This document shows, one piece after another, positions 1 to 64,000 of a stretch of DNA of 64,000 bases (its first letter is position 1; each line of letters opens with the position of its first letter). Position numbers and translations under genes: made by a program. Location of the stretch: contig NZ_CP038865.1 in assembly GCF_004792515.1 (NCBI RefSeq), positions 642,001-706,000 of the forward strand. Reading direction: 5' to 3'. This DNA is from Vagococcus xieshaowenii. GTDB taxonomy: Bacteria; Bacillota; Bacilli; Lactobacillales; Vagococcaceae. The notes below the pieces were generated by a model, which worked only from the letters and a program-made list of their open reading frames with translations, was not told the origin of the DNA and made no database searches.

Positions 1-2
1 AT

Positions 3-1109
3 AAAACAGTTATTCATCCAGAAACTGGCGATGTAATCGTTGCTAAAGGTGAATTAATTGACGAAGATAGAACTAAAGCAATTATTGAAGCGGGTATTGA
101 GAAAGTAACAATTCGCTCAGTCTTTGCATGTAACACGCCTCATGGAGTATGTAAAAAATGTTACGGACGTAACATGGCAACTGGATCAGAAGTTGAAGTT
201 GGTGAAGCAGTGGGTACAATCGCTGCCCAATCAATCGGTGAACCTGGTACTCAGTTAACAATGCGTACGTTCCATACGGGTGGGGTTGCCGGAGATGATA
301 TTACACAAGGTTTACCTCGTATCCAAGAAATTTTTGAAGCACGTAATCCTAAAGGACAAGCGGTTATTACTGAAGTAACTGGTATAATTTCTGAAATTAG
401 CGAAGACCCAGCAACACGTACTCGTGAAATCACTGTAACTGGTCAAACAGATACAAGAACTTATACAGTTCCTTATACAGCAAAACTTAAAGTTCAAGAA
501 GGCGATGCTATTCATCGTGGGGATGCTTTAATGTATGGTTCTATTGAACCAAAACAATTATTACAAGTTCGTGACGTGATTTCTGTAGGAACTTACTTAC
601 TAGGTGAAGTACAAAAAGTATACCGTATGCAAGGGGTAGAAATTGGCGACAAACACGTGGAAGTAATGGTTCGACAAATGTTACGTAAAGTTCGTGTAAT
701 GGATCCAGGTGATACTGATATCTTACCTGGTACATTAGTAGATATTGCTGACTTCAAAGCTAGCAACTATCAAACATTGATTGCTGGTGGTATTCCAGCA
801 ACAGCACGTCCTGTATTAATGGGAATTACAAAAGCATCGATTGAAACAAATAGTTTCTTATCTGCTGCGTCATTCCAGGAAACAACGCGTGTGTTAACAG
901 ATGCTGCAATTCGTGGAAAACGCGATACGTTATTAGGATTGAAAGAAAATGTTATCATCGGTAAGATTATTCCTGCCGGTACAGGTATGGCTAAATACCG
1001 TAACATGGAGCCTAAAGAAGTTGGCGTAGCAAGCGAAAATGTTTATAGCATTAGCGACATCGAAGCTAAAATGGCTGCCGAAGACGCTTTACATGTAAAC
1101 GAAGACTAA
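3..1109 (+). CDS. rpoC: RNA polymerase subunit beta', C-terminal part (partial at window edge)
   Basis: This is the last 368 codons of the largest catalytic subunit of RNA polymerase; the gene enters from the left edge, and its frame is open from base 3. The residues around base 130-170 contain the second zinc-binding cluster ([11 protein letters not shown]). They are followed by the highly conserved [28 protein letters not shown] segment (trigger-loop region, named here by its ends GEAVG and RTFHTGG) and by the long C-terminal beta'-clamp helices ending in DALHVNED. Nothing is broken in the visible part. A strong bidirectional hairpin follows the stop codon. The identification is certain; only the 5' part is missing because of the window boundary. 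Confidence 0.98.
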
Positions 1110-1146
1110 AAAAATGCTTAGAGAAAATTTCTCTAAGCATTTTTTT
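1109..1146. terminator. Bidirectional terminator between rpoC and usp
   Basis: A near-perfect 16-bp inverted repeat (AAATGCTTAGAGAAA and its complement) is flanked by an A-run on the left and a T-run on the right, so it can end both rpoC (plus) and the convergent usp gene (minus), whose stop codon overlaps the right arm. Confidence 0.9.
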
Positions 1147-1576
1147 AATTCCTAACGATTAGTACGCTACAGTGTGCATTAGATGTCGCGTAGTGAGCAA
1201 TAGAACCTAACATGGATTCACTTATCATATGTTTACCAGTTGCCCCTAGAACGATTAAATCAGCTTTTAAATCAACGGGTAATGTTAATGATAACATTTT
1301 TTTTGGTGACCCTTCAACGACTAACGTAAACACATCATGAAAATCATCGTTTGCTGCTTGTTCTTTTAAGTGTGCTAAATTTTCTTCTGCTTCCCTAGTC
1401 AATTCATTGATTGCATCTTCAGGTAAGTAATTTGCCAGATTGTTAATGACATGAATGGCGAATAATTTAGCGTGATACATTTTTGCTATTGAAATAGCTT
1501 CTTTAAACGCAATATGAGAGCTTTCAGAGCCATCAATTCCTACAATGATGGTATTGTAATGTTTTGTGTTTGTCAT
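1145..1576 (-). CDS. Universal stress protein, UspA family
   Basis: A 143-residue single-domain Usp protein. It starts with the beta-strand YNTIIVGIDGSESS and ends with the nucleotide-binding signature of the family: VLGATGKHMISESMLGSIA (G-x2-G-x9-G-S/T type) followed by CSVLIVRN. Such proteins bind ATP or adenine nucleotides in the cytoplasm and are induced in stationary phase or stress; the client is unknown. The frame is open five codons further up, but that upstream ATG overlaps a GGAGG ribosome binding site, so the start at 1576 (MTNTKHYNT) is preferred. The gene is monocistronic and convergent with rpoC. Confidence 0.9.
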   Translation of the reverse strand: MTNTKHYNTIIVGIDGSESSHIAFKEAISIAKMYHAKLFAIHVINNLANYLPEDAINELTREAEENLAHLKEQAANDDFHDVFTLVVEGSPKKMLSLTLPVDLKADLIVLGATGKHMISESMLGSIAHYATSNAHCSVLIVRN

Positions 1577-1732
1577 AATAAAATCCTCCATTTTTTTATA
1601 GCGTGACCAATATAATTGGATATTGAAACGCTTACTTATCTAATTATATCGTTTGTGGAGAAAAAAGGGAACTTCTTTGGTTTAGATAAGGGTCTTTATT
1701 CGATACCGAGTGTCCCGTTGACTGGTTAAACA

Positions 1733-1777
1733 AAGAAATCCGATAGCTTATAACCTGCTATCGGATTTCTTTTCTTA
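1733..1777. terminator. Terminator downstream of tRNA-Thr
   Basis: A perfect 15-bp stem (AAGAAATCCGATAGC at 1733-1747 pairing with 1757-1771) with a 9-nt loop. On the minus strand it directly follows the tRNA gene and is followed by T-rich sequence; on the plus strand it is also followed by TTTCTT. Confidence 0.85.
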
Positions 1778-1780
1778 TGA

Positions 1781-1853
1781 AGCCACCTGCCGGGCTTGAA
1801 CCGGCGACCCCCACCTTACCATGGTGGTGCTCTACCAACTGAGCTAAGGCGGC
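1781..1853 (-). tRNA. tRNA-Thr (anticodon GGT)
   Basis: Read on the minus strand the 73 bases fold as a full cloverleaf: acceptor GCCGCCT pairs with AGGTGGC (one G-U), D arm GCTC/GAGC, anticodon stem CCACC/GGTGG with loop ATGGTAA (anticodon GGT, decoding ACC and ACT), T arm GCCGG-TTCAAGC-CCGGC. The genomic bases after the discriminator are TCA rather than CCA, so the 3' CCA end is added or completed by tRNA nucleotidyltransferase. It stands alone, not in a tRNA cluster. Confidence 0.95.
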
Positions 1854-2000
1854 AATTAGTTGTCTACAATTTGACAGTATAGCGTATACAGATAATAATT
1901 TCAATAGGAATTAAATAGATATTTTGATACTTTTTATTTTTACTAAGTTTTATTTAAGTTAAATATGATAAGATATTAATAAAGAAAAAAGAGGGCTGAT

Positions 2001-2468
2001 ATGAATAAATTAAAGCTACAGTCACTAAGTGTGTCACAATTAAATGATTGCCATTATGAGCTATTACTTGAAGCTGATCCATCAATTGAACTTCTACAAG
2101 CGTATCTACCCGACAGTACTATCTTTGCATTAAGTAAGGAAAAACAAGTGATAGGGATGTTAGTTTTATGCCCATGTAAAGAGAAGTCTGAAATAGAAAT
2201 TAAAACAATTAGTGTATCAAAAGCGTATAGAAGACAAGGATTTGGTTTTTATTTACTAGAAGAGGCCGAATCCTTTGCTAAAAAGCATCAATTTACTTAT
2301 TTGGTTATTGGAACAGGGAGTACTAGTTTTCATCAGTTGTATATGTATCAGAAGTTTGGTTTTCGTATGGATTATATTGTCAAAGACTTCTTTTTGAAGT
2401 ATAAAGAGGAATTAATCGAGAACCAGTTAAAGTTATATGATATGGTTATCTTAAGAAAGAAACTTTAA
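2001..2468 (+). CDS. GNAT-family N-acetyltransferase
   Basis: A 155-residue protein with the GNAT acetyl-CoA fold. Strand beta4 (IEIKTISVSKAYR) leads into the pyrophosphate-binding motif A, R-R-Q-G-F-G, followed by the helix YLLEEAESFAKK, and later the 'YQKFGF' turn typical of the C-terminal half. The substrate cannot be told from sequence. A GAGGG ribosome binding site precedes the ATG. It stands alone between the tRNA and mltG. N-acetylation of a small molecule or protein is the family role; anything more specific would be a guess. Confidence 0.85.
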   Translation: MNKLKLQSLSVSQLNDCHYELLLEADPSIELLQAYLPDSTIFALSKEKQVIGMLVLCPCKEKSEIEIKTISVSKAYRRQGFGFYLLEEAESFAKKHQFTYLVIGTGSTSFHQLYMYQKFGFRMDYIVKDFFLKYKEELIENQLKLYDMVILRKKL

Positions 2469-2640
2469 ACTCTTGTTGAATTAGTTATTTTATTTATGTT
2501 TTATGTGTTTTCGTGTATAATGTAGGAGTTATAGAAAAGCCTTTAAAAGCTAACTATTTTTTAATCAAAAAGTAGAAAAGACTTAGAAAAAGAAATAATA
2601 AAAAATCAGAGCCTAAATAGGATTTAAAGTAAAGGATGAA

Positions 2641-3759
2641 TTGAAACAGATGAGAAGAAAGCAGGCACTTGAAAAAGAAAACCGAACGGTAAGACGTATT
2701 GTGACCACGCTAGTTAGTGCGTTGTTAGTAATGGCAATTGTTCTTGGCATATTTGTTTATCGCTATTGGCAAACAGGTACACAACCATTAGACACAAATA
2801 ATTCTAATCTTCAACAAGTTAATATTCCAATCGGAACTAGTAACAAAGGGATTGGTAATATTTTAGAAGAGAATCACATTATAAAGAGTGGATTAGTCTT
2901 TAACTATTATATGAAATTGGAAAATCAAACTGATTTTAAAGGTGGCTATTATCAGATGTCACCCGATATGACCTTAGATGACATAGCAGAAATGCTTAAG
3001 CAAGGTGGGTCTGAAGAACCATCAGCTTTGGCAGATGGAAAAATTAGTGTACCAGAAGGGTATAGCTTAGAACAAGTGGCGGAAGTTGTAGGCGATTCAA
3101 CGGATATTTCAACAAAAGAATTTATAGATACTGCTAATGATCCTGCATTTTTAAAGGAACTTTATGAGGCATATCCTGAATTATTGGCTAGCACTAAAGA
3201 GGCCAAAGAAGTTCGTTATCACCTAGAAGGATACTTATTCCCCGCAACGTATAATTATTATAAAGATAAGACAGCTAAAGATATTATTAAAGAAATGGTC
3301 GACAAAACTAATCAAGAATTATTGGCAAGAAAAGAACAAATTGATGCGTCTCATCATTCAATTCAAGAGATATTAACGCTTGCTTCATTAGTTGAAAAAG
3401 AAGGAGTAACATCAGCTGATCGACGAAACATTGCACGAGTATTTTTAAATCGCTTAGACACTGGAATGAGAATTGAATCTGATATTACTATTTTATATGC
3501 TTTACAAAAACATAAAGTTCATTTGAGCTATGATGATTTAGAAGTTGTATCGCCTTATAACTTATATCGTAATGATGGCTTAGGACCTGGACCGTTTAAT
3601 AATCCTGGTATCGATGCAATTGATGCTGTATTAGATCCAGCAGATAATAATTACTACTATTTCTTAGCCAATGTTGAAACAGGTAAAGTTTATTTTGCCG
3701 AAACATATGAAGAACATTTGCAATTAAAAGAAGAGCATATCGATAATTTGAATAATTAA
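2641..3759 (+). CDS. mltG: Endolytic murein transglycosylase MltG (YceG-like)
   Basis: Membrane-anchored lytic transglycosylase that cuts nascent peptidoglycan strands and sets glycan length at the site of elongation. The 372 residues hold a short basic cytoplasmic tail, one transmembrane segment (about residues 20-43), a LysM-like region, and the YceG catalytic domain with the signature LASLVEKEG, then RIESDITILYAL and the Y-N-L-Y...GPGPFNNPG block near the C-terminus. The length matches Bacillus rather than the longer streptococcal forms. The start is uncertain: a TTG at 2641 sits 4 nt from AAAGGA, an ATG at 2650 sits 13 nt away. The downstream order mltG-greA is common in Firmicutes. Confidence 0.93.
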   Translation: MKQMRRKQALEKENRTVRRIVTTLVSALLVMAIVLGIFVYRYWQTGTQPLDTNNSNLQQVNIPIGTSNKGIGNILEENHIIKSGLVFNYYMKLENQTDFKGGYYQMSPDMTLDDIAEMLKQGGSEEPSALADGKISVPEGYSLEQVAEVVGDSTDISTKEFIDTANDPAFLKELYEAYPELLASTKEAKEVRYHLEGYLFPATYNYYKDKTAKDIIKEMVDKTNQELLARKEQIDASHHSIQEILTLASLVEKEGVTSADRRNIARVFLNRLDTGMRIESDITILYALQKHKVHLSYDDLEVVSPYNLYRNDGLGPGPFNNPGIDAIDAVLDPADNNYYYFLANVETGKVYFAETYEEHLQLKEEHIDNLNN

Positions 3760-3801
3760 TAGTTTACAAAGTAAATAAAGAGTGGTAATGTTTAAATCAT
3801 A

Positions 3802-3844
3802 AAAAGAAGCGCTTTTTCGTTATTAGCGAAAAAGCTCTTCTTTT
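3802..3844 (+). terminator. Terminator after mltG
   Basis: An 18-bp stem with a single mismatch (AAAAGAAG...CTTTTTCG, loop TTATTA) followed by TTTT; it separates mltG from greA. Confidence 0.85.
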
Positions 3845-3884
3845 CATTTAAATTAAGAGAGATAATAAAGGAGTTAGCTATAAA

Positions 3885-4358
3885 ATGGTGGAAAAAGTTT
3901 ATCCAATGACCCTTGAAGGGAAAGCAAGTTTGGAGAAAGAGTTAGAGGAATTAAAAACAGTTAAACGTAAAGAAATCGTAGAACGCATTAAAATTGCTAG
4001 AAGTTTTGGCGATTTGTCAGAGAATTCAGAATATGATTCAGCAAAAGATGAGCAAGCGTTTGTTGAAGGTCGTATTACAACGATTGAAAATATGATTCGT
4101 TTTGCTGAGATTATTGATGCGGATTCAGTTGCAGCTGATGAAGTAACAATTGGCCGTACGGTATCATTTATTGAATTACCAGATGGAGAAGAAGAAGAAT
4201 ACACTATCGTTGGTAGTGCTGAAGCAGATCCATTTGCTGGGAAAATTTCAAATGATTCACCGATTGCTAAAGCATTAATGGGCAAAAAAATAAATGATGA
4301 AGTGATTATCGCAACACCAGGTGGCGAAATGTCAGTTAAAATCGTTAAAATTTCTTAA
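3885..4358 (+). CDS. greA: Transcription elongation factor GreA
   Basis: GreA rescues backtracked RNA polymerase by stimulating transcript cleavage. The 157 residues are full length: an N-terminal coiled coil (about residues 8-75) whose tip carries the acidic pair in [15 protein letters not shown], and a C-terminal FKBP-like domain ending in [16 protein letters not shown] ribosome binding site precedes the ATG at 3885. An insertion sequence has landed with its target duplication beginning at the very next base after the stop codon, so the coding region is intact but the gene's own terminator now lies beyond the IS (5894-5934). Confidence 0.97.
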
Positions 4359-4366
4359 TAAAAAAT
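4359..4366. repeat. Left 8-bp target-site duplication of the IS
   Basis: TAAAAAAT, immediately after the greA stop codon, identical to 5893-5900 on the other side of the element. ISL3-family elements make 8-bp duplications. Confidence 0.95.
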
Positions 4367-4404
4367 GGCTCTTTGTCAAATTGGACTGATGAGTAATTTT
4401 AGCC

Positions 4405-4448
4405 AACCATGAAAATGGAGAAAACATTCTCTGATTTCATGGTTTTTT
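4405..4448. terminator. Hairpin/terminator inside the left end of the IS
   Basis: AACCATGAAA ... TTTCATGGTT with a partly paired inner region and a following TTTTTTG. It ends transposase transcription poorly on one side but is a good terminator on the plus strand, where it can replace the terminator that greA lost. Confidence 0.75.
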
Positions 4449-4453
4449 GTTAT

Positions 4454-5758
4454 TTAATGATTAACTTCTATCAAACCTTCGGTTAAAAAGATTCTAATCC
4501 TCATATTGCTGAAAGATTTGAATCCATAAGAAACTCGTTTTAATGTTTTGATGTGTGTATTCTTTGCTTCAATCTTCCCATTTGAATAGGGATGTATTAA
4601 AGCATTGGTAATTCCTTCCTGATGACGTATCAGGTTTTGTACTTGTCCTTTAAACTCTTCATCTAATTCATCTGGTAAAGTATTCAATAATTCAAAGAAT
4701 CGTTCATATTCTTTTCTTCTAAATGAATCTAATAAATCATGGAAGTAGCCATAGGCTAATTTTAGAGGTTCGGAAAAATCTAATAACCGATCAATCATCA
4801 TCTGTTCGGTCAAATAAGGATACTTATTTGACCGAAAGCTCGGCCATCTTTTGTATTCAGAGATATTAATGTCTAATCTATTTTTAAGTAGGAAGCGCCA
4901 ATTTTTCTTAAGTTTACTTGCTTCTACTTTATGTCCCGATGCCTTGAGTTTTTTCATTTCCCGTACTCTGAAACTATTAAAGGCTTCATTCAAATGTTTA
5001 ACAATATGAAAACGATCAATGATTAATTCAGCATTTGGAAAGATATCCTTCACTAATTGGAAATAAGCTGCATTCATATCTGTCACAAGGTATTTGACTC
5101 TGAATCGTTCTTCATCTGGATAGCGATTAAAGTGAGGTATAAGATAATTTAATCTTCTGCTTTCCAATATTTCAACTAATTGTCCTGATTCACCATCAGC
5201 ACAAATAAAACTCATAGAGTCTTCTATGGCTGTATGCGAACGGAATTCATCAACCATTAAAACCTCAGGCAACCAACGTTTTTTTGGACTAGGAAGGTAA
5301 GTTTCTAACGATTTTAATACCTGAATCACTTTACTTATTGAAACACTACATAATTTAGCAATTAGTTTTAGAGATATTCTTTCACCTAATAACTCAATAA
5401 TTTTGCCTTCAATTATCCTTGAAACATTGTGACAAGGTTTAACTAAATCAATTTGAGCAGTCCAGTGCTTATTACAGTTGCGACAACGATAGCGTTGCTT
5501 AGATAGCTTCATAGAGACAATTCCTGTGTTCTCATGTGTTAATAGAATCTCTACTTCTTTAGAACCATTCTTAACAATAACGTACTTGCCGTCGCATTCT
5601 CTTGGAGAAGAGTCACAATTAGGGCAAGCTATCGTTTTAGGTTTATAGCTCGCTTTTATAATTTTCGCAGGCTTATTACGATAGGTTCCTTCGGAAACAC
5701 TAGAAATTGTTAGATTAGAGTCTTCAATTCCATAAATTTTTTTGATATCATTAATCAT
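4454..5758 (-). CDS. ISL3-family transposase
   Basis: A 434-residue DDE transposase. The N-terminus carries the ISL3 zinc finger: CPNCDSSPREC and later CRNCNKHWT (residues about 45-105), then a helix-turn-helix (LIAKLCSVSISKVIQVLKSLE) and the DDE_Tnp_ISL3 core, with acidic residues in LMVDEFRSH, LVTDMNAAY and the C-terminal GKIEAKNTHIKTLKR. The length is normal for the family and there is no frameshift. An AAAGGAG ribosome binding site lies 9 nt before the ATG and is part of a large inverted repeat (5761-5818) that could hide it in read-through transcripts. Confidence 0.96.
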   Translation of the reverse strand: MINDIKKIYGIEDSNLTISSVSEGTYRNKPAKIIKASYKPKTIACPNCDSSPRECDGKYVIVKNGSKEVEILLTHENTGIVSMKLSKQRYRCRNCNKHWTAQIDLVKPCHNVSRIIEGKIIELLGERISLKLIAKLCSVSISKVIQVLKSLETYLPSPKKRWLPEVLMVDEFRSHTAIEDSMSFICADGESGQLVEILESRRLNYLIPHFNRYPDEERFRVKYLVTDMNAAYFQLVKDIFPNAELIIDRFHIVKHLNEAFNSFRVREMKKLKASGHKVEASKLKKNWRFLLKNRLDINISEYKRWPSFRSNKYPYLTEQMMIDRLLDFSEPLKLAYGYFHDLLDSFRRKEYERFFELLNTLPDELDEEFKGQVQNLIRHQEGITNALIHPYSNGKIEAKNTHIKTLKRVSYGFKSFSNMRIRIFLTEGLIEVNH

Positions 5759-5760
5759 AG

Positions 5761-5818
5761 CATATCGCTCCTTTTGTTTGTTTTGTGTGGTAACTTAATT
5801 TTAACAAAAGGCGATATG
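5761..5818 (-). promoter_or_regulatory. Inverted repeat covering the transposase ribosome binding site
   Basis: The arm 5803-5818 pairs with 5761-5778 over 16 bp with a 2-nt bulge (CATATCG/CGATATG and CCTTTTGTT/AACAAAAGG). The 3' arm contains the AAAGGAG Shine-Dalgarno of the transposase. A TAAAAT -10-like hexamer (5798-5803, minus) would start the native transcript inside the loop, leaving out the 5' arm, while transcripts entering from outside would carry both arms and mask the site. Confidence 0.65.
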
Positions 5819-5839
5819 TTTTTTTAAGATTAAATACAA

Positions 5840-5881
5840 AAATAGGGCTGAAGAAGGAATAAACCTTCATCAGTCCTATTT
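5840..5881. terminator. Hairpin in the right end of the IS
   Basis: An 18-bp stem with two mismatches (AAATAGG...GAAGG / CCTTC...CCTATTT, 6-nt loop). It overlaps the inner part of the right inverted repeat and probably blocks transcription entering the element from lia-side or leaving it. Confidence 0.65.
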
Positions 5882-5892
5882 ATTATAGAGCC

Positions 5893-5900
5893 TAAAAAAT
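5893..5900. repeat. Right 8-bp target-site duplication of the IS
   Basis: TAAAAAAT, identical to 4359-4366. Confidence 0.95.
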
Positions 5901-5934
5901 AGGGGTGTGACCGATGTCATGCTCCTTCTTTTTT
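5894..5934 (+). terminator. Original greA terminator, displaced by the IS
   Basis: AGGGGTGTGAC (5901-5911), loop CGAT, GTCATGCTCCT (5916-5926; three wobble pairs), preceded by an A-run and followed by TCTTTTTT. If the IS and one copy of the duplication are removed, this hairpin sits directly behind the greA stop codon. Confidence 0.75.
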
Positions 5935-5950
5935 ATGAAATAAAGAATCT

Positions 5951-5970
5951 TCTAGGTCTATAGTCTTAGA
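5951..5970. promoter_or_regulatory. 20-bp near-palindrome upstream of liaF, candidate LiaR operator
   Basis: TCTAGGTCTA followed by TAGTCTTAGA: 16 of 20 positions are self-complementary. Its centre is about 66 bp upstream of the expected transcription start of liaF. LiaR/VraR-type regulators bind as dimers to imperfect palindromes and autoregulate; the match to a published LiaR consensus was not tested. Confidence 0.5.
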
Positions 5971-5991
5971 TAATAATCAGTCTATCTATAC

Positions 5992-6020
5992 TAAACAAAA
6001 AGGGGAATAAAAGGTATAAT
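5992..6020 (+). promoter_or_regulatory. Likely liaFSR promoter
   Basis: TAAACA, 17 bp, then a perfect TATAAT at 6015-6020, about 33 bp before the liaF start codon. The weak -35 fits a promoter that needs an activator. Confidence 0.6.
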
Positions 6021-6053
6021 GAAACAAGAATATTATAGATAGGAGTAAGCTTA

Positions 6054-6797
6054 ATGAAACATTCATGGAGAGTTTTTATTGTCATTGAATTATTAATGCT
6101 GCTATTTGTCCTTTATAAAGTGGTCAATGAAACGCAAGCACTAATTTTCTTGATTTTTGGTATCGTAAATATTATATTTGCGATCAAAAGAAAGCGTAAA
6201 AGTAGTTTTAGTCAATTTCAATTAATAATGGGTGTAGTGATCTCCTTAATGAGTTTATTAACTAGTGGGCCCGTTATTTGGTTCATGCTAGTATTTGCTA
6301 TTTTGTTTTTCGGGCTAGTGGGTGTAGAGACGTCAGGTTTGAGTGTGTTAGAACATTTGGATTTAGTGCCTTGGAAAGACAAACAAATGATTAATGTGGA
6401 AACAGTTGAACCAGCAGTTAAAAATGGCAAAAAATTTAAACGTCAACTTTTTGGCAACCAACGAATTGGTTCATCAGTATTTGAATGGGATGATATTAAT
6501 CTTTTAATTATTTCGGGAGATACGATTATTGATTTGGGCAACACTATTTTGCCTAAAGAAGATAATGTCGTATTAATTAGAAAAGGTTTTGGTCGTACAA
6601 GAATCATTGTGCCAATGGGAATTGGTATCATGGTTGAACATACAACGTTAAGTGGTAAATTGGTTTTTGAAGAAAAAAGCTTTAACTTGAAAAATGAAGC
6701 CATTAAAATTTTTAGTGATGATTATGATGGCAATGTCCGACGCATTAAATTAGTGACGAACACGTTATTAGGTGATGTAGAGGTTGTTAGAATATGA
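6054..6797 (+). CDS. liaF: LiaF, membrane regulator of the LiaFSR envelope stress system
   Basis: LiaF restrains the LiaS kinase until the cell envelope is stressed. The 247-residue protein has four predicted transmembrane segments in its first 100 residues (LLMLLFVLY, ALIFLIFGIVNIIFAI, QLIMGVVISLMSLL, VIWFMLVFAILFFGLVG) and a soluble C-terminal domain rich in beta-strands (about residues 135-247), the cell-wall-active antibiotics response domain shared with VraT. It begins a three-gene operon, overlapping liaS by 4 bp. In enterococci changes in this protein alter daptomycin response; no deletion is apparent here. Confidence 0.92.
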   Translation: MKHSWRVFIVIELLMLLFVLYKVVNETQALIFLIFGIVNIIFAIKRKRKSSFSQFQLIMGVVISLMSLLTSGPVIWFMLVFAILFFGLVGVETSGLSVLEHLDLVPWKDKQMINVETVEPAVKNGKKFKRQLFGNQRIGSSVFEWDDINLLIISGDTIIDLGNTILPKEDNVVLIRKGFGRTRIIVPMGIGIMVEHTTLSGKLVFEEKSFNLKNEAIKIFSDDYDGNVRRIKLVTNTLLGDVEVVRI

Positions 6798-7864
6798 AAA
6801 ATAAAACCAATTATTTATTTTTATTTATTTATGTCTTCTTATTTACGCTAATTATTTTATTGTTTACCTCGTTTATTGTTTTGACAGCTATGGGCAGAAA
6901 ACTTTGGATTAAAGCGTTATTTGATTTAACCGTTTCTGTTTTTCCTGTCTTTTTTTTCTTAATGCTAATGTCGTTATTAATTGCATTAGTAGTGACGATT
7001 GTGTCATACTTTATACAAAGGAACCAATATCTTGAAATAGAAGAGAAAATCGAACAATTGCAACGTGGTAATTATGATCATCAGGTGTTCGCCCCTCAAG
7101 CAAGTTCTGATTTTTTTGAGGATGAACTGGATCTTCATATTGAATCACTAAGAAAACAATTATCAGAGATGTCAAAAGAACTTCAAGTATTATCTGCACG
7201 TCCGTATTTAGTAGACGGAGAATCCAAAGAGGAAATTTTACGGGAAGAACGTCATCGTTTAGCAAGAGAATTACATGACTCGGTTAGTCAACAGTTATTT
7301 GCCGCTTCAATGATGCTCTCAGCGTTATTAGAATATTCTAAGAAGCAGAATGGTGATGAAAAAATATTAAAACAATTAGATACAATCGAAGACATTATTA
7401 ACGCCTCTCAATCTGAAATGCGTGCACTCTTGCTGCATTTACGTCCAATTAATTTGGAAGGAAAAAGTCTTCAAAAAGGAATTGAGCAATTATTAAAAGA
7501 ACTTCAAACAAAAATTAATATCGAAATGGTATGGGATATTCAAGATATCGCGTTACCAACGACCATTGAAGATAATTTATTTCGAATTATTCAAGAATTA
7601 TTTTCAAATACATTACGCCACGCTAAAGCCAAACGTTTAGAAGTTTATATGAGAAAGCAAGAAGAAATGCTATCTTTACGGGTGATTGATGATGGTGTTG
7701 GTTTTGATACCTCTCAATCTAAAGTAGGTAGTTATGGATTAAGTAATATCAAAGAACGTGTGAATCAAATGGGCGGCACGTGTAAGATTATTAGTTTTAA
7801 AAATAAAGGAACGAGTATTGATATTCGTGTTCCGCTAGTAGGAGAGAGTGATAAGGATGATTAG
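6794..7864 (+). CDS. liaS: LiaS sensor histidine kinase
   Basis: Intramembrane-sensing kinase of the NarL/VraS type. It has two transmembrane segments (about residues 7-32 and 43-74) with almost no extracellular loop, a linker/HAMP-like coil, and a HisKA_3 dimerisation domain with the phospho-acceptor His161 in LARELHDSVSQQ. The HATPase domain includes the N-box FSNTLRHAKAKR and the G-box VIDDGVGFD...GSYGLSNIKERV. It overlaps liaF by 4 bp and liaR by 8 bp, so the three proteins are translationally coupled. It phosphorylates LiaR when LiaF releases it. Confidence 0.95.
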   Translation: MKNKTNYLFLFIYVFLFTLIILLFTSFIVLTAMGRKLWIKALFDLTVSVFPVFFFLMLMSLLIALVVTIVSYFIQRNQYLEIEEKIEQLQRGNYDHQVFAPQASSDFFEDELDLHIESLRKQLSEMSKELQVLSARPYLVDGESKEEILREERHRLARELHDSVSQQLFAASMMLSALLEYSKKQNGDEKILKQLDTIEDIINASQSEMRALLLHLRPINLEGKSLQKGIEQLLKELQTKINIEMVWDIQDIALPTTIEDNLFRIIQELFSNTLRHAKAKRLEVYMRKQEEMLSLRVIDDGVGFDTSQSKVGSYGLSNIKERVNQMGGTCKIISFKNKGTSIDIRVPLVGESDKDD

Positions 7865-8489
7865 AGTAATGTTAGTGGATGACCACGAGATGGTTAGACT
7901 AGGAGTATCATCTTATTTATCGATTCAAGATGATATTGAGGTTGTAGCAGAAGCTGAAAATGGCAAAATTGGTTACGAAAAAGCGTTAGAATATAAACCA
8001 GATGTAATTTTAATGGATTTAGTTATGGATGAAATGGACGGTATTGAAGCGACTAAATTGATTCTAAATGATTGGCCAGAAGCAAGAATTATTATAGTCA
8101 CAAGTTTTATTGATGATGAGAAAGTTTATCCTGCCATCGAAGCAGGCGCGGCGGGCTACCTATTAAAAACATCTTCTGCTAGTGAAATAGCCGAGGCTAT
8201 TCGTTCGAGTTACCGAGGAGAAACCGTTCTGGAACCGGAAGTGACAGGCATGATGATGGATCGTTTGACGAAAAAAAACATCCCTGTTCTTCATGATGAG
8301 TTAACTAATCGTGAGTCAGAAATATTATTGTTGATTTCTGAAGGGAAAAGCAATCAAGAAATAGCCGATGAACTGTTTATTACATTAAAAACAGTGAAGA
8401 CGCATGTTTCAAATATTTTATCAAAGTTAGAAGTAGAAGACCGTACGCAGGCTGCTATCTATGCCTTTAAGCACGGAATTGTTAAATAA
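7857..8489 (+). CDS. liaR: LiaR response regulator (LuxR/NarL type)
   Basis: A 210-residue regulator with an N-terminal receiver domain (VMLVDDHEMVRLG; phospho-acceptor Asp54 in LMDLVMDEMDG; conserved Lys in YLLKTS) and a C-terminal LuxR helix-turn-helix (ELTNRESEILLLISEGKSNQEIADELFITLKTVKTHVSNILSKL, described by its ends). The start at 7857 has GGAGA about 11 nt upstream; a GTG at 7848 is too close to it. Known LiaR targets in enterococci include the lia operon itself and liaXYZ, which is also in this window. Confidence 0.95.
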   Translation: MIRVMLVDDHEMVRLGVSSYLSIQDDIEVVAEAENGKIGYEKALEYKPDVILMDLVMDEMDGIEATKLILNDWPEARIIIVTSFIDDEKVYPAIEAGAAGYLLKTSSASEIAEAIRSSYRGETVLEPEVTGMMMDRLTKKNIPVLHDELTNRESEILLLISEGKSNQEIADELFITLKTVKTHVSNILSKLEVEDRTQAAIYAFKHGIVK

Positions 8490-8501
8490 AGTGAGGAAAT
8501 A

Positions 8502-9167
8502 ATGATGAAGCAAAGTTTTGCTGTTATTGGCTTAGGTCGATTTGGTGCTAGTGTTTGTACAACATTGGTTGAAACAGGTCAAGAAGTCTTAGCTATTGAC
8601 CGTGATGAAGATCGCGTGAATGAATACATGGATATTGCCACACACGCTGTAGTGGCCAATGCAGAAGATGAGATAGCATTACGTGCGTTAGGGTTACGTA
8701 ATTTTGACCACGTCATTATTGCAATTGGTGAAGATATTCAAGCTAGTATCTTGGTGACATTAATGGCAAAAGAAATGGGTGTACAGCGTATTACAGCTAA
8801 AGCTCAAAATTTATATCATGCAAAAGTATTGGAAAAAGTTGGCGCAGACCATGTCGTGCATCCAGAACGAGATATGGGAGAGCGTGTGGCCCATCACTTA
8901 ATTTCTAAAAATATTTTAGACTATTTAGAACTATCAGAAGAATACTCAATTGCTGAGATACGAATTGAGAATCATAAATTCGTCGATCGTACATTATTAG
9001 ATTTAGATTTGCGCCAACGATTTGGTCTAAACGTTGTTGCTATTAAACGTGAAGGAACCAAACTAATTGTTTCGCCATCCGCTGAAGAGATGGTATTACT
9101 TGACGATACCTTATTTGTAATCGGAGAAACAGTTGACGTAGAACGATTTGATGAAATCATGAACTAA
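8502..9167 (+). CDS. KtrA/TrkA-type potassium channel gating subunit
   Basis: A 221-residue cytoplasmic regulator with an RCK-N Rossmann domain (SFAVIGLGRFGASVCTTLVETG: G-x-G-x-x-G) and an RCK-C domain (about residues 135-221). In the KtrAB/KtrCD family an octameric ring of this protein gates the membrane channel KtrB; the RCK-N domain binds ADP/ATP and the RCK-C domain binds c-di-AMP, which closes the channel. No channel gene is adjacent, so its partner lies outside the window. It follows liaR by 12 bp and may be co-transcribed with lia, or read from a site inside liaR. A GAGGA ribosome binding site precedes two consecutive ATGs. Confidence 0.88.
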   Translation: MMKQSFAVIGLGRFGASVCTTLVETGQEVLAIDRDEDRVNEYMDIATHAVVANAEDEIALRALGLRNFDHVIIAIGEDIQASILVTLMAKEMGVQRITAKAQNLYHAKVLEKVGADHVVHPERDMGERVAHHLISKNILDYLELSEEYSIAEIRIENHKFVDRTLLDLDLRQRFGLNVVAIKREGTKLIVSPSAEEMVLLDDTLFVIGETVDVERFDEIMN

Positions 9168-9195
9168 GAACTCTTTTTAAGGGTTCTTTTTTTGA
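9166..9195 (+). terminator. Terminator after the ktrA-like gene
   Basis: AAGAACTC ... GGGTTCTT followed by TTTTTTT. Confidence 0.8.
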
Positions 9196-9270
9196 GCGCG
9201 AAAAAAGTCAAATGTTTGCTGCTATGTTATGATAATAGTACAAAGCGTTGAAGAAAGTGTGGTTGATTAA

Positions 9271-9564
9271 ATGAAAATTACTGTAACAGATAAAGCAGAA
9301 AATTGGTTTAAAAATGAATTAGGTGTTGAAGCAGGGGGCTACGTTCATTTTTTTGGTAAATATGGTGGAGCGACAAATGTTCATGTCGGTTTTTCAACAG
9401 GTATGCGTGTGGAAGAACCAACAGATCCTATTGTTACGATGGAGCAAAATGGGATAACTTATTACATTGATAGTACAGATGAATGGTTCTTTTCAACCTA
9501 TGATTTAGCGGTTGATTTTGATGAGAAAAAGGATGAACCTGTTTATACGTATTCAGAAAATTAA
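9271..9564 (+). CDS. HesB/YneR-family protein without cysteines
   Basis: A 97-residue member of the HesB-like (iron-sulfur biosynthesis) fold in the YneR branch: MKITVTDKAENWFKNEL, then GGYVHFFGKYGG and a C-terminal FFSTYDLAVDFDE. True A-type carriers such as IscA bind iron or a cluster through three cysteines; this protein has none, so it cannot act as a classical Fe-S carrier. Its role is unknown. It stands alone, with a terminator behind it shared with the convergent DUF1189 gene. Confidence 0.8.
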   Translation: MKITVTDKAENWFKNELGVEAGGYVHFFGKYGGATNVHVGFSTGMRVEEPTDPIVTMEQNGITYYIDSTDEWFFSTYDLAVDFDEKKDEPVYTYSEN

Positions 9565-9598
9565 AAAGAACTAGTCGCTTGGCGGCTAGTTCTTTTTG
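9563..9598. terminator. Bidirectional terminator
   Basis: AAAAAGAACTAG ... CTAGTTCTTTTT with a short loop, between two convergent genes. Confidence 0.9.
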
Positions 9599-10410
9599 TT
9601 TTGTGAATTAATAAGTTGCTTCTTAATTTGGCGAATATTATTAGAGTAAATAATCACGGATACAACAATAATTAACGTTAAGATATCCAGTGATGGGAAG
9701 AAAATCGATAAAATAGTTGATGCGACAACTGGTAATGTTGAAGCAGCTATAAATAATTTAAAAGAATTACCCAATGTTAATCCTAACATTCTCGCACGTT
9801 CAAATGTGTGACCAATAAGTGTGCCTAGCAATAAGTAAATACCAAACATGATCATCATCGGTACTAATGTCATCAGAATAATAGCCCCGATTAACATAGC
9901 TTTTTCACTTGTCCTTAAGGAAGAGCTTTTAAAAATCGTTTGACTGAAATACGTTTGATCAATGTCTTTGTAGTCTAGTTTTAGCGTGTTTTTCCCCAGT
10001 AGTCCGATGAAGGGGTTTGAATCATTCATCGTCACTACAAGATGGTTCTTCAGATAGCCAAGTCCGATTTGATTACCAACTAAACGCGTTTTAATATCAT
10101 CTGCACTCAATTTGTTCTCAGGATCAAAGGCAAATAGGAAGTAGTCAGAGGTATAGATAAAACTTTCACTAGGCTCTTTAGTTACCAGCTGATTGTCTTT
10201 AAACGAAAATTCAGGCGTTTGTTTAACAATTTCTTGAATATTTTTTTCTACTTGTTTTGTTTCAATAAAGGCTTGTCCCATAAGTGGTAATCCTAATATC
10301 AACGAAAGTAGTAAAAAGTATGGAATCATTATTTTTTTTGATAAACGATTGGCCATAAAAAGATTTTGAGGATGTCGTAATGCTTCTTTAAATAAAGATA
10401 AAATGTTCAT
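9586..10410 (-). CDS. DUF1189 family membrane protein
   Basis: A 274-residue integral membrane protein. A cytoplasmic N-terminal stretch (SLFKEALRHPQNLFMANRLSKK) precedes a first transmembrane segment (about 29-48). A roughly 110-residue extracytoplasmic domain follows, then three more membrane segments (about 170-200, 205-230, 235-255) and a basic tail. This is the DUF1189 layout; the opening 'P-x-x-L...NR' motif is typical. The family's function is not established, although it is often found in Firmicutes near envelope genes. Monocistronic on the minus strand, divergent from sodA. Confidence 0.8.
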   Translation of the reverse strand: MNILSLFKEALRHPQNLFMANRLSKKIMIPYFLLLSLILGLPLMGQAFIETKQVEKNIQEIVKQTPEFSFKDNQLVTKEPSESFIYTSDYFLFAFDPENKLSADDIKTRLVGNQIGLGYLKNHLVVTMNDSNPFIGLLGKNTLKLDYKDIDQTYFSQTIFKSSSLRTSEKAMLIGAIILMTLVPMMIMFGIYLLLGTLIGHTFERARMLGLTLGNSFKLFIAASTLPVVASTILSIFFPSLDILTLIIVVSVIIYSNNIRQIKKQLINSQNKKN

Positions 10411-10567
10411 AGATGTATTGCTCCTAACAGATATTTATCTTATAATTGTATATGTTTATAAGGGAAATTACAAAATAAATTCACTTTTAAGCATTACTTT
10501 TGTAAAACACGTTATTAAGTGATACATTTTTTTATGTAGGATAAAAAAACTTTTAGGAGGAACCACA

Positions 10568-11176
10568 ATGACATACCAATTACCAGAATTACCATATGCA
10601 TACGATGCATTAGAACCACATATTGATGAATTAACTATGCACTTACATCACGACAAACATCATAACACTTATGTTACTAACTTAAATGCAGCAATCGAAA
10701 AATATCCAGAATTAGGCGAAAAATCAATTGACGAATTAGTCGCTGATTTAGCTAACGTGCCAGCTGACATTCAAACAGCAGTACGTAACAATGGTGGCGG
10801 TCATGCTAACCATACATTCTTCTGGGAAATCATGGGACCAAACGGTGGTGGCGAACCTACTGGCGATATTAAAGAAGCAATCAATGCTAAATTTGGTAGC
10901 TATGAAGCTTTCCAATCAGAATTTACTGCAGCAGCAACTGGCCGTTTTGGATCAGGTTGGGCATGGTTAGTCGTTAATAACGGCGAATTAGAAGTAATGT
11001 CTACTGCTAATCAAGATTCTCCATTATCAGAAGGTAAAACACCTGTATTAGGAATCGATGTTTGGGAACACGCTTACTACAAAAAATATAGCAACGTACG
11101 TCCAGATTACATTAAAGCATTCTTCAATGTAATCAACTGGGATGAAGTTAACAAACACTACGCAGCAGCAAAATAA
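10568..11176 (+). CDS. sodA: Superoxide dismutase, Mn (or cambialistic Mn/Fe)
   Basis: Converts superoxide to hydrogen peroxide and oxygen in the cytoplasm. Full length at 202 residues. The four metal ligands are visible: His27 in [12 protein letters not shown], the histidine of ANHTFFW, and the Asp and His of DVWEHAYY. The motif GGHANH together with Q in NQDSPLSEG fits manganese specificity better than iron. A perfect AGGAGG lies 9 nt before the ATG, and codon use is biased to preferred codons, as expected for an abundant protein. It has its own terminator. Confidence 0.97.
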
Positions 11177-11193
11177 TCAGTTAAATAACATGG

Positions 11194-11231
11194 GGAGATG
11201 TGGCGATTATCGTCATATCTCTTTTTTTCTT
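11194..11231 (+). terminator. Terminator after sodA
   Basis: GAGATGTGGCG, loop ATTAT, CGTCATATCTC, then TTTTTTTCTTTT. Confidence 0.9.
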
Positions 11232-11301
11232 TTCTTCATCTTATCTCCTTAATTTTTAATCAAATATGCTATAATAAGATGAATTATAAGGAGGCATTGA
11301 A

Positions 11302-11592
11302 ATGAATAAGGAAAATGAACATCAATTAGCATTGTCTGTTTTAAATAAAGAAGCAAGTAAAATTAGAACCCTAATTAACAGTCAACGAAATCATCTATGT
11401 ATTTCCCAGTGTAAAGCCTTTGAGGAAGTGGTAGATACACAAATGTATGGTTTTAGTCGCCAAATTGACTTTGCAATAAAAATGAATATTTTAAAGCATG
11501 AAGAAGGACAACTTATTTTGGCTGATTTAGAACGTGAATTAAATCAGGTCTATATAGATGTCTATGAAACACAAAAGGAAATGCAAGAATAG
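11302..11592 (+). CDS. ylaN: YlaN family protein (DUF1507)
   Basis: A 96-residue all-helical cytoplasmic protein matching YlaN in length and in landmarks (SKIRTLINSQRNHLCISQCKAFEEVVDTQMYGFSRQIDFA). In Bacillus and Staphylococcus YlaN is needed under iron limitation and acts on the iron regulator Fur; that is recalled family knowledge, not visible here. The ylaN-ftsW-pyc order is exactly that of Bacillus subtilis. An AAGGAGG ribosome binding site precedes the ATG and the next gene begins 11 bp later, so the genes form an operon. Confidence 0.9.
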   Translation: MNKENEHQLALSVLNKEASKIRTLINSQRNHLCISQCKAFEEVVDTQMYGFSRQIDFAIKMNILKHEEGQLILADLERELNQVYIDVYETQKEMQE

Positions 11593-11603
11593 GAGTGTAG
11601 TTA

Positions 11604-12773
11604 GTGGTAAAGAAGCCAAAAAAACGTTACTTTTTAGATTATGGAATAGTCATTCCATACATAGCATTATCAATTATCGGAATTGTGATGGTATACAGTG
11701 CGACAGCCTATAAGCTGATTAGTGCAGGACGAAATGAATTTAGTGGTGGAATCAAGCAAGTTGCTTTTTTTGCTGTTGGTTTGATTATTATTTATGTCAT
11801 TTATCATATGAAAATTGACTTTTTACAAAATCGAACGGTAGTAATGGCCAGTTTTATAGGTATATTGGCCATGTTGGTCTTAACGTTCTTTATTGGAGAA
11901 GCACTAGGTGGTGCCAGAGGTTGGATTAAGATTGCTGGCGTCCAAGTACAGCCAGTTGAATTTCTTAAAATAATTGTTATCTGGTATTTATCTTATGTCT
12001 TATCAAAACGTCAGTCAACGATTTCTAATGAATTCATCAAAACAGTTCTATGGCCAGTCGGAATGATCGCAGCAGCAGCCTTTTTAGTACTAGTACAGCC
12101 AGATACAGGTGGTGCAGCGATTATTGTGTTACTAACCATTGTCATGTTATTGGCTAGTGGTATTAGTTACTGGTACGGTATCGCGATTACTGGTGGTGGT
12201 ATCGCGCTAAGTTTTATCGCAATCGAATTTGTTACGACTGTAGGGAAGTATTTTATTCCTGAATATATTGTTAATCGTTTCTTAGTATTTAAGAACCCTT
12301 TTATTTCTCAATATGATGCAGGAATGCAAATGATCCAATCTTACTATGCAATGTTTAATGGTGGTTTGTTTGGTAGAGGTTTAGGTAATAGTATTCAGAA
12401 AAAAGGCTTTTTACCCGTGGCAGAATCAGATTTTATTTTTTCGATTATTATTGAAGAATTGGGATTGATTGCTGCAGTTATCATTCTATTAATGTTAATG
12501 TTTTTGATACTCCGTATTATTTCTGTAGGGATTAAAGCAACGAGCACATTTAATTCAATGGTTTGTACGGGAATAGGGGCAATGATGTTAATCCAAACCT
12601 TTATTAACGTTGGAGGGATTACGGGGTTGATTCCAATGACAGGTGTTACTTTTCCGTTTATAAGTCAAGGAGGCTCAAGTTTTATTTCCTTATCAATTGG
12701 TGTCGGGTTAGCACTAAATATTAGAGCAGATGAGTTAAGAAGAAAATATCAACGTCAAATCGAAGCATTATAA
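11604..12773 (+). CDS. ftsW: FtsW septal peptidoglycan glycosyltransferase
   Basis: SEDS-family enzyme that polymerises lipid II into glycan strands at the division septum together with a class B penicillin-binding protein. The 389-residue protein has about ten transmembrane helices. Conserved SEDS landmarks are MVYSATAY near the N-terminus, RGWIKI, QPVEFLK, VLVQPDTGGA (containing the essential Asp), ESDFIFSII-EELG, and the final FPFISQGGSSF. The start is GTG at 11604 with AGGAG 8 nt upstream. FtsW rather than RodA is preferred because of the ylaN-ftsW-pyc context. Confidence 0.92.
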   Translation: MVKKPKKRYFLDYGIVIPYIALSIIGIVMVYSATAYKLISAGRNEFSGGIKQVAFFAVGLIIIYVIYHMKIDFLQNRTVVMASFIGILAMLVLTFFIGEALGGARGWIKIAGVQVQPVEFLKIIVIWYLSYVLSKRQSTISNEFIKTVLWPVGMIAAAAFLVLVQPDTGGAAIIVLLTIVMLLASGISYWYGIAITGGGIALSFIAIEFVTTVGKYFIPEYIVNRFLVFKNPFISQYDAGMQMIQSYYAMFNGGLFGRGLGNSIQKKGFLPVAESDFIFSIIIEELGLIAAVIILLMLMFLILRIISVGIKATSTFNSMVCTGIGAMMLIQTFINVGGITGLIPMTGVTFPFISQGGSSFISLSIGVGLALNIRADELRRKYQRQIEAL

Positions 12774-12799
12774 AGTTTGTATAAAGGAGACCTGTGACC

Positions 12800-15700
12800 A
12801 TGAAAAAAATATTAGTTGCCAATCGAGGGGAAATCGCGATTAGAATTTTCCGTGCATGTACTGAATTAGGCATTCCTACTGTAGGAATTTATGCACGCGA
12901 AGACGAAGACTCTATTCATCGTTTTAAAGCGGATGAAGCCTATGTAGTAGGATTAGGGAAAAAACCAATCGATGCTTACTTAGATATTGAAGATATTATT
13001 AGAATCGCAAAAGATACAGGAGCAGATGCAATTCATCCTGGTTATGGTCTATTATCTGAAAATTTAGCTTTTTCAAAACGCTGTGAGGCTGAAGTAATTA
13101 AATTTATTGGTCCTTCATCTGGGCACTTGGATATGTTTGGCGATAAAATAAAAGCCAAAGAAGCGGCAATAAATGCAGGCTTACAATCCATTCCAGGTTC
13201 AGATGGGCCAGTAGAGTCTGTAGAAGAGGTTTATGACTTTGGACGTCATCATGGCTATCCAGTCATGATTAAAGCCGCACTTGGTGGCGGTGGACGTGGT
13301 ATGAGAATTGTTCATAGTCAAGAAGAAGTAGAAGATGCCTTCCATCGAGCAAGTAGTGAAGCAAAAGCCGCATTTGGTAGTGATGAAGTTTATGTTGAAA
13401 AATATATTCAAAACCCTAAACATATTGAAGTACAAATTTTAGGTGATGAACATGGCAATGTGGTACATTTATTTGAACGTGATTGCTCAATTCAGCGACG
13501 TCATCAAAAAGTAGTAGAAATAGCACCGTGTGTTTCTCTGCCTATTTCATTACGTGAAGCAATTTGTGAAGCAGCCGTTAAGTTAATGAAGCATGTAGGC
13601 TATTATAATGCAGGAACAGTAGAATTTTTAGTTGAAGGCGATCAATTTTATTTTATCGAGGTTAATCCTCGTGTTCAGGTCGAACATACAATTACTGAAA
13701 TGATTACAGATATTGATATCGTGATTTCGCAAATTGAAATTGCCCAAGGAAAACAGCTTCATGAAGAAATGGGGGTTCCTAAGCAAGAAGACTTAACTTT
13801 TAGAGGAGCGGCGATTCAATGTCGTATCACTACAGAAGATCCAAGTAATGATTTTATGCCAGATACAGGCAAAATCGATACATATCGTTCGCCAGGTGGT
13901 TTAGGCATTCGTTTGGATGTTGGTAATGCCTATGCTGGAGCAGAAGTGACACCTTATTTTGATTCATTATTGGTAAAGGTATGTACTTATGGTATTAACT
14001 TTAATAAGGCCATTACAACGATGCAGCGTGCGTTAAAAGAATTCCGTATTCGTGGAGTAAAAACAAATATTCGCTTTTTAGAAAATGTGTTAGCACATGA
14101 ATCCTTCCAAAGTGGTGAGTTTAATACGACATTTATTGATAACACACCTGAATTATTTGATTTCCCACGTGTGTCAGATCGTAGTAATAAAATGTTGAAA
14201 TATATTGGAGAAGTAACCGTTAACGGCTTCCCAGGTATTAAGGAAGAAACGAAACCTGTGTTTGAACAACCTCGTCCGATTCTTTTACAAACAACAAGAA
14301 ATATTCCAGTAACCGCTAAAACCATTTTAGACACGCAAGGAGCAGATGCGGTCAGTCAATGGGTGAAAGACAAAGAAGAATTACTATTAACGGATACAAC
14401 CTTTAGAGATGCCCATCAAAGTTTACTGGCAACTCGTGTTAGAACAAAAGATATTTTAGGTATTGCCCATCAGACTGAATTAGCTATTCCTAATTTATTC
14501 TCAAGCGAGATGTGGGGAGGCGCAACTTTTGACGTGGCATATCGTTTCTTAAATGAGGATCCATGGGAACGTTTAAAATTAATTCGTGAGCAAATGCCGC
14601 ATACATTATTACAAATGTTATTCCGTGGTTCAAATGCAGTCGGTTACCAAAATTATCCAGATAATGCGATTGAAGCTTTTATCAAACAAGCCGCTGAAAA
14701 TGGGATCGATGTGTTCAGAATTTTTGATAGTTTGAACTGGTTACCTCAAATGGAAAAAAGTATTCAAGCTGTACGAGATAGTGGCAAAATCGCTGAAGGA
14801 ACGATTTGTTACACGGGGGATGTTTTATCCACTACCCGTACGAAATATGATATTAATTACTATGTGGATATGGCACTTGAACTTGAAAAAATGGGGGCAC
14901 ATATTATTGGTATTAAAGATATGGCAGGGTTATTAAAACCTCAAGCAGCTTACCATTTAATTAGTGCGCTTAAAGATAAAGTATCCTTACCGATTCATTT
15001 GCATACACACGATACGAGTGGGAATGGGCTTATCACTTATTCAGCAGCGACACGAGCAGGTGTAGACATTGTGGATGTTGCCATTAGTTCTTTAAGTGGC
15101 AATACGAGTCAACCAAGTATGGGAAGCTTGTACTATGCACTAGGTGAAGGTGAACGTACGCCAAACATTAACATCAAAAATGTTCAAGCCATCAATCATT
15201 ATTGGGAAAGTGTTCGTCGCTATTATGCGCCATTTGAGAATGGGATGAATGCCCCACATACTGAAGTTTACCAACATGAAATGCCAGGTGGTCAATACTC
15301 TAATTTGCAACAACAAGCCAAAGCAGTAGGATTAGAAGAACGTTGGGATGAAGTGAAGCAAGTCTATGCGGATGTTAACCAAATGTTTGGAGATATCGTT
15401 AAAGTTACTCCTTCTTCTAAAGTAGTAGGTGATATGGCACTCTTTATGATTCAAAATAATTTAACAGAAGAATTAATTTATGAAAAAGCTGACACATTAA
15501 GTTTCCCTGATTCTGTTGTTAGTTTTTTCCAAGGAGACTTGGGACAACCGACTGGAGGCTTCCCAGAAGAATTAAAAGCAGTTATTTTACAAGGGAAACC
15601 ATCTATTGAGGTTAGACCGGGTAGTTTGGCAACACCGATTAATTTTGAATCTACTAAGGCTGAATTACAAGAATTAATTGGCTATGAACCGTCTCAAGAA

Positions 15701-16228
15701 GAAGTTTTAAGTTATATTATGTACCCGCAAGTATTTTTAGATTATCGTAAGATGAACGATCAATTTGGTGAAATCACTGTATTAGATACACCAACCTTTT
15801 TCTACGGAATGCGTTTAAATGAAACAGTTAATCTTGAAATTGCTAAAGGAAAAGTATTCAAGATTCGTCTAGATGAAATTGGTGAACCTGATATTGAAGG
15901 AAATCGTACCTTATTCTTTAACTTTAATGGTCAGCGTCGTGAAATTATTATTAATGATACGCATGTTAAATCACAAGTAATCTTAAAAGTAAAAGCAGAA
16001 CCAACTAACAAACAACATATTGGTGCAACAATGCCAGGTTCAGTGCTAGAAGTCTTGGTTTCTAAAGGCGAAAAAGTAACAAAAGGACAAACGCTAATGG
16101 TAACAGAAGCCATGAAGATGGAAACGACCTTACAAGCACCATTTGATGGTGTAATAAGCAAGCTTCATGCTGAAGCAGGAGAACCTATTAGAACTGGTGA
16201 TTTATTAATTGAAATCACACCTAAATAA
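12800..16228 (+). CDS. pyc: Pyruvate carboxylase
   Basis: Biotin enzyme that makes oxaloacetate from pyruvate, bicarbonate and ATP, replenishing the aspartate branch in a lactic acid bacterium with a partial TCA cycle. About 1,142 residues. The N-terminal biotin carboxylase domain (1-450) has the ATP-grasp loop GGGGRGMR and the motif ERDCSIQRRHQK. The carboxyltransferase domain (about 525-800) begins LLLTDTTFRDAHQSLLATR; a conserved PYC tetramerisation region follows. The C-terminal biotinyl domain has the biotinylated Lys1106 in EAMKMET. The start at 12800 has GGAG 10 nt upstream; a GTG at 12794 is too close to it. Confidence 0.98.
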   Translation: MKKILVANRGEIAIRIFRACTELGIPTVGIYAREDEDSIHRFKADEAYVVGLGKKPIDAYLDIEDIIRIAKDTGADAIHPGYGLLSENLAFSKRCEAEVIKFIGPSSGHLDMFGDKIKAKEAAINAGLQSIPGSDGPVESVEEVYDFGRHHGYPVMIKAALGGGGRGMRIVHSQEEVEDAFHRASSEAKAAFGSDEVYVEKYIQNPKHIEVQILGDEHGNVVHLFERDCSIQRRHQKVVEIAPCVSLPISLREAICEAAVKLMKHVGYYNAGTVEFLVEGDQFYFIEVNPRVQVEHTITEMITDIDIVISQIEIAQGKQLHEEMGVPKQEDLTFRGAAIQCRITTEDPSNDFMPDTGKIDTYRSPGGLGIRLDVGNAYAGAEVTPYFDSLLVKVCTYGINFNKAITTMQRALKEFRIRGVKTNIRFLENVLAHESFQSGEFNTTFIDNTPELFDFPRVSDRSNKMLKYIGEVTVNGFPGIKEETKPVFEQPRPILLQTTRNIPVTAKTILDTQGADAVSQWVKDKEELLLTDTTFRDAHQSLLATRVRTKDILGIAHQTELAIPNLFSSEMWGGATFDVAYRFLNEDPWERLKLIREQMPHTLLQMLFRGSNAVGYQNYPDNAIEAFIKQAAENGIDVFRIFDSLNWLPQMEKSIQAVRDSGKIAEGTICYTGDVLSTTRTKYDINYYVDMALELEKMGAHIIGIKDMAGLLKPQAAYHLISALKDKVSLPIHLHTHDTSGNGLITYSAATRAGVDIVDVAISSLSGNTSQPSMGSLYYALGEGERTPNINIKNVQAINHYWESVRRYYAPFENGMNAPHTEVYQHEMPGGQYSNLQQQAKAVGLEERWDEVKQVYADVNQMFGDIVKVTPSSKVVGDMALFMIQNNLTEELIYEKADTLSFPDSVVSFFQGDLGQPTGGFPEELKAVILQGKPSIEVRPGSLATPINFESTKAELQELIGYEPSQEEVLSYIMYPQVFLDYRKMNDQFGEITVLDTPTFFYGMRLNETVNLEIAKGKVFKIRLDEIGEPDIEGNRTLFFNFNGQRREIIINDTHVKSQVILKVKAEPTNKQHIGATMPGSVLEVLVSKGEKVTKGQTLMVTEAMKMETTLQAPFDGVISKLHAEAGEPIRTGDLLIEITPK

Positions 16229-16260
16229 TTGCCCCACTATTGGAAGAAAGAAGGGAAAGA

Positions 16261-17361
16261 ATGAAACGAATAAAAGATTTTCTAGTTGCAGTTCTTTTTA
16301 TTTCCATTATTAGTTACACGTTACCCATTTTTTTCCCACAATCTTCTTCCTCTCCAAAAGAAAATACGAGTATCGATGAATCTATAAAAGAAAAAGAACC
16401 GACCTTTGTTCAAGAAAAATTACCAGCCAATGGTTATTCTAAATGGATTGGTAAATCAGGTGAAAAATTTGCTAAACAATTTGGAGAACCTGTTTCCAAG
16501 GAAAGAATCAGTCAGACGCATGAATGGTGGACATATGGAAGTAGTGCGAACGATTATTATGAAGTATTAGTTGTTAATCATCAAATTGAGTCAATCTTGA
16601 TTTTAGGCAATGAAGTGGAGACAGATAATATACATACTGGTATGAAAATGGAAGATTTAGCGTTGTTGACAACGTTGTATTCCAATTTTAGTTTTGATTA
16701 TGAACGAGAGAATTACGTGATCGAGTTGAGTGAAGAAGACATGAATTATCAACCGCTAATTGCTTTTAACAATGGCGCGTTTGCACTTATTCAATTTAAT
16801 CAGAAGACTGGAGCTATTATAGCTATTCGCTATCTATCCGCACATGATTTACTGACGTTAATGCCGTACCAATTACTATCAGGCAACTTGTTAGATGCAG
16901 GAGACTCTCTATCAAATGCATCAACAGTAAAAGATAGCGTTAGAAAAAAACATTTGGTTAATTTATTCAATCAATTACGTGAACTTGCTGATTTAGATAA
17001 GCTAGATTTAGATCCTATGCTCAATAATCTGGCGGATGAATTAGCTCAGCACTTTGTTGGGAATCAAGAAACGATTTTGCAAGAAGATCGTTTAGAAGAG
17101 TTTCTTGAAGAACGTATGACGCATACGTATGAACGTCCGTTTTATTTAGAGAAGAATGAAATGCGTGAATTGGAAAAAATAAGTAACGCCAATAAATTTG
17201 AAGATATAGAAGGACTATTGTATTTGCCTAATCAAGATACCTCGTTTTTAGCGATGCATCTATACGGAGAATTAACACACTTATTGAAGCTTGATGATGA
17301 AAAGGTAAATAAAATTGGATTAGCTTTTAAAGATGATTTTATCGTGGTATTATTGAAATGA
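16261..17361 (+). CDS. Exported CAP-associated/CAP-like domain protein (YlbC-like)
   Basis: A 366-residue protein with an N-terminal membrane anchor or signal (KDFLVAVLFISIISYTLPIFF), a charged linker, and a CAP-associated N-terminal domain (about residues 60-200; GKSGEKFAKQFGEP...WWTYGSS). The C-terminal half resembles a degenerate CAP/SCP domain: it starts NLFNQLRELADLDKLDLDPMLNNLADELAQHF but lacks the usual histidine and glutamate set of active CAP proteins. Position between pyc and ylbF matches B. subtilis YlbC. Cell-surface location is predicted; function is unknown. The ATG at 16261 has AAGGGAAAG upstream; the frame is open to a TTG at 16240. Confidence 0.75.
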   Translation: MKRIKDFLVAVLFISIISYTLPIFFPQSSSSPKENTSIDESIKEKEPTFVQEKLPANGYSKWIGKSGEKFAKQFGEPVSKERISQTHEWWTYGSSANDYYEVLVVNHQIESILILGNEVETDNIHTGMKMEDLALLTTLYSNFSFDYERENYVIELSEEDMNYQPLIAFNNGAFALIQFNQKTGAIIAIRYLSAHDLLTLMPYQLLSGNLLDAGDSLSNASTVKDSVRKKHLVNLFNQLRELADLDKLDLDPMLNNLADELAQHFVGNQETILQEDRLEEFLEERMTHTYERPFYLEKNEMRELEKISNANKFEDIEGLLYLPNQDTSFLAMHLYGELTHLLKLDDEKVNKIGLAFKDDFIVVLLK

Positions 17362-17389
17362 TAAAATAACCCTTTCATGAGGTGAATAA

Positions 17390-17818
17390 ATGATCTATAC
17401 AGAAGAAACCATTAGAGTGGAAGAAAAAACAAGGACATTGATTACGACTATTACTCAAAGTGAAACATTAAATGAGTTAGTCACTCGTCGTACAGTGATT
17501 GAACAATCTAACGAAATAAATAAAAAAGTTAAACAGTTTATTGAAGCAAAAGAAGCTTTTGAAAAAGTAGAAGCATATGGGAAGTTCGCGCCAGATTATA
17601 CAGAGAAGCGCCGTCATATGCGTAAAATGAAACGAGAACTTGATACAAATGAAGCGGTGATGGACTATCGTATTAGCGAAAGTGACTTACAAGAAACGCT
17701 AGATTTGATTTCTTATCAATTGGCTCAGATTGTCTCACCCGATATCAAAATTGATGCAGGAAATCCATTCTTTGAATTTGCTCAAAGAGGATGTGGAGGA
17801 AGTTGTCATGTTGGATGA
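17390..17818 (+). CDS. ylbF: YlbF family regulator
   Basis: A 142-residue helical protein of the Com_YlbF family. In B. subtilis YlbF joins YmcA and YaaT in a complex that carries [4Fe-4S] clusters and directs RNase Y-dependent maturation of operon mRNAs, with effects on competence and biofilm. The C-terminus here ends RGCGGSCHVG, keeping the cysteine pair thought to help bind the cluster. It overlaps ylbG by 11 bp. Neither YmcA nor YaaT is in this window. Confidence 0.88.
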   Translation: MIYTEETIRVEEKTRTLITTITQSETLNELVTRRTVIEQSNEINKKVKQFIEAKEAFEKVEAYGKFAPDYTEKRRHMRKMKRELDTNEAVMDYRISESDLQETLDLISYQLAQIVSPDIKIDAGNPFFEFAQRGCGGSCHVG

Positions 17819-18155
17819 AAACCAATTAACGGAAGAAATAATACAAGAAACATTACCCTGGAAAAAACGCCGTAGTTTAACCGTCTGGGTCTATACCATG
17901 CGCCCATTAAGACAATTACGAAAATTCGGTTTAGTTCATCACGTGTCAAAAAAAATGAAATACGTGGTGATTTATATGGATGATGTAGATATCCCAAAAA
18001 ATAAAGAAGCCATTGAATCATTGCATTTTGTACGTAAAGTCGATGTGTCTTATCGACCAGATGTTTCAACTACATATAGCAAGAATGAAGATGCCGATGA
18101 TGGCTTTGAAGTCCAAGAATTGGGCACAACGATTAAATTAGCAGAAATTGTTTAA
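17808..18155 (+). CDS. ylbG: YlbG family protein (DUF2129)
   Basis: A 115-residue cytoplasmic protein with the DUF2129 core: RRSLTVWVYTMRPLRQLRKFG (described by its ends RRSL and KFG), HHVSKKMKYVVIYMD and a C-terminal LHFVRKVDVSYRPDV. Function is unknown; it is nearly always next to ylbF and rsmD. The frame is open 26 codons further up, inside ylbF, but GGAGGAAG 6-8 nt before the ATG at 17808 fixes the start and gives a 115-residue protein somewhat longer than the Bacillus one. Confidence 0.85.
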   Translation: MLDENQLTEEIIQETLPWKKRRSLTVWVYTMRPLRQLRKFGLVHHVSKKMKYVVIYMDDVDIPKNKEAIESLHFVRKVDVSYRPDVSTTYSKNEDADDGFEVQELGTTIKLAEIV

Positions 18156-18174
18156 AAACATAATATTAATAACA

Positions 18175-18209
18175 GAAAGGTTGTGACAATTGTCACAGCC
18201 CTTCTTTTT
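18175..18209 (+). terminator. Terminator after ylbG
   Basis: GAAAGG-TTGTGACA pairing with TGTCACAGCCCTTC around a central AATT, followed by TTTTT. Confidence 0.8.
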
Positions 18210-18223
18210 ATAGGAGTGAAGGT

Positions 18224-19271
<1,048 letters not shown>

Positions 19272-19280
19272 GTGCCTGTA

Positions 19281-20342
19281 GTGAGAAATGAAAGACAAGT
19301 AAAGAAATCAAAAACACCTCTTTATATAAGTATTGTGGTAGCATGCGTGTTAATCATGACCAGTTTATTTTTACCTTTACCGTATTACATTGAAATGCCT
19401 GGTAGTGCTGATGATGTACAACAATTTGTCACAGTAGACGGACAAAAGAATGAACATACGGGAGCTTACTTACTAACGACTGTAGGGATTAGACAGGCCA
19501 CACCACTTACTTTATTAACCGCTAAATTTAATGATTTTCAAGAGGTTGAAACAAAAGAAGCATTATTTGGAGATAATAATAGTGAAGAGTACGATTTAAT
19601 CGGTCAATTGCAAATGAGTTCATCTGAAAACATGGCAAAAAAAGTAGCGCTTGATTTAGCTAAGGAACCATACACCTTTGTTTATGAAGGCGTATTTATT
19701 CATTCGGTTGTTGAAGGCTCAGACTTTGAAGGTAAATTAAAAGTTGGCGATGTGGTCTATAAAGTAGATGAGCACTCCTTTGACTCATCAGAACAATTCA
19801 TGACCTATGTGAAGGGAAAGAAACTTGGCGAATCAGTAACGTTAACAATTAAACGAGATGATAAGACAATGGAGATTTCAGGTAAACTAATTAAATTACC
19901 AGCAACTAAAAATATAGGAATTGGTATTACGTTATCTGATAAAACATCGCTTGAATCTGACCGTAAGATTGCGTTTGAAGTAGAAGACATCGGAGGTCCA
20001 TCAGCGGGCTTGATGTTTACACTTGAAATCTATGAAGGACTAATCGGTCAATCGTTGCGTAATGGTCATATCATTGCTGGGACAGGTGAAATCAAAAGCA
20101 ATGGCGATGTGGGCATGATTGGTGGCATTGATAAAAAAATTGTAGCCGCCGATCAAGCAGGAGCCGATATTTTCTTTGCGCCAAGTGAAGAGTATCCTGA
20201 AGACGTATTAAAAGAAGCACCTGATTTAAAAAATAACTACGAAATAGCCAAAGAAGCCGCTAAAAAAATTAAAACAGACATGAAAATCGTCCCAGTAAAA
20301 AATGTCAAAGAAGCGTTAGCTTATTTAGAAACATTAAAATAG
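19281..20342 (+). CDS. sepM: SepM family pheromone-processing / Lon-like serine protease
   Basis: A membrane-anchored extracytoplasmic protease of about 353 residues: one transmembrane segment (PLYISIVVACVLIMTSLFLPL), a PDZ domain (about 115-200; VGDVVYKVDEHSF), and a C-terminal Lon (S16) protease domain. The catalytic Ser is in GGPSAGLMFTLEIYE and the Lys in KKIVAADQAGADIFFAP. In streptococci SepM trims the competence peptide; the Bacillus homologue is YlbL. The start is either GTG at 19281, with AGGTG 6 nt upstream (chosen), or GTG at 19272 directly after the coaD stop. Confidence 0.9.
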   Translation: MRNERQVKKSKTPLYISIVVACVLIMTSLFLPLPYYIEMPGSADDVQQFVTVDGQKNEHTGAYLLTTVGIRQATPLTLLTAKFNDFQEVETKEALFGDNNSEEYDLIGQLQMSSSENMAKKVALDLAKEPYTFVYEGVFIHSVVEGSDFEGKLKVGDVVYKVDEHSFDSSEQFMTYVKGKKLGESVTLTIKRDDKTMEISGKLIKLPATKNIGIGITLSDKTSLESDRKIAFEVEDIGGPSAGLMFTLEIYEGLIGQSLRNGHIIAGTGEIKSNGDVGMIGGIDKKIVAADQAGADIFFAPSEEYPEDVLKEAPDLKNNYEIAKEAAKKIKTDMKIVPVKNVKEALAYLETLK

Positions 20343-20344
20343 TC

Positions 20345-20383
20345 AAGAAAAGCAGTGGAAACCATCCACTGTTTTTTCTTGTT
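20345..20383 (+). terminator. Terminator after sepM
   Basis: GCAGTGGA, loop AACCA, TCCACTG, flanked by A-rich and T-rich arms (TTTTTTCTTG). Confidence 0.85.
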
Positions 20384-20439
20384 TATTTGATTAAAAAAGC
20401 TTAAGATGATACATAGAGAAAAAGTCAAGGAGGGAAGAA

Positions 20440-22923
20440 ATGGAAAATGAATCGTTATATGTCACTGGCTCACTAATTGCCATTTTTTTCCAAAATCCGA
20501 GTAATTTTTATAAAGTGATGCTGATAGGTGTGGAAGAAACAAATACACCTTATGAAGAATTAGAAATTGTTGTGACGGGTAGTTTTGGCGACATGATAGA
20601 AGGAGAAACGTATCAGTTTATTGGCCATTTGGTAGATCATCCAAAGTATGGAAAACAATTTCAAGTAGAAACCTATAAAAAAATTCAACCAACAACAGAA
20701 AACGGTTTAGTAGAGTATCTATCCAGTGATAAATTCCCTGGTATCGGTCACAAAACGGCTGAAAAAATTGTCGAGACTTTCGGTGATAAAGTCATTGAAA
20801 TCATTATGAATGAAGCTGATCGTTTATTTGAAGTGGATGGTATAACAAAAAAACGTCAACAAGTCTTGCATGAAGGCGTTCGCGAAAATTATGGTATGGA
20901 ACAAGTTATCGTATCGTTACATGACTATGGATTTGGTAGTCAATTATCGATGGCAATTTATCAACAATATAAAGGTGAGACCTTAGAACTTATTCAAGAA
21001 AACCCTTATAGATTGTGTGAAGATATTGAAGGGATTGGTTTCAAAAAAGCCGATCAATTAGCTGAAAATATTGGAATTGAAGCCACGTCGTCATCTCGCA
21101 TTCAAGCAGCGATTCAATTTGAATTGCTACAAGGCTCCCTAAACGAAGGGAATACCTATTTAGAAGCAGAAATGCTCCTTGAACAAACGATCCAATTACT
21201 AGAAACAAGTCGACCAGTTGAAATAACGCCTAATTTAGTTGCAGATGAAATTATTCAATTAGTAGATGCTGGTAAGATTCAACAAGAGGGAACTAAGCTG
21301 TTTGAAAATAGTCTTTATTTTGCCGAATTTGGTATTGCAACGTCTATCAAACGATTGCTCTCAAGAAAAAAACGGATTAAATATGATGAAGCAGCGATTG
21401 ATAAGATTATTGCGCAACTAGAAAAACAAAATAAAATGAATTACGGTGATTCTCAAATTCTCGCCTTAAAAGAAGCTATTCGCTCTCCTTTGTTTGTCTT
21501 AACGGGGGGGCCGGGAACGGGTAAAACTACTGTTATTAATGGGATTGTTTCGCTGTTTGCTGGATTAAATGATTTATCTTTAGATATTAACGAGTATCAT
21601 AATGAAGTTTTTCCTATTTTACTAGCGGCACCAACAGGAAGAGCGGCTAAACGAATGAACGAAACGACAGGTTTACCGTCAAGTACCATTCATCGTTTAT
21701 TAGGGTTGAATGCAGGTGAGAAAATTAATGCGGAAGAAATAGAAAAACTTGAGGGTGGACTGTTAATCGTTGATGAGATGTCAATGGTGGATACTTGGCT
21801 AGCTAATTTATTGTTAAAAGCTATTCCGACAAATATGCAGGTTATTTTTGTAGGAGATAAAGATCAGTTACCATCGGTGGGGCCAGGACAAGTTTTACAT
21901 GATTTTTTACAAGTTGATGAAATACCGAGTTGTGAGTTAACGGATATTTACCGACAAGGAAATGGTTCAACGATTATTTCATTAGCTCATGGGATTAAAA
22001 ATGGCAAGTTACCCGCTGATTTAACAAAGAATCAACCAGACCGTTCATTCTTTCAATGCCAAGCTGTTCAAATTGAGCCAATTATTCGTCAAATAGTGAC
22101 GAAAGCACAAGCAAAAGGGTTTACCGCGCAAGATATTCAAGTTTTAGCACCTATGTATCGAGGAGTAGCGGGTATTGATAACATCAATAATATGATGCAA
22201 GAAATTTTTAATGCTAACCCTAATGGCACACGTAAAGAAGTGAAGTGGAACGATAAAGTGTATCGAATTGGTGATAAAGTCTTACAGTTAGTCAACGAAC
22301 CTGAGTTGAATGTGTTTAATGGTGATATGGGAGTCATTACGGGCATTATTTTTGCAAAAGATTCTGACAATAAAGTAGATGAATTAGTCATTAGTTTCGA
22401 CCAAAATGAAGTAACATATGGGAGGAACGAGTGGAGTAAAATTACGTTAGCTTATTGTTGTTCGATTCATAAGTCACAAGGTAGTGAATTTAGAATGGTT
22501 ATCATTCCAATGGTGAATCAGTATGCACGCATGCTGCAACGTAATTTGTTATATACAGGGATAACAAGAAGTAAGGAATTATTAATTATGCTAGGTGAAG
22601 CCTCAGCGTTTATTAGAGCAACTGATAATGAAGCCACTAATCGTTTAACGTATTTATTACCTAGAATTTCTGAAGCATTAGAATTAGCCCCTCATATTTA
22701 TATAGAATCAAACGATACAGAAGAAGTTACTCAAAAAAATCCCAACACATATCAACAAGTGGTTAATGAAACACTTGAAAGAACAAATGAGCAAGATGTT
22801 TTATCGCCAGTTACTGAGGATTATGTACTGACTGAAACATTAGTTACACAAGGTATAATCTCTCCAATGATTGGTATGACTGAAGGGGTGACACCTTATG
22901 ATTTTGAACCAATTCCTCATTAG
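20440..22923 (+). CDS. recD2: RecD2 DNA helicase (RecD-like, not part of RecBCD)
   Basis: A 5'-3' SF1B helicase used in DNA repair and fork stability in bacteria without RecBCD. The 827 residues comprise an OB-like N-terminal domain, a helix-hairpin-helix region (FPGIGHKTAEKIVE; DIEGIGFKKADQLA), then the motor. Motor landmarks are Walker A GGPGTGKTT near residue 350, APTGRAAKRM, Walker B LIVDEMSMVD, GDKDQLPSVGPG, and the C-terminal motif VI region SIHKSQGSEF and LLYTGITRSK. AAGGAGGG precedes the ATG. It is followed by an unrecognised gene, not by the RecBCD partners. Confidence 0.96.
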   Translation: MENESLYVTGSLIAIFFQNPSNFYKVMLIGVEETNTPYEELEIVVTGSFGDMIEGETYQFIGHLVDHPKYGKQFQVETYKKIQPTTENGLVEYLSSDKFPGIGHKTAEKIVETFGDKVIEIIMNEADRLFEVDGITKKRQQVLHEGVRENYGMEQVIVSLHDYGFGSQLSMAIYQQYKGETLELIQENPYRLCEDIEGIGFKKADQLAENIGIEATSSSRIQAAIQFELLQGSLNEGNTYLEAEMLLEQTIQLLETSRPVEITPNLVADEIIQLVDAGKIQQEGTKLFENSLYFAEFGIATSIKRLLSRKKRIKYDEAAIDKIIAQLEKQNKMNYGDSQILALKEAIRSPLFVLTGGPGTGKTTVINGIVSLFAGLNDLSLDINEYHNEVFPILLAAPTGRAAKRMNETTGLPSSTIHRLLGLNAGEKINAEEIEKLEGGLLIVDEMSMVDTWLANLLLKAIPTNMQVIFVGDKDQLPSVGPGQVLHDFLQVDEIPSCELTDIYRQGNGSTIISLAHGIKNGKLPADLTKNQPDRSFFQCQAVQIEPIIRQIVTKAQAKGFTAQDIQVLAPMYRGVAGIDNINNMMQEIFNANPNGTRKEVKWNDKVYRIGDKVLQLVNEPELNVFNGDMGVITGIIFAKDSDNKVDELVISFDQNEVTYGRNEWSKITLAYCCSIHKSQGSEFRMVIIPMVNQYARMLQRNLLYTGITRSKELLIMLGEASAFIRATDNEATNRLTYLLPRISEALELAPHIYIESNDTEEVTQKNPNTYQQVVNETLERTNEQDVLSPVTEDYVLTETLVTQGIISPMIGMTEGVTPYDFEPIPH

Positions 22924-23002
22924 GAATAGGATGACGTTTTTTTCTAGGGTTGTTTCTTTAAGTATGGTACACTTGATATGTTAAAGAAAGGGGTTGACGT
23001 TT

Positions 23003-23953
23003 ATGAAAGAGTCGATAGACCGAAAATTTTTTAGATTTCCAGCTTTTTCAGATAAAGAAGGTGTCAAATTAGCCACTCAACCTAAACGAGAAATTTTTGA
23101 AAAACATGAACCTGTTATCATTACGAAATATCAACAAGTTGTTTCAAATAAAATAGAAGAATTACGTCATTTAGATGAAATTGAAGAACTAAATGAGATG
23201 AATCAAGTAGATGAGCAACAACTTGAACCAACTAAAGAAAAAAATTGGCAACCTAAGACCGCTAAAAAAGAAAAAAGCTCAAAAGGATTAGCCATTAAAC
23301 CGAACGTGGCAAATGATCAGCAAGATAAAAAAAGCAAATCACAATTCGCCTCAACTTATGAGCCTCCGATTAGTAAAAGAATCACTCAAGAACCTAAAAG
23401 TTGGTTACCAGAAGACGTTGAAGAACGAATCGATAAACATGCCGCTTTAGAAGAAAAATTAGCGAATACACGATTTGCTGAAGACAAAGAAAAGTTTGTT
23501 CCTAAAGCTATTCCGCAACAAATGCATGGGCAAGATCCCACAATTGAAGTGGAACAAAAAGTAGCCTTAGCTAAGCAATTATCAAAAGATAAACAATCTT
23601 ATCTTGTACTAGCTTCAGATGAAGATGATGCTCTACCAGAATTAAAAAACGAAGAGCTAGTTGACGAACAAATCAGTCCAGAGATGGAAGACATGGCGTT
23701 AGAAGTCAGTTATACTGAGGTGGAACCTATTCAAAGAAATAAACGTACCATTCCTCAACTACCTAAAAAAGATATTATTCCGGAACCTAAGATCAGTGCT
23801 TTTTCAAAGAAAGAAGATTTAGAAACACCAGTTTTTAAAAAGAAAAACGGCACTGAAGAGGTAAATAGAACGCGCTTAGATAAATCATTATCAGGCATTA
23901 TGTCAGATGAAGGCAAACTGACAAATAGTATCTATTTTGATTCAGATAATTAA
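23003..23953 (+). CDS. Hypothetical charged, probably disordered protein
   Basis: I do not recognise this 316-residue protein. It is rich in Lys and Glu and has no transmembrane segment or signal. It has few hydrophobic stretches and many short proline breaks, which suggests mostly disordered structure. The more conserved-looking parts are the ends: KESIDRKFFRFPAFSDK at the start and SGIMSDEGKLTNSIYFDSD at the end, which could be short docking motifs around a flexible spacer. The ATG at 23003 has AAAGGGG 9 nt upstream. It lies between recD2 and murC with its own terminator. A scaffold or adaptor role is possible but unsupported. Confidence 0.65.
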   Translation: MKESIDRKFFRFPAFSDKEGVKLATQPKREIFEKHEPVIITKYQQVVSNKIEELRHLDEIEELNEMNQVDEQQLEPTKEKNWQPKTAKKEKSSKGLAIKPNVANDQQDKKSKSQFASTYEPPISKRITQEPKSWLPEDVEERIDKHAALEEKLANTRFAEDKEKFVPKAIPQQMHGQDPTIEVEQKVALAKQLSKDKQSYLVLASDEDDALPELKNEELVDEQISPEMEDMALEVSYTEVEPIQRNKRTIPQLPKKDIIPEPKISAFSKKEDLETPVFKKKNGTEEVNRTRLDKSLSGIMSDEGKLTNSIYFDSDN

Positions 23954-23961
23954 TTGGTAAG

Positions 23962-23995
23962 AGGAATTACGCTTAGAAGGCTTAATTCCTTTTTA
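23962..23995 (+). terminator. Terminator after the hypothetical gene
   Basis: AGGAATTA ... TAATTCCT followed by TTTTTACTTT. Confidence 0.75.
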
Positions 23996-24101
23996 CTTTG
24001 TCTTTGTTAGTGACAAGTTCTTGAAAAAATAATCAAAATATACGATAATGGTATTCGGATTTGATGCTACAATAGGTAGTAGACAGAAAAGAGGATAAAT
24101 A

Positions 24102-25439
24102 ATGAATATTAGTGAAGAAAAGATTTATCATTTTGTAGGGATTAAAGGATCAGGTATGAGTGCCCTTGCCTTAATTTTGCATGAAAAAGGCTATAACGTG
24201 CAAGGATCTGATATAGAAGAATATGTGTTTACACAACGTGAATTAGAAAAGAATAAGGTGTTAATTTTACCATTTGACGCTAATAATATTAAAGAAAATA
24301 TGGTCGTAATAGCAGGTAATGCTTTCCCAGATACACACGAAGAAATAGTAGCTGCTAACGAACAAGGGATTGAAGTCATTCGTTACCATAAATTCATTGG
24401 TGAATTCATTAAACATTTCACTAGTATTGCAGTAACAGGCTCACATGGAAAAACAACCACGTCAGGCTTATTGTCACACGTTTTTAGTGGGATTAAACCA
24501 ACAAGCTACTTAATTGGTGACGGAACAGGTCACGGAGTTAAAGGGGCGCAATACTTTGCTTTTGAAGCCTGTGAATATCGTAGACATTTCTTAGCATATC
24601 AACCAGATTATGCCATCATTACCAATGTTGATTTTGACCATCCAGATTATTATCAAAGTATTGATGATGTCTTTGATGCCTTCCAAACATTTGCAAAAGA
24701 AGTACAAAAAGGAATCGTTGCATTTGGTGAAGACGAACAGTTAAAAAAATTAGAAGCTAATGTCCCTGTTTATTACTATGGAACAAGCGATCATAATGAT
24801 TTTAAAGCAATAAATATTGAACGAACAACAACAGGTTCTTCGTTTGAAGTAGCCTATAAAGGCGACATCATTGGTAAATTTGAAGTGCCATCTTTTGGTA
24901 TTCATAATGTATATAATGCATTGTCAGTTATTGCGCTTGGTCATTTAGAAGGGTTAGATGATAAAGAAGTTGCAAAAGAATTGCTAACATTTAATGGTGT
25001 AAAGCGTCGCTTCACTGAGAAAAAAGTGAGTGATATGATTATTGTTGACGATTATGCCCATCATCCAGCAGAAATTCAAGCAACGATTGATGGCGCGCGT
25101 CAAAAATATCCAGAAAAAGAAATTATTGCTGTATTCCAACCGCATACATTCACACGTACGGTTGCTCTAATTGATGAGTTTGCGACGTCATTAGATTTAG
25201 CTGATAAAGTTTATTTATGTGATATTTTCGGATCAGCTCGTGAAACGCAAGGCGAAGTAAAAATTGAAGACTTAGGCGCGAAAATTTCTAAAGGTGGTTC
25301 GGTTATTAAAGAACAAAACGTGTCACCGTTATTAGATCATGAAGATGCAGTAATTATTTTTATGGGTGCTGGAGATGTACAAAAATTTGAAATCGCCTAT
25401 GAAAAATTATTAACAAGTTCAAGTAGAAATAATATGTAA
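24102..25439 (+). CDS. murC: UDP-N-acetylmuramate--L-alanine ligase
   Basis: Adds the first amino acid, L-alanine, to UDP-MurNAc in the cytoplasmic stage of peptidoglycan synthesis. Full length at 445 residues: N-terminal UDP-binding Rossmann domain ([22 protein letters not shown], quoted by its ends), central ATP-binding domain with the P-loop [12 protein letters not shown] and ACEYRRHF, and C-terminal ligase domain with [11 protein letters not shown] and [18 protein letters not shown] site precedes the ATG. The next gene begins about 20 bp after the stop, so they may share a transcript. Confidence 0.97.
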
Positions 25440-25459
25440 AATATAAAGGAGTGTTGTTG

Positions 25460-26161
25460 TTGAACAATCATTTAGAAACAAATCAAGTAACGTCAACTAG
25501 AGGAAGCTTAGCGGAATTTTATACACGCGTGTATGCGATTTTAGCAATCGGAGTCATGGTAAGTAGTGTGACAGCTTATGCAGTCTCAACTATTTTTTAC
25601 GAACAAATGGCTAGTTTCTTAACAAATGTGCCATATGGTTTTGGTGTTTTGTGGATTATTGAAATTGCCTTAGTGTTGTTTTTAGGTTTTAAATCATTTA
25701 CTAAACCTGTCATGGCAACTGGTGGATTTATCCTTTATTCATTAATTAACGGGATTACCTTAAGTTATACGATGATGTATTACGGTATCGAAACAATGGG
25801 ACAAGCATTCTTAGCTGCTTCTGCTACATTTGCTGCAATGGCAATTTTTGGAAGTCGTACAAAGCAAGATTTATCACCTTTAGGACGTGCCGCTTACATT
25901 GCGTTAATTGGGATTATTATCTCAGCGATTATTAACTTCTTTGTTGGTAGTTCAGCATTTGATTTCTTTATTACTTCTTTAACCATTTTAGTCTTTGCTG
26001 GTTTAACAGCGTATGATCATCAAATGATCAAAGTTTACTATCATAATGCTCAACAAAATCAACAAAGTTTAGCAGGAGTCGCAGTCTTTTGTGCGTTACA
26101 ATTGTACATGGACTTTATCAATTTATTAATTGCCTTTGCAAGAATTTTTGGAAAAGATTAA
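25460..26161 (+). CDS. Bax inhibitor-1 (UPF0005) family membrane protein
   Basis: A 233-residue integral membrane protein with seven predicted transmembrane helices and the family landmarks VYAILAIGVMVSS, NGITLSYTMMYYG and the C-terminal LTAYDHQMIKVYY and LYMDFINLLIAFARIFG. The B. subtilis relative YetJ is a pH-sensitive calcium leak channel; whether this one conducts calcium is not shown. The conserved Asp pair in the C-terminal half (TAYDHQ and YMDFIN) is present. The TTG at 25460 lies 8 nt after AAGGAG; a GTG at 25451 overlaps it and is rejected. Confidence 0.88.
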   Translation: MNNHLETNQVTSTRGSLAEFYTRVYAILAIGVMVSSVTAYAVSTIFYEQMASFLTNVPYGFGVLWIIEIALVLFLGFKSFTKPVMATGGFILYSLINGITLSYTMMYYGIETMGQAFLAASATFAAMAIFGSRTKQDLSPLGRAAYIALIGIIISAIINFFVGSSAFDFFITSLTILVFAGLTAYDHQMIKVYYHNAQQNQQSLAGVAVFCALQLYMDFINLLIAFARIFGKD

Positions 26162-26177
26162 TAATAGTAATGAATAC

Positions 26178-26219
26178 AAGACAGGTTATTCGGCAAATTG
26201 TCAAATAGCCTGTCTTTTC
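26178..26219 (+). terminator. Terminator after the Bax-inhibitor family gene
   Basis: AAGACAGG ... CCTGTCTT with a partly paired inner region, followed by TTCTCTTT. Confidence 0.8.
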
Positions 26220-26222
26220 TCT

Positions 26223-26250
26223 TTGTTCGTAACGTGAACTTTGTTAGAAT
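26223..26250 (+). promoter_or_regulatory. Likely polA promoter
   Basis: TTGTTC, 16 bp, TAGAAT preceded by TGT (extended -10), ending 28 bp before the polA start codon. Confidence 0.5.
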
Positions 26251-26278
26251 AGAGACAATAGATTAAAGGAGAATAAGA

Positions 26279-28933
26279 ATGCCTAATAAAAATAAATTAC
26301 TTTTAGTAGACGGTAACAGCGTGGCGTTTCGCGCGTTTTTTGCCTTGTATCAATCGCTAAGTCGCTTCAAAAATAGTAGCGGTTTACATACAAATGCTAT
26401 CTATGCTTTCCATAATATGATGGGAAATATTATGGACAAAGAGCAACCAACGCATGTATTAGTCGCGTTTGATGCAGGGAAAACAACGTTCCGTCATGAG
26501 ACATTTGAAGAATATAAAGCTGGACGTTCAAAAACACCAAGCGAATTTAAAGAACAAATGCCGTATATTCGTGAGATGTGTTTAGCCTTAGGGATCCAAT
26601 ATTATGAGTTAGAGAATTACGAAGCCGATGATATTATCGGTACATTGGCTAAGCATGTGAGTAAAGAAGAATTTGATGTTGTCGTGCTATCAGGTGATAA
26701 AGATTTAACACAGTTAGCTGATGATCACATTCGCGTTGAGGTAACAGTTAAAGGAGTAAGTGAACTAGAATCTTATACGCCAGAACACATTCGTGAAAAA
26801 TATGGCTTAGAACCTATGCAAATTGTTGATATGAAAGGCTTAGCTGGAGATAGTTCAGATAATTTGCCTGGTGTGACGGGAATTGGCGAAAAAACAGCGA
26901 TTACTTTATTGAAAGAATACGGTAGCGTTGAAGGGGTTTATGACCACATTGATGAAATGAAAAAAAGTAAGAGAAAAGAAAACCTTATTAATGACAAAGA
27001 AAACGCCTTGATGAGTAAAGAACTAGCGACGATTAATATTGAAGCACCGATTACTATTACAGTGGATGACCTTAAATATGAAGGTAAAGACACAGAAAAG
27101 TTAGTTGCGCTGTACAAAGAAATGGATTTCAAAACGTTTTTATCTAAATTAGATACTGGCGATTATCATGATGTCAGTGATGAATTAGAAGAAATTATTT
27201 ATGAAGTGGTAACAGAACCGACAGCTGATATGTTTGAACCAGGTATGAGCGTTTATCTAGAAATGTTGGAAGATAATTATCATTTAGCAGATATAATTGG
27301 GGTAACCTGGGGAAATGAAGGGAAACGCTACGTAGCGATTGGAGATGAAATATTAAGCCATGAAGCGATGATTACCTGGTTAGAAGATGACACATTAACA
27401 AAAGCCACTTACGATGCAAAAGCTCATATTGTAGCGTTAAATCGCTATGGCATTCAAGTTAAAGGTGTGACGTTTGATAGCTTACTAGCTGCCTATTTAT
27501 TAGATACAAACGATAAGAGTGAAGATTTAGCAGAGGTTGCTTATCACTATGATTATAAAGCAATTGAAACCGATGAAAAAATTTACGGTAAAGGTGCTAA
27601 ACGTGGCGTACCTGAAGACGAAATCTTGACGGACCATTTAGCACGTAAAGTCGCAACGCTGAATTATTTAGCACCAGTATTAAAAGCCCACCTAGCTGAA
27701 AAAAATCAAGAAAAGTTATTTTATGATATGGAATTACCATTATCATTTGTCTTGGCAAAAATGGAAATACAAGGAATTCGTGTCAATGCGCAAACATTGA
27801 TGACCATGCAACAAGAGTTTGCTGTTATTTTAACCGAAATTGAGTCGCGCATTTATGAGATGGCAGGTGAAGAATTTAATATTAATTCTCCTAAGCAATT
27901 AGGGGTGATTTTGTTTGAAAAAATGCAATTGCCAGTTATAAAGAAAACAAAAACAGGCTATTCAACGGCTGTAGATGTGCTAGAGCAGTTAAAGGACCAA
28001 GCGCCGATTGTCGAAGAAATTTTACACTACCGACAAATCGCAAAAATTCAATCAACTTATGTTGAAGGATTACTAAAAGTGATCAATCCAAATGATAATA
28101 AAATTCATACACGTTATGTACAGACGTTAACCCAAACTGGACGATTAAGTTCGGTAGATCCTAATTTACAAAATATTCCAATTCGTTTAGAAGAAGGTCG
28201 TAAAATCCGTCAGGCGTTCATTCCTAGAGAAGAAGGTTGGGAAATTTTCTCATCAGATTATTCTCAAATTGAATTACGCGTTTTAGCTGATATTTCGCAA
28301 GATGAACATTTAAGACAAGCATTTATAGAAGACCAAGATATTCATACGAGTACCGCAATGAGGGTGTTTGATATTGCTAATCCTGACGACGTCGATGGGA
28401 ATATTCGTCGACAAGCAAAAGCTGTCAATTTTGGTGTTGTGTATGGGATTAGTGACTACGGATTATCTCAAAATTTAGGGATTACTAGAAAAGAAGCAAA
28501 AGACTTTATTGATACGTACTTTGAAAAGTATCCGGGTGTCAAAACATACATGAAAGAAATTGTTCGTGAAGCTAAAGAGCAAGGCTATGTTGAAACGCTA
28601 TGGCATCGTCGTCGTTACTTGCCTGATATTAATTCACGTAACTTTAACGTTCGTTCATTTGCAGAGCGCACAGCTATCAACACGCCTATTCAAGGGAGTG
28701 CTGCCGATATTTTAAAATTAGCTATGATTGAAATTGATCAGCGTTTAGAAAAAGAGCAGTTACAAGCCACAATGCTATTACAAGTGCACGATGAACTTGT
28801 CTTTGAAGCACCAAGTGAAGAGATACCGGCACTTGAAGCGTTAGTAAAAGATGTTATGGAAAATATTGGAACATTTAGTGTGCCGTTAAAAGCAGACAGT
28901 AGCTTTGGTCCAACCTGGTACGAAGCTAAATAA
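26279..28933 (+). CDS. polA: DNA polymerase I
   Basis: Repair polymerase that removes RNA primers and fills gaps. The 884 residues have a 5'-3' exonuclease/FEN domain (1-290; LLLVDGNSVAFRAFFALY, YEADDIIGTLA, SGDKDLTQL), a middle domain, and the family A polymerase domain (about 480-884; DYSQIELRVLADIS, RRQAKAVNFGVVYG, and VHDELVFE). The middle domain aligns with the 3'-5' proofreading exonuclease, but the metal-binding D-x-E is replaced (MSVYLEMLED), so proofreading is predicted to be absent, as in other Firmicutes. It begins a set of repair and replication genes (mutM, coaE, nrdR, dnaB, dnaI). Confidence 0.97.
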   Translation: MPNKNKLLLVDGNSVAFRAFFALYQSLSRFKNSSGLHTNAIYAFHNMMGNIMDKEQPTHVLVAFDAGKTTFRHETFEEYKAGRSKTPSEFKEQMPYIREMCLALGIQYYELENYEADDIIGTLAKHVSKEEFDVVVLSGDKDLTQLADDHIRVEVTVKGVSELESYTPEHIREKYGLEPMQIVDMKGLAGDSSDNLPGVTGIGEKTAITLLKEYGSVEGVYDHIDEMKKSKRKENLINDKENALMSKELATINIEAPITITVDDLKYEGKDTEKLVALYKEMDFKTFLSKLDTGDYHDVSDELEEIIYEVVTEPTADMFEPGMSVYLEMLEDNYHLADIIGVTWGNEGKRYVAIGDEILSHEAMITWLEDDTLTKATYDAKAHIVALNRYGIQVKGVTFDSLLAAYLLDTNDKSEDLAEVAYHYDYKAIETDEKIYGKGAKRGVPEDEILTDHLARKVATLNYLAPVLKAHLAEKNQEKLFYDMELPLSFVLAKMEIQGIRVNAQTLMTMQQEFAVILTEIESRIYEMAGEEFNINSPKQLGVILFEKMQLPVIKKTKTGYSTAVDVLEQLKDQAPIVEEILHYRQIAKIQSTYVEGLLKVINPNDNKIHTRYVQTLTQTGRLSSVDPNLQNIPIRLEEGRKIRQAFIPREEGWEIFSSDYSQIELRVLADISQDEHLRQAFIEDQDIHTSTAMRVFDIANPDDVDGNIRRQAKAVNFGVVYGISDYGLSQNLGITRKEAKDFIDTYFEKYPGVKTYMKEIVREAKEQGYVETLWHRRRYLPDINSRNFNVRSFAERTAINTPIQGSAADILKLAMIEIDQRLEKEQLQATMLLQVHDELVFEAPSEEIPALEALVKDVMENIGTFSVPLKADSSFGPTWYEAK

Positions 28934-28947
28934 ATAATAATTAATCG

Positions 28948-28979
28948 AAAGGAGATGTGATCAAATCACACCTCCTTTA
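28948..28979 (+). terminator. Weak terminator-like hairpin between polA and mutM
   Basis: AAAGGAG-TGTGAT, loop CAA, ATCACA-CCTCCTTT. The following sequence ATTTAG is only weakly T-rich, so read-through into mutM is likely. Confidence 0.6.
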
Positions 28980-28999
28980 TTTAGAAAGTAGTGAAAAAA

Positions 29000-29830
29000 A
29001 TGCCAGAATTACCAGAAGTAGAAGCCGTTAGAACAGGATTAGAATTACTTGTTATTGGTAAACAAGTAGAAGAAGTGGTCGTATTATGGCCAAGTATTAT
29101 TGAATCACCAGAAGTGGATGTTTTTAAAAGTGAACTAGTTGGTCAGACGATTGAAGAGATGAGACGCCGTGGGAAGTTTTTAATTTTTAAGTGGACGAAT
29201 TATGACATGATTTCTCATCTACGAATGGAAGGGAAATATGAAGTTCATCAACAAACAGATGCCATTGATAAACATACTCATGTCATCTTTAAATTTACTG
29301 ATGGCACGGAATTACGTTATTTAGATGTTCGTAAGTTTGGCAGAATGACATTACTGCCTAAAGATACCGCGCTAAATTATAAAGGAATTACTAAATTAGG
29401 GCCAGAACCAACACCTGAAACATTTACGTTAGAGCCTTTTAAGACAAGTTTAAAAAAATATCATAAAGCCATTAAGCCTCTATTATTGGATCAAAAATTA
29501 GTAACTGGATTAGGCAATATTTATGTAGATGAAGCCTTATTTGAAGCTCAGATTCACCCTGAACAGCCAGCAGATAGCTTGACGACAAAAGAAGTAACAC
29601 GTTTGTATCAAAGTATTATTGATGTGTTAGCTAGAGCTGTAGAAGCAGGAGGAACGACCATTAGGAGTTATAAAAATGCGTTAGGCGAGGCAGGTAAATT
29701 TCAAGTGTCTCTCAATGCCTATGGTCTTACAGGGGAGCCTTGTAAACGTTGTGGTACACCGATTGTTAAAACCAAAGTTGCTCAAAGAGGGACACATTTT
29801 TGTCCAAATTGTCAAAAAATTCATCGTTAG
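29000..29830 (+). CDS. mutM: Formamidopyrimidine-DNA glycosylase (MutM/Fpg)
   Basis: Base-excision repair glycosylase/AP-lyase for 8-oxoguanine and formamidopyrimidines. The catalytic nucleophile of this family is the N-terminal proline exposed after Met removal. This fixes the start at the ATG at 29000 (M-P-E-L-P-E-V-E) rather than the GTG nine bases upstream. About 276 residues: N-terminal beta-sandwich with the conserved Lys in RRRGKFLIF, a helix-two-turn-helix (LGNIYVDEALF), and a C-terminal zinc finger CKRCGTPIVKT...FCPNCQ. coaE follows 12 bp downstream. Confidence 0.96.
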   Translation: MPELPEVEAVRTGLELLVIGKQVEEVVVLWPSIIESPEVDVFKSELVGQTIEEMRRRGKFLIFKWTNYDMISHLRMEGKYEVHQQTDAIDKHTHVIFKFTDGTELRYLDVRKFGRMTLLPKDTALNYKGITKLGPEPTPETFTLEPFKTSLKKYHKAIKPLLLDQKLVTGLGNIYVDEALFEAQIHPEQPADSLTTKEVTRLYQSIIDVLARAVEAGGTTIRSYKNALGEAGKFQVSLNAYGLTGEPCKRCGTPIVKTKVAQRGTHFCPNCQKIHR

Positions 29831-29842
29831 GGGAGTGAGGAA

Positions 29843-30445
29843 ATGACGTATATATTAGGACTAACAGGTGGTATTGCAACGGGTAAATCAACTGTCAGTC
29901 AAATGTTCAGCCAAAAAAATATTCCAATAATTGATGCGGATTTAATCGCTAGAGAAGTTGTTGAACCTGGGACAACAGGATTAGAACAAGTAGTGGCCAT
30001 ATTTGGTCAAGAGATGTTGAATGAAGAAGGCTCGTTAAATCGCAAAAAATTAGGAGAACTGGTTTTTTCAGAAGAACAGGCATTAGAAAAACTAAATGCT
30101 ATTTTGGGGAAAGAAATAAGACGAGTCATTCTTGAACGAATTGAGGAACGTCGTAGCGAAGAGCACCTAATGATGGTAGTTGATATCCCGCTTCTTTATG
30201 AAAATGGCTATGAAACACTAATGGACGCGGTGATGGTGGTTTATCTTCCAGTGGACGTACAACGGGAACGCTTGATGCAGCGTGATAAGCTGAATAAGCA
30301 ACAAGCAAACGAGCGTTTATCCAGTCAATGGTCAATCGAACGTAAAAAAGAACGTGCCGATTTTATAATTGATAATACAGGAACAATTTTTGAAACGCAG
30401 AAGCAAGTAGACAATTGGTTGCAAAAAAAATACAAATCCTTATAA
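29843..30445 (+). CDS. coaE: Dephospho-CoA kinase
   Basis: Final enzyme of coenzyme A synthesis, phosphorylating the 3'-hydroxyl of dephospho-CoA. The 200-residue P-loop kinase has GLTGGIATGKST at the N-terminus, the substrate-binding IDADLIAREVV, the VVDIPLLYENG strand and a C-terminal R-x-x-A-N-E-R lid segment (NKQQANERLSSQW). GAGTGAGGA is the ribosome binding site. The mutM-coaE pairing is widespread in Firmicutes and probably reflects an old operon rather than a shared function. Confidence 0.95.
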   Translation: MTYILGLTGGIATGKSTVSQMFSQKNIPIIDADLIAREVVEPGTTGLEQVVAIFGQEMLNEEGSLNRKKLGELVFSEEQALEKLNAILGKEIRRVILERIEERRSEEHLMMVVDIPLLYENGYETLMDAVMVVYLPVDVQRERLMQRDKLNKQQANERLSSQWSIERKKERADFIIDNTGTIFETQKQVDNWLQKKYKSL

Positions 30446-30558
30446 AATAAGGGATATACAACTATACCAACTACGTGAAAGCATGTTACAATGAAGGCAG
30501 ATAAATTGTAAATAATGAGTTTATGATAGATAAAATAATCTAAGTTGAGGTGAAAAAC

Positions 30559-31044
30559 ATGCAATGTCCAAAATGTCAGTATAACGGTTCCCGCGTTGTG
30601 GATAGCCGACCATCTGATGAGAATCGTGCAATTCGAAGAAGAAGAGAGTGTGAAAGCTGTGGTTTTCGTTTTACAACTTTTGAAAGAATTGAAGCTACAC
30701 CTGTATTAGTGATTAAAAAAGACGGTAAACGTGAGGAGTTTAATCGCGAAAAAATCTTACGAGGACTGATTCGTTCTGCCGAAAAACGTCCTGTTTCTCT
30801 TGAACAAATGGAAAATGTAGTAGATAAGGTAGAAAATCGTGTGCGCTCGCTAGGCGAAAATGAAGTTCCAACTAGCTTGATTGGTGAATATGTGATGGAA
30901 TATTTAGTAGATTTAGATGAAATTGCATATATTCGCTTTGCGAGTGTCTATCGTCAATTTAAAGATGTGAGTGTCTTTATCGAAGAAATGCAAGAAATGG
31001 TAAATAAGGGTCAAGATGAAGGGACCACAATGGAAACAGAGTAG
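30559..31044 (+). CDS. nrdR: Transcriptional repressor NrdR
   Basis: Zinc- and nucleotide-sensing repressor of ribonucleotide reductase genes. The 161 residues start with the zinc ribbon MQCPKCQYN...[15 protein letters not shown], then an ATP-cone domain (about 49-139; [20 protein letters not shown]). GAGGTG lies 7 nt before the ATG at 30559; the GTG at 30550 overlaps the ribosome binding site. The order nrdR-dnaB-dnaI is the same as in B. subtilis and links nucleotide supply to replication initiation. No obvious paired NrdR boxes were found in the window. Confidence 0.95.
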
Positions 31045-31055
31045 GGGATGTTAGT

Positions 31056-32447
31056 ATGGGGAATAAGGGAAGAGAATTGAAGGCAAAAGATACCTTCTTT
31101 GTTCAATTAACAGAGTTAGTTTCTGACGTGGATTTAAACGTATTAAATACGCTTTATCGACCGTTATTAGGGACGAAAGCCTTTGGTTTGTATCATGCCT
31201 TTTACATGATGACGCCTCATTATCCATTTGAGAGTTTAGAAACGTTTCACTCTGATTTGTTTTCAGAATGTGACTTAGGGTTACTAGATTTTGTGGAAGC
31301 ACGAAAAAAACTAGAAGCCTTAGGTCTATTACGCGTTTTTGTCCAAACTGAAAATGAAACACAAACGTTTCTTTATCGAGTAGAAAAACCAATGAGTTAT
31401 CATGCGTTTCTTAAAGATGATATGTTATCACTTATGTTATTAGATCGAGTTGGACAACGTCGATTTGAACGACTTATGCAAGAAATTCCACAGCGTGCAA
31501 GCCTACCGGATGGTTACCATGAAGTCACTACCAAATTTGTTGATGTTTATCAACCAAGTAGGTTAGGCGTATCAGCTAAGCCAAAGGAGGTTGCTACTGT
31601 TCAAGAGGAAATGTCGATTTCTAAACGGCCAACATTTATCCAACCAGAAACATTTGACTGGTCTTATTTTGAACAATTGATGGCGCGTTATAATTTAGTA
31701 CCGCATCACTTATTAACGATTAAAAATGAATTATTAGCCATTCATCAACAATATGGTTTTGATGAACTAACGTTAAGAAATTACCTAGCTAATTTTGTTG
31801 ATTATACAACGAATGAGATTGAGATGAAGAAGTTCAAATATGCGTTAGTTAATCGTTCTACTCAACAAGTAGAGCCAGCCACTCAAGTAGGAGAAGTTGT
31901 CTCGTCAAATAAACCCGTCATTCAGGAGGATACTAAGGCGTTACAAAGCTTAAATGAGCAAGAACGTCATCTTGTCATCTCTAGTAACGAATATGCACCA
32001 ATGGAGTTCTTAGAAGCTATCAAATCGGATAAGAAGGGGTCTGTGGTCATTACAGAGCGTTGGGCGATTGAAAAATTAGTAAAACAATCGGGATTATCTA
32101 ATAGTGTGATTAATATTTTAATTCATTATTTATTATCTGTTCAGAATAAGGCAACCTTTGAAGAAATCACAGCCTTTAAAATTGCCAATGATTGGTCACA
32201 ATCAGGCGTAAAAACGCCTGCTGATGCAATTAACCGGACAAAGAAAACGTATCACGATAAACAAAATAAAACGAAAAATGTACAGTATAATAATAAAACA
32301 TATAACAATAAACCCGTCCGTAAAGAAACATTGCCGGATTGGGTGAACCAAGAAACAAAAGAAACGAAAATGTCTGCTGAAAAGCAAGCCTTGATGAGAG
32401 AAAAGTTGCGACAAATGCGACAAAAAGGAAAAGATGGTGAGAAATAA
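31056..32447 (+). CDS. dnaB: Replication initiation / helicase-loading protein DnaB (Firmicutes type)
   Basis: This is the Gram-positive DnaB, a DnaD-like loading factor, not the helicase. The 463-residue protein has an N-terminal winged-helix dimerisation domain (LTELVSDVDLNVLNTLYRPLLG, quoted by its ends) and a C-terminal DnaB_2/DDBH2 domain (LVKQSGLSNSVINILIHYLL...IANDWSQSGVKTPADAI). It ends in a basic tail. With DnaD and DnaI it places the replicative helicase at oriC and at restart sites and attaches the origin to the membrane. It overlaps dnaI by one base. Confidence 0.92.
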   Translation: MGNKGRELKAKDTFFVQLTELVSDVDLNVLNTLYRPLLGTKAFGLYHAFYMMTPHYPFESLETFHSDLFSECDLGLLDFVEARKKLEALGLLRVFVQTENETQTFLYRVEKPMSYHAFLKDDMLSLMLLDRVGQRRFERLMQEIPQRASLPDGYHEVTTKFVDVYQPSRLGVSAKPKEVATVQEEMSISKRPTFIQPETFDWSYFEQLMARYNLVPHHLLTIKNELLAIHQQYGFDELTLRNYLANFVDYTTNEIEMKKFKYALVNRSTQQVEPATQVGEVVSSNKPVIQEDTKALQSLNEQERHLVISSNEYAPMEFLEAIKSDKKGSVVITERWAIEKLVKQSGLSNSVINILIHYLLSVQNKATFEEITAFKIANDWSQSGVKTPADAINRTKKTYHDKQNKTKNVQYNNKTYNNKPVRKETLPDWVNQETKETKMSAEKQALMREKLRQMRQKGKDGEK

Positions 32448-33376
32448 TGGAAAATTTAGGCGATGAAATGAAAAAAGTTATGCGTCATAATGCGTGGCAA
32501 GATCGTTATCAACATTTGGTTGATACCGTGATGCAAGACAAGTATGTGCAACGTTTTTTATCAGAGAATGAAGACAAAATCACACAGGAATTAGTAGAAA
32601 AAAGCTATGCTAAACTGTATGAATTTGTCCAAGAAAGACGCAAATTTGATGAAGGAAGTCCTTCAATGATTGCCCCAGGCTATGAGCCAATTTTATTTCT
32701 AAACTATCGTTCAATTGATGTGACTTATGTTCCGACGAATGAATTGTTAGCCAAGCAAGAAGCTGATGCAATTAAGCGTCGTGTGAAAGCCATTGATATT
32801 CCCAAAGACGTACGTGACGCGACGTTTGATGCGTTTGAACTAACCGATGAACGAGAACATGCGTATTCAGAATGTGTGGATTTTGTGAATCATTACATTG
32901 AACAGCCAAAAATTTTCCGACAAGGTCTTTATTTACAAGGTTCTTTTGGTGTTGGAAAAACGTATTTGTTAGGGGCAATGGCCAATGAATTAGCACAGTC
33001 AGGCTTTCATACCACACTCATTCATTTTCCAACATTTGCTGTTGAAATTAAACAAGCGATAGGTAATAATACATTGAATGAAAAATTAGAAGAAGTAAAA
33101 AAAGCGCCAATATTAATGATTGATGACATTGGAGCAGACTCAATGAGTGCCTGGATTCGCGATGATATTTTAGGTGTTATTTTACAATATCGAATGCAAG
33201 AGCAATTACCAACATTCTTTAGTTCTAATTTTGATATGGAACAATTAGAAGTTCAACATTTACGTCAATCACAACGTGGCGATGACGAACCACTAAAAGC
33301 TAAACGAATCATGGAACGTATTAAATATTTATCTAAAGAAATTAAAATGATTGGTTTAAATCGACGTCTTCAATAA
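32447..33376 (+). CDS. dnaI: Helicase loader DnaI
   Basis: AAA+ ATPase that loads the replicative helicase. The 309 residues include an N-terminal helicase-binding domain (the zinc-binding residues of some DnaI proteins are not obvious here) and a C-terminal AAA+ domain. The latter has Walker A LQGSFGVGKTYLLGA, Walker B ILMIDDIGAD and sensor-1 FSSNFDME. The final basic segment AKRIMERIKYLSKEI is the usual arginine-rich end. It is coupled to dnaB by a one-base overlap. Confidence 0.95.
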   Translation: MENLGDEMKKVMRHNAWQDRYQHLVDTVMQDKYVQRFLSENEDKITQELVEKSYAKLYEFVQERRKFDEGSPSMIAPGYEPILFLNYRSIDVTYVPTNELLAKQEADAIKRRVKAIDIPKDVRDATFDAFELTDEREHAYSECVDFVNHYIEQPKIFRQGLYLQGSFGVGKTYLLGAMANELAQSGFHTTLIHFPTFAVEIKQAIGNNTLNEKLEEVKKAPILMIDDIGADSMSAWIRDDILGVILQYRMQEQLPTFFSSNFDMEQLEVQHLRQSQRGDDEPLKAKRIMERIKYLSKEIKMIGLNRRLQ

Positions 33377-33413
33377 GTTGAGCATTCTATCATCACCTGT
33401 CAAGAAAATTTCA

Positions 33414-33442
33414 TTGACAAAGAATTAACTAGCTAGTATAAT
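33414..33442 (+). promoter_or_regulatory. Perfect sigma-A promoter for yceD-rpmF
   Basis: TTGACA (33414-33419), exactly 17 bp, TATAAT (33437-33442). Both hexamers match the consensus at all positions. It lies about 30 bp before the yceD start codon. Confidence 0.9.
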
Positions 33443-33472
33443 AATTTTTGTTGCGCAAGGAGAGTGAAAATA

Positions 33473-34033
33473 GTGAAATGGTCATTAATGGAACTAAGAA
33501 GGTATCAACATGAACCCTTAGTGATAGATACAACAATTGAATTAGCCGATACGTTATTAAAACGTGATGAGACAATTTTAGGTGTTGGTCCAGTTAAAGT
33601 GGTAGGAACAATTAATGTTGAACCAAGAGAGTATATTGCTCAAGTTCAATTTGATGTTGTCTTAACCTTACCATCAAGTCGTTCACTAGAACCTGTTGAT
33701 TATCCAATGACGATTGCCTTTGATGAAATCTATATGATTCCTGAAGAGTATGCCTTGGTCAAAGGAACAGAAGGTTATGAACATGCTATTATTTTAGAAA
33801 GTTCAACCTTAGATTTGCGCGAAGCAATTGAGGATTACATTTTGTTAAATATCCCGTTAAAAGTTTTAACGGAAGAAGAAATGCTTGCTGATGAATTACC
33901 AAGTGGTGATGCATGGACAATCATGTCTGAAGAAGATTATTTATACCAACAAATGGAAACTCAAGCCCAAACAATTGATCCTCGTCTTGCAAAATTGTCA
34001 GCTTTGTTAGATAATAACGAAGAATCTGATTAA
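33473..34033 (+). CDS. yceD: YceD family protein (DUF177)
   Basis: A 186-residue cytoplasmic protein of the DUF177 family, found next to rpmF in most bacteria and linked to 23S rRNA accumulation. Landmarks are MKWSLMELRRY at the start, the central YIAQVQFDVVLTLPSSRSLEPVDYP (quoted by its ends), and the acidic C-terminus DPRLAKLSALLDNNEE. AAGGAG lies 10 nt before the GTG at 33473; a GTG at 33464 is adjacent to the ribosome binding site and rejected. A stable hairpin separates it from rpmF. Confidence 0.9.
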   Translation: MKWSLMELRRYQHEPLVIDTTIELADTLLKRDETILGVGPVKVVGTINVEPREYIAQVQFDVVLTLPSSRSLEPVDYPMTIAFDEIYMIPEEYALVKGTEGYEHAIILESSTLDLREAIEDYILLNIPLKVLTEEEMLADELPSGDAWTIMSEEDYLYQQMETQAQTIDPRLAKLSALLDNNEESD

Positions 34034-34051
34034 TCGCAAGATTGGAATAGA

Positions 34052-34071
34052 TTTACTACTTCGGTAGTAAA
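34052..34071 (+). promoter_or_regulatory. cUUCGg tetraloop hairpin between yceD and rpmF
   Basis: A perfect 8-bp stem TTTACTAC/GTAGTAAA capped by TTCG and closed by a C-G pair, the exceptionally stable cUUCGg loop. No T-run follows, so it is unlikely to terminate; RNA processing, stabilisation or control of the rpmF message is more likely. Confidence 0.65.
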
Positions 34072-34097
34072 AATGAGTTAAGGAGGTGTAGTTCAAG

Positions 34098-34280
34098 ATG
34101 GCAGTACCTGCAAGAAGAACTTCAAAAGCTAAAAAAGCAAAACGTCGTACTCACTACAAATTATCAGTACCTGGAATGAGCACATGCTCAAACTGTGGCG
34201 AAATGAAACGCAGCCACCATGTATGTCCTGAATGTGGTCAATATGATGGAAAAGATGTTGTAAACACAACAGCTGAATAA
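34098..34280 (+). CDS. rpmF: 50S ribosomal protein L32
   Basis: The 60-residue L32 starts [13 protein letters not shown] and carries the zinc ribbon [18 protein letters not shown], so this is the zinc-binding (C+) form. Bacteria may swap it for a cysteine-free paralogue in zinc starvation; no such paralogue is in this window. AAGGAGGTG precedes the ATG. It is co-transcribed with yceD from a consensus promoter and has its own terminator. Confidence 0.97.
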
Positions 34281-34302
34281 TACATTTTTTAGAAAATGTT
34301 TA

Positions 34303-34339
34303 AAACCGTTAGACAACCATGGAGTCTAGCGGTTTTTTT
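34303..34339 (+). terminator. Terminator after rpmF
   Basis: AAACCGTTAGAC ... GTCTAGCGGTTT followed by TTTTTA. Confidence 0.9.
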
Positions 34340-34437
34340 ATATGATTTATTAGTTCATTAAGTTTAAATTAATGCCACTTTAATGTATAATAAGATAGGA
34401 AAATGCGTAATCATTGATTACTAGTAGGAGGAACAAC

Positions 34438-35853
34438 ATGTCTAAACAACAAATCGGTGTCGTCGGAATGGCGGTAATGGGGAAAAATTTAGCATTAAAT
34501 ATTGAAAGTCGTGGTTATTCTGTTTCAGTCTTTAACCGTTCAGCATCAAGAACAGAAGAAGCAATTGCAGAAAACCCTGGGAAAAAGTTAGTTCCAACTT
34601 ATACAATTGAAGAGTTTGTTGATTCTTTAGAAACACCTAGAAAAATTATGCTGATGGTTCAAGCAGGAGCAGCAACTGATGCAACAATTCAAAGTTTATT
34701 GCCTCACTTAGATAAGGGCGATATTTTAATTGACGGTGGGAATACATTTTTCCGCGATACAATGAGACGTAATGAAGAATTAGCTAACTCTGGCATTAAC
34801 TTTATCGGAACAGGCGTTTCTGGTGGTGAAGAAGGTGCTTTAAAAGGTCCAGCTATCATGCCAGGTGGGCAAAAAGAAGCCTATGACTTAGTTGCACCAA
34901 TCTTTGAACAAATTGCAGCTAAGGCTGAAGATGGCGAAGCTTGTGTGACGTATATTGGCCCTAACGGAGCAGGTCATTATGTTAAGATGGCACATAACGG
35001 GATCGAATATGGTGATATGCAATTAATTGCTGAATCATATGATTTAATGTCTCGCTTATTAGGCCTTTCTGTTGATGAAATGGCAGAGATTTTTAACGAA
35101 TGGAACCAAGGTGAGTTAGATAGTTACTTAATCGAAATTACAGCAGATATTTTGACCCACAAAGATGATGAAACAGGTAAACCATTAGTAGATGTTATCT
35201 TAGATGCTGCAGGTAATAAAGGAACAGGTAAATGGACCAGTCAAAGTGCATTAGATTTAGGCGTGCCACTACCGTTAATTACCGAATCAGTGTTTGCTCG
35301 TTATATTTCAGCAATGAAAGAAGAACGTGTTGAAGCAAGTGCTAAAATTAAAGGGCTAGATGTTACACCTTTTGATGGTGATAAAAAAGAATTAGTAGAA
35401 AAAATTCGTGAAGCGTTATATTTCAGTAAAATCATGAGTTACGCACAAGGCTTTGCGCAATTACGTATTGCCAGTGAAGAATATGGATGGGATTTAAACT
35501 ATGGAGAAATTGCTAAAATTTTCCGTGCAGGTTGTATCATTCGTGCAAAATTCTTACAAAAAATTACTGATGCCTATGCAGAAAATCCAGAATTGAAAAA
35601 CTTATTATTAGATGATTACTTCAATGAAATCACTCAAAAATATCAAAAATCAGTTCGTGAAGTCGTGGCATTGGCTGTACAAGCTGGCGTACCAGTTCCA
35701 ACATTCTCTTCTGCGATTGCTTACTATGACTCATATCGTAGTGCAGATTTACCAGCTAATATTATTCAAGCACAACGTGACTACTTTGGTGCACATACAT
35801 TCAAACGTAAAGACAAAGAAGGCACATTCCATCATGATTGGTATACAAAATAA
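34438..35853 (+). CDS. gnd: 6-phosphogluconate dehydrogenase, decarboxylating
   Basis: Oxidative pentose phosphate enzyme making ribulose-5-phosphate, CO2 and NADPH. Full length at 471 residues. N-terminal Rossmann domain with [20 protein letters not shown] (G-x-G/A-x-x-G) and FNRS, which favours NADP. The substrate site includes [15 protein letters not shown] and the catalytic Lys in [19 protein letters not shown]. The C-terminal domain ends in [23 protein letters not shown] lies 7 nt before the ATG at 34438; the frame is open 8 codons further up. In enterococci gnd is commonly followed by the same type of two-component system as here. Confidence 0.97.
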
Positions 35854-35856
35854 TTA

Positions 35857-35899
35857 AAAAAAAGGGGGTGTATTATCACTTATCACACCTCCTTTTTAT
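35857..35899 (+). terminator. Terminator after gnd
   Basis: AAAAAGGGGGTGT ... ACACCTCCTTTTT (one mismatch), followed by ATTTTTTA; an inner GATAA/TTATC pair extends the stem. Confidence 0.85.
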
Positions 35900-35988
35900 T
35901 TTTTAATAAGATAGCTTTTTTGAGTTGAAATCGTTATAATTAAAATAGAAAAGATTGATGAAATGTTAATAGAAAGGAATTAATCTTA

Positions 35989-36675
35989 ATGAACCGTATA
36001 TTAATTATTGAAGATGAAAAAAATCTTGCACGCTTCGTTGAATTAGAATTGAAACACGAAGGTTATGAAGTTGAAGTTCATTATAATGGTCGTACAGGAT
36101 TAGAAGCAGCCTTGGGTAGTAGTTGGGATGCTATATTATTAGACTTAATGTTGCCTGAATTGAATGGTTTAGAAGTTTGTCGACGTGTTCGTCAAGTGAA
36201 AGACACACCGATTATTATGATGACAGCTCGTGATTCTGTTATCGACCGAGTATCAGGTTTAGACCATGGAGCAGATGATTATATTGTTAAGCCATTTGCT
36301 ATTGAGGAATTATTAGCACGCTTACGTGCCTTATTGCGCCGAATTGATTTTGAAGGGGATCGTAACGTAGTGAAACAAACAACGTTAGAGTACCGAGACT
36401 TAACAATTGAAAAAGAAAACCGTGTCGTTCGTCGTAACCATGAAATCATTGAATTAACGAAAAGAGAATATGAATTATTATTAACCTTAATGGAAAATAT
36501 TAATGTAGTGCTTGCACGTGATGTTTTACTTAAAAAAGTTTGGGGTTACGAAACAGAAGTTGAAACAAATGTAGTCGATGTTTACATCCGTTATTTACGT
36601 AATAAAATTGATGTATCAGGAGAGGACAGTTATATTCAAACTGTTCGCGGCACTGGTTACGTTATGAGATCGTAA
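35989..36675 (+). CDS. OmpR-family response regulator, CovR/ArlR type
   Basis: A 228-residue DNA-binding regulator. Receiver domain: [25 protein letters not shown] (quoted by its ends), phospho-acceptor Asp52 in [13 protein letters not shown], and [14 protein letters not shown]. The C-terminal winged helix includes [13 protein letters not shown] and [17 protein letters not shown]...[13 protein letters not shown]. The sequence is closest, by memory, to streptococcal CovR/CsrR and staphylococcal ArlR, and enterococci carry this pair next to gnd. Regulated genes are not evident. It overlaps the kinase gene by one base. Confidence 0.9.
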
Positions 36676-38171
36676 TGACTAAAGAAAAAAATAACGAAAA
36701 GAAAGTTCACTTCCACTTGAGTATGAGTGGTAAGTGGACTTTACTTACATCATTATTTGTTTTAATTTCTGTGATTGTATTTTCAACCATTACATATAAA
36801 AAAAGTATCGATACCCTAATCGAAGTAGAACGAAAAAATATTAATGAAACGTTAAAAGATGTTTCAAGCAGGTTGAAGATTTCTAATAATGAATTATCTA
36901 TTCGTAATACAGCTTATTACCTATCAAATGATAATAATACATTAGGATCTGATCCAACAGAACGTACATTAGAAGCGAACTTAATCCGTTTAAATTCATT
37001 TATTTCTGAATTATCACAGCCGGAATTGAGTGTGTCTGTTTATAATTCGGAACAATCTTTAGTGTTTGAAACGAGGAATACTAGACACGCTTACTTTGGA
37101 AGTGACAAACAAGAAGTTAGTCAAAAGATAGTTGATGGTAAAACAGGCTTTTTGGCAACAGAGCCTATTTACTCCAAACAAAAAGGTCAAAAAATAGGAT
37201 ATGTACAATTATTTTATGATTTAAGCCAAATTGATTCAGTTAAAGAAAATCTCATTACTTTAATGCTGTGGTTGAGTCTCTTCAGTATCATCATTAGTTT
37301 ATTATTTGGTTTTATTTTATCTAATTATTTTATGAGACCATTGAAGAAAATTACTGATGTCATTAATGAGATAAAAGCGGACCCGCAAACGGAAGCAAGA
37401 ATGCCTGTAGAAGAAATGAAAGATGAATTTGCCGACTTGGGTATCATTTTTAACGATATGATGGACCGTATGCAACGTTTTATCGAACAACAACAGCAAT
37501 TTGTGGGAGATGTCTCTCATGAGCTTAGAACACCTGTAGCGGTCATTGAAGGCCATTTAAAACTTTTAGACCGTTGGGGTAAAGATGATCCAGAAATATT
37601 GGAAGAATCATTAAGTGCTTCTCTTCAAGAAATTAGTCGCATGAAAAGTTTAGTACAAGAAATGTTAGACTTATCTAGAGCGGGTCAAATTGACCTGCAT
37701 CATAAGAATGATGTCTCTAATGCTAAAGAAGTGATTCATCAAGTTTATAATAATTTCGTGATGCTATATCCAGATTTTAAATTTGTTTTGGATGATGATA
37801 TCATTCAAGAAAAACAAGTTAGAATTTATCGTAATCATTTAGAGCAAATTTTAATTATTATTTTAGATAACGCGGTGAAGTATTCATTGAACCGAAAAGA
37901 AATATTACTTTCTATTTCAACTAGTCATGAGTATCTTCAAATTGCGATTCAAGACTATGGAGAAGGAATTAGTGAAGCAGACTTGGAACAAGTCTTTAAT
38001 CGCTTCTACCGTGTCGATAAAGCCCGTAGTAGGCATAAGGGAGGGAATGGATTAGGTTTATCCATTGCTAAACAATTAGTCGAGACTTATGAGGGTGACA
38101 TAGTCGTCGAAAGTATTCTAGAAAAAGGCTCAGTTTTTAGGATTAGTTTACCCTTAGCAAAAGAAGAATAA
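36675..38171 (+). CDS. Sensor histidine kinase, CovS/ArlS type
   Basis: A 498-residue membrane kinase partnered with the upstream regulator. It has transmembrane segment 1 at about residues 17-37, an extracytoplasmic sensor domain of about 155 residues, and transmembrane segment 2 at about 195-220. A HAMP domain follows (MRPLKKITDVINEI), then a HisKA domain with His282 in VGDVSHELRTPVAVIEGHL and an HATPase domain with N-box IILDNAVKYS and G-boxes DYGEGIS and GGNGLGLSIAKQLVE. No frameshift. The signal is unknown; the large extracytoplasmic domain suggests an external or envelope cue. Confidence 0.92.
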   Translation: MTKEKNNEKKVHFHLSMSGKWTLLTSLFVLISVIVFSTITYKKSIDTLIEVERKNINETLKDVSSRLKISNNELSIRNTAYYLSNDNNTLGSDPTERTLEANLIRLNSFISELSQPELSVSVYNSEQSLVFETRNTRHAYFGSDKQEVSQKIVDGKTGFLATEPIYSKQKGQKIGYVQLFYDLSQIDSVKENLITLMLWLSLFSIIISLLFGFILSNYFMRPLKKITDVINEIKADPQTEARMPVEEMKDEFADLGIIFNDMMDRMQRFIEQQQQFVGDVSHELRTPVAVIEGHLKLLDRWGKDDPEILEESLSASLQEISRMKSLVQEMLDLSRAGQIDLHHKNDVSNAKEVIHQVYNNFVMLYPDFKFVLDDDIIQEKQVRIYRNHLEQILIIILDNAVKYSLNRKEILLSISTSHEYLQIAIQDYGEGISEADLEQVFNRFYRVDKARSRHKGGNGLGLSIAKQLVETYEGDIVVESILEKGSVFRISLPLAKEE

Positions 38172-38226
38172 AAAAGATGGATACCTGACAGACATAGTCG
38201 TCTGATAAGGTTATCCATCTTTTTTG
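38171..38226. terminator. Bidirectional terminator
   Basis: AAAAAAGATGGATA ... TATCCATCTTTTTT with an inner CAGAC/GTCTG stem; it ends the kinase operon and the convergent acetyltransferase gene. Confidence 0.9.
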
Positions 38227-38658
38227 TTAGATTGATTTATAATAAGGTTGCATCATCATGCTTCCTTTTTCAAAAGGTTGATCAACGGCTACATAGCCTA
38301 ATTTTTCATAAAATTTCCAAGCAGAGTCACGCGCATTTAAAATAATACTTTGGTAGCCTTGTTGAAGAGCGATTGCTTCTGCATAGTTCATTAATGATTT
38401 ACCAATGTTTTTTCCACGGTAATCAGGTGAGACAGCTACTTGTTTGATTTGTGCTTGGTGGGGATGACTAGTGTTGTCTAAAAATAGGGTTGCAACCACT
38501 TTTTGATCAATAACAGCAACTAAATGAATCGCTAATTCTTCATCAACAGGTGCGTCCGTAATTAAGGTTAAATTGCTTGGAATATTTAATTGTTCATTTC
38601 TTAAGTTAATACCTTCAAAATATTCTTCACTTAGCCATTGAATGGTTTTTAATTGCAT
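38227..38658 (-). CDS. GNAT-family N-acetyltransferase
   Basis: A 143-residue acetyltransferase: beta4 strand with IKQVAVSPDYRGKNIGKSLMNYAEAIA (motif A R-G-K-N-I-G), SIILNARDSAWKFYEKLGYVAV in the C-terminal half. It resembles the ElaA/YjcF-like group, whose members acetylate small amines or proteins, but the substrate is unknown. GGAGG lies 8 nt before the ATG at 38658, so the 20 codons upstream of it are not coding. On the minus strand it is the first full-size gene downstream of the M-box riboswitch and of a 38-codon ORF. Confidence 0.85.
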   Translation of the reverse strand: MQLKTIQWLSEEYFEGINLRNEQLNIPSNLTLITDAPVDEELAIHLVAVIDQKVVATLFLDNTSHPHQAQIKQVAVSPDYRGKNIGKSLMNYAEAIALQQGYQSIILNARDSAWKFYEKLGYVAVDQPFEKGSMMMQPYYKSI

Positions 38659-38733
38659 AATCTTTATCCTCCAAATATGATTAAAATTGGTCAGATAAGT
38701 AGTTTCATCACTATACAATTGCGCAACAAATAA

Positions 38734-38748
38734 ACAGATAATATCTGT
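38734..38748. repeat. 15-bp perfect palindrome upstream of the GNAT gene
   Basis: ACAGATA-A-TATCTGT, in the 128-bp gap between the small ORF and the acetyltransferase gene. It lies 18 bp upstream of a TATAGT -10-like hexamer (minus strand), i.e. over the expected -35, which fits an operator. No regulator is assigned. Confidence 0.45.
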
Positions 38749-38786
38749 AATTTAGAGCGACTGATGGTATGGAGTGGCTACTTTCT

Positions 38787-38903
38787 CTACGTAAATGTGC
38801 GTTGTGAAAGAAAGTTTGCGACTGATCTTATAACAGACGCAGAGATGCTTTCTTTCGTGGTTATGGCGGGTCCTGAAGTATCGTTACTATGACTTTGGTC
38901 CAT
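38787..38903 (-). CDS. Small ORF (38 residues) under the M-box riboswitch
   Basis: A 38-codon frame beginning MDQSHSNDTSGPA and ending IRSVANFLSQRTFT, with a very strong ribosome binding site (AAGGAGG, 8 nt before ATG). It is the first open frame after the M-box terminator. It has no transmembrane segment; the N-terminal half is polar and the C-terminal half could form a basic amphipathic helix. I do not recognise it. It could be a small Mg2+-stress protein, a leader peptide for the acetyltransferase, or the surviving first codons of a lost transporter gene. The strong ribosome binding site supports translation; nothing shows function. Confidence 0.6.
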   Translation of the reverse strand: MDQSHSNDTSGPAITTKESISASVIRSVANFLSQRTFT

Positions 38904-38931
38904 TATAAAATCCTCCTTCTTAAAAAATGGC

Positions 38932-38974
38932 AATAAAAAAATTCCTTGTAATGCGAAAAAAACACAACACAAGA
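38932..38974 (-). terminator. M-box expression-platform terminator
   Basis: On the minus strand CTTGTGTTGTG, loop TTTTTTT, CGCATTACAAG, then GAATTTTTTTATT. Its 5' arm (bases 38965-38974) can alternatively pair with the 3' strand of M-box helix P1 (38995-39003, CAACGAAGA against TCTTGTGTTG), giving a mutually exclusive antiterminator. Confidence 0.8.
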
Positions 38975-38990
38975 AAGTTCTGATAGTTAT

Positions 38991-39160
38991 GATTTCTTCG
39001 TTGAGTTTTAGCACTATACAACGTAAAAAACACCAAGTGTTTTTAGATACCTTTAGAAAAGCCTTAATTCAACTATTCGTGTTTTACCCATTGGCATCTT
39101 TCGATGTTTCTGGGCAGTACCCTGTGTTTGTATAGACGCCTCGCCTAACAAAATCGTTAT
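38991..39160 (-). ncRNA. M-box (ykoK leader) magnesium riboswitch
   Basis: On the minus strand the leader contains the M-box core almost base for base: GTTAGGCGAGGC near the 5' end, then CTATACAAACACAG, then CTGCCCAGAAA, TCGAAAGATGCCAATGGG, and near the 3' end GTATAGTGCTAAAACTC. The closing P1 strands (GATTTTGTTAG and CTAAAACTCAACGAAGAAATC) are present. High Mg2+ compacts the RNA and favours the downstream terminator; low Mg2+ permits antitermination. M-boxes normally control mgtE, mgtA or corA; here the downstream genes are a 38-codon ORF and a GNAT enzyme. Confidence 0.93.
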
Positions 39161-39179
39161 TATTATTTTTACAAATAGA

Positions 39180-39208
39180 AATATATCACGTTATAAAACT
39201 TTGTGCAA
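39180..39208 (-). promoter_or_regulatory. Promoter of the M-box leader
   Basis: On the minus strand TTGCAC, 17 bp, TATATT, placing the transcription start about 10-15 nt before the first M-box helix. Confidence 0.7.
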
Positions 39209-39212
39209 TTAT

Positions 39213-39250
39213 AAAAAACAAAAAAACCTAAGAAATTAATCTTAGGTTTT
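39213..39250 (-). terminator. Terminator after yidC
   Basis: On the minus strand AAAACCTAAG, 8-nt loop, CTTAGGTTTT, followed by TTTTGTTTTTTAT. Confidence 0.9.
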
Positions 39251-39254
39251 CATC

Positions 39255-40199
39255 TTATTTTTTAATGTTTTGCTTTTTACCTGCATTTAAGCCTTTTGAA
39301 GGAGTATTAGGTAATTTTTTTGTCGTTGTTTTTGTTGCAGGTTTTGCTTCTTTTACTTCTTTAACAGCGACAGGCTTAATGGGATTTAAGGCCATTTCTT
39401 CTTCGATTTGTTTACGAATTTTTGGTTTTTGTACAAGGTTTGTATAAAGTGATTGTAAACAGCTGACTAAACCACCAATTACCCAGTATAAGGTAACACC
39501 GGCAGGAGAGCTAAATGAGATCATGACAATCATTAATGGAGACATAAAGGTCATCATTTTCATTTGTTTCTTCTGATCTTCGGACATACCAATCATACTA
39601 ATATAGCTTTGTGCTAGATAAGCAATACCTGCTAAAGCCACTAAGATGTAGCTAGGTTTTGATAAATCAATACCTAAAAATGGTGCGGCATGTTCAATTC
39701 CTGGTGCAAATTTTACAGAATAGAACAAAGCAGTAAAGACGGGCATTTGAATAAGTAATGGTAAACATCCAATACCACCAAACATGCTAATGTTATTATC
39801 TTTGTAAAATTGTTGCATTTCTTTTTGAGCTTCCATTTGTTCTTGAGGATTTGTTGCTTCTTTTAATCGGGCTTGTAAGGCATCGATTTGAGGCTTAACA
39901 TATTGCATTTTTTCAGACATGTAAGTTGATTTACGTGTTTGATTGACCATTAGCGGGAACAATACGAAGCGAACAATCACGGTAATAGCGATGATGGCTA
40001 AACCGTAGTTGCCATTAAACATATCCACGAAGAAGCTAATTAATTTACTCATTGGTGCAACTAATAGGTTATAAACCCAGCCTTCACCAGTGGGGGTCCC
40101 TTTATTAGCGCCTGTTTTATATATGTCGACACAGCCAGATAGCGTGAACATTAGGCCTAATAAACCACCTGCAGCTATCCATTTTTTTAATTTATTCAT
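39255..40199 (-). CDS. yidC: Membrane protein insertase YidC (OxaA/SpoIIIJ type)
   Basis: Inserts and folds membrane proteins, alone or with SecYEG. The 314 residues start with a lipoprotein signal peptide whose lipobox LSGC puts the modified cysteine near residue 23, followed by five membrane segments. The first of these is after VAPMSKLISFFVDMFNGNYGLAIIAITVIVRFVLFPLM (quoted by its ends), which carries the conserved Arg in the hydrophilic groove. A basic C-terminal tail (about residues 265-314), typical of one of the two Firmicutes YidC paralogues, can contact the ribosome. Confidence 0.94.
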   Translation of the reverse strand: MNKLKKWIAAGGLLGLMFTLSGCVDIYKTGANKGTPTGEGWVYNLLVAPMSKLISFFVDMFNGNYGLAIIAITVIVRFVLFPLMVNQTRKSTYMSEKMQYVKPQIDALQARLKEATNPQEQMEAQKEMQQFYKDNNISMFGGIGCLPLLIQMPVFTALFYSVKFAPGIEHAAPFLGIDLSKPSYILVALAGIAYLAQSYISMIGMSEDQKKQMKMMTFMSPLMIVMISFSSPAGVTLYWVIGGLVSCLQSLYTNLVQKPKIRKQIEEEMALNPIKPVAVKEVKEAKPATKTTTKKLPNTPSKGLNAGKKQNIKK

Positions 40200-40272
40200 T
40201 CAATTCTCCTTAATAATTTATTCACATAACGTTTCTATGATAAAGCAAATAACAAATTATTTCAATGATTGG

Positions 40273-40548
40273 CTAATAAGTTACGTTAAATTTTAAAGAA
40301 TCTTTAATCGTATCGTCGTCAATCATGCTGAAGTTATCAACTCGGCCACTAGGTGAAGGGGAATGTTTAATTTTTTCAACAAATAGATCTAAAGTGTTAT
40401 TGTCCGCAATGGCTTCAATGGTAACAGAGCCATCTTGTTCGTTTTTTACGGAGCCATAAACGCCTAGTTGATCGGCTACTAGCTTAGTCATGTAGCGAAA
40501 ACCAACGCCTTGGACACGTCCTGAAACATTTATTCTGGCTTTTCTCAT
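40273..40548 (-). CDS. Acylphosphatase
   Basis: A 91-residue enzyme that hydrolyses acyl phosphates such as acetyl phosphate and carbamoyl phosphate. The active-site loop VSGRVQGVGFRYMT contains the phosphate-binding Arg, and the catalytic Asn lies in GSVKNEQDGSVTIEA. GGAGG lies 9 nt before the ATG at 40548; the longer open frame to 40701 has no support and would cover the promoter of the divergent methyltransferase gene. Located upstream of yidC on the same strand, a common pairing in lactobacilli and enterococci. Confidence 0.93.
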   Translation of the reverse strand: MRKARINVSGRVQGVGFRYMTKLVADQLGVYGSVKNEQDGSVTIEAIADNNTLDLFVEKIKHSPSPSGRVDNFSMIDDDTIKDSLKFNVTY

Positions 40549-40640
40549 GAAGGGTTCCTCCTTACTGTTATATTTATTATTATACCAAAAAATATGACAA
40601 ATGAAAAAGTATCCTCTGTCTAGCTCATCTAGGTAATCCA

Positions 40641-40649
40641 TGCTATAAT
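40641..40649 (+). promoter_or_regulatory. Extended -10 promoter of the rRNA methyltransferase gene
   Basis: TGC-TATAAT, a perfect extended -10 element, 26 bp before the start codon; no clear -35. Confidence 0.6.
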
Positions 40650-40674
40650 CGTTGGGAGTAAAGGGGTGCCTTAT

Positions 40675-41445
40675 ATGATTAAAGAAATTACATCTGCACA
40701 AAATACAACAATTAAAGAAGCAAAAAAACTATTAAAAAACAAATACCGTCAACAAACAGGTCTATATATGATTGAGGGCGAACATTTAGTTGAAGAAGCT
40801 ATCAACGAAGGACAACGTTTAGAGAAGTTATTCATCACGACGGATTTTATGATTGAGAAACAATTAGACGGCCTGTTTGCGCAAGCAAAAGAAATTTTTG
40901 AAGTGTCAGATACTGTTATGAAGACACTATCATCACTGCCTACACCGCAAGGAATTATTGCCATCTTGAAGCAAACGAGTCAAGCGCTAACGTATCCTTT
41001 AGTGGCACCATTGTTGCTTTTGGATAATGTTCAAGACCCTGGTAACGTTGGTACGATGATTCGTACGGCTGATGCGGCTGGTTACGCTGGGGTAGTTTTA
41101 GGGAAGGGATGCGCCGATTTTTATAGTAATAAAGTCCAACGTGCTTTACAAGGTAGTCATTTTCATTTGCCAGTTGTTCAAGAAGATTTAAGCAACTTTA
41201 TCCCTGACTTAATAGCAAGCGGTGTCGAGGTCTATGCAACAGCTTTAGATAAGCAAGCAAAATCTTACCGTGACTTAAACCCTTCAACATCATTTGCCAT
41301 TGTTATGGGCAATGAAGGTCAGGGGGTTTCCCAAGATATTATAGAGCTATGTACACAAACAATTTATATTCCCATGCCAGGACGAGCGGAATCATTAAAT
41401 GTTGCAGTAGCGGCTGGTATTTTAATGTTTGCCTATTCATTTTAA
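40675..41445 (+). CDS. TrmH/SpoU-family RNA 2'-O-methyltransferase (YsgA-like)
   Basis: A 256-residue SPOUT methyltransferase. It has an N-terminal substrate-binding domain (about residues 1-90) and a trefoil-knot catalytic domain with motif 1 NVQDPGNVGTMIRTADAAG, motif 2 IVMGNEGQGVS and motif 3 IYIPMPGRAESLNVAVA. The closest family role is 2'-O-methylation of 23S rRNA; the exact base cannot be told. In B. subtilis ysgA also precedes pheST, as here (with two genes in between). AAGGGG lies 8 nt before the ATG at 40675. Confidence 0.9.
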   Translation: MIKEITSAQNTTIKEAKKLLKNKYRQQTGLYMIEGEHLVEEAINEGQRLEKLFITTDFMIEKQLDGLFAQAKEIFEVSDTVMKTLSSLPTPQGIIAILKQTSQALTYPLVAPLLLLDNVQDPGNVGTMIRTADAAGYAGVVLGKGCADFYSNKVQRALQGSHFHLPVVQEDLSNFIPDLIASGVEVYATALDKQAKSYRDLNPSTSFAIVMGNEGQGVSQDIIELCTQTIYIPMPGRAESLNVAVAAGILMFAYSF

Positions 41446-41554
41446 TTATTACGAAATAATTAAGAATAATGTAACTAATGGTTAAATGAACGCTAAGGTG
41501 TTAGAATGAATTCGTTGCTTGTTGTCCCAGGATTAATTAAAGGTGGGAAAAGAT

Positions 41555-42052
41555 TTGAATTTAGATTGGAAAAATGATTTAGAATATGTATCTTACATAG
41601 AGGATTTGATTCATCGAGAGGAAGTACAAAAGCTTGCGGAGTTTAAACAACATCGTAACGCAACACGATTGAGTCACTCGATTAGTGTATCCTATCTTAG
41701 CTACCGTTTAGCCAAACGGTTCAACGGAGATGCACGCGCAACAGCTAGAGCTGGTCTACTACATGATCTTTTTTATTATGACTGGCGAGAGACAAAATTC
41801 GACGAAGGAACACACGCGTACGTTCATCCACGTATTGCTGTTAAAAATGCTGAAAAATTAACGGAGTTATCAGATTTAGAACGAGACATTATTATTAAAC
41901 ATATGTGGTTAGCAACTATTGCGCCACCAAAGTATAAAGAAAGCTATATCGTGACGTTTGTTGACAAGTACTGTGCGGTTCATGAAGGGATTGTCCCATC
42001 GTTACGTTCAATGAAGCATCGTGTGAAACAAATGTTTAGTTATAGTGCTTAA
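41555..42052 (+). CDS. HD-domain hydrolase (HDIG-type)
   Basis: A 165-residue putative metal-dependent phosphohydrolase. The HD residues are in RLSHSISVSYLSYRLAKRF and GLLHDLFYYD, with a later histidine in IIKHMWLATIAPP. The histidine and aspartate metal ligands are in place. Nucleotides or phosphorylated small molecules are possible substrates; no specific one is supported. The start is uncertain: TTG at 41555 is 8 nt after AGGTGG and is preferred; GTG at 41543 overlaps that site. Confidence 0.8.
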   Translation: MNLDWKNDLEYVSYIEDLIHREEVQKLAEFKQHRNATRLSHSISVSYLSYRLAKRFNGDARATARAGLLHDLFYYDWRETKFDEGTHAYVHPRIAVKNAEKLTELSDLERDIIIKHMWLATIAPPKYKESYIVTFVDKYCAVHEGIVPSLRSMKHRVKQMFSYSA

Positions 42053-42072
42053 TGTTATCATAGAAGAAATAC

Positions 42073-42106
42073 AAAAGTTGTGACAAATTTGTCGCAACTT
42101 TTTTTA
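42073..42106 (+). terminator. Terminator after the HD-domain gene
   Basis: AAAAGTTG-TGACAAA / TTTGTC-GCAACTTTT followed by TTTTTAAA. Confidence 0.85.
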
Positions 42107-42136
42107 AACAGATTAGGTGAAATTGAGTGTTATATT

Positions 42137-42145
42137 TGCTATAAT
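42137..42145 (+). promoter_or_regulatory. Extended -10 promoter of the HxlR-type gene
   Basis: TGC-TATAAT, 25 bp before the start codon at 42170. Confidence 0.55.
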
Positions 42146-42169
42146 GAAGAAATCAAAGGGGTGGATCAC

Positions 42170-42502
42170 ATGTTGCCAGAACAAACATTTCAAATGTGTC
42201 CTAAATTCGAAAAAACATTCGAATTTTTAGGTAAGAGATGGAACGGATTAATTATTGACGTTCTTTTAGAAGAAGGCACCCAACGATTTGGCGAATTAGC
42301 AGATAAAATTCCTAATATTAGTGATCGTGTCTTAGTTGAACGATTAAAAGAATTAGAGCTAAATGGCATCGTTGAAAGAATAGCAGATGTTAATCATGGA
42401 AAAAAAGTAGAATATCGTTTAACAGAAAAAGGGTTAGACTTACGACCAGTTATGGTAGCCATTCAAGAATGGGCAGAAAAATGGATGGGGCCTTGTAAGT
42501 AA
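42170..42502 (+). CDS. HxlR/DUF24-family winged-helix regulator
   Basis: A 110-residue transcription factor: CPKFEKTFEFLGKRWNGLIIDVLLEEGTQRFGELADKIPNISDRVLVERLKELE, cited by its ends, is the standard HxlR winged helix. A cysteine near the N-terminus (residue 9 or so) sits where redox-sensing members such as HypR and YodB carry their sensor cysteine, so an oxidant or electrophile response is possible. AAAGGGGTGG precedes the ATG at 42170; the open frame to 42080 runs into the upstream terminator. No divergently transcribed target gene is next to it. Confidence 0.88.
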   Translation: MLPEQTFQMCPKFEKTFEFLGKRWNGLIIDVLLEEGTQRFGELADKIPNISDRVLVERLKELELNGIVERIADVNHGKKVEYRLTEKGLDLRPVMVAIQEWAEKWMGPCK

Positions 42503-42539
42503 GGTTGACCGTCAACATTTTTTCTTGTAAACTAACAGA

Positions 42540-42783
42540 AGATAAATCAAACATTGATGGAAACGAGTAATTAAATCACGAGTTAAGGGAGAAGTTGTCA
42601 TAGACTGTAAGCAACTTTACTATTGAATTTAATGAAGTTCACTTCCGGAGTTACTTAGCCAATATCTAAGTCGGTGTCTAAACATCGTTAACAATAATTA
42701 AGGACAAACCTTGTGAAAGGTTGTCAAATTAGGATGGTACCGCGAAGCTTCGTTCCTTTATTAGGAATGAGGCTTTTTTTATA
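42540..42783 (+). promoter_or_regulatory. T-box riboswitch of the pheST operon
   Basis: The leader carries the invariant T-box AGGATGGTACCGCG (42731-42744). Its TGGT pairs with the ACCA end of uncharged tRNA-Phe, as expected for an A73 tRNA. A terminator follows (AGCTTCGTTCCT ... AGGAATGAGGCT then TTTTTTT, 42745-42783). Upstream lies a long Stem I region; the TTC at 42638-42640 (context GAAGTTCAC) is the likely phenylalanine specifier codon. Uncharged tRNA-Phe binding switches the terminator to the antiterminator and turns on pheST. Confidence 0.93.
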
Positions 42784-42810
42784 AATAAAAATAAACAAAG
42801 GAGTCCACAC

Positions 42811-43863
42811 ATGTCATTAAAAGAGCAATTAGAACAATTACAAACGGAAACACTTGCGAATATCGAGACAGTTGCAACATTAACGGAATTAAATGATATC
42901 CGTGTTAGTATTTTAGGAAAAAAAGGACCTTTAACCGAAGTGTTAAGAGGAATGAAAGATTTATCAGCAGAGGAGCGTCCGGTCGTTGGTGGTTTTGCTA
43001 ACGAAATTAAAGCCACTGTTGCCCAAGCTATTGAAACGAAAAAAGAAGTTTTAGAAACAGCAGCACTTAATGCGGCATTAGCGGCAGAAACAATTGATGT
43101 AACGTTGTCAGGTCGTCAAGCTAAACAAGGCACACGTCATATTTTGACTCAAACAATTGAAGAAATCGAAGATATTTTCATTGGATTAGGTTATCAAGTA
43201 GTCGAAGGTTATGAAGTTGAAGTAGATGAATATAACTTTGAACGTATGAATTTACCTCAGAATCATCCGGCACGCGATATGCAAGATTCATTCTATATTA
43301 CAGAAGAATTATTATTACGTACGCATACATCTCCCGTACAAGCTCGTACAATGGAAGTTCATGACTTTTCAAAAGGCCCCTTACGTATGATCAGCCCAGG
43401 AAAAGTTTTCCGTCGTGATAGCGATGATGCGACACATAGCCATCAATTCCACCAAATCGAAGGATTAGTGATTGATAAAAATGTGACAATGGGTGATTTA
43501 AAAGGCACATTAGAAGTGATGATGAAAAAAATGTTTGGTGAAGAGCGTGAAATTCGCTTACGTCCTAGCTATTTCCCATTTACTGAACCTTCAGTAGAAG
43601 TGGACGTGAGCTGCTTCAAGTGTGGTGGCAAAGGTTGTAACGTATGTAAAAAAACAGGTTGGATTGAAATTTTAGGTGCGGGTATGGTTCATCCACGCGT
43701 ACTTGAAATGTCAGGTATTGATTCTAAACAATATAGCGGCTTTGCTTTTGGTTTAGGACCAGACCGTGTGGCAATGTTACGACATGGTGTAACCGATATT
43801 CGTGCGTTCTATCAAAATGACTTACGTTTTATCGAACAATTCAAAGTAAAGGAGTCAAACTAG
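42811..43863 (+). CDS. pheS: Phenylalanyl-tRNA synthetase alpha subunit
   Basis: Catalytic subunit of the alpha2-beta2 class II enzyme. The 350 residues have an N-terminal coiled coil (1-85) that binds tRNA, motif 2 ([22 protein letters not shown]), the insert with [20 protein letters not shown], and motif 3 [17 protein letters not shown]. The phenylalanine pocket residue region FAFG-LG is wild type in form. AAAGGAG precedes the ATG. Controlled by the upstream T-box and directly followed by pheT. Confidence 0.97.
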
Positions 43864-46275
43864 ATGTTAGTATCATATAAATGGTTACAAGATTACTTAG
43901 ATTTATCAAATACAAATCCAACAGAATTAGCGGACAAAATGTCACGTACAGGGATCGAAGTAGAAGAAGTTAACATTCCTTCAGAAGGCTTAAAGAAAAT
44001 CGTGGTAGGACATGTCAAAGAACGTCGTGACCATGAAAATAGCGACCATTTATCTGTTTGCCAAGTAGATGTTGGTGAAGAAGATTATCAAATCGTTTGT
44101 GGAGCGCCTAATGTTGATGCTGGTCAAAACGTGATTGTGGCCCTACCAGGTGCACGTATTGTTGATAATATTAAAATCAAGAAAAGCAAAATGCGTGGCG
44201 AAGTGTCAATGGGGATGATTTGTTCACTAGAAGAACTAGGTTATTCAGAATCTATCGTACCAAAAGCTTACAGTGACGGTATTTATATTTTACCTGAATC
44301 TGCGGTACCTGGTGAAGAAGTCTTCCCATACTTAGCAATGGACGATGCAATCATCGAGTTATCCATTACGCCAAACCGTGCTGATGCATTAAGTATGCGT
44401 GGTGTGGCACATGAAGTGGGCGCTATTTATCGTCAACAACCTGTGTTTGAAACGGTTAAACTAGTTGAAGATATGACGGATTCAGCTGATAACTACTTAT
44501 CTGTTAAGGTTGAAGATGTTGCTGATGCTCCTAACTATCGTATGCGTATCGTAAAAGATGTAACGATTAAAGAAAGTCCAATGTGGTTACAAACGCGTTT
44601 AATGAATGCGGGCATTCGCCCACATAATAATATTGTCGATGTGACTAACTATGCATTATTATTGTATGGTCAACCACTACATGCATTTGATTACGCTAAA
44701 ATTGGGTCAAAAGAAGTCGTTGTTCGTCGTGGACATGAAGGCGAAACCTTCACAACATTAGATGGCGTTGAACGTACAGTTGGGCCAGATAATATTATGG
44801 TAACAAACGGACAAGTTTCAATGGCACTTGCTGGTGTAATGGGCGGATTAGATTCTGAAGTGACGGAAGCGACTACAACAGTTGCAATTGAAGCAGCAAG
44901 CTTTGAACCTACCGTTACACGTAAAACATCAGCTCAATTCAACTTAAGAAGTGAATCAAGTTCACGTTTTGAAAAAGGCATTAATTTAGGGACAATTGAA
45001 GAAGCACTAGCGTTTGCTGCAGCATTGATGGCTGAGTTAGGTGAAGGGACAGTTGTTTCAGGAGAGATTGTGGCGTCTGAAAAAATTCCAGCTAACCCAG
45101 TTGTAACCATTTCGTTAGCTAAAATTAACGGTTCTTTAGGAACAGACTTAACAGTTAATGGTGTTAATGACATAATGGCAGCGTTAGGTTTTGCTTATGA
45201 AGTGAATGACGAAACGTATGCTATCACGATTCCATCTCGTCGTTGGGATATCACGATTGAAGAAGATATAGTAGAAGAAGTGGCACGTATTTATGGTTAT
45301 GATAATTTACCGTCAACTTTACCAAGTGGTGAAAGCCTACCAGGTGCTTTAACGATTAACCAACGTCGTGTTCGTCGTTTGCGTGATGTATTAGAAGGCT
45401 CTGGGTTATCAGAAGCTATTAGCTATGCATTAGTTACACAAGCACAAGCACAAGAATTTGTTCAAGATCAAGCAGAGACAGTTAAACTACAGTCACCAAT
45501 GAGTGAAGATCATGCTGTTATGCGTCGTAGTTTAATTAGTGGCTTATTGACCGACGTGGCCTATAATGTTGCTCGTAAAAACTTGAACGTGGCTCTTTAT
45601 GAAGTGGGTAATGTCTTCAAATACGTAGCAGATGAAAAATTACCACAACAAGATAGTTATTTAGCCATGGCCATGAGTGGTTTATGGTCTGAAAAATCTT
45701 GGAATTCTACTAATCAATTAGTTGATTTTTATTTACTTAAAGGCATTGTTGAAAAAGCATTAGAAACAATTGGCGCAACAGCAATTCGTTTTGTACCAAC
45801 ACAAGCCATTAAAGAGATGCATCCAGGGCGTACAGCAGAGATTGTTGTTGGAGAAACTGCTATTGGTTTTGTAGGACAAGTCCATCCATCAACAGCAAAA
45901 GCTTATGATATACGTGAAACATATGTCTGTGAATTAAACTTAGACAAATTATTTAGTTTAGAGTTGGCTGGAGAAACATACCGTGAAGTTGGTAAATATC
46001 CTTCAGTTTCTCGTGATATTGCCTTACTTGTAAATAAATCTGTTACAAGTCAAGAATTAGTCGATGTTATTCAAGCTAATGGTGGTAAATATCTAACCAA
46101 TGTTGCCTTATTCGATGTGTTTGAAGGGGAAAAATTAGGTCAAGATAAAAAATCAATGGCGTATTCATTAACGTTTGAAAATTCAGAAGCGACGCTTGTA
46201 GATGAAGAAATTACTGCCGTAATGGACAAAATAACTAGTCAGTTAACAGAAACATTACACGCTGAAATTCGATAA
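43864..46275 (+). CDS. pheT: Phenylalanyl-tRNA synthetase beta subunit
   Basis: Beta subunit carrying tRNA-binding and editing functions. The 803 residues run through an OB-fold tRNA-binding domain (about 40-150; [24 protein letters not shown]), B3/B4 editing domain (about 210-390; [19 protein letters not shown]), B5 domain (about 405-475) and a C-terminal anticodon-binding FDX domain ([12 protein letters not shown]...). The start codon directly abuts the pheS stop (zero spacing), with AAGGAG inside pheS, consistent with equimolar synthesis. Confidence 0.97.
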
Positions 46276-46283
46276 ATTAGTTT

Positions 46284-46323
46284 AAAAAGGATGACAACTG
46301 TTTGGCAGAGGTCATCCTTTTCA
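46284..46323 (+). terminator. Terminator after pheT
   Basis: AAAAGGATGAC ... GTCATCCTTTT with a 15-nt loop. Confidence 0.8.
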
Positions 46324-46438
46324 AACGTTATAATTGTGTGAAATCTTCAGAATATTTTACCTTTTTAAGGAAAACTAGTATATTAAGATAGTAATCAAAT
46401 TATTGGTGGCTGATAAAGCCAAAAGGAGAGTTTTGTTA

Positions 46439-47629
46439 GTGGAACGTACAGTTGGAACTATAACTAGAGGGTTACGTTGTCCAATCATTAAAGCAGGCGA
46501 TAATATTGAACAAATCGTCGTGGATAGCGTGCTAAATGCATCAAAAGCAGAAGGGTTCTCAATCGGTAAACGTGATATTGTCGCGATTACAGAATCGATT
46601 GTTGCTCGTGCGCAAAGTAATTATGCGACAATCGACCAAATTGGTAAGGACATTGAAAGTAAATTTGGAGATGAAACAATCGGTGTTATTTTCCCAATCT
46701 TAAGTCGTAATCGTTTTTCAAACTGTTTAAGAGGAATTGCTAGAGGGGCGAAAAAAGTTGTTATTATGTTAAGTTACCCTTCTGATGAGGTAGGAAATCA
46801 TTTGATTTCATTAGATATGCTAGATGAAAAAGGGGTTAACCCATGGACAGATGAATTAACTGAAAGTCAATTCCGTGAATTATTTGGCTATAACAAACAT
46901 ACATTTACAGGCGTAGATTATATAGAATATTATAAAGAGTTAGTAAAAGCTGAAGGTGCAGAGTGTGAGGTTATCTTCTCACAAAAGCCGAAAACGATTT
47001 TGAAATACACAGATTATATTTTAACGTGCGATATTCATACTCGTTACCGTACAAAACGTCTATTAGAACAAAACGGAGCGAAAAAAGTTTATACCTTAGA
47101 TGATATTTTATCAGAATCAGTGGATGGTAGTGGCTACAACGAACAATACGGACTATTAGGCTCTAATAAATCAACTGAAGATGCAGTGAAGCTGTTCCCA
47201 CGTGAATGTCAACCAGTCGTTGATAACATTCAAGCATTAATGAAAGAAGCTACTGGTCAAGATATTGAAGTCATGATTTATGGGGATGGCGCATTTAAAG
47301 ACCCAGTTGGAAAAATTTGGGAATTAGCCGATCCAGTTGTTTCACCAGCTTATACAGCCGGATTAGAGGGGACACCGAACGAGGTGAAACTGAAATATTT
47401 AGCTGATAATAACTTTTCAGATCTTACAGGTGAAGCTTTAGAGGAAGCCATTAAACAACATATTAATGAAAAAGATGATGATTTAGTCGGGGCGATGGAA
47501 GCACAAGGAACAACCCCACGTCGTTTAACTGACTTAATCGGTTCATTAGCTGACTTAACATCGGGTAGTGGTGACAAAGGAACACCAATTGTCTTTATTC
47601 AAGGATATTTTGATAACTTTACGAAATAA
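46439..47629 (+). CDS. CofE-like (coenzyme F420-0:L-glutamate ligase domain) protein
   Basis: About 396 residues with a CofE/FbiB-type domain: ERTVGTITRGLRCPIIKAGD at the start, GKRDIVAITESIVARAQSNYATIDQI, and the acidic DIHTRYR and GDGAFKDPVGKIWELADP segments. CofE proteins join glutamate to a phosphoryl-deazaflavin, but Lactobacillales are not known to make F420, so the real substrate is unknown; a related glutamate- or amino-acid-ligase step is possible. The GTG at 46439 lies 10 nt after AGGAG; longer starts at 46403 or 46433 are possible. Monocistronic with its own terminator. Confidence 0.8.
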   Translation: MERTVGTITRGLRCPIIKAGDNIEQIVVDSVLNASKAEGFSIGKRDIVAITESIVARAQSNYATIDQIGKDIESKFGDETIGVIFPILSRNRFSNCLRGIARGAKKVVIMLSYPSDEVGNHLISLDMLDEKGVNPWTDELTESQFRELFGYNKHTFTGVDYIEYYKELVKAEGAECEVIFSQKPKTILKYTDYILTCDIHTRYRTKRLLEQNGAKKVYTLDDILSESVDGSGYNEQYGLLGSNKSTEDAVKLFPRECQPVVDNIQALMKEATGQDIEVMIYGDGAFKDPVGKIWELADPVVSPAYTAGLEGTPNEVKLKYLADNNFSDLTGEALEEAIKQHINEKDDDLVGAMEAQGTTPRRLTDLIGSLADLTSGSGDKGTPIVFIQGYFDNFTK

Positions 47630-47640
47630 AATTATGTTTG

Positions 47641-47683
47641 AAAAAAAGTGTCTTAACTAAATTTAGTTAAGGCACTTTTTTGC
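47641..47683 (+). terminator. Terminator after the cofE-like gene
   Basis: AAAAAAAGTGTCTTAACTAA / TTAGTTAAGGCACTTTTTT, an almost perfect 18-bp stem. Confidence 0.9.
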
Positions 47684-47755
47684 TTATGAATCACTTGCAT
47701 GTTTGCCTAAAAAAGTAGACAATAGAAGATATTATGAGTGAAATGGGTGAAGGAA

Positions 47756-48574
47756 ATGGCAACGAGAGCCATAGGGTTTATTGATTCTGGTGTAGGTGGA
47801 TTAACGGTAGTAAGAGAAGCCTTAAAACAGTTACCAAATGAAACAATCATGTATTTAGGTGACACTGCCCGTTGTCCTTATGGTCCACGACCAGCCGAGC
47901 AAGTCGTTCAGTTTACATGGGAAATGGCCAATTTTTTAGTAGAAAAAAATATTAAGATGTTGGTGATAGCTTGTAACACCGCAACAGCAGTGGCGCTAGA
48001 TGAAATTAAAGCAGCACTTGATATCCCAGTTGTTGGGGTTATCTTGCCAGGGACAAGAGCGAGTTTAAAACAAACAAAAAATAATCGTATTGGAATGATT
48101 GCTACACTTGGAACAGTTAAAAGTCATTCCTATTTAAAGGCGATTCATAATAAATCACCAAAAACAGAAGTGGTTGAATTAGCTTGTCCTAGATTTGTTC
48201 CATTAGTTGAGAGTAAAAGTTATCAAACACCGTTAGCAAAGAAAGTCGTAGCCGAAACGTTACAACCGCTAATGAACCAAAAAATCGATACCTTAATTCT
48301 TGGATGTACGCACTATCCATTATTACGTCCGATTATTCAAAATGTTATCGGGCATGATGTGACGCTGGTTGATTCAGGAGCTGAAACGATTAGCGATGTT
48401 AGTATGCTATTAGATTACTTTGACATTGTCGCACCGGTAACAAACGATACACCACAACATGAATTTTATACAACAGCTTCCACCAAAATGTTTGAAGAAA
48501 TCGCCAGGGACTGGCTACCGTTAACTGATATACACGTGCAAAAAATTAGTTTAGGTGAAGAAAAGAGGAATTAA
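47756..48574 (+). CDS. murI: Glutamate racemase
   Basis: Cofactor-independent racemase supplying D-glutamate for peptidoglycan. The 272 residues contain both catalytic cysteines, in [15 protein letters not shown] and [13 protein letters not shown], and the N-terminal [21 protein letters not shown] and [13 protein letters not shown] motifs. The start is taken as the ATG at 47756 by comparison with family N-termini; in-frame GTG codons at 47738 and 47747 are alternatives. It is followed one base later by rph, the arrangement also seen in Bacillus (racE, rph, ysnA, ysnB). Confidence 0.95.
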
Positions 48575-48575
48575 T

Positions 48576-49925
48576 GTGAGACATGATGGACGTCAAGAAA
48601 ATCAATTAAGAGAAGTGACCATAGAAACAGAAGTATTAAAACATGCTGAAGGTTCAGTGATGATTACGTTTGGAGAAACAAAAGTATTATGTGCAGCAAC
48701 CGTTGAGGAGTCAGTACCACCGTTCTTAAGAGGTTCGGGTAAAGGATGGGTAACAGCTGAGTATAGCATGTTGCCACGTGCAACTAATACGCGTAATCGC
48801 CGAGAGAGCGCAAAAGGAAAATTAACCGGACGAACAATGGAAATCCAACGCTTAATCGGTCGTGCCTTAAGAGCTGTGGTTGACTTAGATAAATTAGGTG
48901 AAAAATCAATCATTGTTGACTGTGATGTGATTCAAGCAGATGGTGGCACACGTACAGCTAGTATAACAGGGGCATTTGTTGCTTTATCTATTGCCATTCA
49001 AAAAGAAATGGCTAAAGGAACGTTATTAGATAATCCAATCAAAGAACATCTTGCGGCCATTAGTGTCGGTATTTTACCAACGGGAGAAGCGGTACTAGAT
49101 TTAGATTATGAGGAAGATTCTGCAGCAGCTGTCGATATGAATCTTGTCATGACCGAAGCAGGAGAATTTGTTGAAATTCAAGGAACTGGAGAAGAACATA
49201 CATATACACGCGTTCAACTTTTAGAAATGCTAGATCTTGGTGATTTAGGAATTCGTGAGTTAATTCGTCTTCAAAAAGAAGCCCTTGAAGCTTTAGTGTT
49301 CCCAGCTTATGAAACAGTTTCTGCTAAAGAAATTGTGATTGCTACTAACAATCCAGGAAAAGCAAAAGAATTTGAAGCAATTTTTGGTGCGAAAGGTTAT
49401 ACGGTTAAAACCTTACGAGACTTTCCTGAAATACCAGAAGTCGCTGAAACAGGTAAGACGTTTGCAGAAAATGCTGCTTTAAAAGCAGAAACAATTGCAG
49501 AACGTTTGAATTGCCTTGTATTAGCAGATGACTCCGGTTTAATGGTAGATGCTTTAAACGGTCAACCAGGTGTTTATTCTGCTCGCTTTGCAGGGAATGA
49601 TCATAACGACGCAGCTAATAATGCTAAATTATTGCATGAATTAACAGGAGTTCCAATGGAGGATCGTACAGCTAAGTTCCATTGTACGTTGGCACTTGCA
49701 GCACCAGGAAAAGAGACACTATTCGTAGAAGGTGAAGTACCAGGTCGTATTTTAAGTATTCCGCGCGGGGATAATGGTTTTGGATATGATCCATTATTTT
49801 ATGTGGAAGAGTTAGAACAATCAATGGCGGAGTTAACAGCAGATGAAAAAAATAAAATTAGTCACCGATCAGTTGCAATCAAACGTTTATCAGCTGTTTG
49901 GGAAGAATGGCAAGAGGGTAAGTAG
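48576..49925 (+). CDS. Fused RNase PH and RdgB/HAM1 non-canonical purine NTP pyrophosphatase
   Basis: A 449-residue two-domain protein. Residues 1-245 are RNase PH, a phosphate-dependent 3'-5' exonuclease that trims tRNA ends ([57 protein letters not shown]). Residues about 248-449 are RdgB/HAM1, which hydrolyses ITP, dITP and XTP ([52 protein letters not shown]). In Bacillus these are adjacent separate genes, rph and ysnA; here they are one frame with no internal stop. The GTG at 48576 has AGAGGA 7 nt upstream. Confidence 0.95.
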
Positions 49926-49926
49926 T

Positions 49927-50442
49927 ATGAAATATTTAGTTGTCAGTGATAATCACGGTGAGCGAGATATTTTGGTTGAATTAGCCGATAAGTATCGTCA
50001 GCAAGTAGATATAATGTTTCATTGTGGTGATTCAGAATTATTGCCGACTGATTCGTTATGGCAAGATTTTATTGTGGTAACAGGTAATTGTGATTATGAT
50101 CATCGTTACAAAAAGTTTCAAGAAGTAAGCGTAGGTGAGGACACTATCTATATGACACATGGTCATTTATCAGCTGTTCGCTTGGACTTACAAAGTTTAT
50201 TTTATGAAGCAAAGGAAAAACAAGCCAATATCGCGTTATACGGCCATACACACGTCTTACATAGCGAGATGGTAGAAGATATGCTAATTGTTAATCCTGG
50301 CAGTATCAGCCAACCACGCTATCCATATCGCGTTAAAACGTATGCGATAATCAATAGTACACCAGAACAATATTCTGTGGACTATTATAATGAAAAGCAC
50401 CAATTGATGAAAGAATTATCAACAGTATTTTCAAGGAAATAA
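49927..50442 (+). CDS. Metallophosphoesterase, YfcE/MJ0936 (YsnB) family
   Basis: A 171-residue calcineurin-like phosphodiesterase with all metal-binding motifs in order: VSDNHGE (D-x-H), HCGDSE, VTGNCD, MTHGH and YGHTH. It probably acts on phosphodiesters in the cytoplasm; the natural substrate is unknown. GAGGGTAAG is its ribosome binding site, and the ATG at 49927 follows the rph/rdgB stop by one base. The longer open frame beginning at 49843 lies inside the upstream gene and is rejected. Confidence 0.92.
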   Translation: MKYLVVSDNHGERDILVELADKYRQQVDIMFHCGDSELLPTDSLWQDFIVVTGNCDYDHRYKKFQEVSVGEDTIYMTHGHLSAVRLDLQSLFYEAKEKQANIALYGHTHVLHSEMVEDMLIVNPGSISQPRYPYRVKTYAIINSTPEQYSVDYYNEKHQLMKELSTVFSRK

Positions 50443-50490
50443 TAAAAAAATATTAAGCTCTTAAAAATCGATGGTTTCTTATTAGGGCCA

Positions 50491-50499
50491 TGGTATAAT
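50491..50499 (+). promoter_or_regulatory. Extended -10 promoter of the CBS-domain gene
   Basis: TGG-TATAAT, 31 bp before the start codon. Confidence 0.6.
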
Positions 50500-50529
50500 A
50501 ATGAGGTAGGAAAAAGGAGGCCAGCTTGT

Positions 50530-51021
50530 ATGATTATAAGCGAATTAAAAGAAATACTATTAGAAAAAAAAGAACACTTCTTAATCGAAAGTGAGCGAGT
50601 GGCTTCAGTTTTAGATACTCATCCATTAAGCCATGCGTTCTTGATCTTAACGAAAGTAAAGTATGCCAAAATTCCTGTATTGAACAAACATGACGAATTA
50701 GTTGGATTTATTGGACTACCAGATATTGTCAACAACATGCTGTCAAATGAGGGTGTTGATTTTAATAATTTAGATGGAAAAATTGTGTCTGATGTGATGG
50801 ATAATAATGTTAGAAGTATTTCAAGTATTGAAGATGTAGAGATGCTTTTACACTTAGCTGTTGACCATTCGTTTATTCCGGTGAGAGATGAACAAAATCG
50901 TTTTTTAGGTATTGTAACAAGACGAGAATTATTTAAAGCTATTAACCATTTACTCCATACATTAGATGATGAATATGTCCTAACATCAAAAGAACATATC
51001 TATAAACTAGTAGCAGAGTAA
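50530..51021 (+). CDS. CBS-pair protein, DarB/CbpB-like
   Basis: A 163-residue cytoplasmic protein consisting of two CBS motifs (residues about 15-75 and 85-150; VASVLDTHPLSHAFLILTKVKYAKIPVLN and VSDVMDNNVRSISSIEDVEMLLHLAVDHSFIPVRDEQNRFLGIVTRRE, quoted by their ends). Size and sequence fit DarB (YkuL) of Bacillus and CbpB of Listeria, which bind c-di-AMP and, when unbound, stimulate the stringent-response enzyme Rel and pyruvate carboxylase. Pyruvate carboxylase and a KtrA-type protein, another c-di-AMP target, are also in this window. AAAGGAGG precedes the ATG. Confidence 0.8.
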   Translation: MIISELKEILLEKKEHFLIESERVASVLDTHPLSHAFLILTKVKYAKIPVLNKHDELVGFIGLPDIVNNMLSNEGVDFNNLDGKIVSDVMDNNVRSISSIEDVEMLLHLAVDHSFIPVRDEQNRFLGIVTRRELFKAINHLLHTLDDEYVLTSKEHIYKLVAE

Positions 51022-51025
51022 TTAA

Positions 51026-51075
51026 ATAACTAGCAAAAAAGGTGCAATAATATCGCACCTTTTTTGCTAGTTATT
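51026..51075. terminator. Bidirectional terminator
   Basis: AACTAGCAAAAAAGGTGC / GCACCTTTTTTGCTAGTT with loop AATAATATC. It contains the stop codon of the convergent sdpI-like gene in its right arm. Confidence 0.95.
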
Positions 51076-51735
51076 TTGTTTTGTCTTTTTGTAATAACAA
51101 TAAGAATAGTAAAAAGGATAAAGAATCATCACGAGTAGCGTTAAGACTTCAATGAAAACTAACCATAATATATGATGTTGTAAGATAAACATTAGTAAGC
51201 CACAAATGGTTATAACGATACCCCCTATGACCATAGCAATACCAGCTATACGATTGGTATGGTACCAATTGTTTTCATCATCTAACGTCCAACGAGTACG
51301 CATTCCGTAAGAGTAATTCATTTTATTTTTTGGTAAAAAGTTTCCTAAAACGGTAAACACAATCCCTAAGAAGGTGATGATGATAGCACCTATATTTAAT
51401 GGATAGTTGAGAGCTACTGCATAGGTGACAAATGATAATAACCAAGACATGATAGGGATTATCCAAAGAACAGCTTGCATAGGTTTTGTTGAGATGTTCT
51501 TTTGTTTAGGATCCATTTTCGTAGCAACAAGTGCGATTAATTGAATCAAAACTAGTAACAAGGGAAGTCCAAATACAGCAAAAGGCTTACTAGACCAACC
51601 ATCAGCTTCATTGTATATATTAAAGTGTGTCGCAATTTTATCAGGTAATTGATCCCACATGCATATGCCCACCAACATTGGGGCTAACGTCAGGATAATC
51701 GTAATAATAATTAGTTTTTTATGTTGTTTCCACAT
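51067..51735 (-). CDS. SdpI-like membrane protein (DUF1648)
   Basis: A 222-residue protein with six predicted transmembrane segments and the SdpI/DUF1648 pattern: LPDKIATHFNIYNEADGWSSK (quoted in part) after the first helix, NLPLNIG, NKMNYSYGMRTRWTLDDENNWYHTNRIAG. In B. subtilis SdpI is both immunity protein against the SDP toxin and a sensor that sequesters the repressor SdpR. No toxin gene is present here, so this is probably an immunity or envelope-stress protein. GGAGG lies 8 nt before the ATG at 51735. It follows the ArsR gene by 2 bp. Confidence 0.87.
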   Translation of the reverse strand: MWKQHKKLIIITIILTLAPMLVGICMWDQLPDKIATHFNIYNEADGWSSKPFAVFGLPLLLVLIQLIALVATKMDPKQKNISTKPMQAVLWIIPIMSWLLSFVTYAVALNYPLNIGAIIITFLGIVFTVLGNFLPKNKMNYSYGMRTRWTLDDENNWYHTNRIAGIAMVIGGIVITICGLLMFILQHHILWLVFIEVLTLLVMILYPFYYSYCYYKKTKQNN

Positions 51736-51737
51736 AC

Positions 51738-52001
51738 TTATTCCTCCTTTAAATTTGTCATCCAAAGCATGACTTCCTCTAGAACTGAGGCATTTAGTTC
51801 ATAGTAAATAAATTTACCTTCGCGATGATCACGTATGAGTTCAGCTTCTTTTAAAATGGAAAGATGACGAGAGACTGCTGCCATGGAGATGTTGAAATTT
51901 TCACTTATTTCACCAGCGCTTAATCGATGGCGTTTTAATAAATTAAGGATTTCTCTTCGAGTTGGATCGGCTAAAGCTTTTAACGTTACCTGTAAGCTCA
52001 T
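51738..52001 (-). CDS. ArsR/SdpR-type winged-helix repressor
   Basis: An 87-residue ArsR-family regulator: LKALADPTRREILNLLKRHRLSAGEISENFNISMAAVSRHLSILKEAELIRDHREGKFIYYELN (ends quoted). It has no metal-binding CxC motif and is closest in type to SdpR/YdeT. It probably represses its own operon with the sdpI-like gene; an inverted repeat lies just downstream of its promoter. AAGGAGG precedes the ATG at 52001; nine upstream codons in the open frame overlap that site. Confidence 0.88.
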   Translation of the reverse strand: MSLQVTLKALADPTRREILNLLKRHRLSAGEISENFNISMAAVSRHLSILKEAELIRDHREGKFIYYELNASVLEEVMLWMTNLKEE

Positions 52002-52026
52002 AGTAATAATACCTCCTTCATTTAAC

Positions 52027-52046
52027 ATTTAACTTAATTGTTAAAT
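52027..52046. promoter_or_regulatory. Inverted repeat, candidate operator of the sdpR-like operon
   Basis: ATTTAAC, 6-bp spacer, GTTAAAT: a perfect 7-bp inverted repeat between the -10 region (52049-52054) and the start codon, the expected place for an ArsR-type autorepressor. Confidence 0.5.
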
Positions 52047-52048
52047 AT

Positions 52049-52077
52049 AGTTTAGTTTAATCATGAACCATTGTCAA
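52049..52077 (-). promoter_or_regulatory. Promoter of the sdpR/sdpI-like operon
   Basis: On the minus strand a perfect TTGACA, 17 bp, then TAAACT. Confidence 0.6.
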
Positions 52078-52130
52078 GAAATAATAACGGATAAAAAACA
52101 ACTCAACAGTTAGATGGAGAAATAAATCCA

Positions 52131-52145
52131 TCTTAGGACCTATGA
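52131..52145. promoter_or_regulatory. Near-palindrome upstream of liaX, candidate LiaR site
   Basis: TCTTAGG-A-CCTATGA: 12 of 14 paired positions are self-complementary. Its centre is about 39 bp before the likely liaX transcription start, which follows an extended -10 (TGT-GATAAT, 52162-52170). It shares the TCT..AGG / TCTTAG half-sites with the palindrome upstream of liaF. Confidence 0.45.
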
Positions 52146-52225
52146 CTTTTCCTCGGAAAATTGTGATAATAGTGACGTAGGGTAGTTAGTGTTAGTAGAG
52201 TTAGCTATAAGGAGGCTATTTAATT

Positions 52226-53824
52226 ATGAAAGAACGCGAAAGAATTTTAGAATTAGTAAAAAAAGGGATTATCACTTCCGAGGAAGCGTTGATATTATTA
52301 GAAAATTTAGCTATGGAAAAAGATGAACAGTTAATTGATGAAGTTGCTAAGTTATTAGAAGAAGAAAAACATGCGACATCTGTTGACGAATCAGTTGTCT
52401 CTACTCAAAAAGAAGTAGAAGAACACATTCAAGACAGTGAAGCAATAGATCAAGAACGTTTAGAAAAAATATTAGATCAATTGGTGACACAAGCAAATGA
52501 AGCATCAGTAAAATTAGATAATTTAACTATCGAAATTGAAACGATTGAGCAACAATTGAAAGCTAAAAATGAACAATTAGTGGTGATTAACACATTAGAA
52601 GATTTAGAAGAATTAGATCAAGAAAAAATAACAGAACGTCGTCAGTTAGAAATTGACTTAACTCAATTAAGACAAGAACTAGCAGTCAAAGAATTATTGA
52701 AAGAAGACTTAGAACAAGAATTAAAAGCAATTAAAAAAGATCGTCAAGCATATACCAAAGAACAGTGGTCAGAACGTTTTGAAATTCCAGAACATTGGGA
52801 AAAACATGTCGATGAAATTAGCCAAAAACTAATGGAATCAGCAGATAAGCTAGGTGACAAAGGTGAAAAAATAGGGCGTAAATTAGGCGACAAAGGTATC
52901 AAACTAGGTCACTTAATCAAGTCAACCGTCTCTAGTGTCTATTCAAAAGTTAATGATAATATGGAGTGGAAAGACATCAACATGAAAGTACCAGGTGTGG
53001 TATCGAATACTTTTACTCATGAATTTAACTTTGACAATATTTCAGCTTCTGTGATTGATGTTAAAGTAGCTAATGGTTCTGTTGAATTTAAAACATGGGA
53101 TTCACCTAATTTAAAAGTAGATGCTTCCATCAAACTTTACGGGAAATTTGAAACAGCTGACTTATTTGATGCTTTTATGGAAAGAAGTCAAATTTTGGTT
53201 GATGAAGAAAAAATTAAATTCTATGTGCCAAACAAACGTGTGAAAGCTGATTTGGTCTTTTACCTACCTAAAAAGGTTTATGATTACTTATCAGTTAACT
53301 TGTTGAATGGTCCATTAACCATCAATGAATTAGATTTAAAAGATGCGTTTGTTAAAAGTACCAATGGAGACATGACATTGACAAAATTCTTTGCTACAAT
53401 GTTAGAAGTCAAAGGGGTTAATGGTGATGTGACCATTAAAGAATCAAGTATTTTAGATTTTATTTCAGAAAATATTAATGGTGACTATATTTTACAAGCC
53501 GATATTCAGAACACCAATATTTCAAGTGTTAATGGTGAAGTGAAGTTAACAGCAAAAGCTTCAACGATTAAGAAAGTTGAAGTGAACTTGGTAAACGGTA
53601 CAATCAAAGTCGCGTTACCAGCAGCTAATAGCGTAGCATTATACGCTAAAACAAGTACAGGTTCTATTAAAAATCGTTTAACTAATATGGAAACGATTCG
53701 TGAGAGAATAGAAAAAACTAATCAATATATCGAATTAAGACGTATCACAAGTGAACCAACAGTTGATGTTCAGTTGAATACAACAACAGGGACTATTTAT
53801 TTAAAAGATACGTTTGAAGATTAA
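52226..53824 (+). CDS. liaX: LiaX, surface-associated regulator of the LiaFSR response
   Basis: A 532-residue protein matching enterococcal LiaX in size and layout. A short N-terminal helical module (ERERILELVKKGIITSEEALILLENL, ends quoted) precedes a long charged coiled coil (about 30-185). A linker with paired repeats follows (LGDKGEKIGRKLGDKGIKLGHLI), then a C-terminal beta-helix-like DUF4097 domain (about 280-530) with repeated 'NG-x-(V/D)' turns (LLNGPLTINEL, STNGDMTLTKF, GVNGDVTIKES). In E. faecalis the protein is exposed at the surface, binds daptomycin and LL-37, and its C-terminal domain restrains LiaFSR. There is no truncation here. Confidence 0.92.
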   Translation: MKERERILELVKKGIITSEEALILLENLAMEKDEQLIDEVAKLLEEEKHATSVDESVVSTQKEVEEHIQDSEAIDQERLEKILDQLVTQANEASVKLDNLTIEIETIEQQLKAKNEQLVVINTLEDLEELDQEKITERRQLEIDLTQLRQELAVKELLKEDLEQELKAIKKDRQAYTKEQWSERFEIPEHWEKHVDEISQKLMESADKLGDKGEKIGRKLGDKGIKLGHLIKSTVSSVYSKVNDNMEWKDINMKVPGVVSNTFTHEFNFDNISASVIDVKVANGSVEFKTWDSPNLKVDASIKLYGKFETADLFDAFMERSQILVDEEKIKFYVPNKRVKADLVFYLPKKVYDYLSVNLLNGPLTINELDLKDAFVKSTNGDMTLTKFFATMLEVKGVNGDVTIKESSILDFISENINGDYILQADIQNTNISSVNGEVKLTAKASTIKKVEVNLVNGTIKVALPAANSVALYAKTSTGSIKNRLTNMETIRERIEKTNQYIELRRITSEPTVDVQLNTTTGTIYLKDTFED

Positions 53825-53848
53825 GAAAGAACAAGGGAGATAACAATT

Positions 53849-54160
53849 ATGAAAAAACGTTTAACAAAATCTACTGATAATGTAGTAGTTTCAGGAGTAT
53901 TAGGAGGGATTGGTGAATACTTAGGAATCGATCCTACAGTTATTCGCGTTATCTTCTTAGCGAGTGTACTATTTTCATTTGGTTCACCAATTCCGTTATA
54001 TTTAATTTTAATGTTGGTTGTACCAACAAATGCTAATAAAAAAAATACACAACGCAACTTTTACGGTGATAGCTCAACTTATTATGGTAATGGTAAGACA
54101 CAGCAACGTCCACGTAAAGAAGCGGAAAAAGTGCAAGAAGACGAGTGGAGTGATTTTTAG
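53849..54160 (+). CDS. liaY: LiaY, PspC-domain membrane protein
   Basis: A 103-residue PspC-domain protein: KKRLTKSTDNVVVSGVLGGIGEYLGIDPTVIRVIFLASVLFSFGSPIPLYLILMLVVP (ends quoted) with one or two membrane-embedded segments (about 32-65) and a charged C-terminal tail. In enterococci LiaY connects the Lia response to relocation of cardiolipin synthase and anionic lipid domains. It is 24 bp after liaX and overlaps liaZ by one base, so the three are one operon. Confidence 0.92.
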   Translation: MKKRLTKSTDNVVVSGVLGGIGEYLGIDPTVIRVIFLASVLFSFGSPIPLYLILMLVVPTNANKKNTQRNFYGDSSTYYGNGKTQQRPRKEAEKVQEDEWSDF

Positions 54161-54522
54161 TGAGCCAAACAATTAAACGTTTATTAATAAATGCTATCCT
54201 GTTTATGGCGCTAGCATATATGTTTCCAAACATGCTGTATGTGAATGGTATCGTAACGGCAATAATGGCTAGTGTGGTCTTTTCAGTGTTAAATACAGTG
54301 TTAAAACCTATTTTACAACTATTAAGTTTTCCAATTAGTTGTTTAACTTTTGGTTTGTTCACCCTAGTGATTAATGCGAGTATGTTACTTTTAACTGCCT
54401 ATTTTATGGGACAAGGAACATTTTATGTAAATGGTTTAGGCTCAGCAGTACTGTTAACTATTATTATCTCGTTAGTAAATGCCTTATTACAAGTTAATAA
54501 GACAACTGAATATCGCGATTAA
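54160..54522 (+). CDS. liaZ: LiaZ, phage-holin-4 superfamily (YvlD-like) membrane protein
   Basis: A 120-residue protein with four predicted transmembrane helices (LLINAILFMALAYMF, VTAIMASVVFSVLNTVLKPIL, GLFTLVINASMLLLTAYFM, AVLLTIIISLVNALL). The family name refers to a fold shared with some holins; nothing around it is phage-derived. In Lia operons it is the last gene and may work with LiaY at the membrane. It starts with GTG, overlapping the liaY stop by one base. Confidence 0.9.
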   Translation: MSQTIKRLLINAILFMALAYMFPNMLYVNGIVTAIMASVVFSVLNTVLKPILQLLSFPISCLTFGLFTLVINASMLLLTAYFMGQGTFYVNGLGSAVLLTIIISLVNALLQVNKTTEYRD

Positions 54523-54524
54523 TT

Positions 54525-54566
54525 AAAAATACCCGTCTATCGTTAGGATTAGACGGGTATTTTTTA
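54525..54566. terminator. Bidirectional terminator
   Basis: AAAAATACCCGTCTA ... TAGACGGGTATTTTTT; ends both liaXYZ and the convergent rqcH gene. Confidence 0.95.
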
Positions 54567-56249
54567 GTTTGATTTTAATAAATCAATTTTACTCATTTCA
54601 GGTGTTACATATAGAGTTTTTTGGTTTTCATAGATGACAAAACCTGGTTTTGCTCCGTTGGGTTTGTGGACGAATTTGGCAGCAACATAGTCAACGGGTA
54701 CTTGGCTAGATAAACGATATTTGGAGTGATAGGCTGCTAAAATAGCGGCTTCTTCTAATGTTTCATCACTTGGATTAGCAGATTTTATAATGACATGTGA
54801 GCCGGGAATATCTTTAGCATGTAACCAGATATCTGTTTTATTAGCTAGTTTAAATGTTAATTGATCATTTTGTAGGTTGTTTTTTCCTACTAGAATTTGT
54901 GTGCCATCACTACTTAGGTAAGTATCAGGTTTAGATGGCTTGTCTTTTTTCGCTTTCTTTTGACGGTTTTTTAGATAACCTGAAGCGATTAATTCTTCGC
55001 GTATAGCGTTAATATCACTTGGAGAAGCAAGATCTAATTGACTCATAATCGACTCTAAATAAAGCTTTTCTTGTTTAGCCAACGTTAATTGACTTTCAAT
55101 TTGTTCAGCCCCATTTTTTAATTTATTATAACGTTTATAATATTTTTGAGCATTTTGAGAAGGTGATAATTGAGGATCTAGGTTAATATCTATTGGTTGA
55201 TTATCATAATAATTAGTTAATGTGATGGTCGTCATGCCATTAGAAATTAAATGTAAATAAGACGTTAATAATTCACCTTTAATACGATAAGTATCAGCTT
55301 TTTCAGTTGCGAGTAGTTCTTTGTTTAGTATGCTGATTTTTTTCTTGTTTCGCTTTATTTCGGCAGACATTTTTTTGATTAACTCACTAGCCTGCTGTTT
55401 GACGCGGTCACGTTCTGCTTTACCGTAATAGAAAGCATCTAACATTTCGCTCAAGGTTTCAAAATGAGTTGCTTGTGCCTGAACGTATTCAAAAGGAACA
55501 GGGCTAAAGAGTTCCTTATTATCAGCTTGATACCACGTAGGATCTGTTTTTTTAGTGATAAATTGTTCCCAACTGTTAAGTTTTTCGTTCGGTGATTGTT
55601 CTAATTGATAGCTAATTTCAGAGGCTGTATCAGAACCTAGCCCTTGAAAGGCTGTTTGGATATGTTGTGTGTCTAATGCTTCAAGGGTTGATAAAGTGTC
55701 AAAAAGCTTTGATTTATCTGTCGTAAAAGGATTTAATTTTGTTGTATCCGCTGGAGGCTCAATGTAAGTAGAACCTGGTAATAATAAGCGATAGCTATTT
55801 TGTGATGGCCCAATATGTTTGATACAATCAAGAATTTTTCCGGTCGCACGATTTACAAGGACAAGTGCACTGTGTCGTCCCATCATTTCTGCGATTAATG
55901 TAATGTCTTCTAAATCTCCTAATTCATTACGACGAGAGAAATGTAAATGTACGATACGGTCATTCTCAAGTTGTTCTATACGGTCTAATATAGCGTTATC
56001 CAAATATTTACGTAACATCATACAAAAATTTGGTGCGCTACTTGGATTATCGTAGGGAATCTTGGTTAATTGTATTCTAGCAAAATTGGGATGAGCAGAA
56101 AGTAATAATTTATGATTCTTTCCTTGACTTCTAATAACTAAGATTATTTCATTTTGATAAGGTTGGTGGATTTTTGAAATACGACCACCAGCTAATTGCT
56201 TGTTTAATTCGTGAACCATGTGATGTGTAAAGAAACCATCGAATGACAT
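54564..56249 (-). CDS. rqcH: RqcH/FbpA-type NFACT protein (ribosome quality control; fibronectin-binding family)
   Basis: A 561-residue NFACT-family protein. The NFACT-N domain begins MSFDGFFTHHMVHELNKQLAGGRISKIHQPYQNEI (ends quoted). It is followed by a helix-hairpin-helix and coiled-coil arms (about 270-400), and the NFACT-R domain (about 440-561) with DGTQILVGKNNLQND and DIWLHAKDIPGSHVII. Members bind stalled 50S-peptidyl-tRNA complexes and add alanine tails; enterococcal and streptococcal copies are also reported as fibronectin-binding proteins (EfbA/PavA) without a signal peptide, as here. Monocistronic. Confidence 0.93.
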   Translation of the reverse strand: MSFDGFFTHHMVHELNKQLAGGRISKIHQPYQNEIILVIRSQGKNHKLLLSAHPNFARIQLTKIPYDNPSSAPNFCMMLRKYLDNAILDRIEQLENDRIVHLHFSRRNELGDLEDITLIAEMMGRHSALVLVNRATGKILDCIKHIGPSQNSYRLLLPGSTYIEPPADTTKLNPFTTDKSKLFDTLSTLEALDTQHIQTAFQGLGSDTASEISYQLEQSPNEKLNSWEQFITKKTDPTWYQADNKELFSPVPFEYVQAQATHFETLSEMLDAFYYGKAERDRVKQQASELIKKMSAEIKRNKKKISILNKELLATEKADTYRIKGELLTSYLHLISNGMTTITLTNYYDNQPIDINLDPQLSPSQNAQKYYKRYNKLKNGAEQIESQLTLAKQEKLYLESIMSQLDLASPSDINAIREELIASGYLKNRQKKAKKDKPSKPDTYLSSDGTQILVGKNNLQNDQLTFKLANKTDIWLHAKDIPGSHVIIKSANPSDETLEEAAILAAYHSKYRLSSQVPVDYVAAKFVHKPNGAKPGFVIYENQKTLYVTPEMSKIDLLKSN

Positions 56250-56381
56250 GATATGACCTCCTCATTTGTCCTATTACTAATAATAGCTTGCTTAAATTAT
56301 AAAGTCCAATTTAATTGGATAATTTATCTTTCTTTTTCAGATTTAAATCGTTATACTAAAAGAGTAAGGGGTGTGGTATGA

Positions 56382-56945
56382 ATGGATAAAGTAAAAGATG
56401 AGCTAAAAGCCCAGTTGACTAAAGTTCTCTCTTTTTTTGATAATTTAGAAGATAAATATAAAAAGATACTTGTTTCTATATTGAGTGTATGTGCATTACT
56501 TTTATTATTTTTAAGTATTGTGCCTACTTTTCAAGCTAGTATTCGACAAAAACAAGTTGATAATTTTTTAACTGATAAAATAACAGATGATAAACATTTT
56601 ATTGCGGTAGCACCAGATGAACTTATTAAGGTTATTAAAGAGAATAAACAGGTGAATGTGTTGTTAATTGATCCTACTGCACCACAAATGGAAGCTATAA
56701 CAAATCTTGTGCATCATAATAATGATAAAGAGTCTATGAAACAAACGGTCTATGTGTATCCAATGATTTATAATGTGAAAGAAACGAAGAAGTTTTTTAA
56801 TCTATCTAAAGGCACAACCTTGTTCCATTTCAAAAATGCAGTGGAATCTTATCGTGTGAATTTTAAAAGCTCTGAAGAAATAGAATTTCATTTTTTTGAT
56901 TATTTAGAAGATATCTCTAATCATAATAAGAAAAAAAAGCGATAA
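56382..56945 (+). CDS. Hypothetical single-pass membrane protein
   Basis: I do not recognise this 187-residue protein. It has a cytoplasmic amphipathic N-terminus (DKVKDELKAQLTKVLSFFDNLEDKYKK), one transmembrane helix at about 29-50 (LVSILSVCALLLLFLSIVPTF), and an outside domain of about 135 residues ending in a lysine run. The segment VNVLLIDPTAPQMEAITNLV... TVYVYPMIYNVKETKKFFNLSKGTTLFHFKNA (ends quoted) is patterned like a thioredoxin fold (strand, helix, strand, cis-loop-like turn, strand) but has no CxxC. That fold assignment is only a guess. GGGGTG precedes the ATG. It is convergent with the XerS-like gene. Confidence 0.65.
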   Translation: MDKVKDELKAQLTKVLSFFDNLEDKYKKILVSILSVCALLLLFLSIVPTFQASIRQKQVDNFLTDKITDDKHFIAVAPDELIKVIKENKQVNVLLIDPTAPQMEAITNLVHHNNDKESMKQTVYVYPMIYNVKETKKFFNLSKGTTLFHFKNAVESYRVNFKSSEEIEFHFFDYLEDISNHNKKKKR

Positions 56946-56955
56946 AAAATAATAA

Positions 56956-57004
56956 AACATAAGTAGCTGTGAGCATTTAATATGTTCACAGCTACTTATG
57001 TTTA
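56956..57004. terminator. Bidirectional hairpin
   Basis: ACATAAGTAGCTGTGA ... TCACAGCTACTTATGT. It is followed by a T-rich run on the minus strand; the plus-strand tail is weaker. Confidence 0.8.
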
Positions 57005-57982
57005 TAGACAGTCTAAATCAATCAGTTTTATTTCTAATAAAATTTTTTTGATATCTAAATGTGGCGTGTCGCTTTTTCCAGAAGCCCATTCAACTGCTTG
57101 AGGATCCTTTAGTTCTTCTAGTAAGAGTTGCTCAAAGGTATTATTTAAGACAGAGATGTTAATTGATTTTTGAAAGCCACATCGAAAATTTATTTCCGTT
57201 AGAATATTTTGGATTTTTTTTGTGGTAAGAGCATTGCCATTGGAACAATGGAAAAGCATAACAGAAGCACTGTGTTGAACTAATTCCCAATAAGTATCGA
57301 AATATTCCCTAAAGTAATGAGGAATGGGAATATTTTCTAATTTATTTTCTCCGCGTGAAACAAATATTTCATAATGCTCAATGGATAAATCATTTTTTTT
57401 AAGTGCGGATATCTCTTTTGCTGAAATGCCCATCGTCAAGCTTAACAAAATAATGAGTAAATTTCGTTGGCGAATTAATTTGTCATAAGCCGATTGGTAT
57501 GGAGTCTTTGGCTCAGCGCGCAATGCAGATTTCCAAAATAGTAGTGCTTCTTTTCTTGTTAAGAAATTTTTCTCATTGCAAGGGGTGTTTTCTACATAAG
57601 CGGATAAAATTAAATGTTCTGAATGGATGCCTTGTTTGTATAGGAATAATAATAAATGATTAATAATATTAATTTTTCTGTTAGTTTGAATAGCGAAATT
57701 GTTCGTTTCTTTCTTAGTATTTTGTTTGAAAGAATAAGGTTGTGTTAGTTGAATAAATTGTTCATAGTCTTCCTTACTTAACATCGTAATAGATGACGAA
57801 AAGTGATCTGAATTTAAATGTTTCAAATACATAAAATTAAGCAGATATTCTAATGTTTCTGCATATTCACAACGTGTAGTTAAGGTCGTATCTAAATTAT
57901 CCAAAAATAATTGTAAGATAATTGGTAATTTTTGATAGGTTTGTTTGTAGCGTTCAATTAAATAGATGGGCAAAATAGTCAC
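57002..57982 (-). CDS. Tyrosine-recombinase-like protein lacking the catalytic residues (XerS-like)
   Basis: A 326-residue protein with the size and two-domain layout of the Lactobacillales recombinase XerS. An N-terminal SAM-like domain is present (about 1-130), and the C-terminal half has RQRNLLIILLSLTMGISAKEISALKKNDLS, where active enzymes have the (S/T)G-x-R-x-S-E motif. Here the arginine is replaced. The box that should read H-x-L-R-H reads SVLNNT, the second G-H is G-K, and no nucleophilic tyrosine is found at the end. It has its own gene boundaries and no frameshift, so it is a degenerate family member rather than a broken gene. Confidence 0.7.
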   Translation of the reverse strand: MTILPIYLIERYKQTYQKLPIILQLFLDNLDTTLTTRCEYAETLEYLLNFMYLKHLNSDHFSSSITMLSKEDYEQFIQLTQPYSFKQNTKKETNNFAIQTNRKINIINHLLLFLYKQGIHSEHLILSAYVENTPCNEKNFLTRKEALLFWKSALRAEPKTPYQSAYDKLIRQRNLLIILLSLTMGISAKEISALKKNDLSIEHYEIFVSRGENKLENIPIPHYFREYFDTYWELVQHSASVMLFHCSNGNALTTKKIQNILTEINFRCGFQKSINISVLNNTFEQLLLEELKDPQAVEWASGKSDTPHLDIKKILLEIKLIDLDCL

Positions 57983-58059
57983 ATCCTCTCAGGATTGTTA
58001 ATTATATTATACATCACTCAAGTTGTTTTCGAAAAAATCATGCTTTTACAAATAAAAAG

Positions 58060-58094
58060 CCTAAAAAAGAGTTGTGACAAATTTTTGCCACAAC
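58060..58094 (-). terminator. Terminator after the mpfA-like gene
   Basis: On the minus strand GTTGTGGCAAAAATTTGTCACAAC followed by TCTTTTTTAG (arms GTTGTG and CACAAC with an inner CAAA/TTTG). Confidence 0.8.
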
Positions 58095-58104
58095 CTAGGT
58101 GTTG

Positions 58105-59412
58105 TTATTCTTCTATTTTGGTTATTTTAACTTGAGTAATGATAACACCGTGTTCCATATCAGTGATTTCAAATCCATAACCTTGATAATCGATAAAACT
58201 CCCCACTTTAGATTGATTTGGATCGTGATCTAGTAACCAGCCCCCAATACTAGTAGGAGATTTCCCATTATCTTTATGGGATTCTTCAAAGTTTAAATCA
58301 AATTGTTTAGAAAGTTCAATTAATTCAGTCCGACCATCAACTAAATAACTGTTTTGCGTTATCATCGTAATCATTGGAAGTTCATGATCTTGCTCATCTT
58401 GGATATCACCAAAGACTTCTTCAATGATATCTTCAATAGTAACAAGACCTGATGTCCCACCATATTCATCTACTAAGATAGCAATATGTTTTTTCTCTGT
58501 TTTCATTTCTTCTAATAACTCTTTAATCGGTGTGTTTTCAAATATGACTAATATTTTATTTATTTCAGAAGTAATAGGAGACGTAGGATCTTGAATGTAC
58601 AGTTTGATTAAATCTTTTTGTGTTATATAACCGATAATATTGTCTTTTGTTTCATGAACAACAGGGTAGCGACTATGTCCTTCTTTTATCGAAATATTTA
58701 AGGCTTCTTCAGCTGTTAATGATTCATCTAAAATATCCATATCTGGACGTGATACCATGATTTCGCGAGCAAGTGTTTGATCAAAACGGAAGCTATTTTC
58801 AATTAATTCAAACTCTTCTGAGTTAATTTCACCATGTGACAAACTTTGTGAAGCAATGATTAATAATTCTTCTTCTGAATGATGTTCTTCGCCTTCACCG
58901 GCAATTTCGACACCAATTAATTTTCCAATACCTGAGGCTGATTTGTTTAGTAACCAAATGAATGGAAAAGAGATCTTATAAAACCAGTGTAACGGTCTAG
59001 CCACCGATAAAACTGTTTTTTCTGTTTTAGAGATACTGATTGATTTTGGAATTAATTCTCCAATGACAACATGTACAAAGGTCATAATGGCAAAGGCAAG
59101 AATGAATGAAATCAATGTTCTCATTGACGCACTAATGGGGACTAATGAAAGGACAGGATGAAGTAAATGTTCAATCGTTGATTCCCCAATCCAACCAATC
59201 GCTAAAGATGTCAGTGTAATGCCTAGTTGACAGGCGCTTAAATATTCATCTAAATGGTTTACAATGTGTAAACTAAGGGTGGCATTTTTATTTCCTTCGT
59301 TACTTAGTGATTCTAATCGTGTTTTTCTTATTTTTACGAACCCAAATTCCGCAGCAACAAAAAAAGCTGTCAGTAGAATCATTAGAACGATAATGACTAA
59401 ATTTAATAACAT
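58105..59412 (-). CDS. CNNM/CorC-family transporter, MpfA-like (HlyC/YhdP family)
   Basis: A 435-residue membrane protein with the CNNM layout: a DUF21 domain with three or four transmembrane helices (about 1-190; starts VIIVLMILLTAFFVAAEFGFVKIRKTRLE, ends quoted), a CBS pair (about 205-340; SRPDMDILDESLTAEEALNISIKEGHSRYPV) and a C-terminal CorC_HlyC domain (about 350-430). In staphylococci and Bacillus the homologues MpfA and YhdP export magnesium; older names call them haemolysin, which this is not evidence for. It stands alone on the minus strand. Confidence 0.9.
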   Translation of the reverse strand: MLLNLVIIVLMILLTAFFVAAEFGFVKIRKTRLESLSNEGNKNATLSLHIVNHLDEYLSACQLGITLTSLAIGWIGESTIEHLLHPVLSLVPISASMRTLISFILAFAIMTFVHVVIGELIPKSISISKTEKTVLSVARPLHWFYKISFPFIWLLNKSASGIGKLIGVEIAGEGEEHHSEEELLIIASQSLSHGEINSEEFELIENSFRFDQTLAREIMVSRPDMDILDESLTAEEALNISIKEGHSRYPVVHETKDNIIGYITQKDLIKLYIQDPTSPITSEINKILVIFENTPIKELLEEMKTEKKHIAILVDEYGGTSGLVTIEDIIEEVFGDIQDEQDHELPMITMITQNSYLVDGRTELIELSKQFDLNFEESHKDNGKSPTSIGGWLLDHDPNQSKVGSFIDYQGYGFEITDMEHGVIITQVKITKIEE

Positions 59413-59628
59413 TAAGGTAACTCCTTCATAATTTAATAAGTTAAATGTAACTTATTTTATGAAAAAAAGTCAAACATATAAGTAACGATGCTATCTTTAT
59501 AATTTAGTGAGGTTATCTATATAAATGTCATAAAAATAGAAAAGGAATAGGACTCGTTGAATAACATAAATAATGATATGATAAAGATATTGACACATAA
59601 AAGTATAGATTAAGTAAGGGAGGACAGT

Positions 59629-61122
59629 ATGAGAGAGCTATTAGGTGATAAAGATAATAGACGTTTACAAGTAATAGAAGCTATTTATTTGAATCCGGGA
59701 ATGTCAATTGAACAGATAGCCGATAAACTAACACTCACTTCCATGCAGGTTCAAATTGATATTGGTTTTTTAAATAAACCATTAACACCTTTAGAAATTG
59801 AAGTAACCAAAGATAAAAAATGTTTTTTACATATACCACAACATTTATCGTCCAAAGTAATTTATCAAGTCTTTTTGGAGCATAACCTTAACTTTAAATT
59901 GTTGGAAGCGATTCTCTATAAAGAATATGAACATTATGAAGAATTAGCTAATGAGTTATTTATTTCACAGGCAACGTTGAAACGTACAATTAGCTTTGTT
60001 AATGGGTGTTTTAAACCTCATGGGATATCCATTAAATCACGACCTGTAAGAATTGAAGGTAATGAAGCTAATATTAGAGCATTTTATCTTTTTTATCTGC
60101 AAGAACGTTATCCAGACGATCAGTATCCTTTTGAAGAAAGAATTCAGATATTTTCTAAAGACTTAGTTAATTTATTTATTGAAAAATTTCCAAGTGATAT
60201 GTTTAATTATGCGAGTAAAACAAGAATGAAACGATATGTTGCTGTTTCTTTATTAAGGGAAACAAAACATCATGAATTTGAACATGAGGCGATTCCTAAA
60301 GACTTAGAAGATTTAGTAGAAGATGAAATTAATCGGTATGTGAATAAGGAGAAATTTGAATATATTTTTAAAATGCCTTTAACACCACAACTGTATCAAG
60401 GGTTATTTTTACAGTATATTAATTATCGCCACGCTTTTTCAATTAGAGATTATCGAGAAAGGATTTCATTAGTCTCAGAAAATCATGAGATATTTGAAGG
60501 AATCAAACAAACAGTTGAAGCCATTAGCCAACAGTTTGATATTACGCTTAGTAACAAGGATAGTTTACTCATTCGTTTGTATAATGTTATGTCAATTGGG
60601 GCTCATTTAACGATTACCCCGTATGTCATTTATCCTAATCGAAAAATTTTTCTTTTGTTTAGTCAGTCTTTGAAGGCAACAATATTAGACACATCAAAGG
60701 CATTATTTAATCAGTATATTCCAATGGTTGCTGGACAAAATGAAGCTTATTTTTATGAGTTTTTATACTTATTAGTTACGCATTGGCCAAATTTTTATCA
60801 AAAAATTACCAATCAAGTCTCTCCTTGTCATGTAGGTTTGTTTTTTAATAGTGATGTTGAACATATGTATTACACAAAAGCAAATTTAGAATTTATTTTT
60901 GGTAAAAAAATTAATGTAACTATTATAGAATCCGATTCGCTAGAAGAGTTATCAGAAAAAAGTAACAGGGTGGATTTGTTGATTATCAACTTTATCTTAC
61001 CTGAACTAATAAAGTTAGAGGTTCCTTATGTTAGTGTGGTAGATGGCCTTGGAGAAAATGAGAATAGACAGATTCTTCACTTAATCGATACTATTTATTA
61101 TGACAATATGTACAATAAATAG
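59629..61122 (+). CDS. Mga-like transcriptional regulator with PRD-like region
   Basis: A 497-residue regulator of the Mga/AtxA type. Two N-terminal helix-turn-helix domains are present: an HTH around QVIEAIYLNPGMSIEQIADKLTLTSMQVQIDIGFL, and an Mga HTH around HYEELANELFISQATLKRTISFVNGCFKPHGISI. A helical PRD-like central region follows (about 165-395), with an EIIB-like C-terminal domain (about 400-497). It lies upstream of a beta-glucoside PTS operon in the same direction, which suggests sugar-responsive activation of that operon. GGGAGGA precedes the ATG. The phosphorylated histidines cannot be assigned with confidence. Confidence 0.82.
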   Translation: MRELLGDKDNRRLQVIEAIYLNPGMSIEQIADKLTLTSMQVQIDIGFLNKPLTPLEIEVTKDKKCFLHIPQHLSSKVIYQVFLEHNLNFKLLEAILYKEYEHYEELANELFISQATLKRTISFVNGCFKPHGISIKSRPVRIEGNEANIRAFYLFYLQERYPDDQYPFEERIQIFSKDLVNLFIEKFPSDMFNYASKTRMKRYVAVSLLRETKHHEFEHEAIPKDLEDLVEDEINRYVNKEKFEYIFKMPLTPQLYQGLFLQYINYRHAFSIRDYRERISLVSENHEIFEGIKQTVEAISQQFDITLSNKDSLLIRLYNVMSIGAHLTITPYVIYPNRKIFLLFSQSLKATILDTSKALFNQYIPMVAGQNEAYFYEFLYLLVTHWPNFYQKITNQVSPCHVGLFFNSDVEHMYYTKANLEFIFGKKINVTIIESDSLEELSEKSNRVDLLIINFILPELIKLEVPYVSVVDGLGENENRQILHLIDTIYYDNMYNK

Positions 61123-61145
61123 TATTGAATAGTGATTTATTTATC

Positions 61146-61190
61146 ATCCTGCAATTAAGCTAGTTAATAGCCTGATTGTGGGATAATTGT
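61146..61190 (+). terminator. Imperfect terminator after the Mga-like gene
   Basis: ATCC-CAAT-GCTA ... TAGC-ATTG-GGAT paired with small internal loops, followed by AATTGTTTT. Confidence 0.6.
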
Positions 61191-61195
61191 TTTAG

Positions 61196-61264
61196 TAGCT
61201 CAAAAAAAATTTTTTTATGAAACAAATTGAGCTATTCAATGTTTTTTTTTAAGCTATGATAATA
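61196..61264. promoter_or_regulatory. Two inverted repeats in the bglP leader
   Basis: TAGCTCAA (61196-61203) and TTGAGCTA (61227-61234) form an 8-bp inverted repeat 23 bp apart. About 20 bp further, GCTAT-GATA-ATAGC (61253-61266) is a perfect 5-bp inverted repeat that overlaps a GATAAT -10-like element. They are plausible binding sites for the neighbouring Mga-like regulator. Confidence 0.4.
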
Positions 61265-61296
61265 GCATCAAGTAATAAAAATAACAAGGAGGATAA

Positions 61297-64000
<2,704 letters not shown>

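Follow-up and report, generated by a model that had tools for sequence, protein, structure and literature searches.

A GNAT acetyltransferase gene of Vagococcus xieshaowenii lies behind an M-box Mg2+ riboswitch and a short leader ORF, and we propose, with a probability of roughly 0.55, that these elements work as a Mg2+-responsive switch in two stages, whose target is an acetyltransferase gene of the Mg2+ regulon. The proposal builds on the M-box itself, on a class of leader ORFs with biased first codons, on the potential of leader RNA to pair with itself and on a conserved linkage between M-box and gene. From these we infer that the leader is translated, that the unit responds to Mg2+ and in which direction the second stage acts.

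The DNA studied is a window of 64,000 nt (the whole stretch analysed; assembly GCF_004792515.1, NZ_CP038865.1, positions 642,001-706,000), and feature coordinates count from its first letter. Its minus strand carries, in this order, yidC2 with a terminator, the M-box, a predicted terminator, a Shine-Dalgarno (SD) sequence, a 38-codon ORF and the GNAT gene, after which comes a two-component kinase gene in convergent orientation (HisKA, HATPase_c, ArlS_N). The features are as follows.

39180-39208, minus strand: probable promoter TTGCAC-17-TATATT, with a weak -35 and TG before the -10
38987-39159, minus strand: M-box (ykoK) Mg2+ riboswitch aptamer, matching RF00380; 167 of 173 positions identical in a sister species (G003)
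about 38937-38981, minus strand: predicted intrinsic terminator hairpin with U tract; fold of -13.4 kcal/mol over 62 nt
38912-38918, minus strand: Shine-Dalgarno sequence AAGGAGG of the leader ORF, a 7-nt match
38902-38912, minus strand: leader initiation region, arm 1 of the predicted self-pairing (with 38834-38824)
38787-38903, minus strand: 38-codon leader ORF MDQSHSNDTSGPAITTKESISASVIRSVANFLSQRTFT, with an ATG start and its own strong SD
38848-38856, minus strand: GAAAGAAAG, pairing with CTTTCTTTC in a constrained fold with the start region held open
38824-38834, minus strand: 3' part of the leader, arm 2, predicted partner of the leader start (helix with 38912-38902)
38806-38814, minus strand: CTTTCTTTC, with GAGAAAG at the stop codon (38787-38781) as alternative partner in predicted folds
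38227-38658, minus strand: GNAT acetyltransferase of 143 aa, PF00583 at E 1.2e-17

A cmscan of the window matched RF00380 to the M-box over the full model (1-169) with 138.1 bits (gathering score 44, E 5e-31). The four core strings that the earlier note had quoted as signs of an intact M-box core are all present in the sequence, and this match is the outcome of the Rfam run that it proposed. The only other RNA family match near the locus was RNase MRP on the other strand, which was dismissed as sub-threshold (18.2 bits against a cut-off of 50). The note had also credited the riboswitch with its own promoter. The letters TTGCAC-17-TATATT are there (39208-39180), the -35 shares 3 of 6 letters with TTGACA by hand count, and the region upstream of the M-box (39160-39206) is identical to that of the sister species at 43 of 47 positions. 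A consensus promoter scan found 4 promoter-like sites against 4.6 in shuffles and, since this is not above shuffles, is no evidence for the promoter.

Downstream of the aptamer, folding supports the proposed intrinsic terminator, whose 5' arm can pair alternatively with the 3' P1 strand to give an antiterminator of -7.9 kcal/mol; the expression platform is thus coupled to P1 in the predicted folds. A simple terminator scan did not have the 38981-38937 hairpin among the sites it listed. M-boxes fold when Mg2+ is sufficient and act on the expression platform behind them. Joined to the folds predicted here, this suggests a first stage in which, with enough Mg2+, the M-box would fold, P1 would form and transcription would stop at the terminator; when Mg2+ is scarce, the P1 strand would pair with the terminator arm and RNA polymerase would read through.

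ORFs preceded by an SD sequence are frequent between M-boxes and the mgtA, mgtE or GNAT genes behind them. They were found at 54 of 82 loci against 8.1 (sd 2.8) in shuffled gaps. To count as a leader, an ORF had to start with ATG, span 10 codons or more, lie between M-box and gene and have an SD match of 5 nt or longer. By gene class, assigned by motif patterns and reading rather than by Pfam (DKTGT occurs in all 70 mgtA-type loci), leaders precede mgtA at 46 of 70 loci, mgtE at 3 of 5 and GNAT at 5 of 7, which gives 49 mgtA/mgtE rows and 5 GNAT rows. The loci come from the subset of M-box matches in the order that was fetched (best-scoring, a spread of genera and chosen regions), and the 142 locus records reduce to 135 without duplicates, 5 of them without a gene. 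The 28 of 82 loci that have no leader under these criteria count against the two-stage reading.

The first codons of the leaders are unusual. Asp, Glu and Pro together account for a fraction of 0.30 of residues 2-12 in 44 non-redundant leaders, compared with 0.13 in the 236 genes used as control (Mann-Whitney p 4e-14). An acidic second residue (Asp or Glu) occurs in 23 of the 44 leaders and 18 of the 236 controls; these statistics include four non-acidic picks (small membrane ORFs and one odd ORF). Examples are MDPVPLC.., MEPVPIWP.. and MDPWPS.. before mgtE, and MAHHQEDEVEEPDS.. and MDESPVYKE.. before mgtA; comparable leaders (MDSPSSSR.., MDGDPRSY..) occur at some of 26 loci from other Bacilli. 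Two traits of MgtL/MgtQ-type leaders were found, the SD-preceded short ORF in the window as elsewhere and the early acidic and proline codons in the class. By analogy, the early Asp/Glu/Pro richness may be a signature of ribosome destabilisation of the MgtL/MgtQ type. With D2, D8 and P12 as its acidic and proline residues, the window leader shows the trait mildly, which also counts against the two-stage reading.

These counts bear on a simpler explanation, a plain M-box OFF switch in which aptamer and terminator would be all that counts, GNAT would simply be the regulated gene and the 38-codon frame would be fortuitous or little used. We regard it as possible but rather unlikely. In its favour, the terminator is clear, and RodA-like M-box loci do without leader ORFs (0 of 11 under the same criteria); the excess of leaders over shuffled gaps and the bias of their N-termini speak against it. 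The comparison with the sister species does so too: identity is 58 of 61 positions from the SD to codon 15, 61 of 71 over the rest of the leader and 95 of 127 in the intercistronic stretch.

Leader RNAs also tend to have the potential to pair with themselves. At p<0.05, 21 of 39 non-redundant leaders have a start that can pair with the 3' part of the same leader or with the bases immediately following (median z -2.2); a like test on ordinary genes gave 11 of 236 (median z 0.24; Fisher p 2e-13 against the leaders), each leader being shuffled over its own segment 150 times and each control gene over a fixed 110-nt segment 100 times. The set was obtained from the 54 leaders by removing the four non-acidic picks (beginning MSEL, MPEV, MSTL and MIFA) and one leader whose segment was too short, leaving 49, and then near-duplicates. 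No significant self-pairing was seen in the other 18 of 39, which again counts against the two-stage reading. The window leader scores -21.7 kcal/mol (z -4.5), and its predicted helix 38912-38902/38834-38824 has 11 of 11 pairs both here and, at the same offset, in the sister species, where two one-sided changes keep standard pairs. An RNA motif like TTATTGTCTATTTGTTT recurs at the 3' ends of leaders of mgtA loci in different reading frames (YYCLFVS, LLSICF, IIVYLF) and shows complementarity to AACAAATGGA at the leader start; the window has a comparable TCTGTTTATTTGTT after its leader, at 38738-38725.

For the second stage we infer that the read-through RNA carries the leader, whose early Asp, Glu and Pro codons would ease ribosome drop-off at low Mg2+. 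Ribosomes that complete the leader would melt its 3' part. After early drop-off the 3' part would fold back on the start region, the RNA downstream would refold and GNAT expression would be favoured. Sequestration of the downstream ribosome-binding site (RBS) was dropped as the link, as constrained folds of 25 leader-to-gene RNAs had no uniform change there: predicted accessibility of the GNAT or mgtA RBS did not switch uniformly on or off across the 25 loci between early drop-off and full leader translation. The way in which the leader acts on the gene, direction included, is accordingly hypothetical. In the window predicted accessibility is 0.18 with early drop-off and 0.17 with full translation, and this constancy across leader states is what the plain OFF switch would lead one to expect. 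The 128-nt gap between leader and GNAT may hold a promoter, a further point counted against two stages; the promoter scan of that strand found none between them.

Most likely the 38-codon ORF acts in cis, as a leader, and not as the gene of a small protein. That its 38 residues form a functional small protein made in response to low Mg2+ is an improbable alternative, although the ORF has a strong SD and ATG of its own, its homolog in the sister species is 81% identical, and a paper on mycobacteria reports conservation of an M-box uORF peptide and a paralog of it that is independent of the M-box (PMC12810186). Searches of Pfam and NCBIfam with the 38 residues returned no match, and no homolog was found in two other genomes of the genus (G001, G002). 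Leaders at the corresponding sites in G002, G022 and G027 have little in common past their first residues. Synonymous as well as nonsynonymous change is low: pS is 0.16 in the leader against 0.63 in GNAT, which points to constraint at the RNA level, and a leader pN/pS of 0.57, pooled over 9 pairs, lends little support to a conserved peptide. The pattern of conservation would fit selection on the RNA and the first codons better than selection on the peptide. A second small ORF, reading MKK, a hydrophobic stretch and then TDFDVYSRLL, TDFDFYSTFL or TDFSMFQF, lies between leader and GNAT at three loci (L038, L069, L076) and was not seen in the window.

The gene under control encodes what appears, from its sequence and model, to be an ordinary GNAT enzyme. 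PF00583 matches it with 64.7 bits (cut-off 20.7), and the AlphaFold model has a pLDDT of 93.9. SACOL1063-type GNAT (5jph, 5jq4) is the best PDB match in both sequence and fold at about 20% identity, 5jph being the nearest fold (TM 0.88, 20% identity). On the window protein every NCBIfam model stayed below its cut-off; RimI (TIGR01575, 41.8 of 86.4 bits) and the PaiA spermidine acetyltransferase (NF053587, 20.1 of 250 bits) were rejected for missing their equivalog cut-offs. As to the substrate, the other members gave weak matches, and the fold search with the window protein returned generic GNATs.

The earlier note was right that the next frames after the M-box are a 38-residue ORF and an acetyltransferase, and no transporter-sized ORF lies in the interval from M-box to GNAT. 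The genome holds two M-boxes, 82% identical to each other. The second (713889-714061 of the contig, 33 kb away) precedes a 31-codon ORF MDDSQSEQEIMTLKEEPPSLRAHYFISCRLL and an 877-aa P-type ATPase, which we read as MgtA-type and which has the DKTGT motif. An eight-sequence GNAT alignment searched against 395 genomes of the order gave matches at E 1e-30 or better in 30 of them, 25 with at least 167 bits. In 24 of the 25 an M-box precedes the gene on the same strand, at most 1.4 kb away; the one exception, in G013, has no M-box in the 10 kb around it, and the stretches read for the remaining five GNATs (115-123 bits, from a single genus) contain none. Against named genomes the alignment found 4 loci, all 4 with an M-box.

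Gene order agrees with this picture. By eye, the order yidC2, M-box, leader, GNAT and arlS-like kinase recurs in G002 and G003; in G022 and G027 several genes, some of them phosphate-transporter-like, separate yidC2 from the M-box. In G022 the kinase comes after GNAT; in G027 the contig ends. The M-boxes of these leader-type GNATs (window, G002, G003, G022, G027) form one clade (support 0.983), and each such GNAT has its own M-box, apart from mgtA. Elsewhere the gene shares operons with mgtA, which then follows GNAT and does not stand between M-box and GNAT: the four fetched operons L230-L233 read M-box-(mgtC)-GNAT-mgtA, with mgtC in three, and G007 and G008 read M-box-GNAT-leader-small membrane ORF-mgtA-type gene. 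G006 has M-box-mgtC-GNAT. Judged by these arrangements, the M-box-GNAT linkage is conserved and GNAT belongs to the Mg2+ regulon. At 12 loci the GNAT stop TGA overlaps the start of an MDDS.. leader (ATGGATGA; L182, L184-L186, L209, L211, L213, L215, L217, L220, L221, L223), so that GNAT and the mgtA leader look translationally coupled.

An orphaned riboswitch, under which GNAT drifted once a transporter was lost, agrees with the absence of a transporter from the locus and is otherwise highly implausible in view of the MgtA-type ATPase ORF under the second M-box, the M-box clade, the 24 of 25 orthologs and the place of mgtA after GNAT in shared operons. The comparison of relatives that the earlier note suggested revealed no deletion scar, as no transporter stands between M-box and GNAT in the relatives read (mgtC does in many). 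Its other suggestion, an Mg2+-responsive peptide/acetyltransferase unit, survives in half: M-box and GNAT are conserved together across genera, and the ORF looks like a leader.

Outside the window, the starts of M-box mgtC genes and of GNATs without a leader are arranged unusually. In M-box mgtC the SD-linked start reads ATG NAT TTT T and meets a stop after 3-5 codons (16 of 16 genomes of the order read), and the -1 frame continues as MgtC, with an MgtC-like N-terminus MNFL..GGLIGIERQWRKK. L271, the one M-box mgtC read from elsewhere than this order, starts in frame in the usual way and has an upstream ORF beginning MDSRP, so that the -1 start holds for 16 of 17 overall. Non-leader GNATs (20 of the 25 orthologs plus that of Enterococcus sp. 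665A, L177) start with ATG (once TTG) GTA AAA (once AAG) and then C, meet a stop after 4-7 codons and continue as protein in the -1 frame after the third codon, in 21 of 21. A homopolymeric third codon preceded by the same base is present in 20 of 21 GNATs and 16 of 16 mgtC; among 30 mgtC genes that lack an M-box, 28 have their SD start in frame. A pattern scan of the 135 M-box loci and 30 controls found codon-3 cases at M-box mgtC and GNAT only, and none in the window. These starts are likely, from the reading frames, to be sites of start-proximal -1 frameshifting. Many GNATs have a GTG or ATG in the -1 frame, which makes stop-and-restart possible there; L182, L184, L185 and L186 have neither at the restart place. 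The -1 start loci are L182, L184-L186, L208-L223 and L177 for GNAT, and L041, L184, L208-L215 and L217-L223 for mgtC.

Other genes stand behind M-boxes in the order as well. RodA/FtsW-like genes do so at 11 loci, all of family f3 (L093, L098, L100, L101, L103, L141, L144, L147, L149, L151, L167; labels by eye), and LytR-CpsA-Psr-like and other membrane-protein genes, also labelled by eye, at L075, L137, L143 and several of L081-L091; leader ORFs are mostly absent from these groups. At L043, L044, L055, L057, L061 and L063 (the last read in part) the M-box is followed by a membrane peptide of 46-48 aa (..AHIVGHNxTEI..FDPHPT / DEPDPT..) with no close further gene, possibly, from its sequence, a Mg2+-regulated small protein. 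A small membrane ORF (MSELTIFLLFLGVGCFLWGIFYGKKVK..) lies separately between leader and mgtA at L050, L051, L067, L182 and L185, and in frame with mgtA, seemingly joined to the MgtA N-terminus, at L042, L054, L056 and L092; this is reminiscent of KdpF. At L037 (G002) tandem M-boxes (7528-7700 and 7863-8041) precede mgtA, with an ORF MENSDCSCRCLGMDTDDPAPDRKSWTFR between them.

We tentatively extend these observations to the M-box operons found in lactic acid bacteria and related bacteria, where the ribosome might serve as a general second Mg2+ sensor. It would act in destabilising, self-folding leaders (mgtA, mgtE, the window GNAT) and in codon-3 -1 frameshift sites (mgtC ATG NAT TTT T, GNAT ATG GTA AAA C) that would give protein only on slippage, presumably at low Mg2+; GNAT would then be a dedicated enzyme of Mg2+ starvation. 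A conserved acetyltransferase linked to mgtC and mgtA joins the M-box regulon. On the two-stage reading, Gram-positive Mg2+ operons would combine an RNA sensor with a sensor based on the ribosome, the latter resembling enterobacterial mgtL and mgtQ, and the leader statistics put this idea within reach of reporter tests. The -1 start of M-box mgtC and GNAT, if confirmed, would be an unusual recoding site in an unusual use and would change gene-start annotation.

A literature search of titles and abstract openings, covering few subscription journals, brought up no work on M-box-controlled GNATs, on frameshifting in mgtC or on leader ORFs behind M-boxes in Firmicutes. A published case in which an M-box stands over a uORF and an operon of non-transporter genes comes from Mycobacterium tuberculosis, where an M-box lies over pe20 with the conserved uORF Rv1805A (PMC12810186). 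Together with the RodA-like and envelope-type genes in the order, this speaks against the view in the earlier note that M-box targets are all transporters. Both pe20 and the window have an M-box, then an SD-driven small ORF, in an operon not headed by a Mg2+ transporter. They differ in that pe20 has a translational platform with Rho, whereas an intrinsic terminator is predicted in the window, and in that the Rv1805A peptide is described as specific to mycobacteria (PMC12810186). With the M-box family (RF00380) the window element has the aptamer, the conserved core and the transcription-termination platform in common; it differs in having a GNAT gene as its target and a leader ORF placed after the terminator and ahead of that gene. 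The closest parallels for the leader are enterobacterial. E. coli MgtL is described as having EPDP codons at which ribosomes drop off at low Mg2+ (PMC11282234), and Salmonella MgtQ requires Asp2 and Glu5 (PMC8092293). The likeness consists of a short ORF ahead of a gene related to Mg2+, Asp/Glu/Pro codons near its start and, as predicted for the window, alternative RNA pairings (PMC11282234, PMC8092293). Unlike MgtL and MgtQ, the window leader lies downstream of an M-box, its start can pair with its own 3' part and its effect on the gene is presumed.
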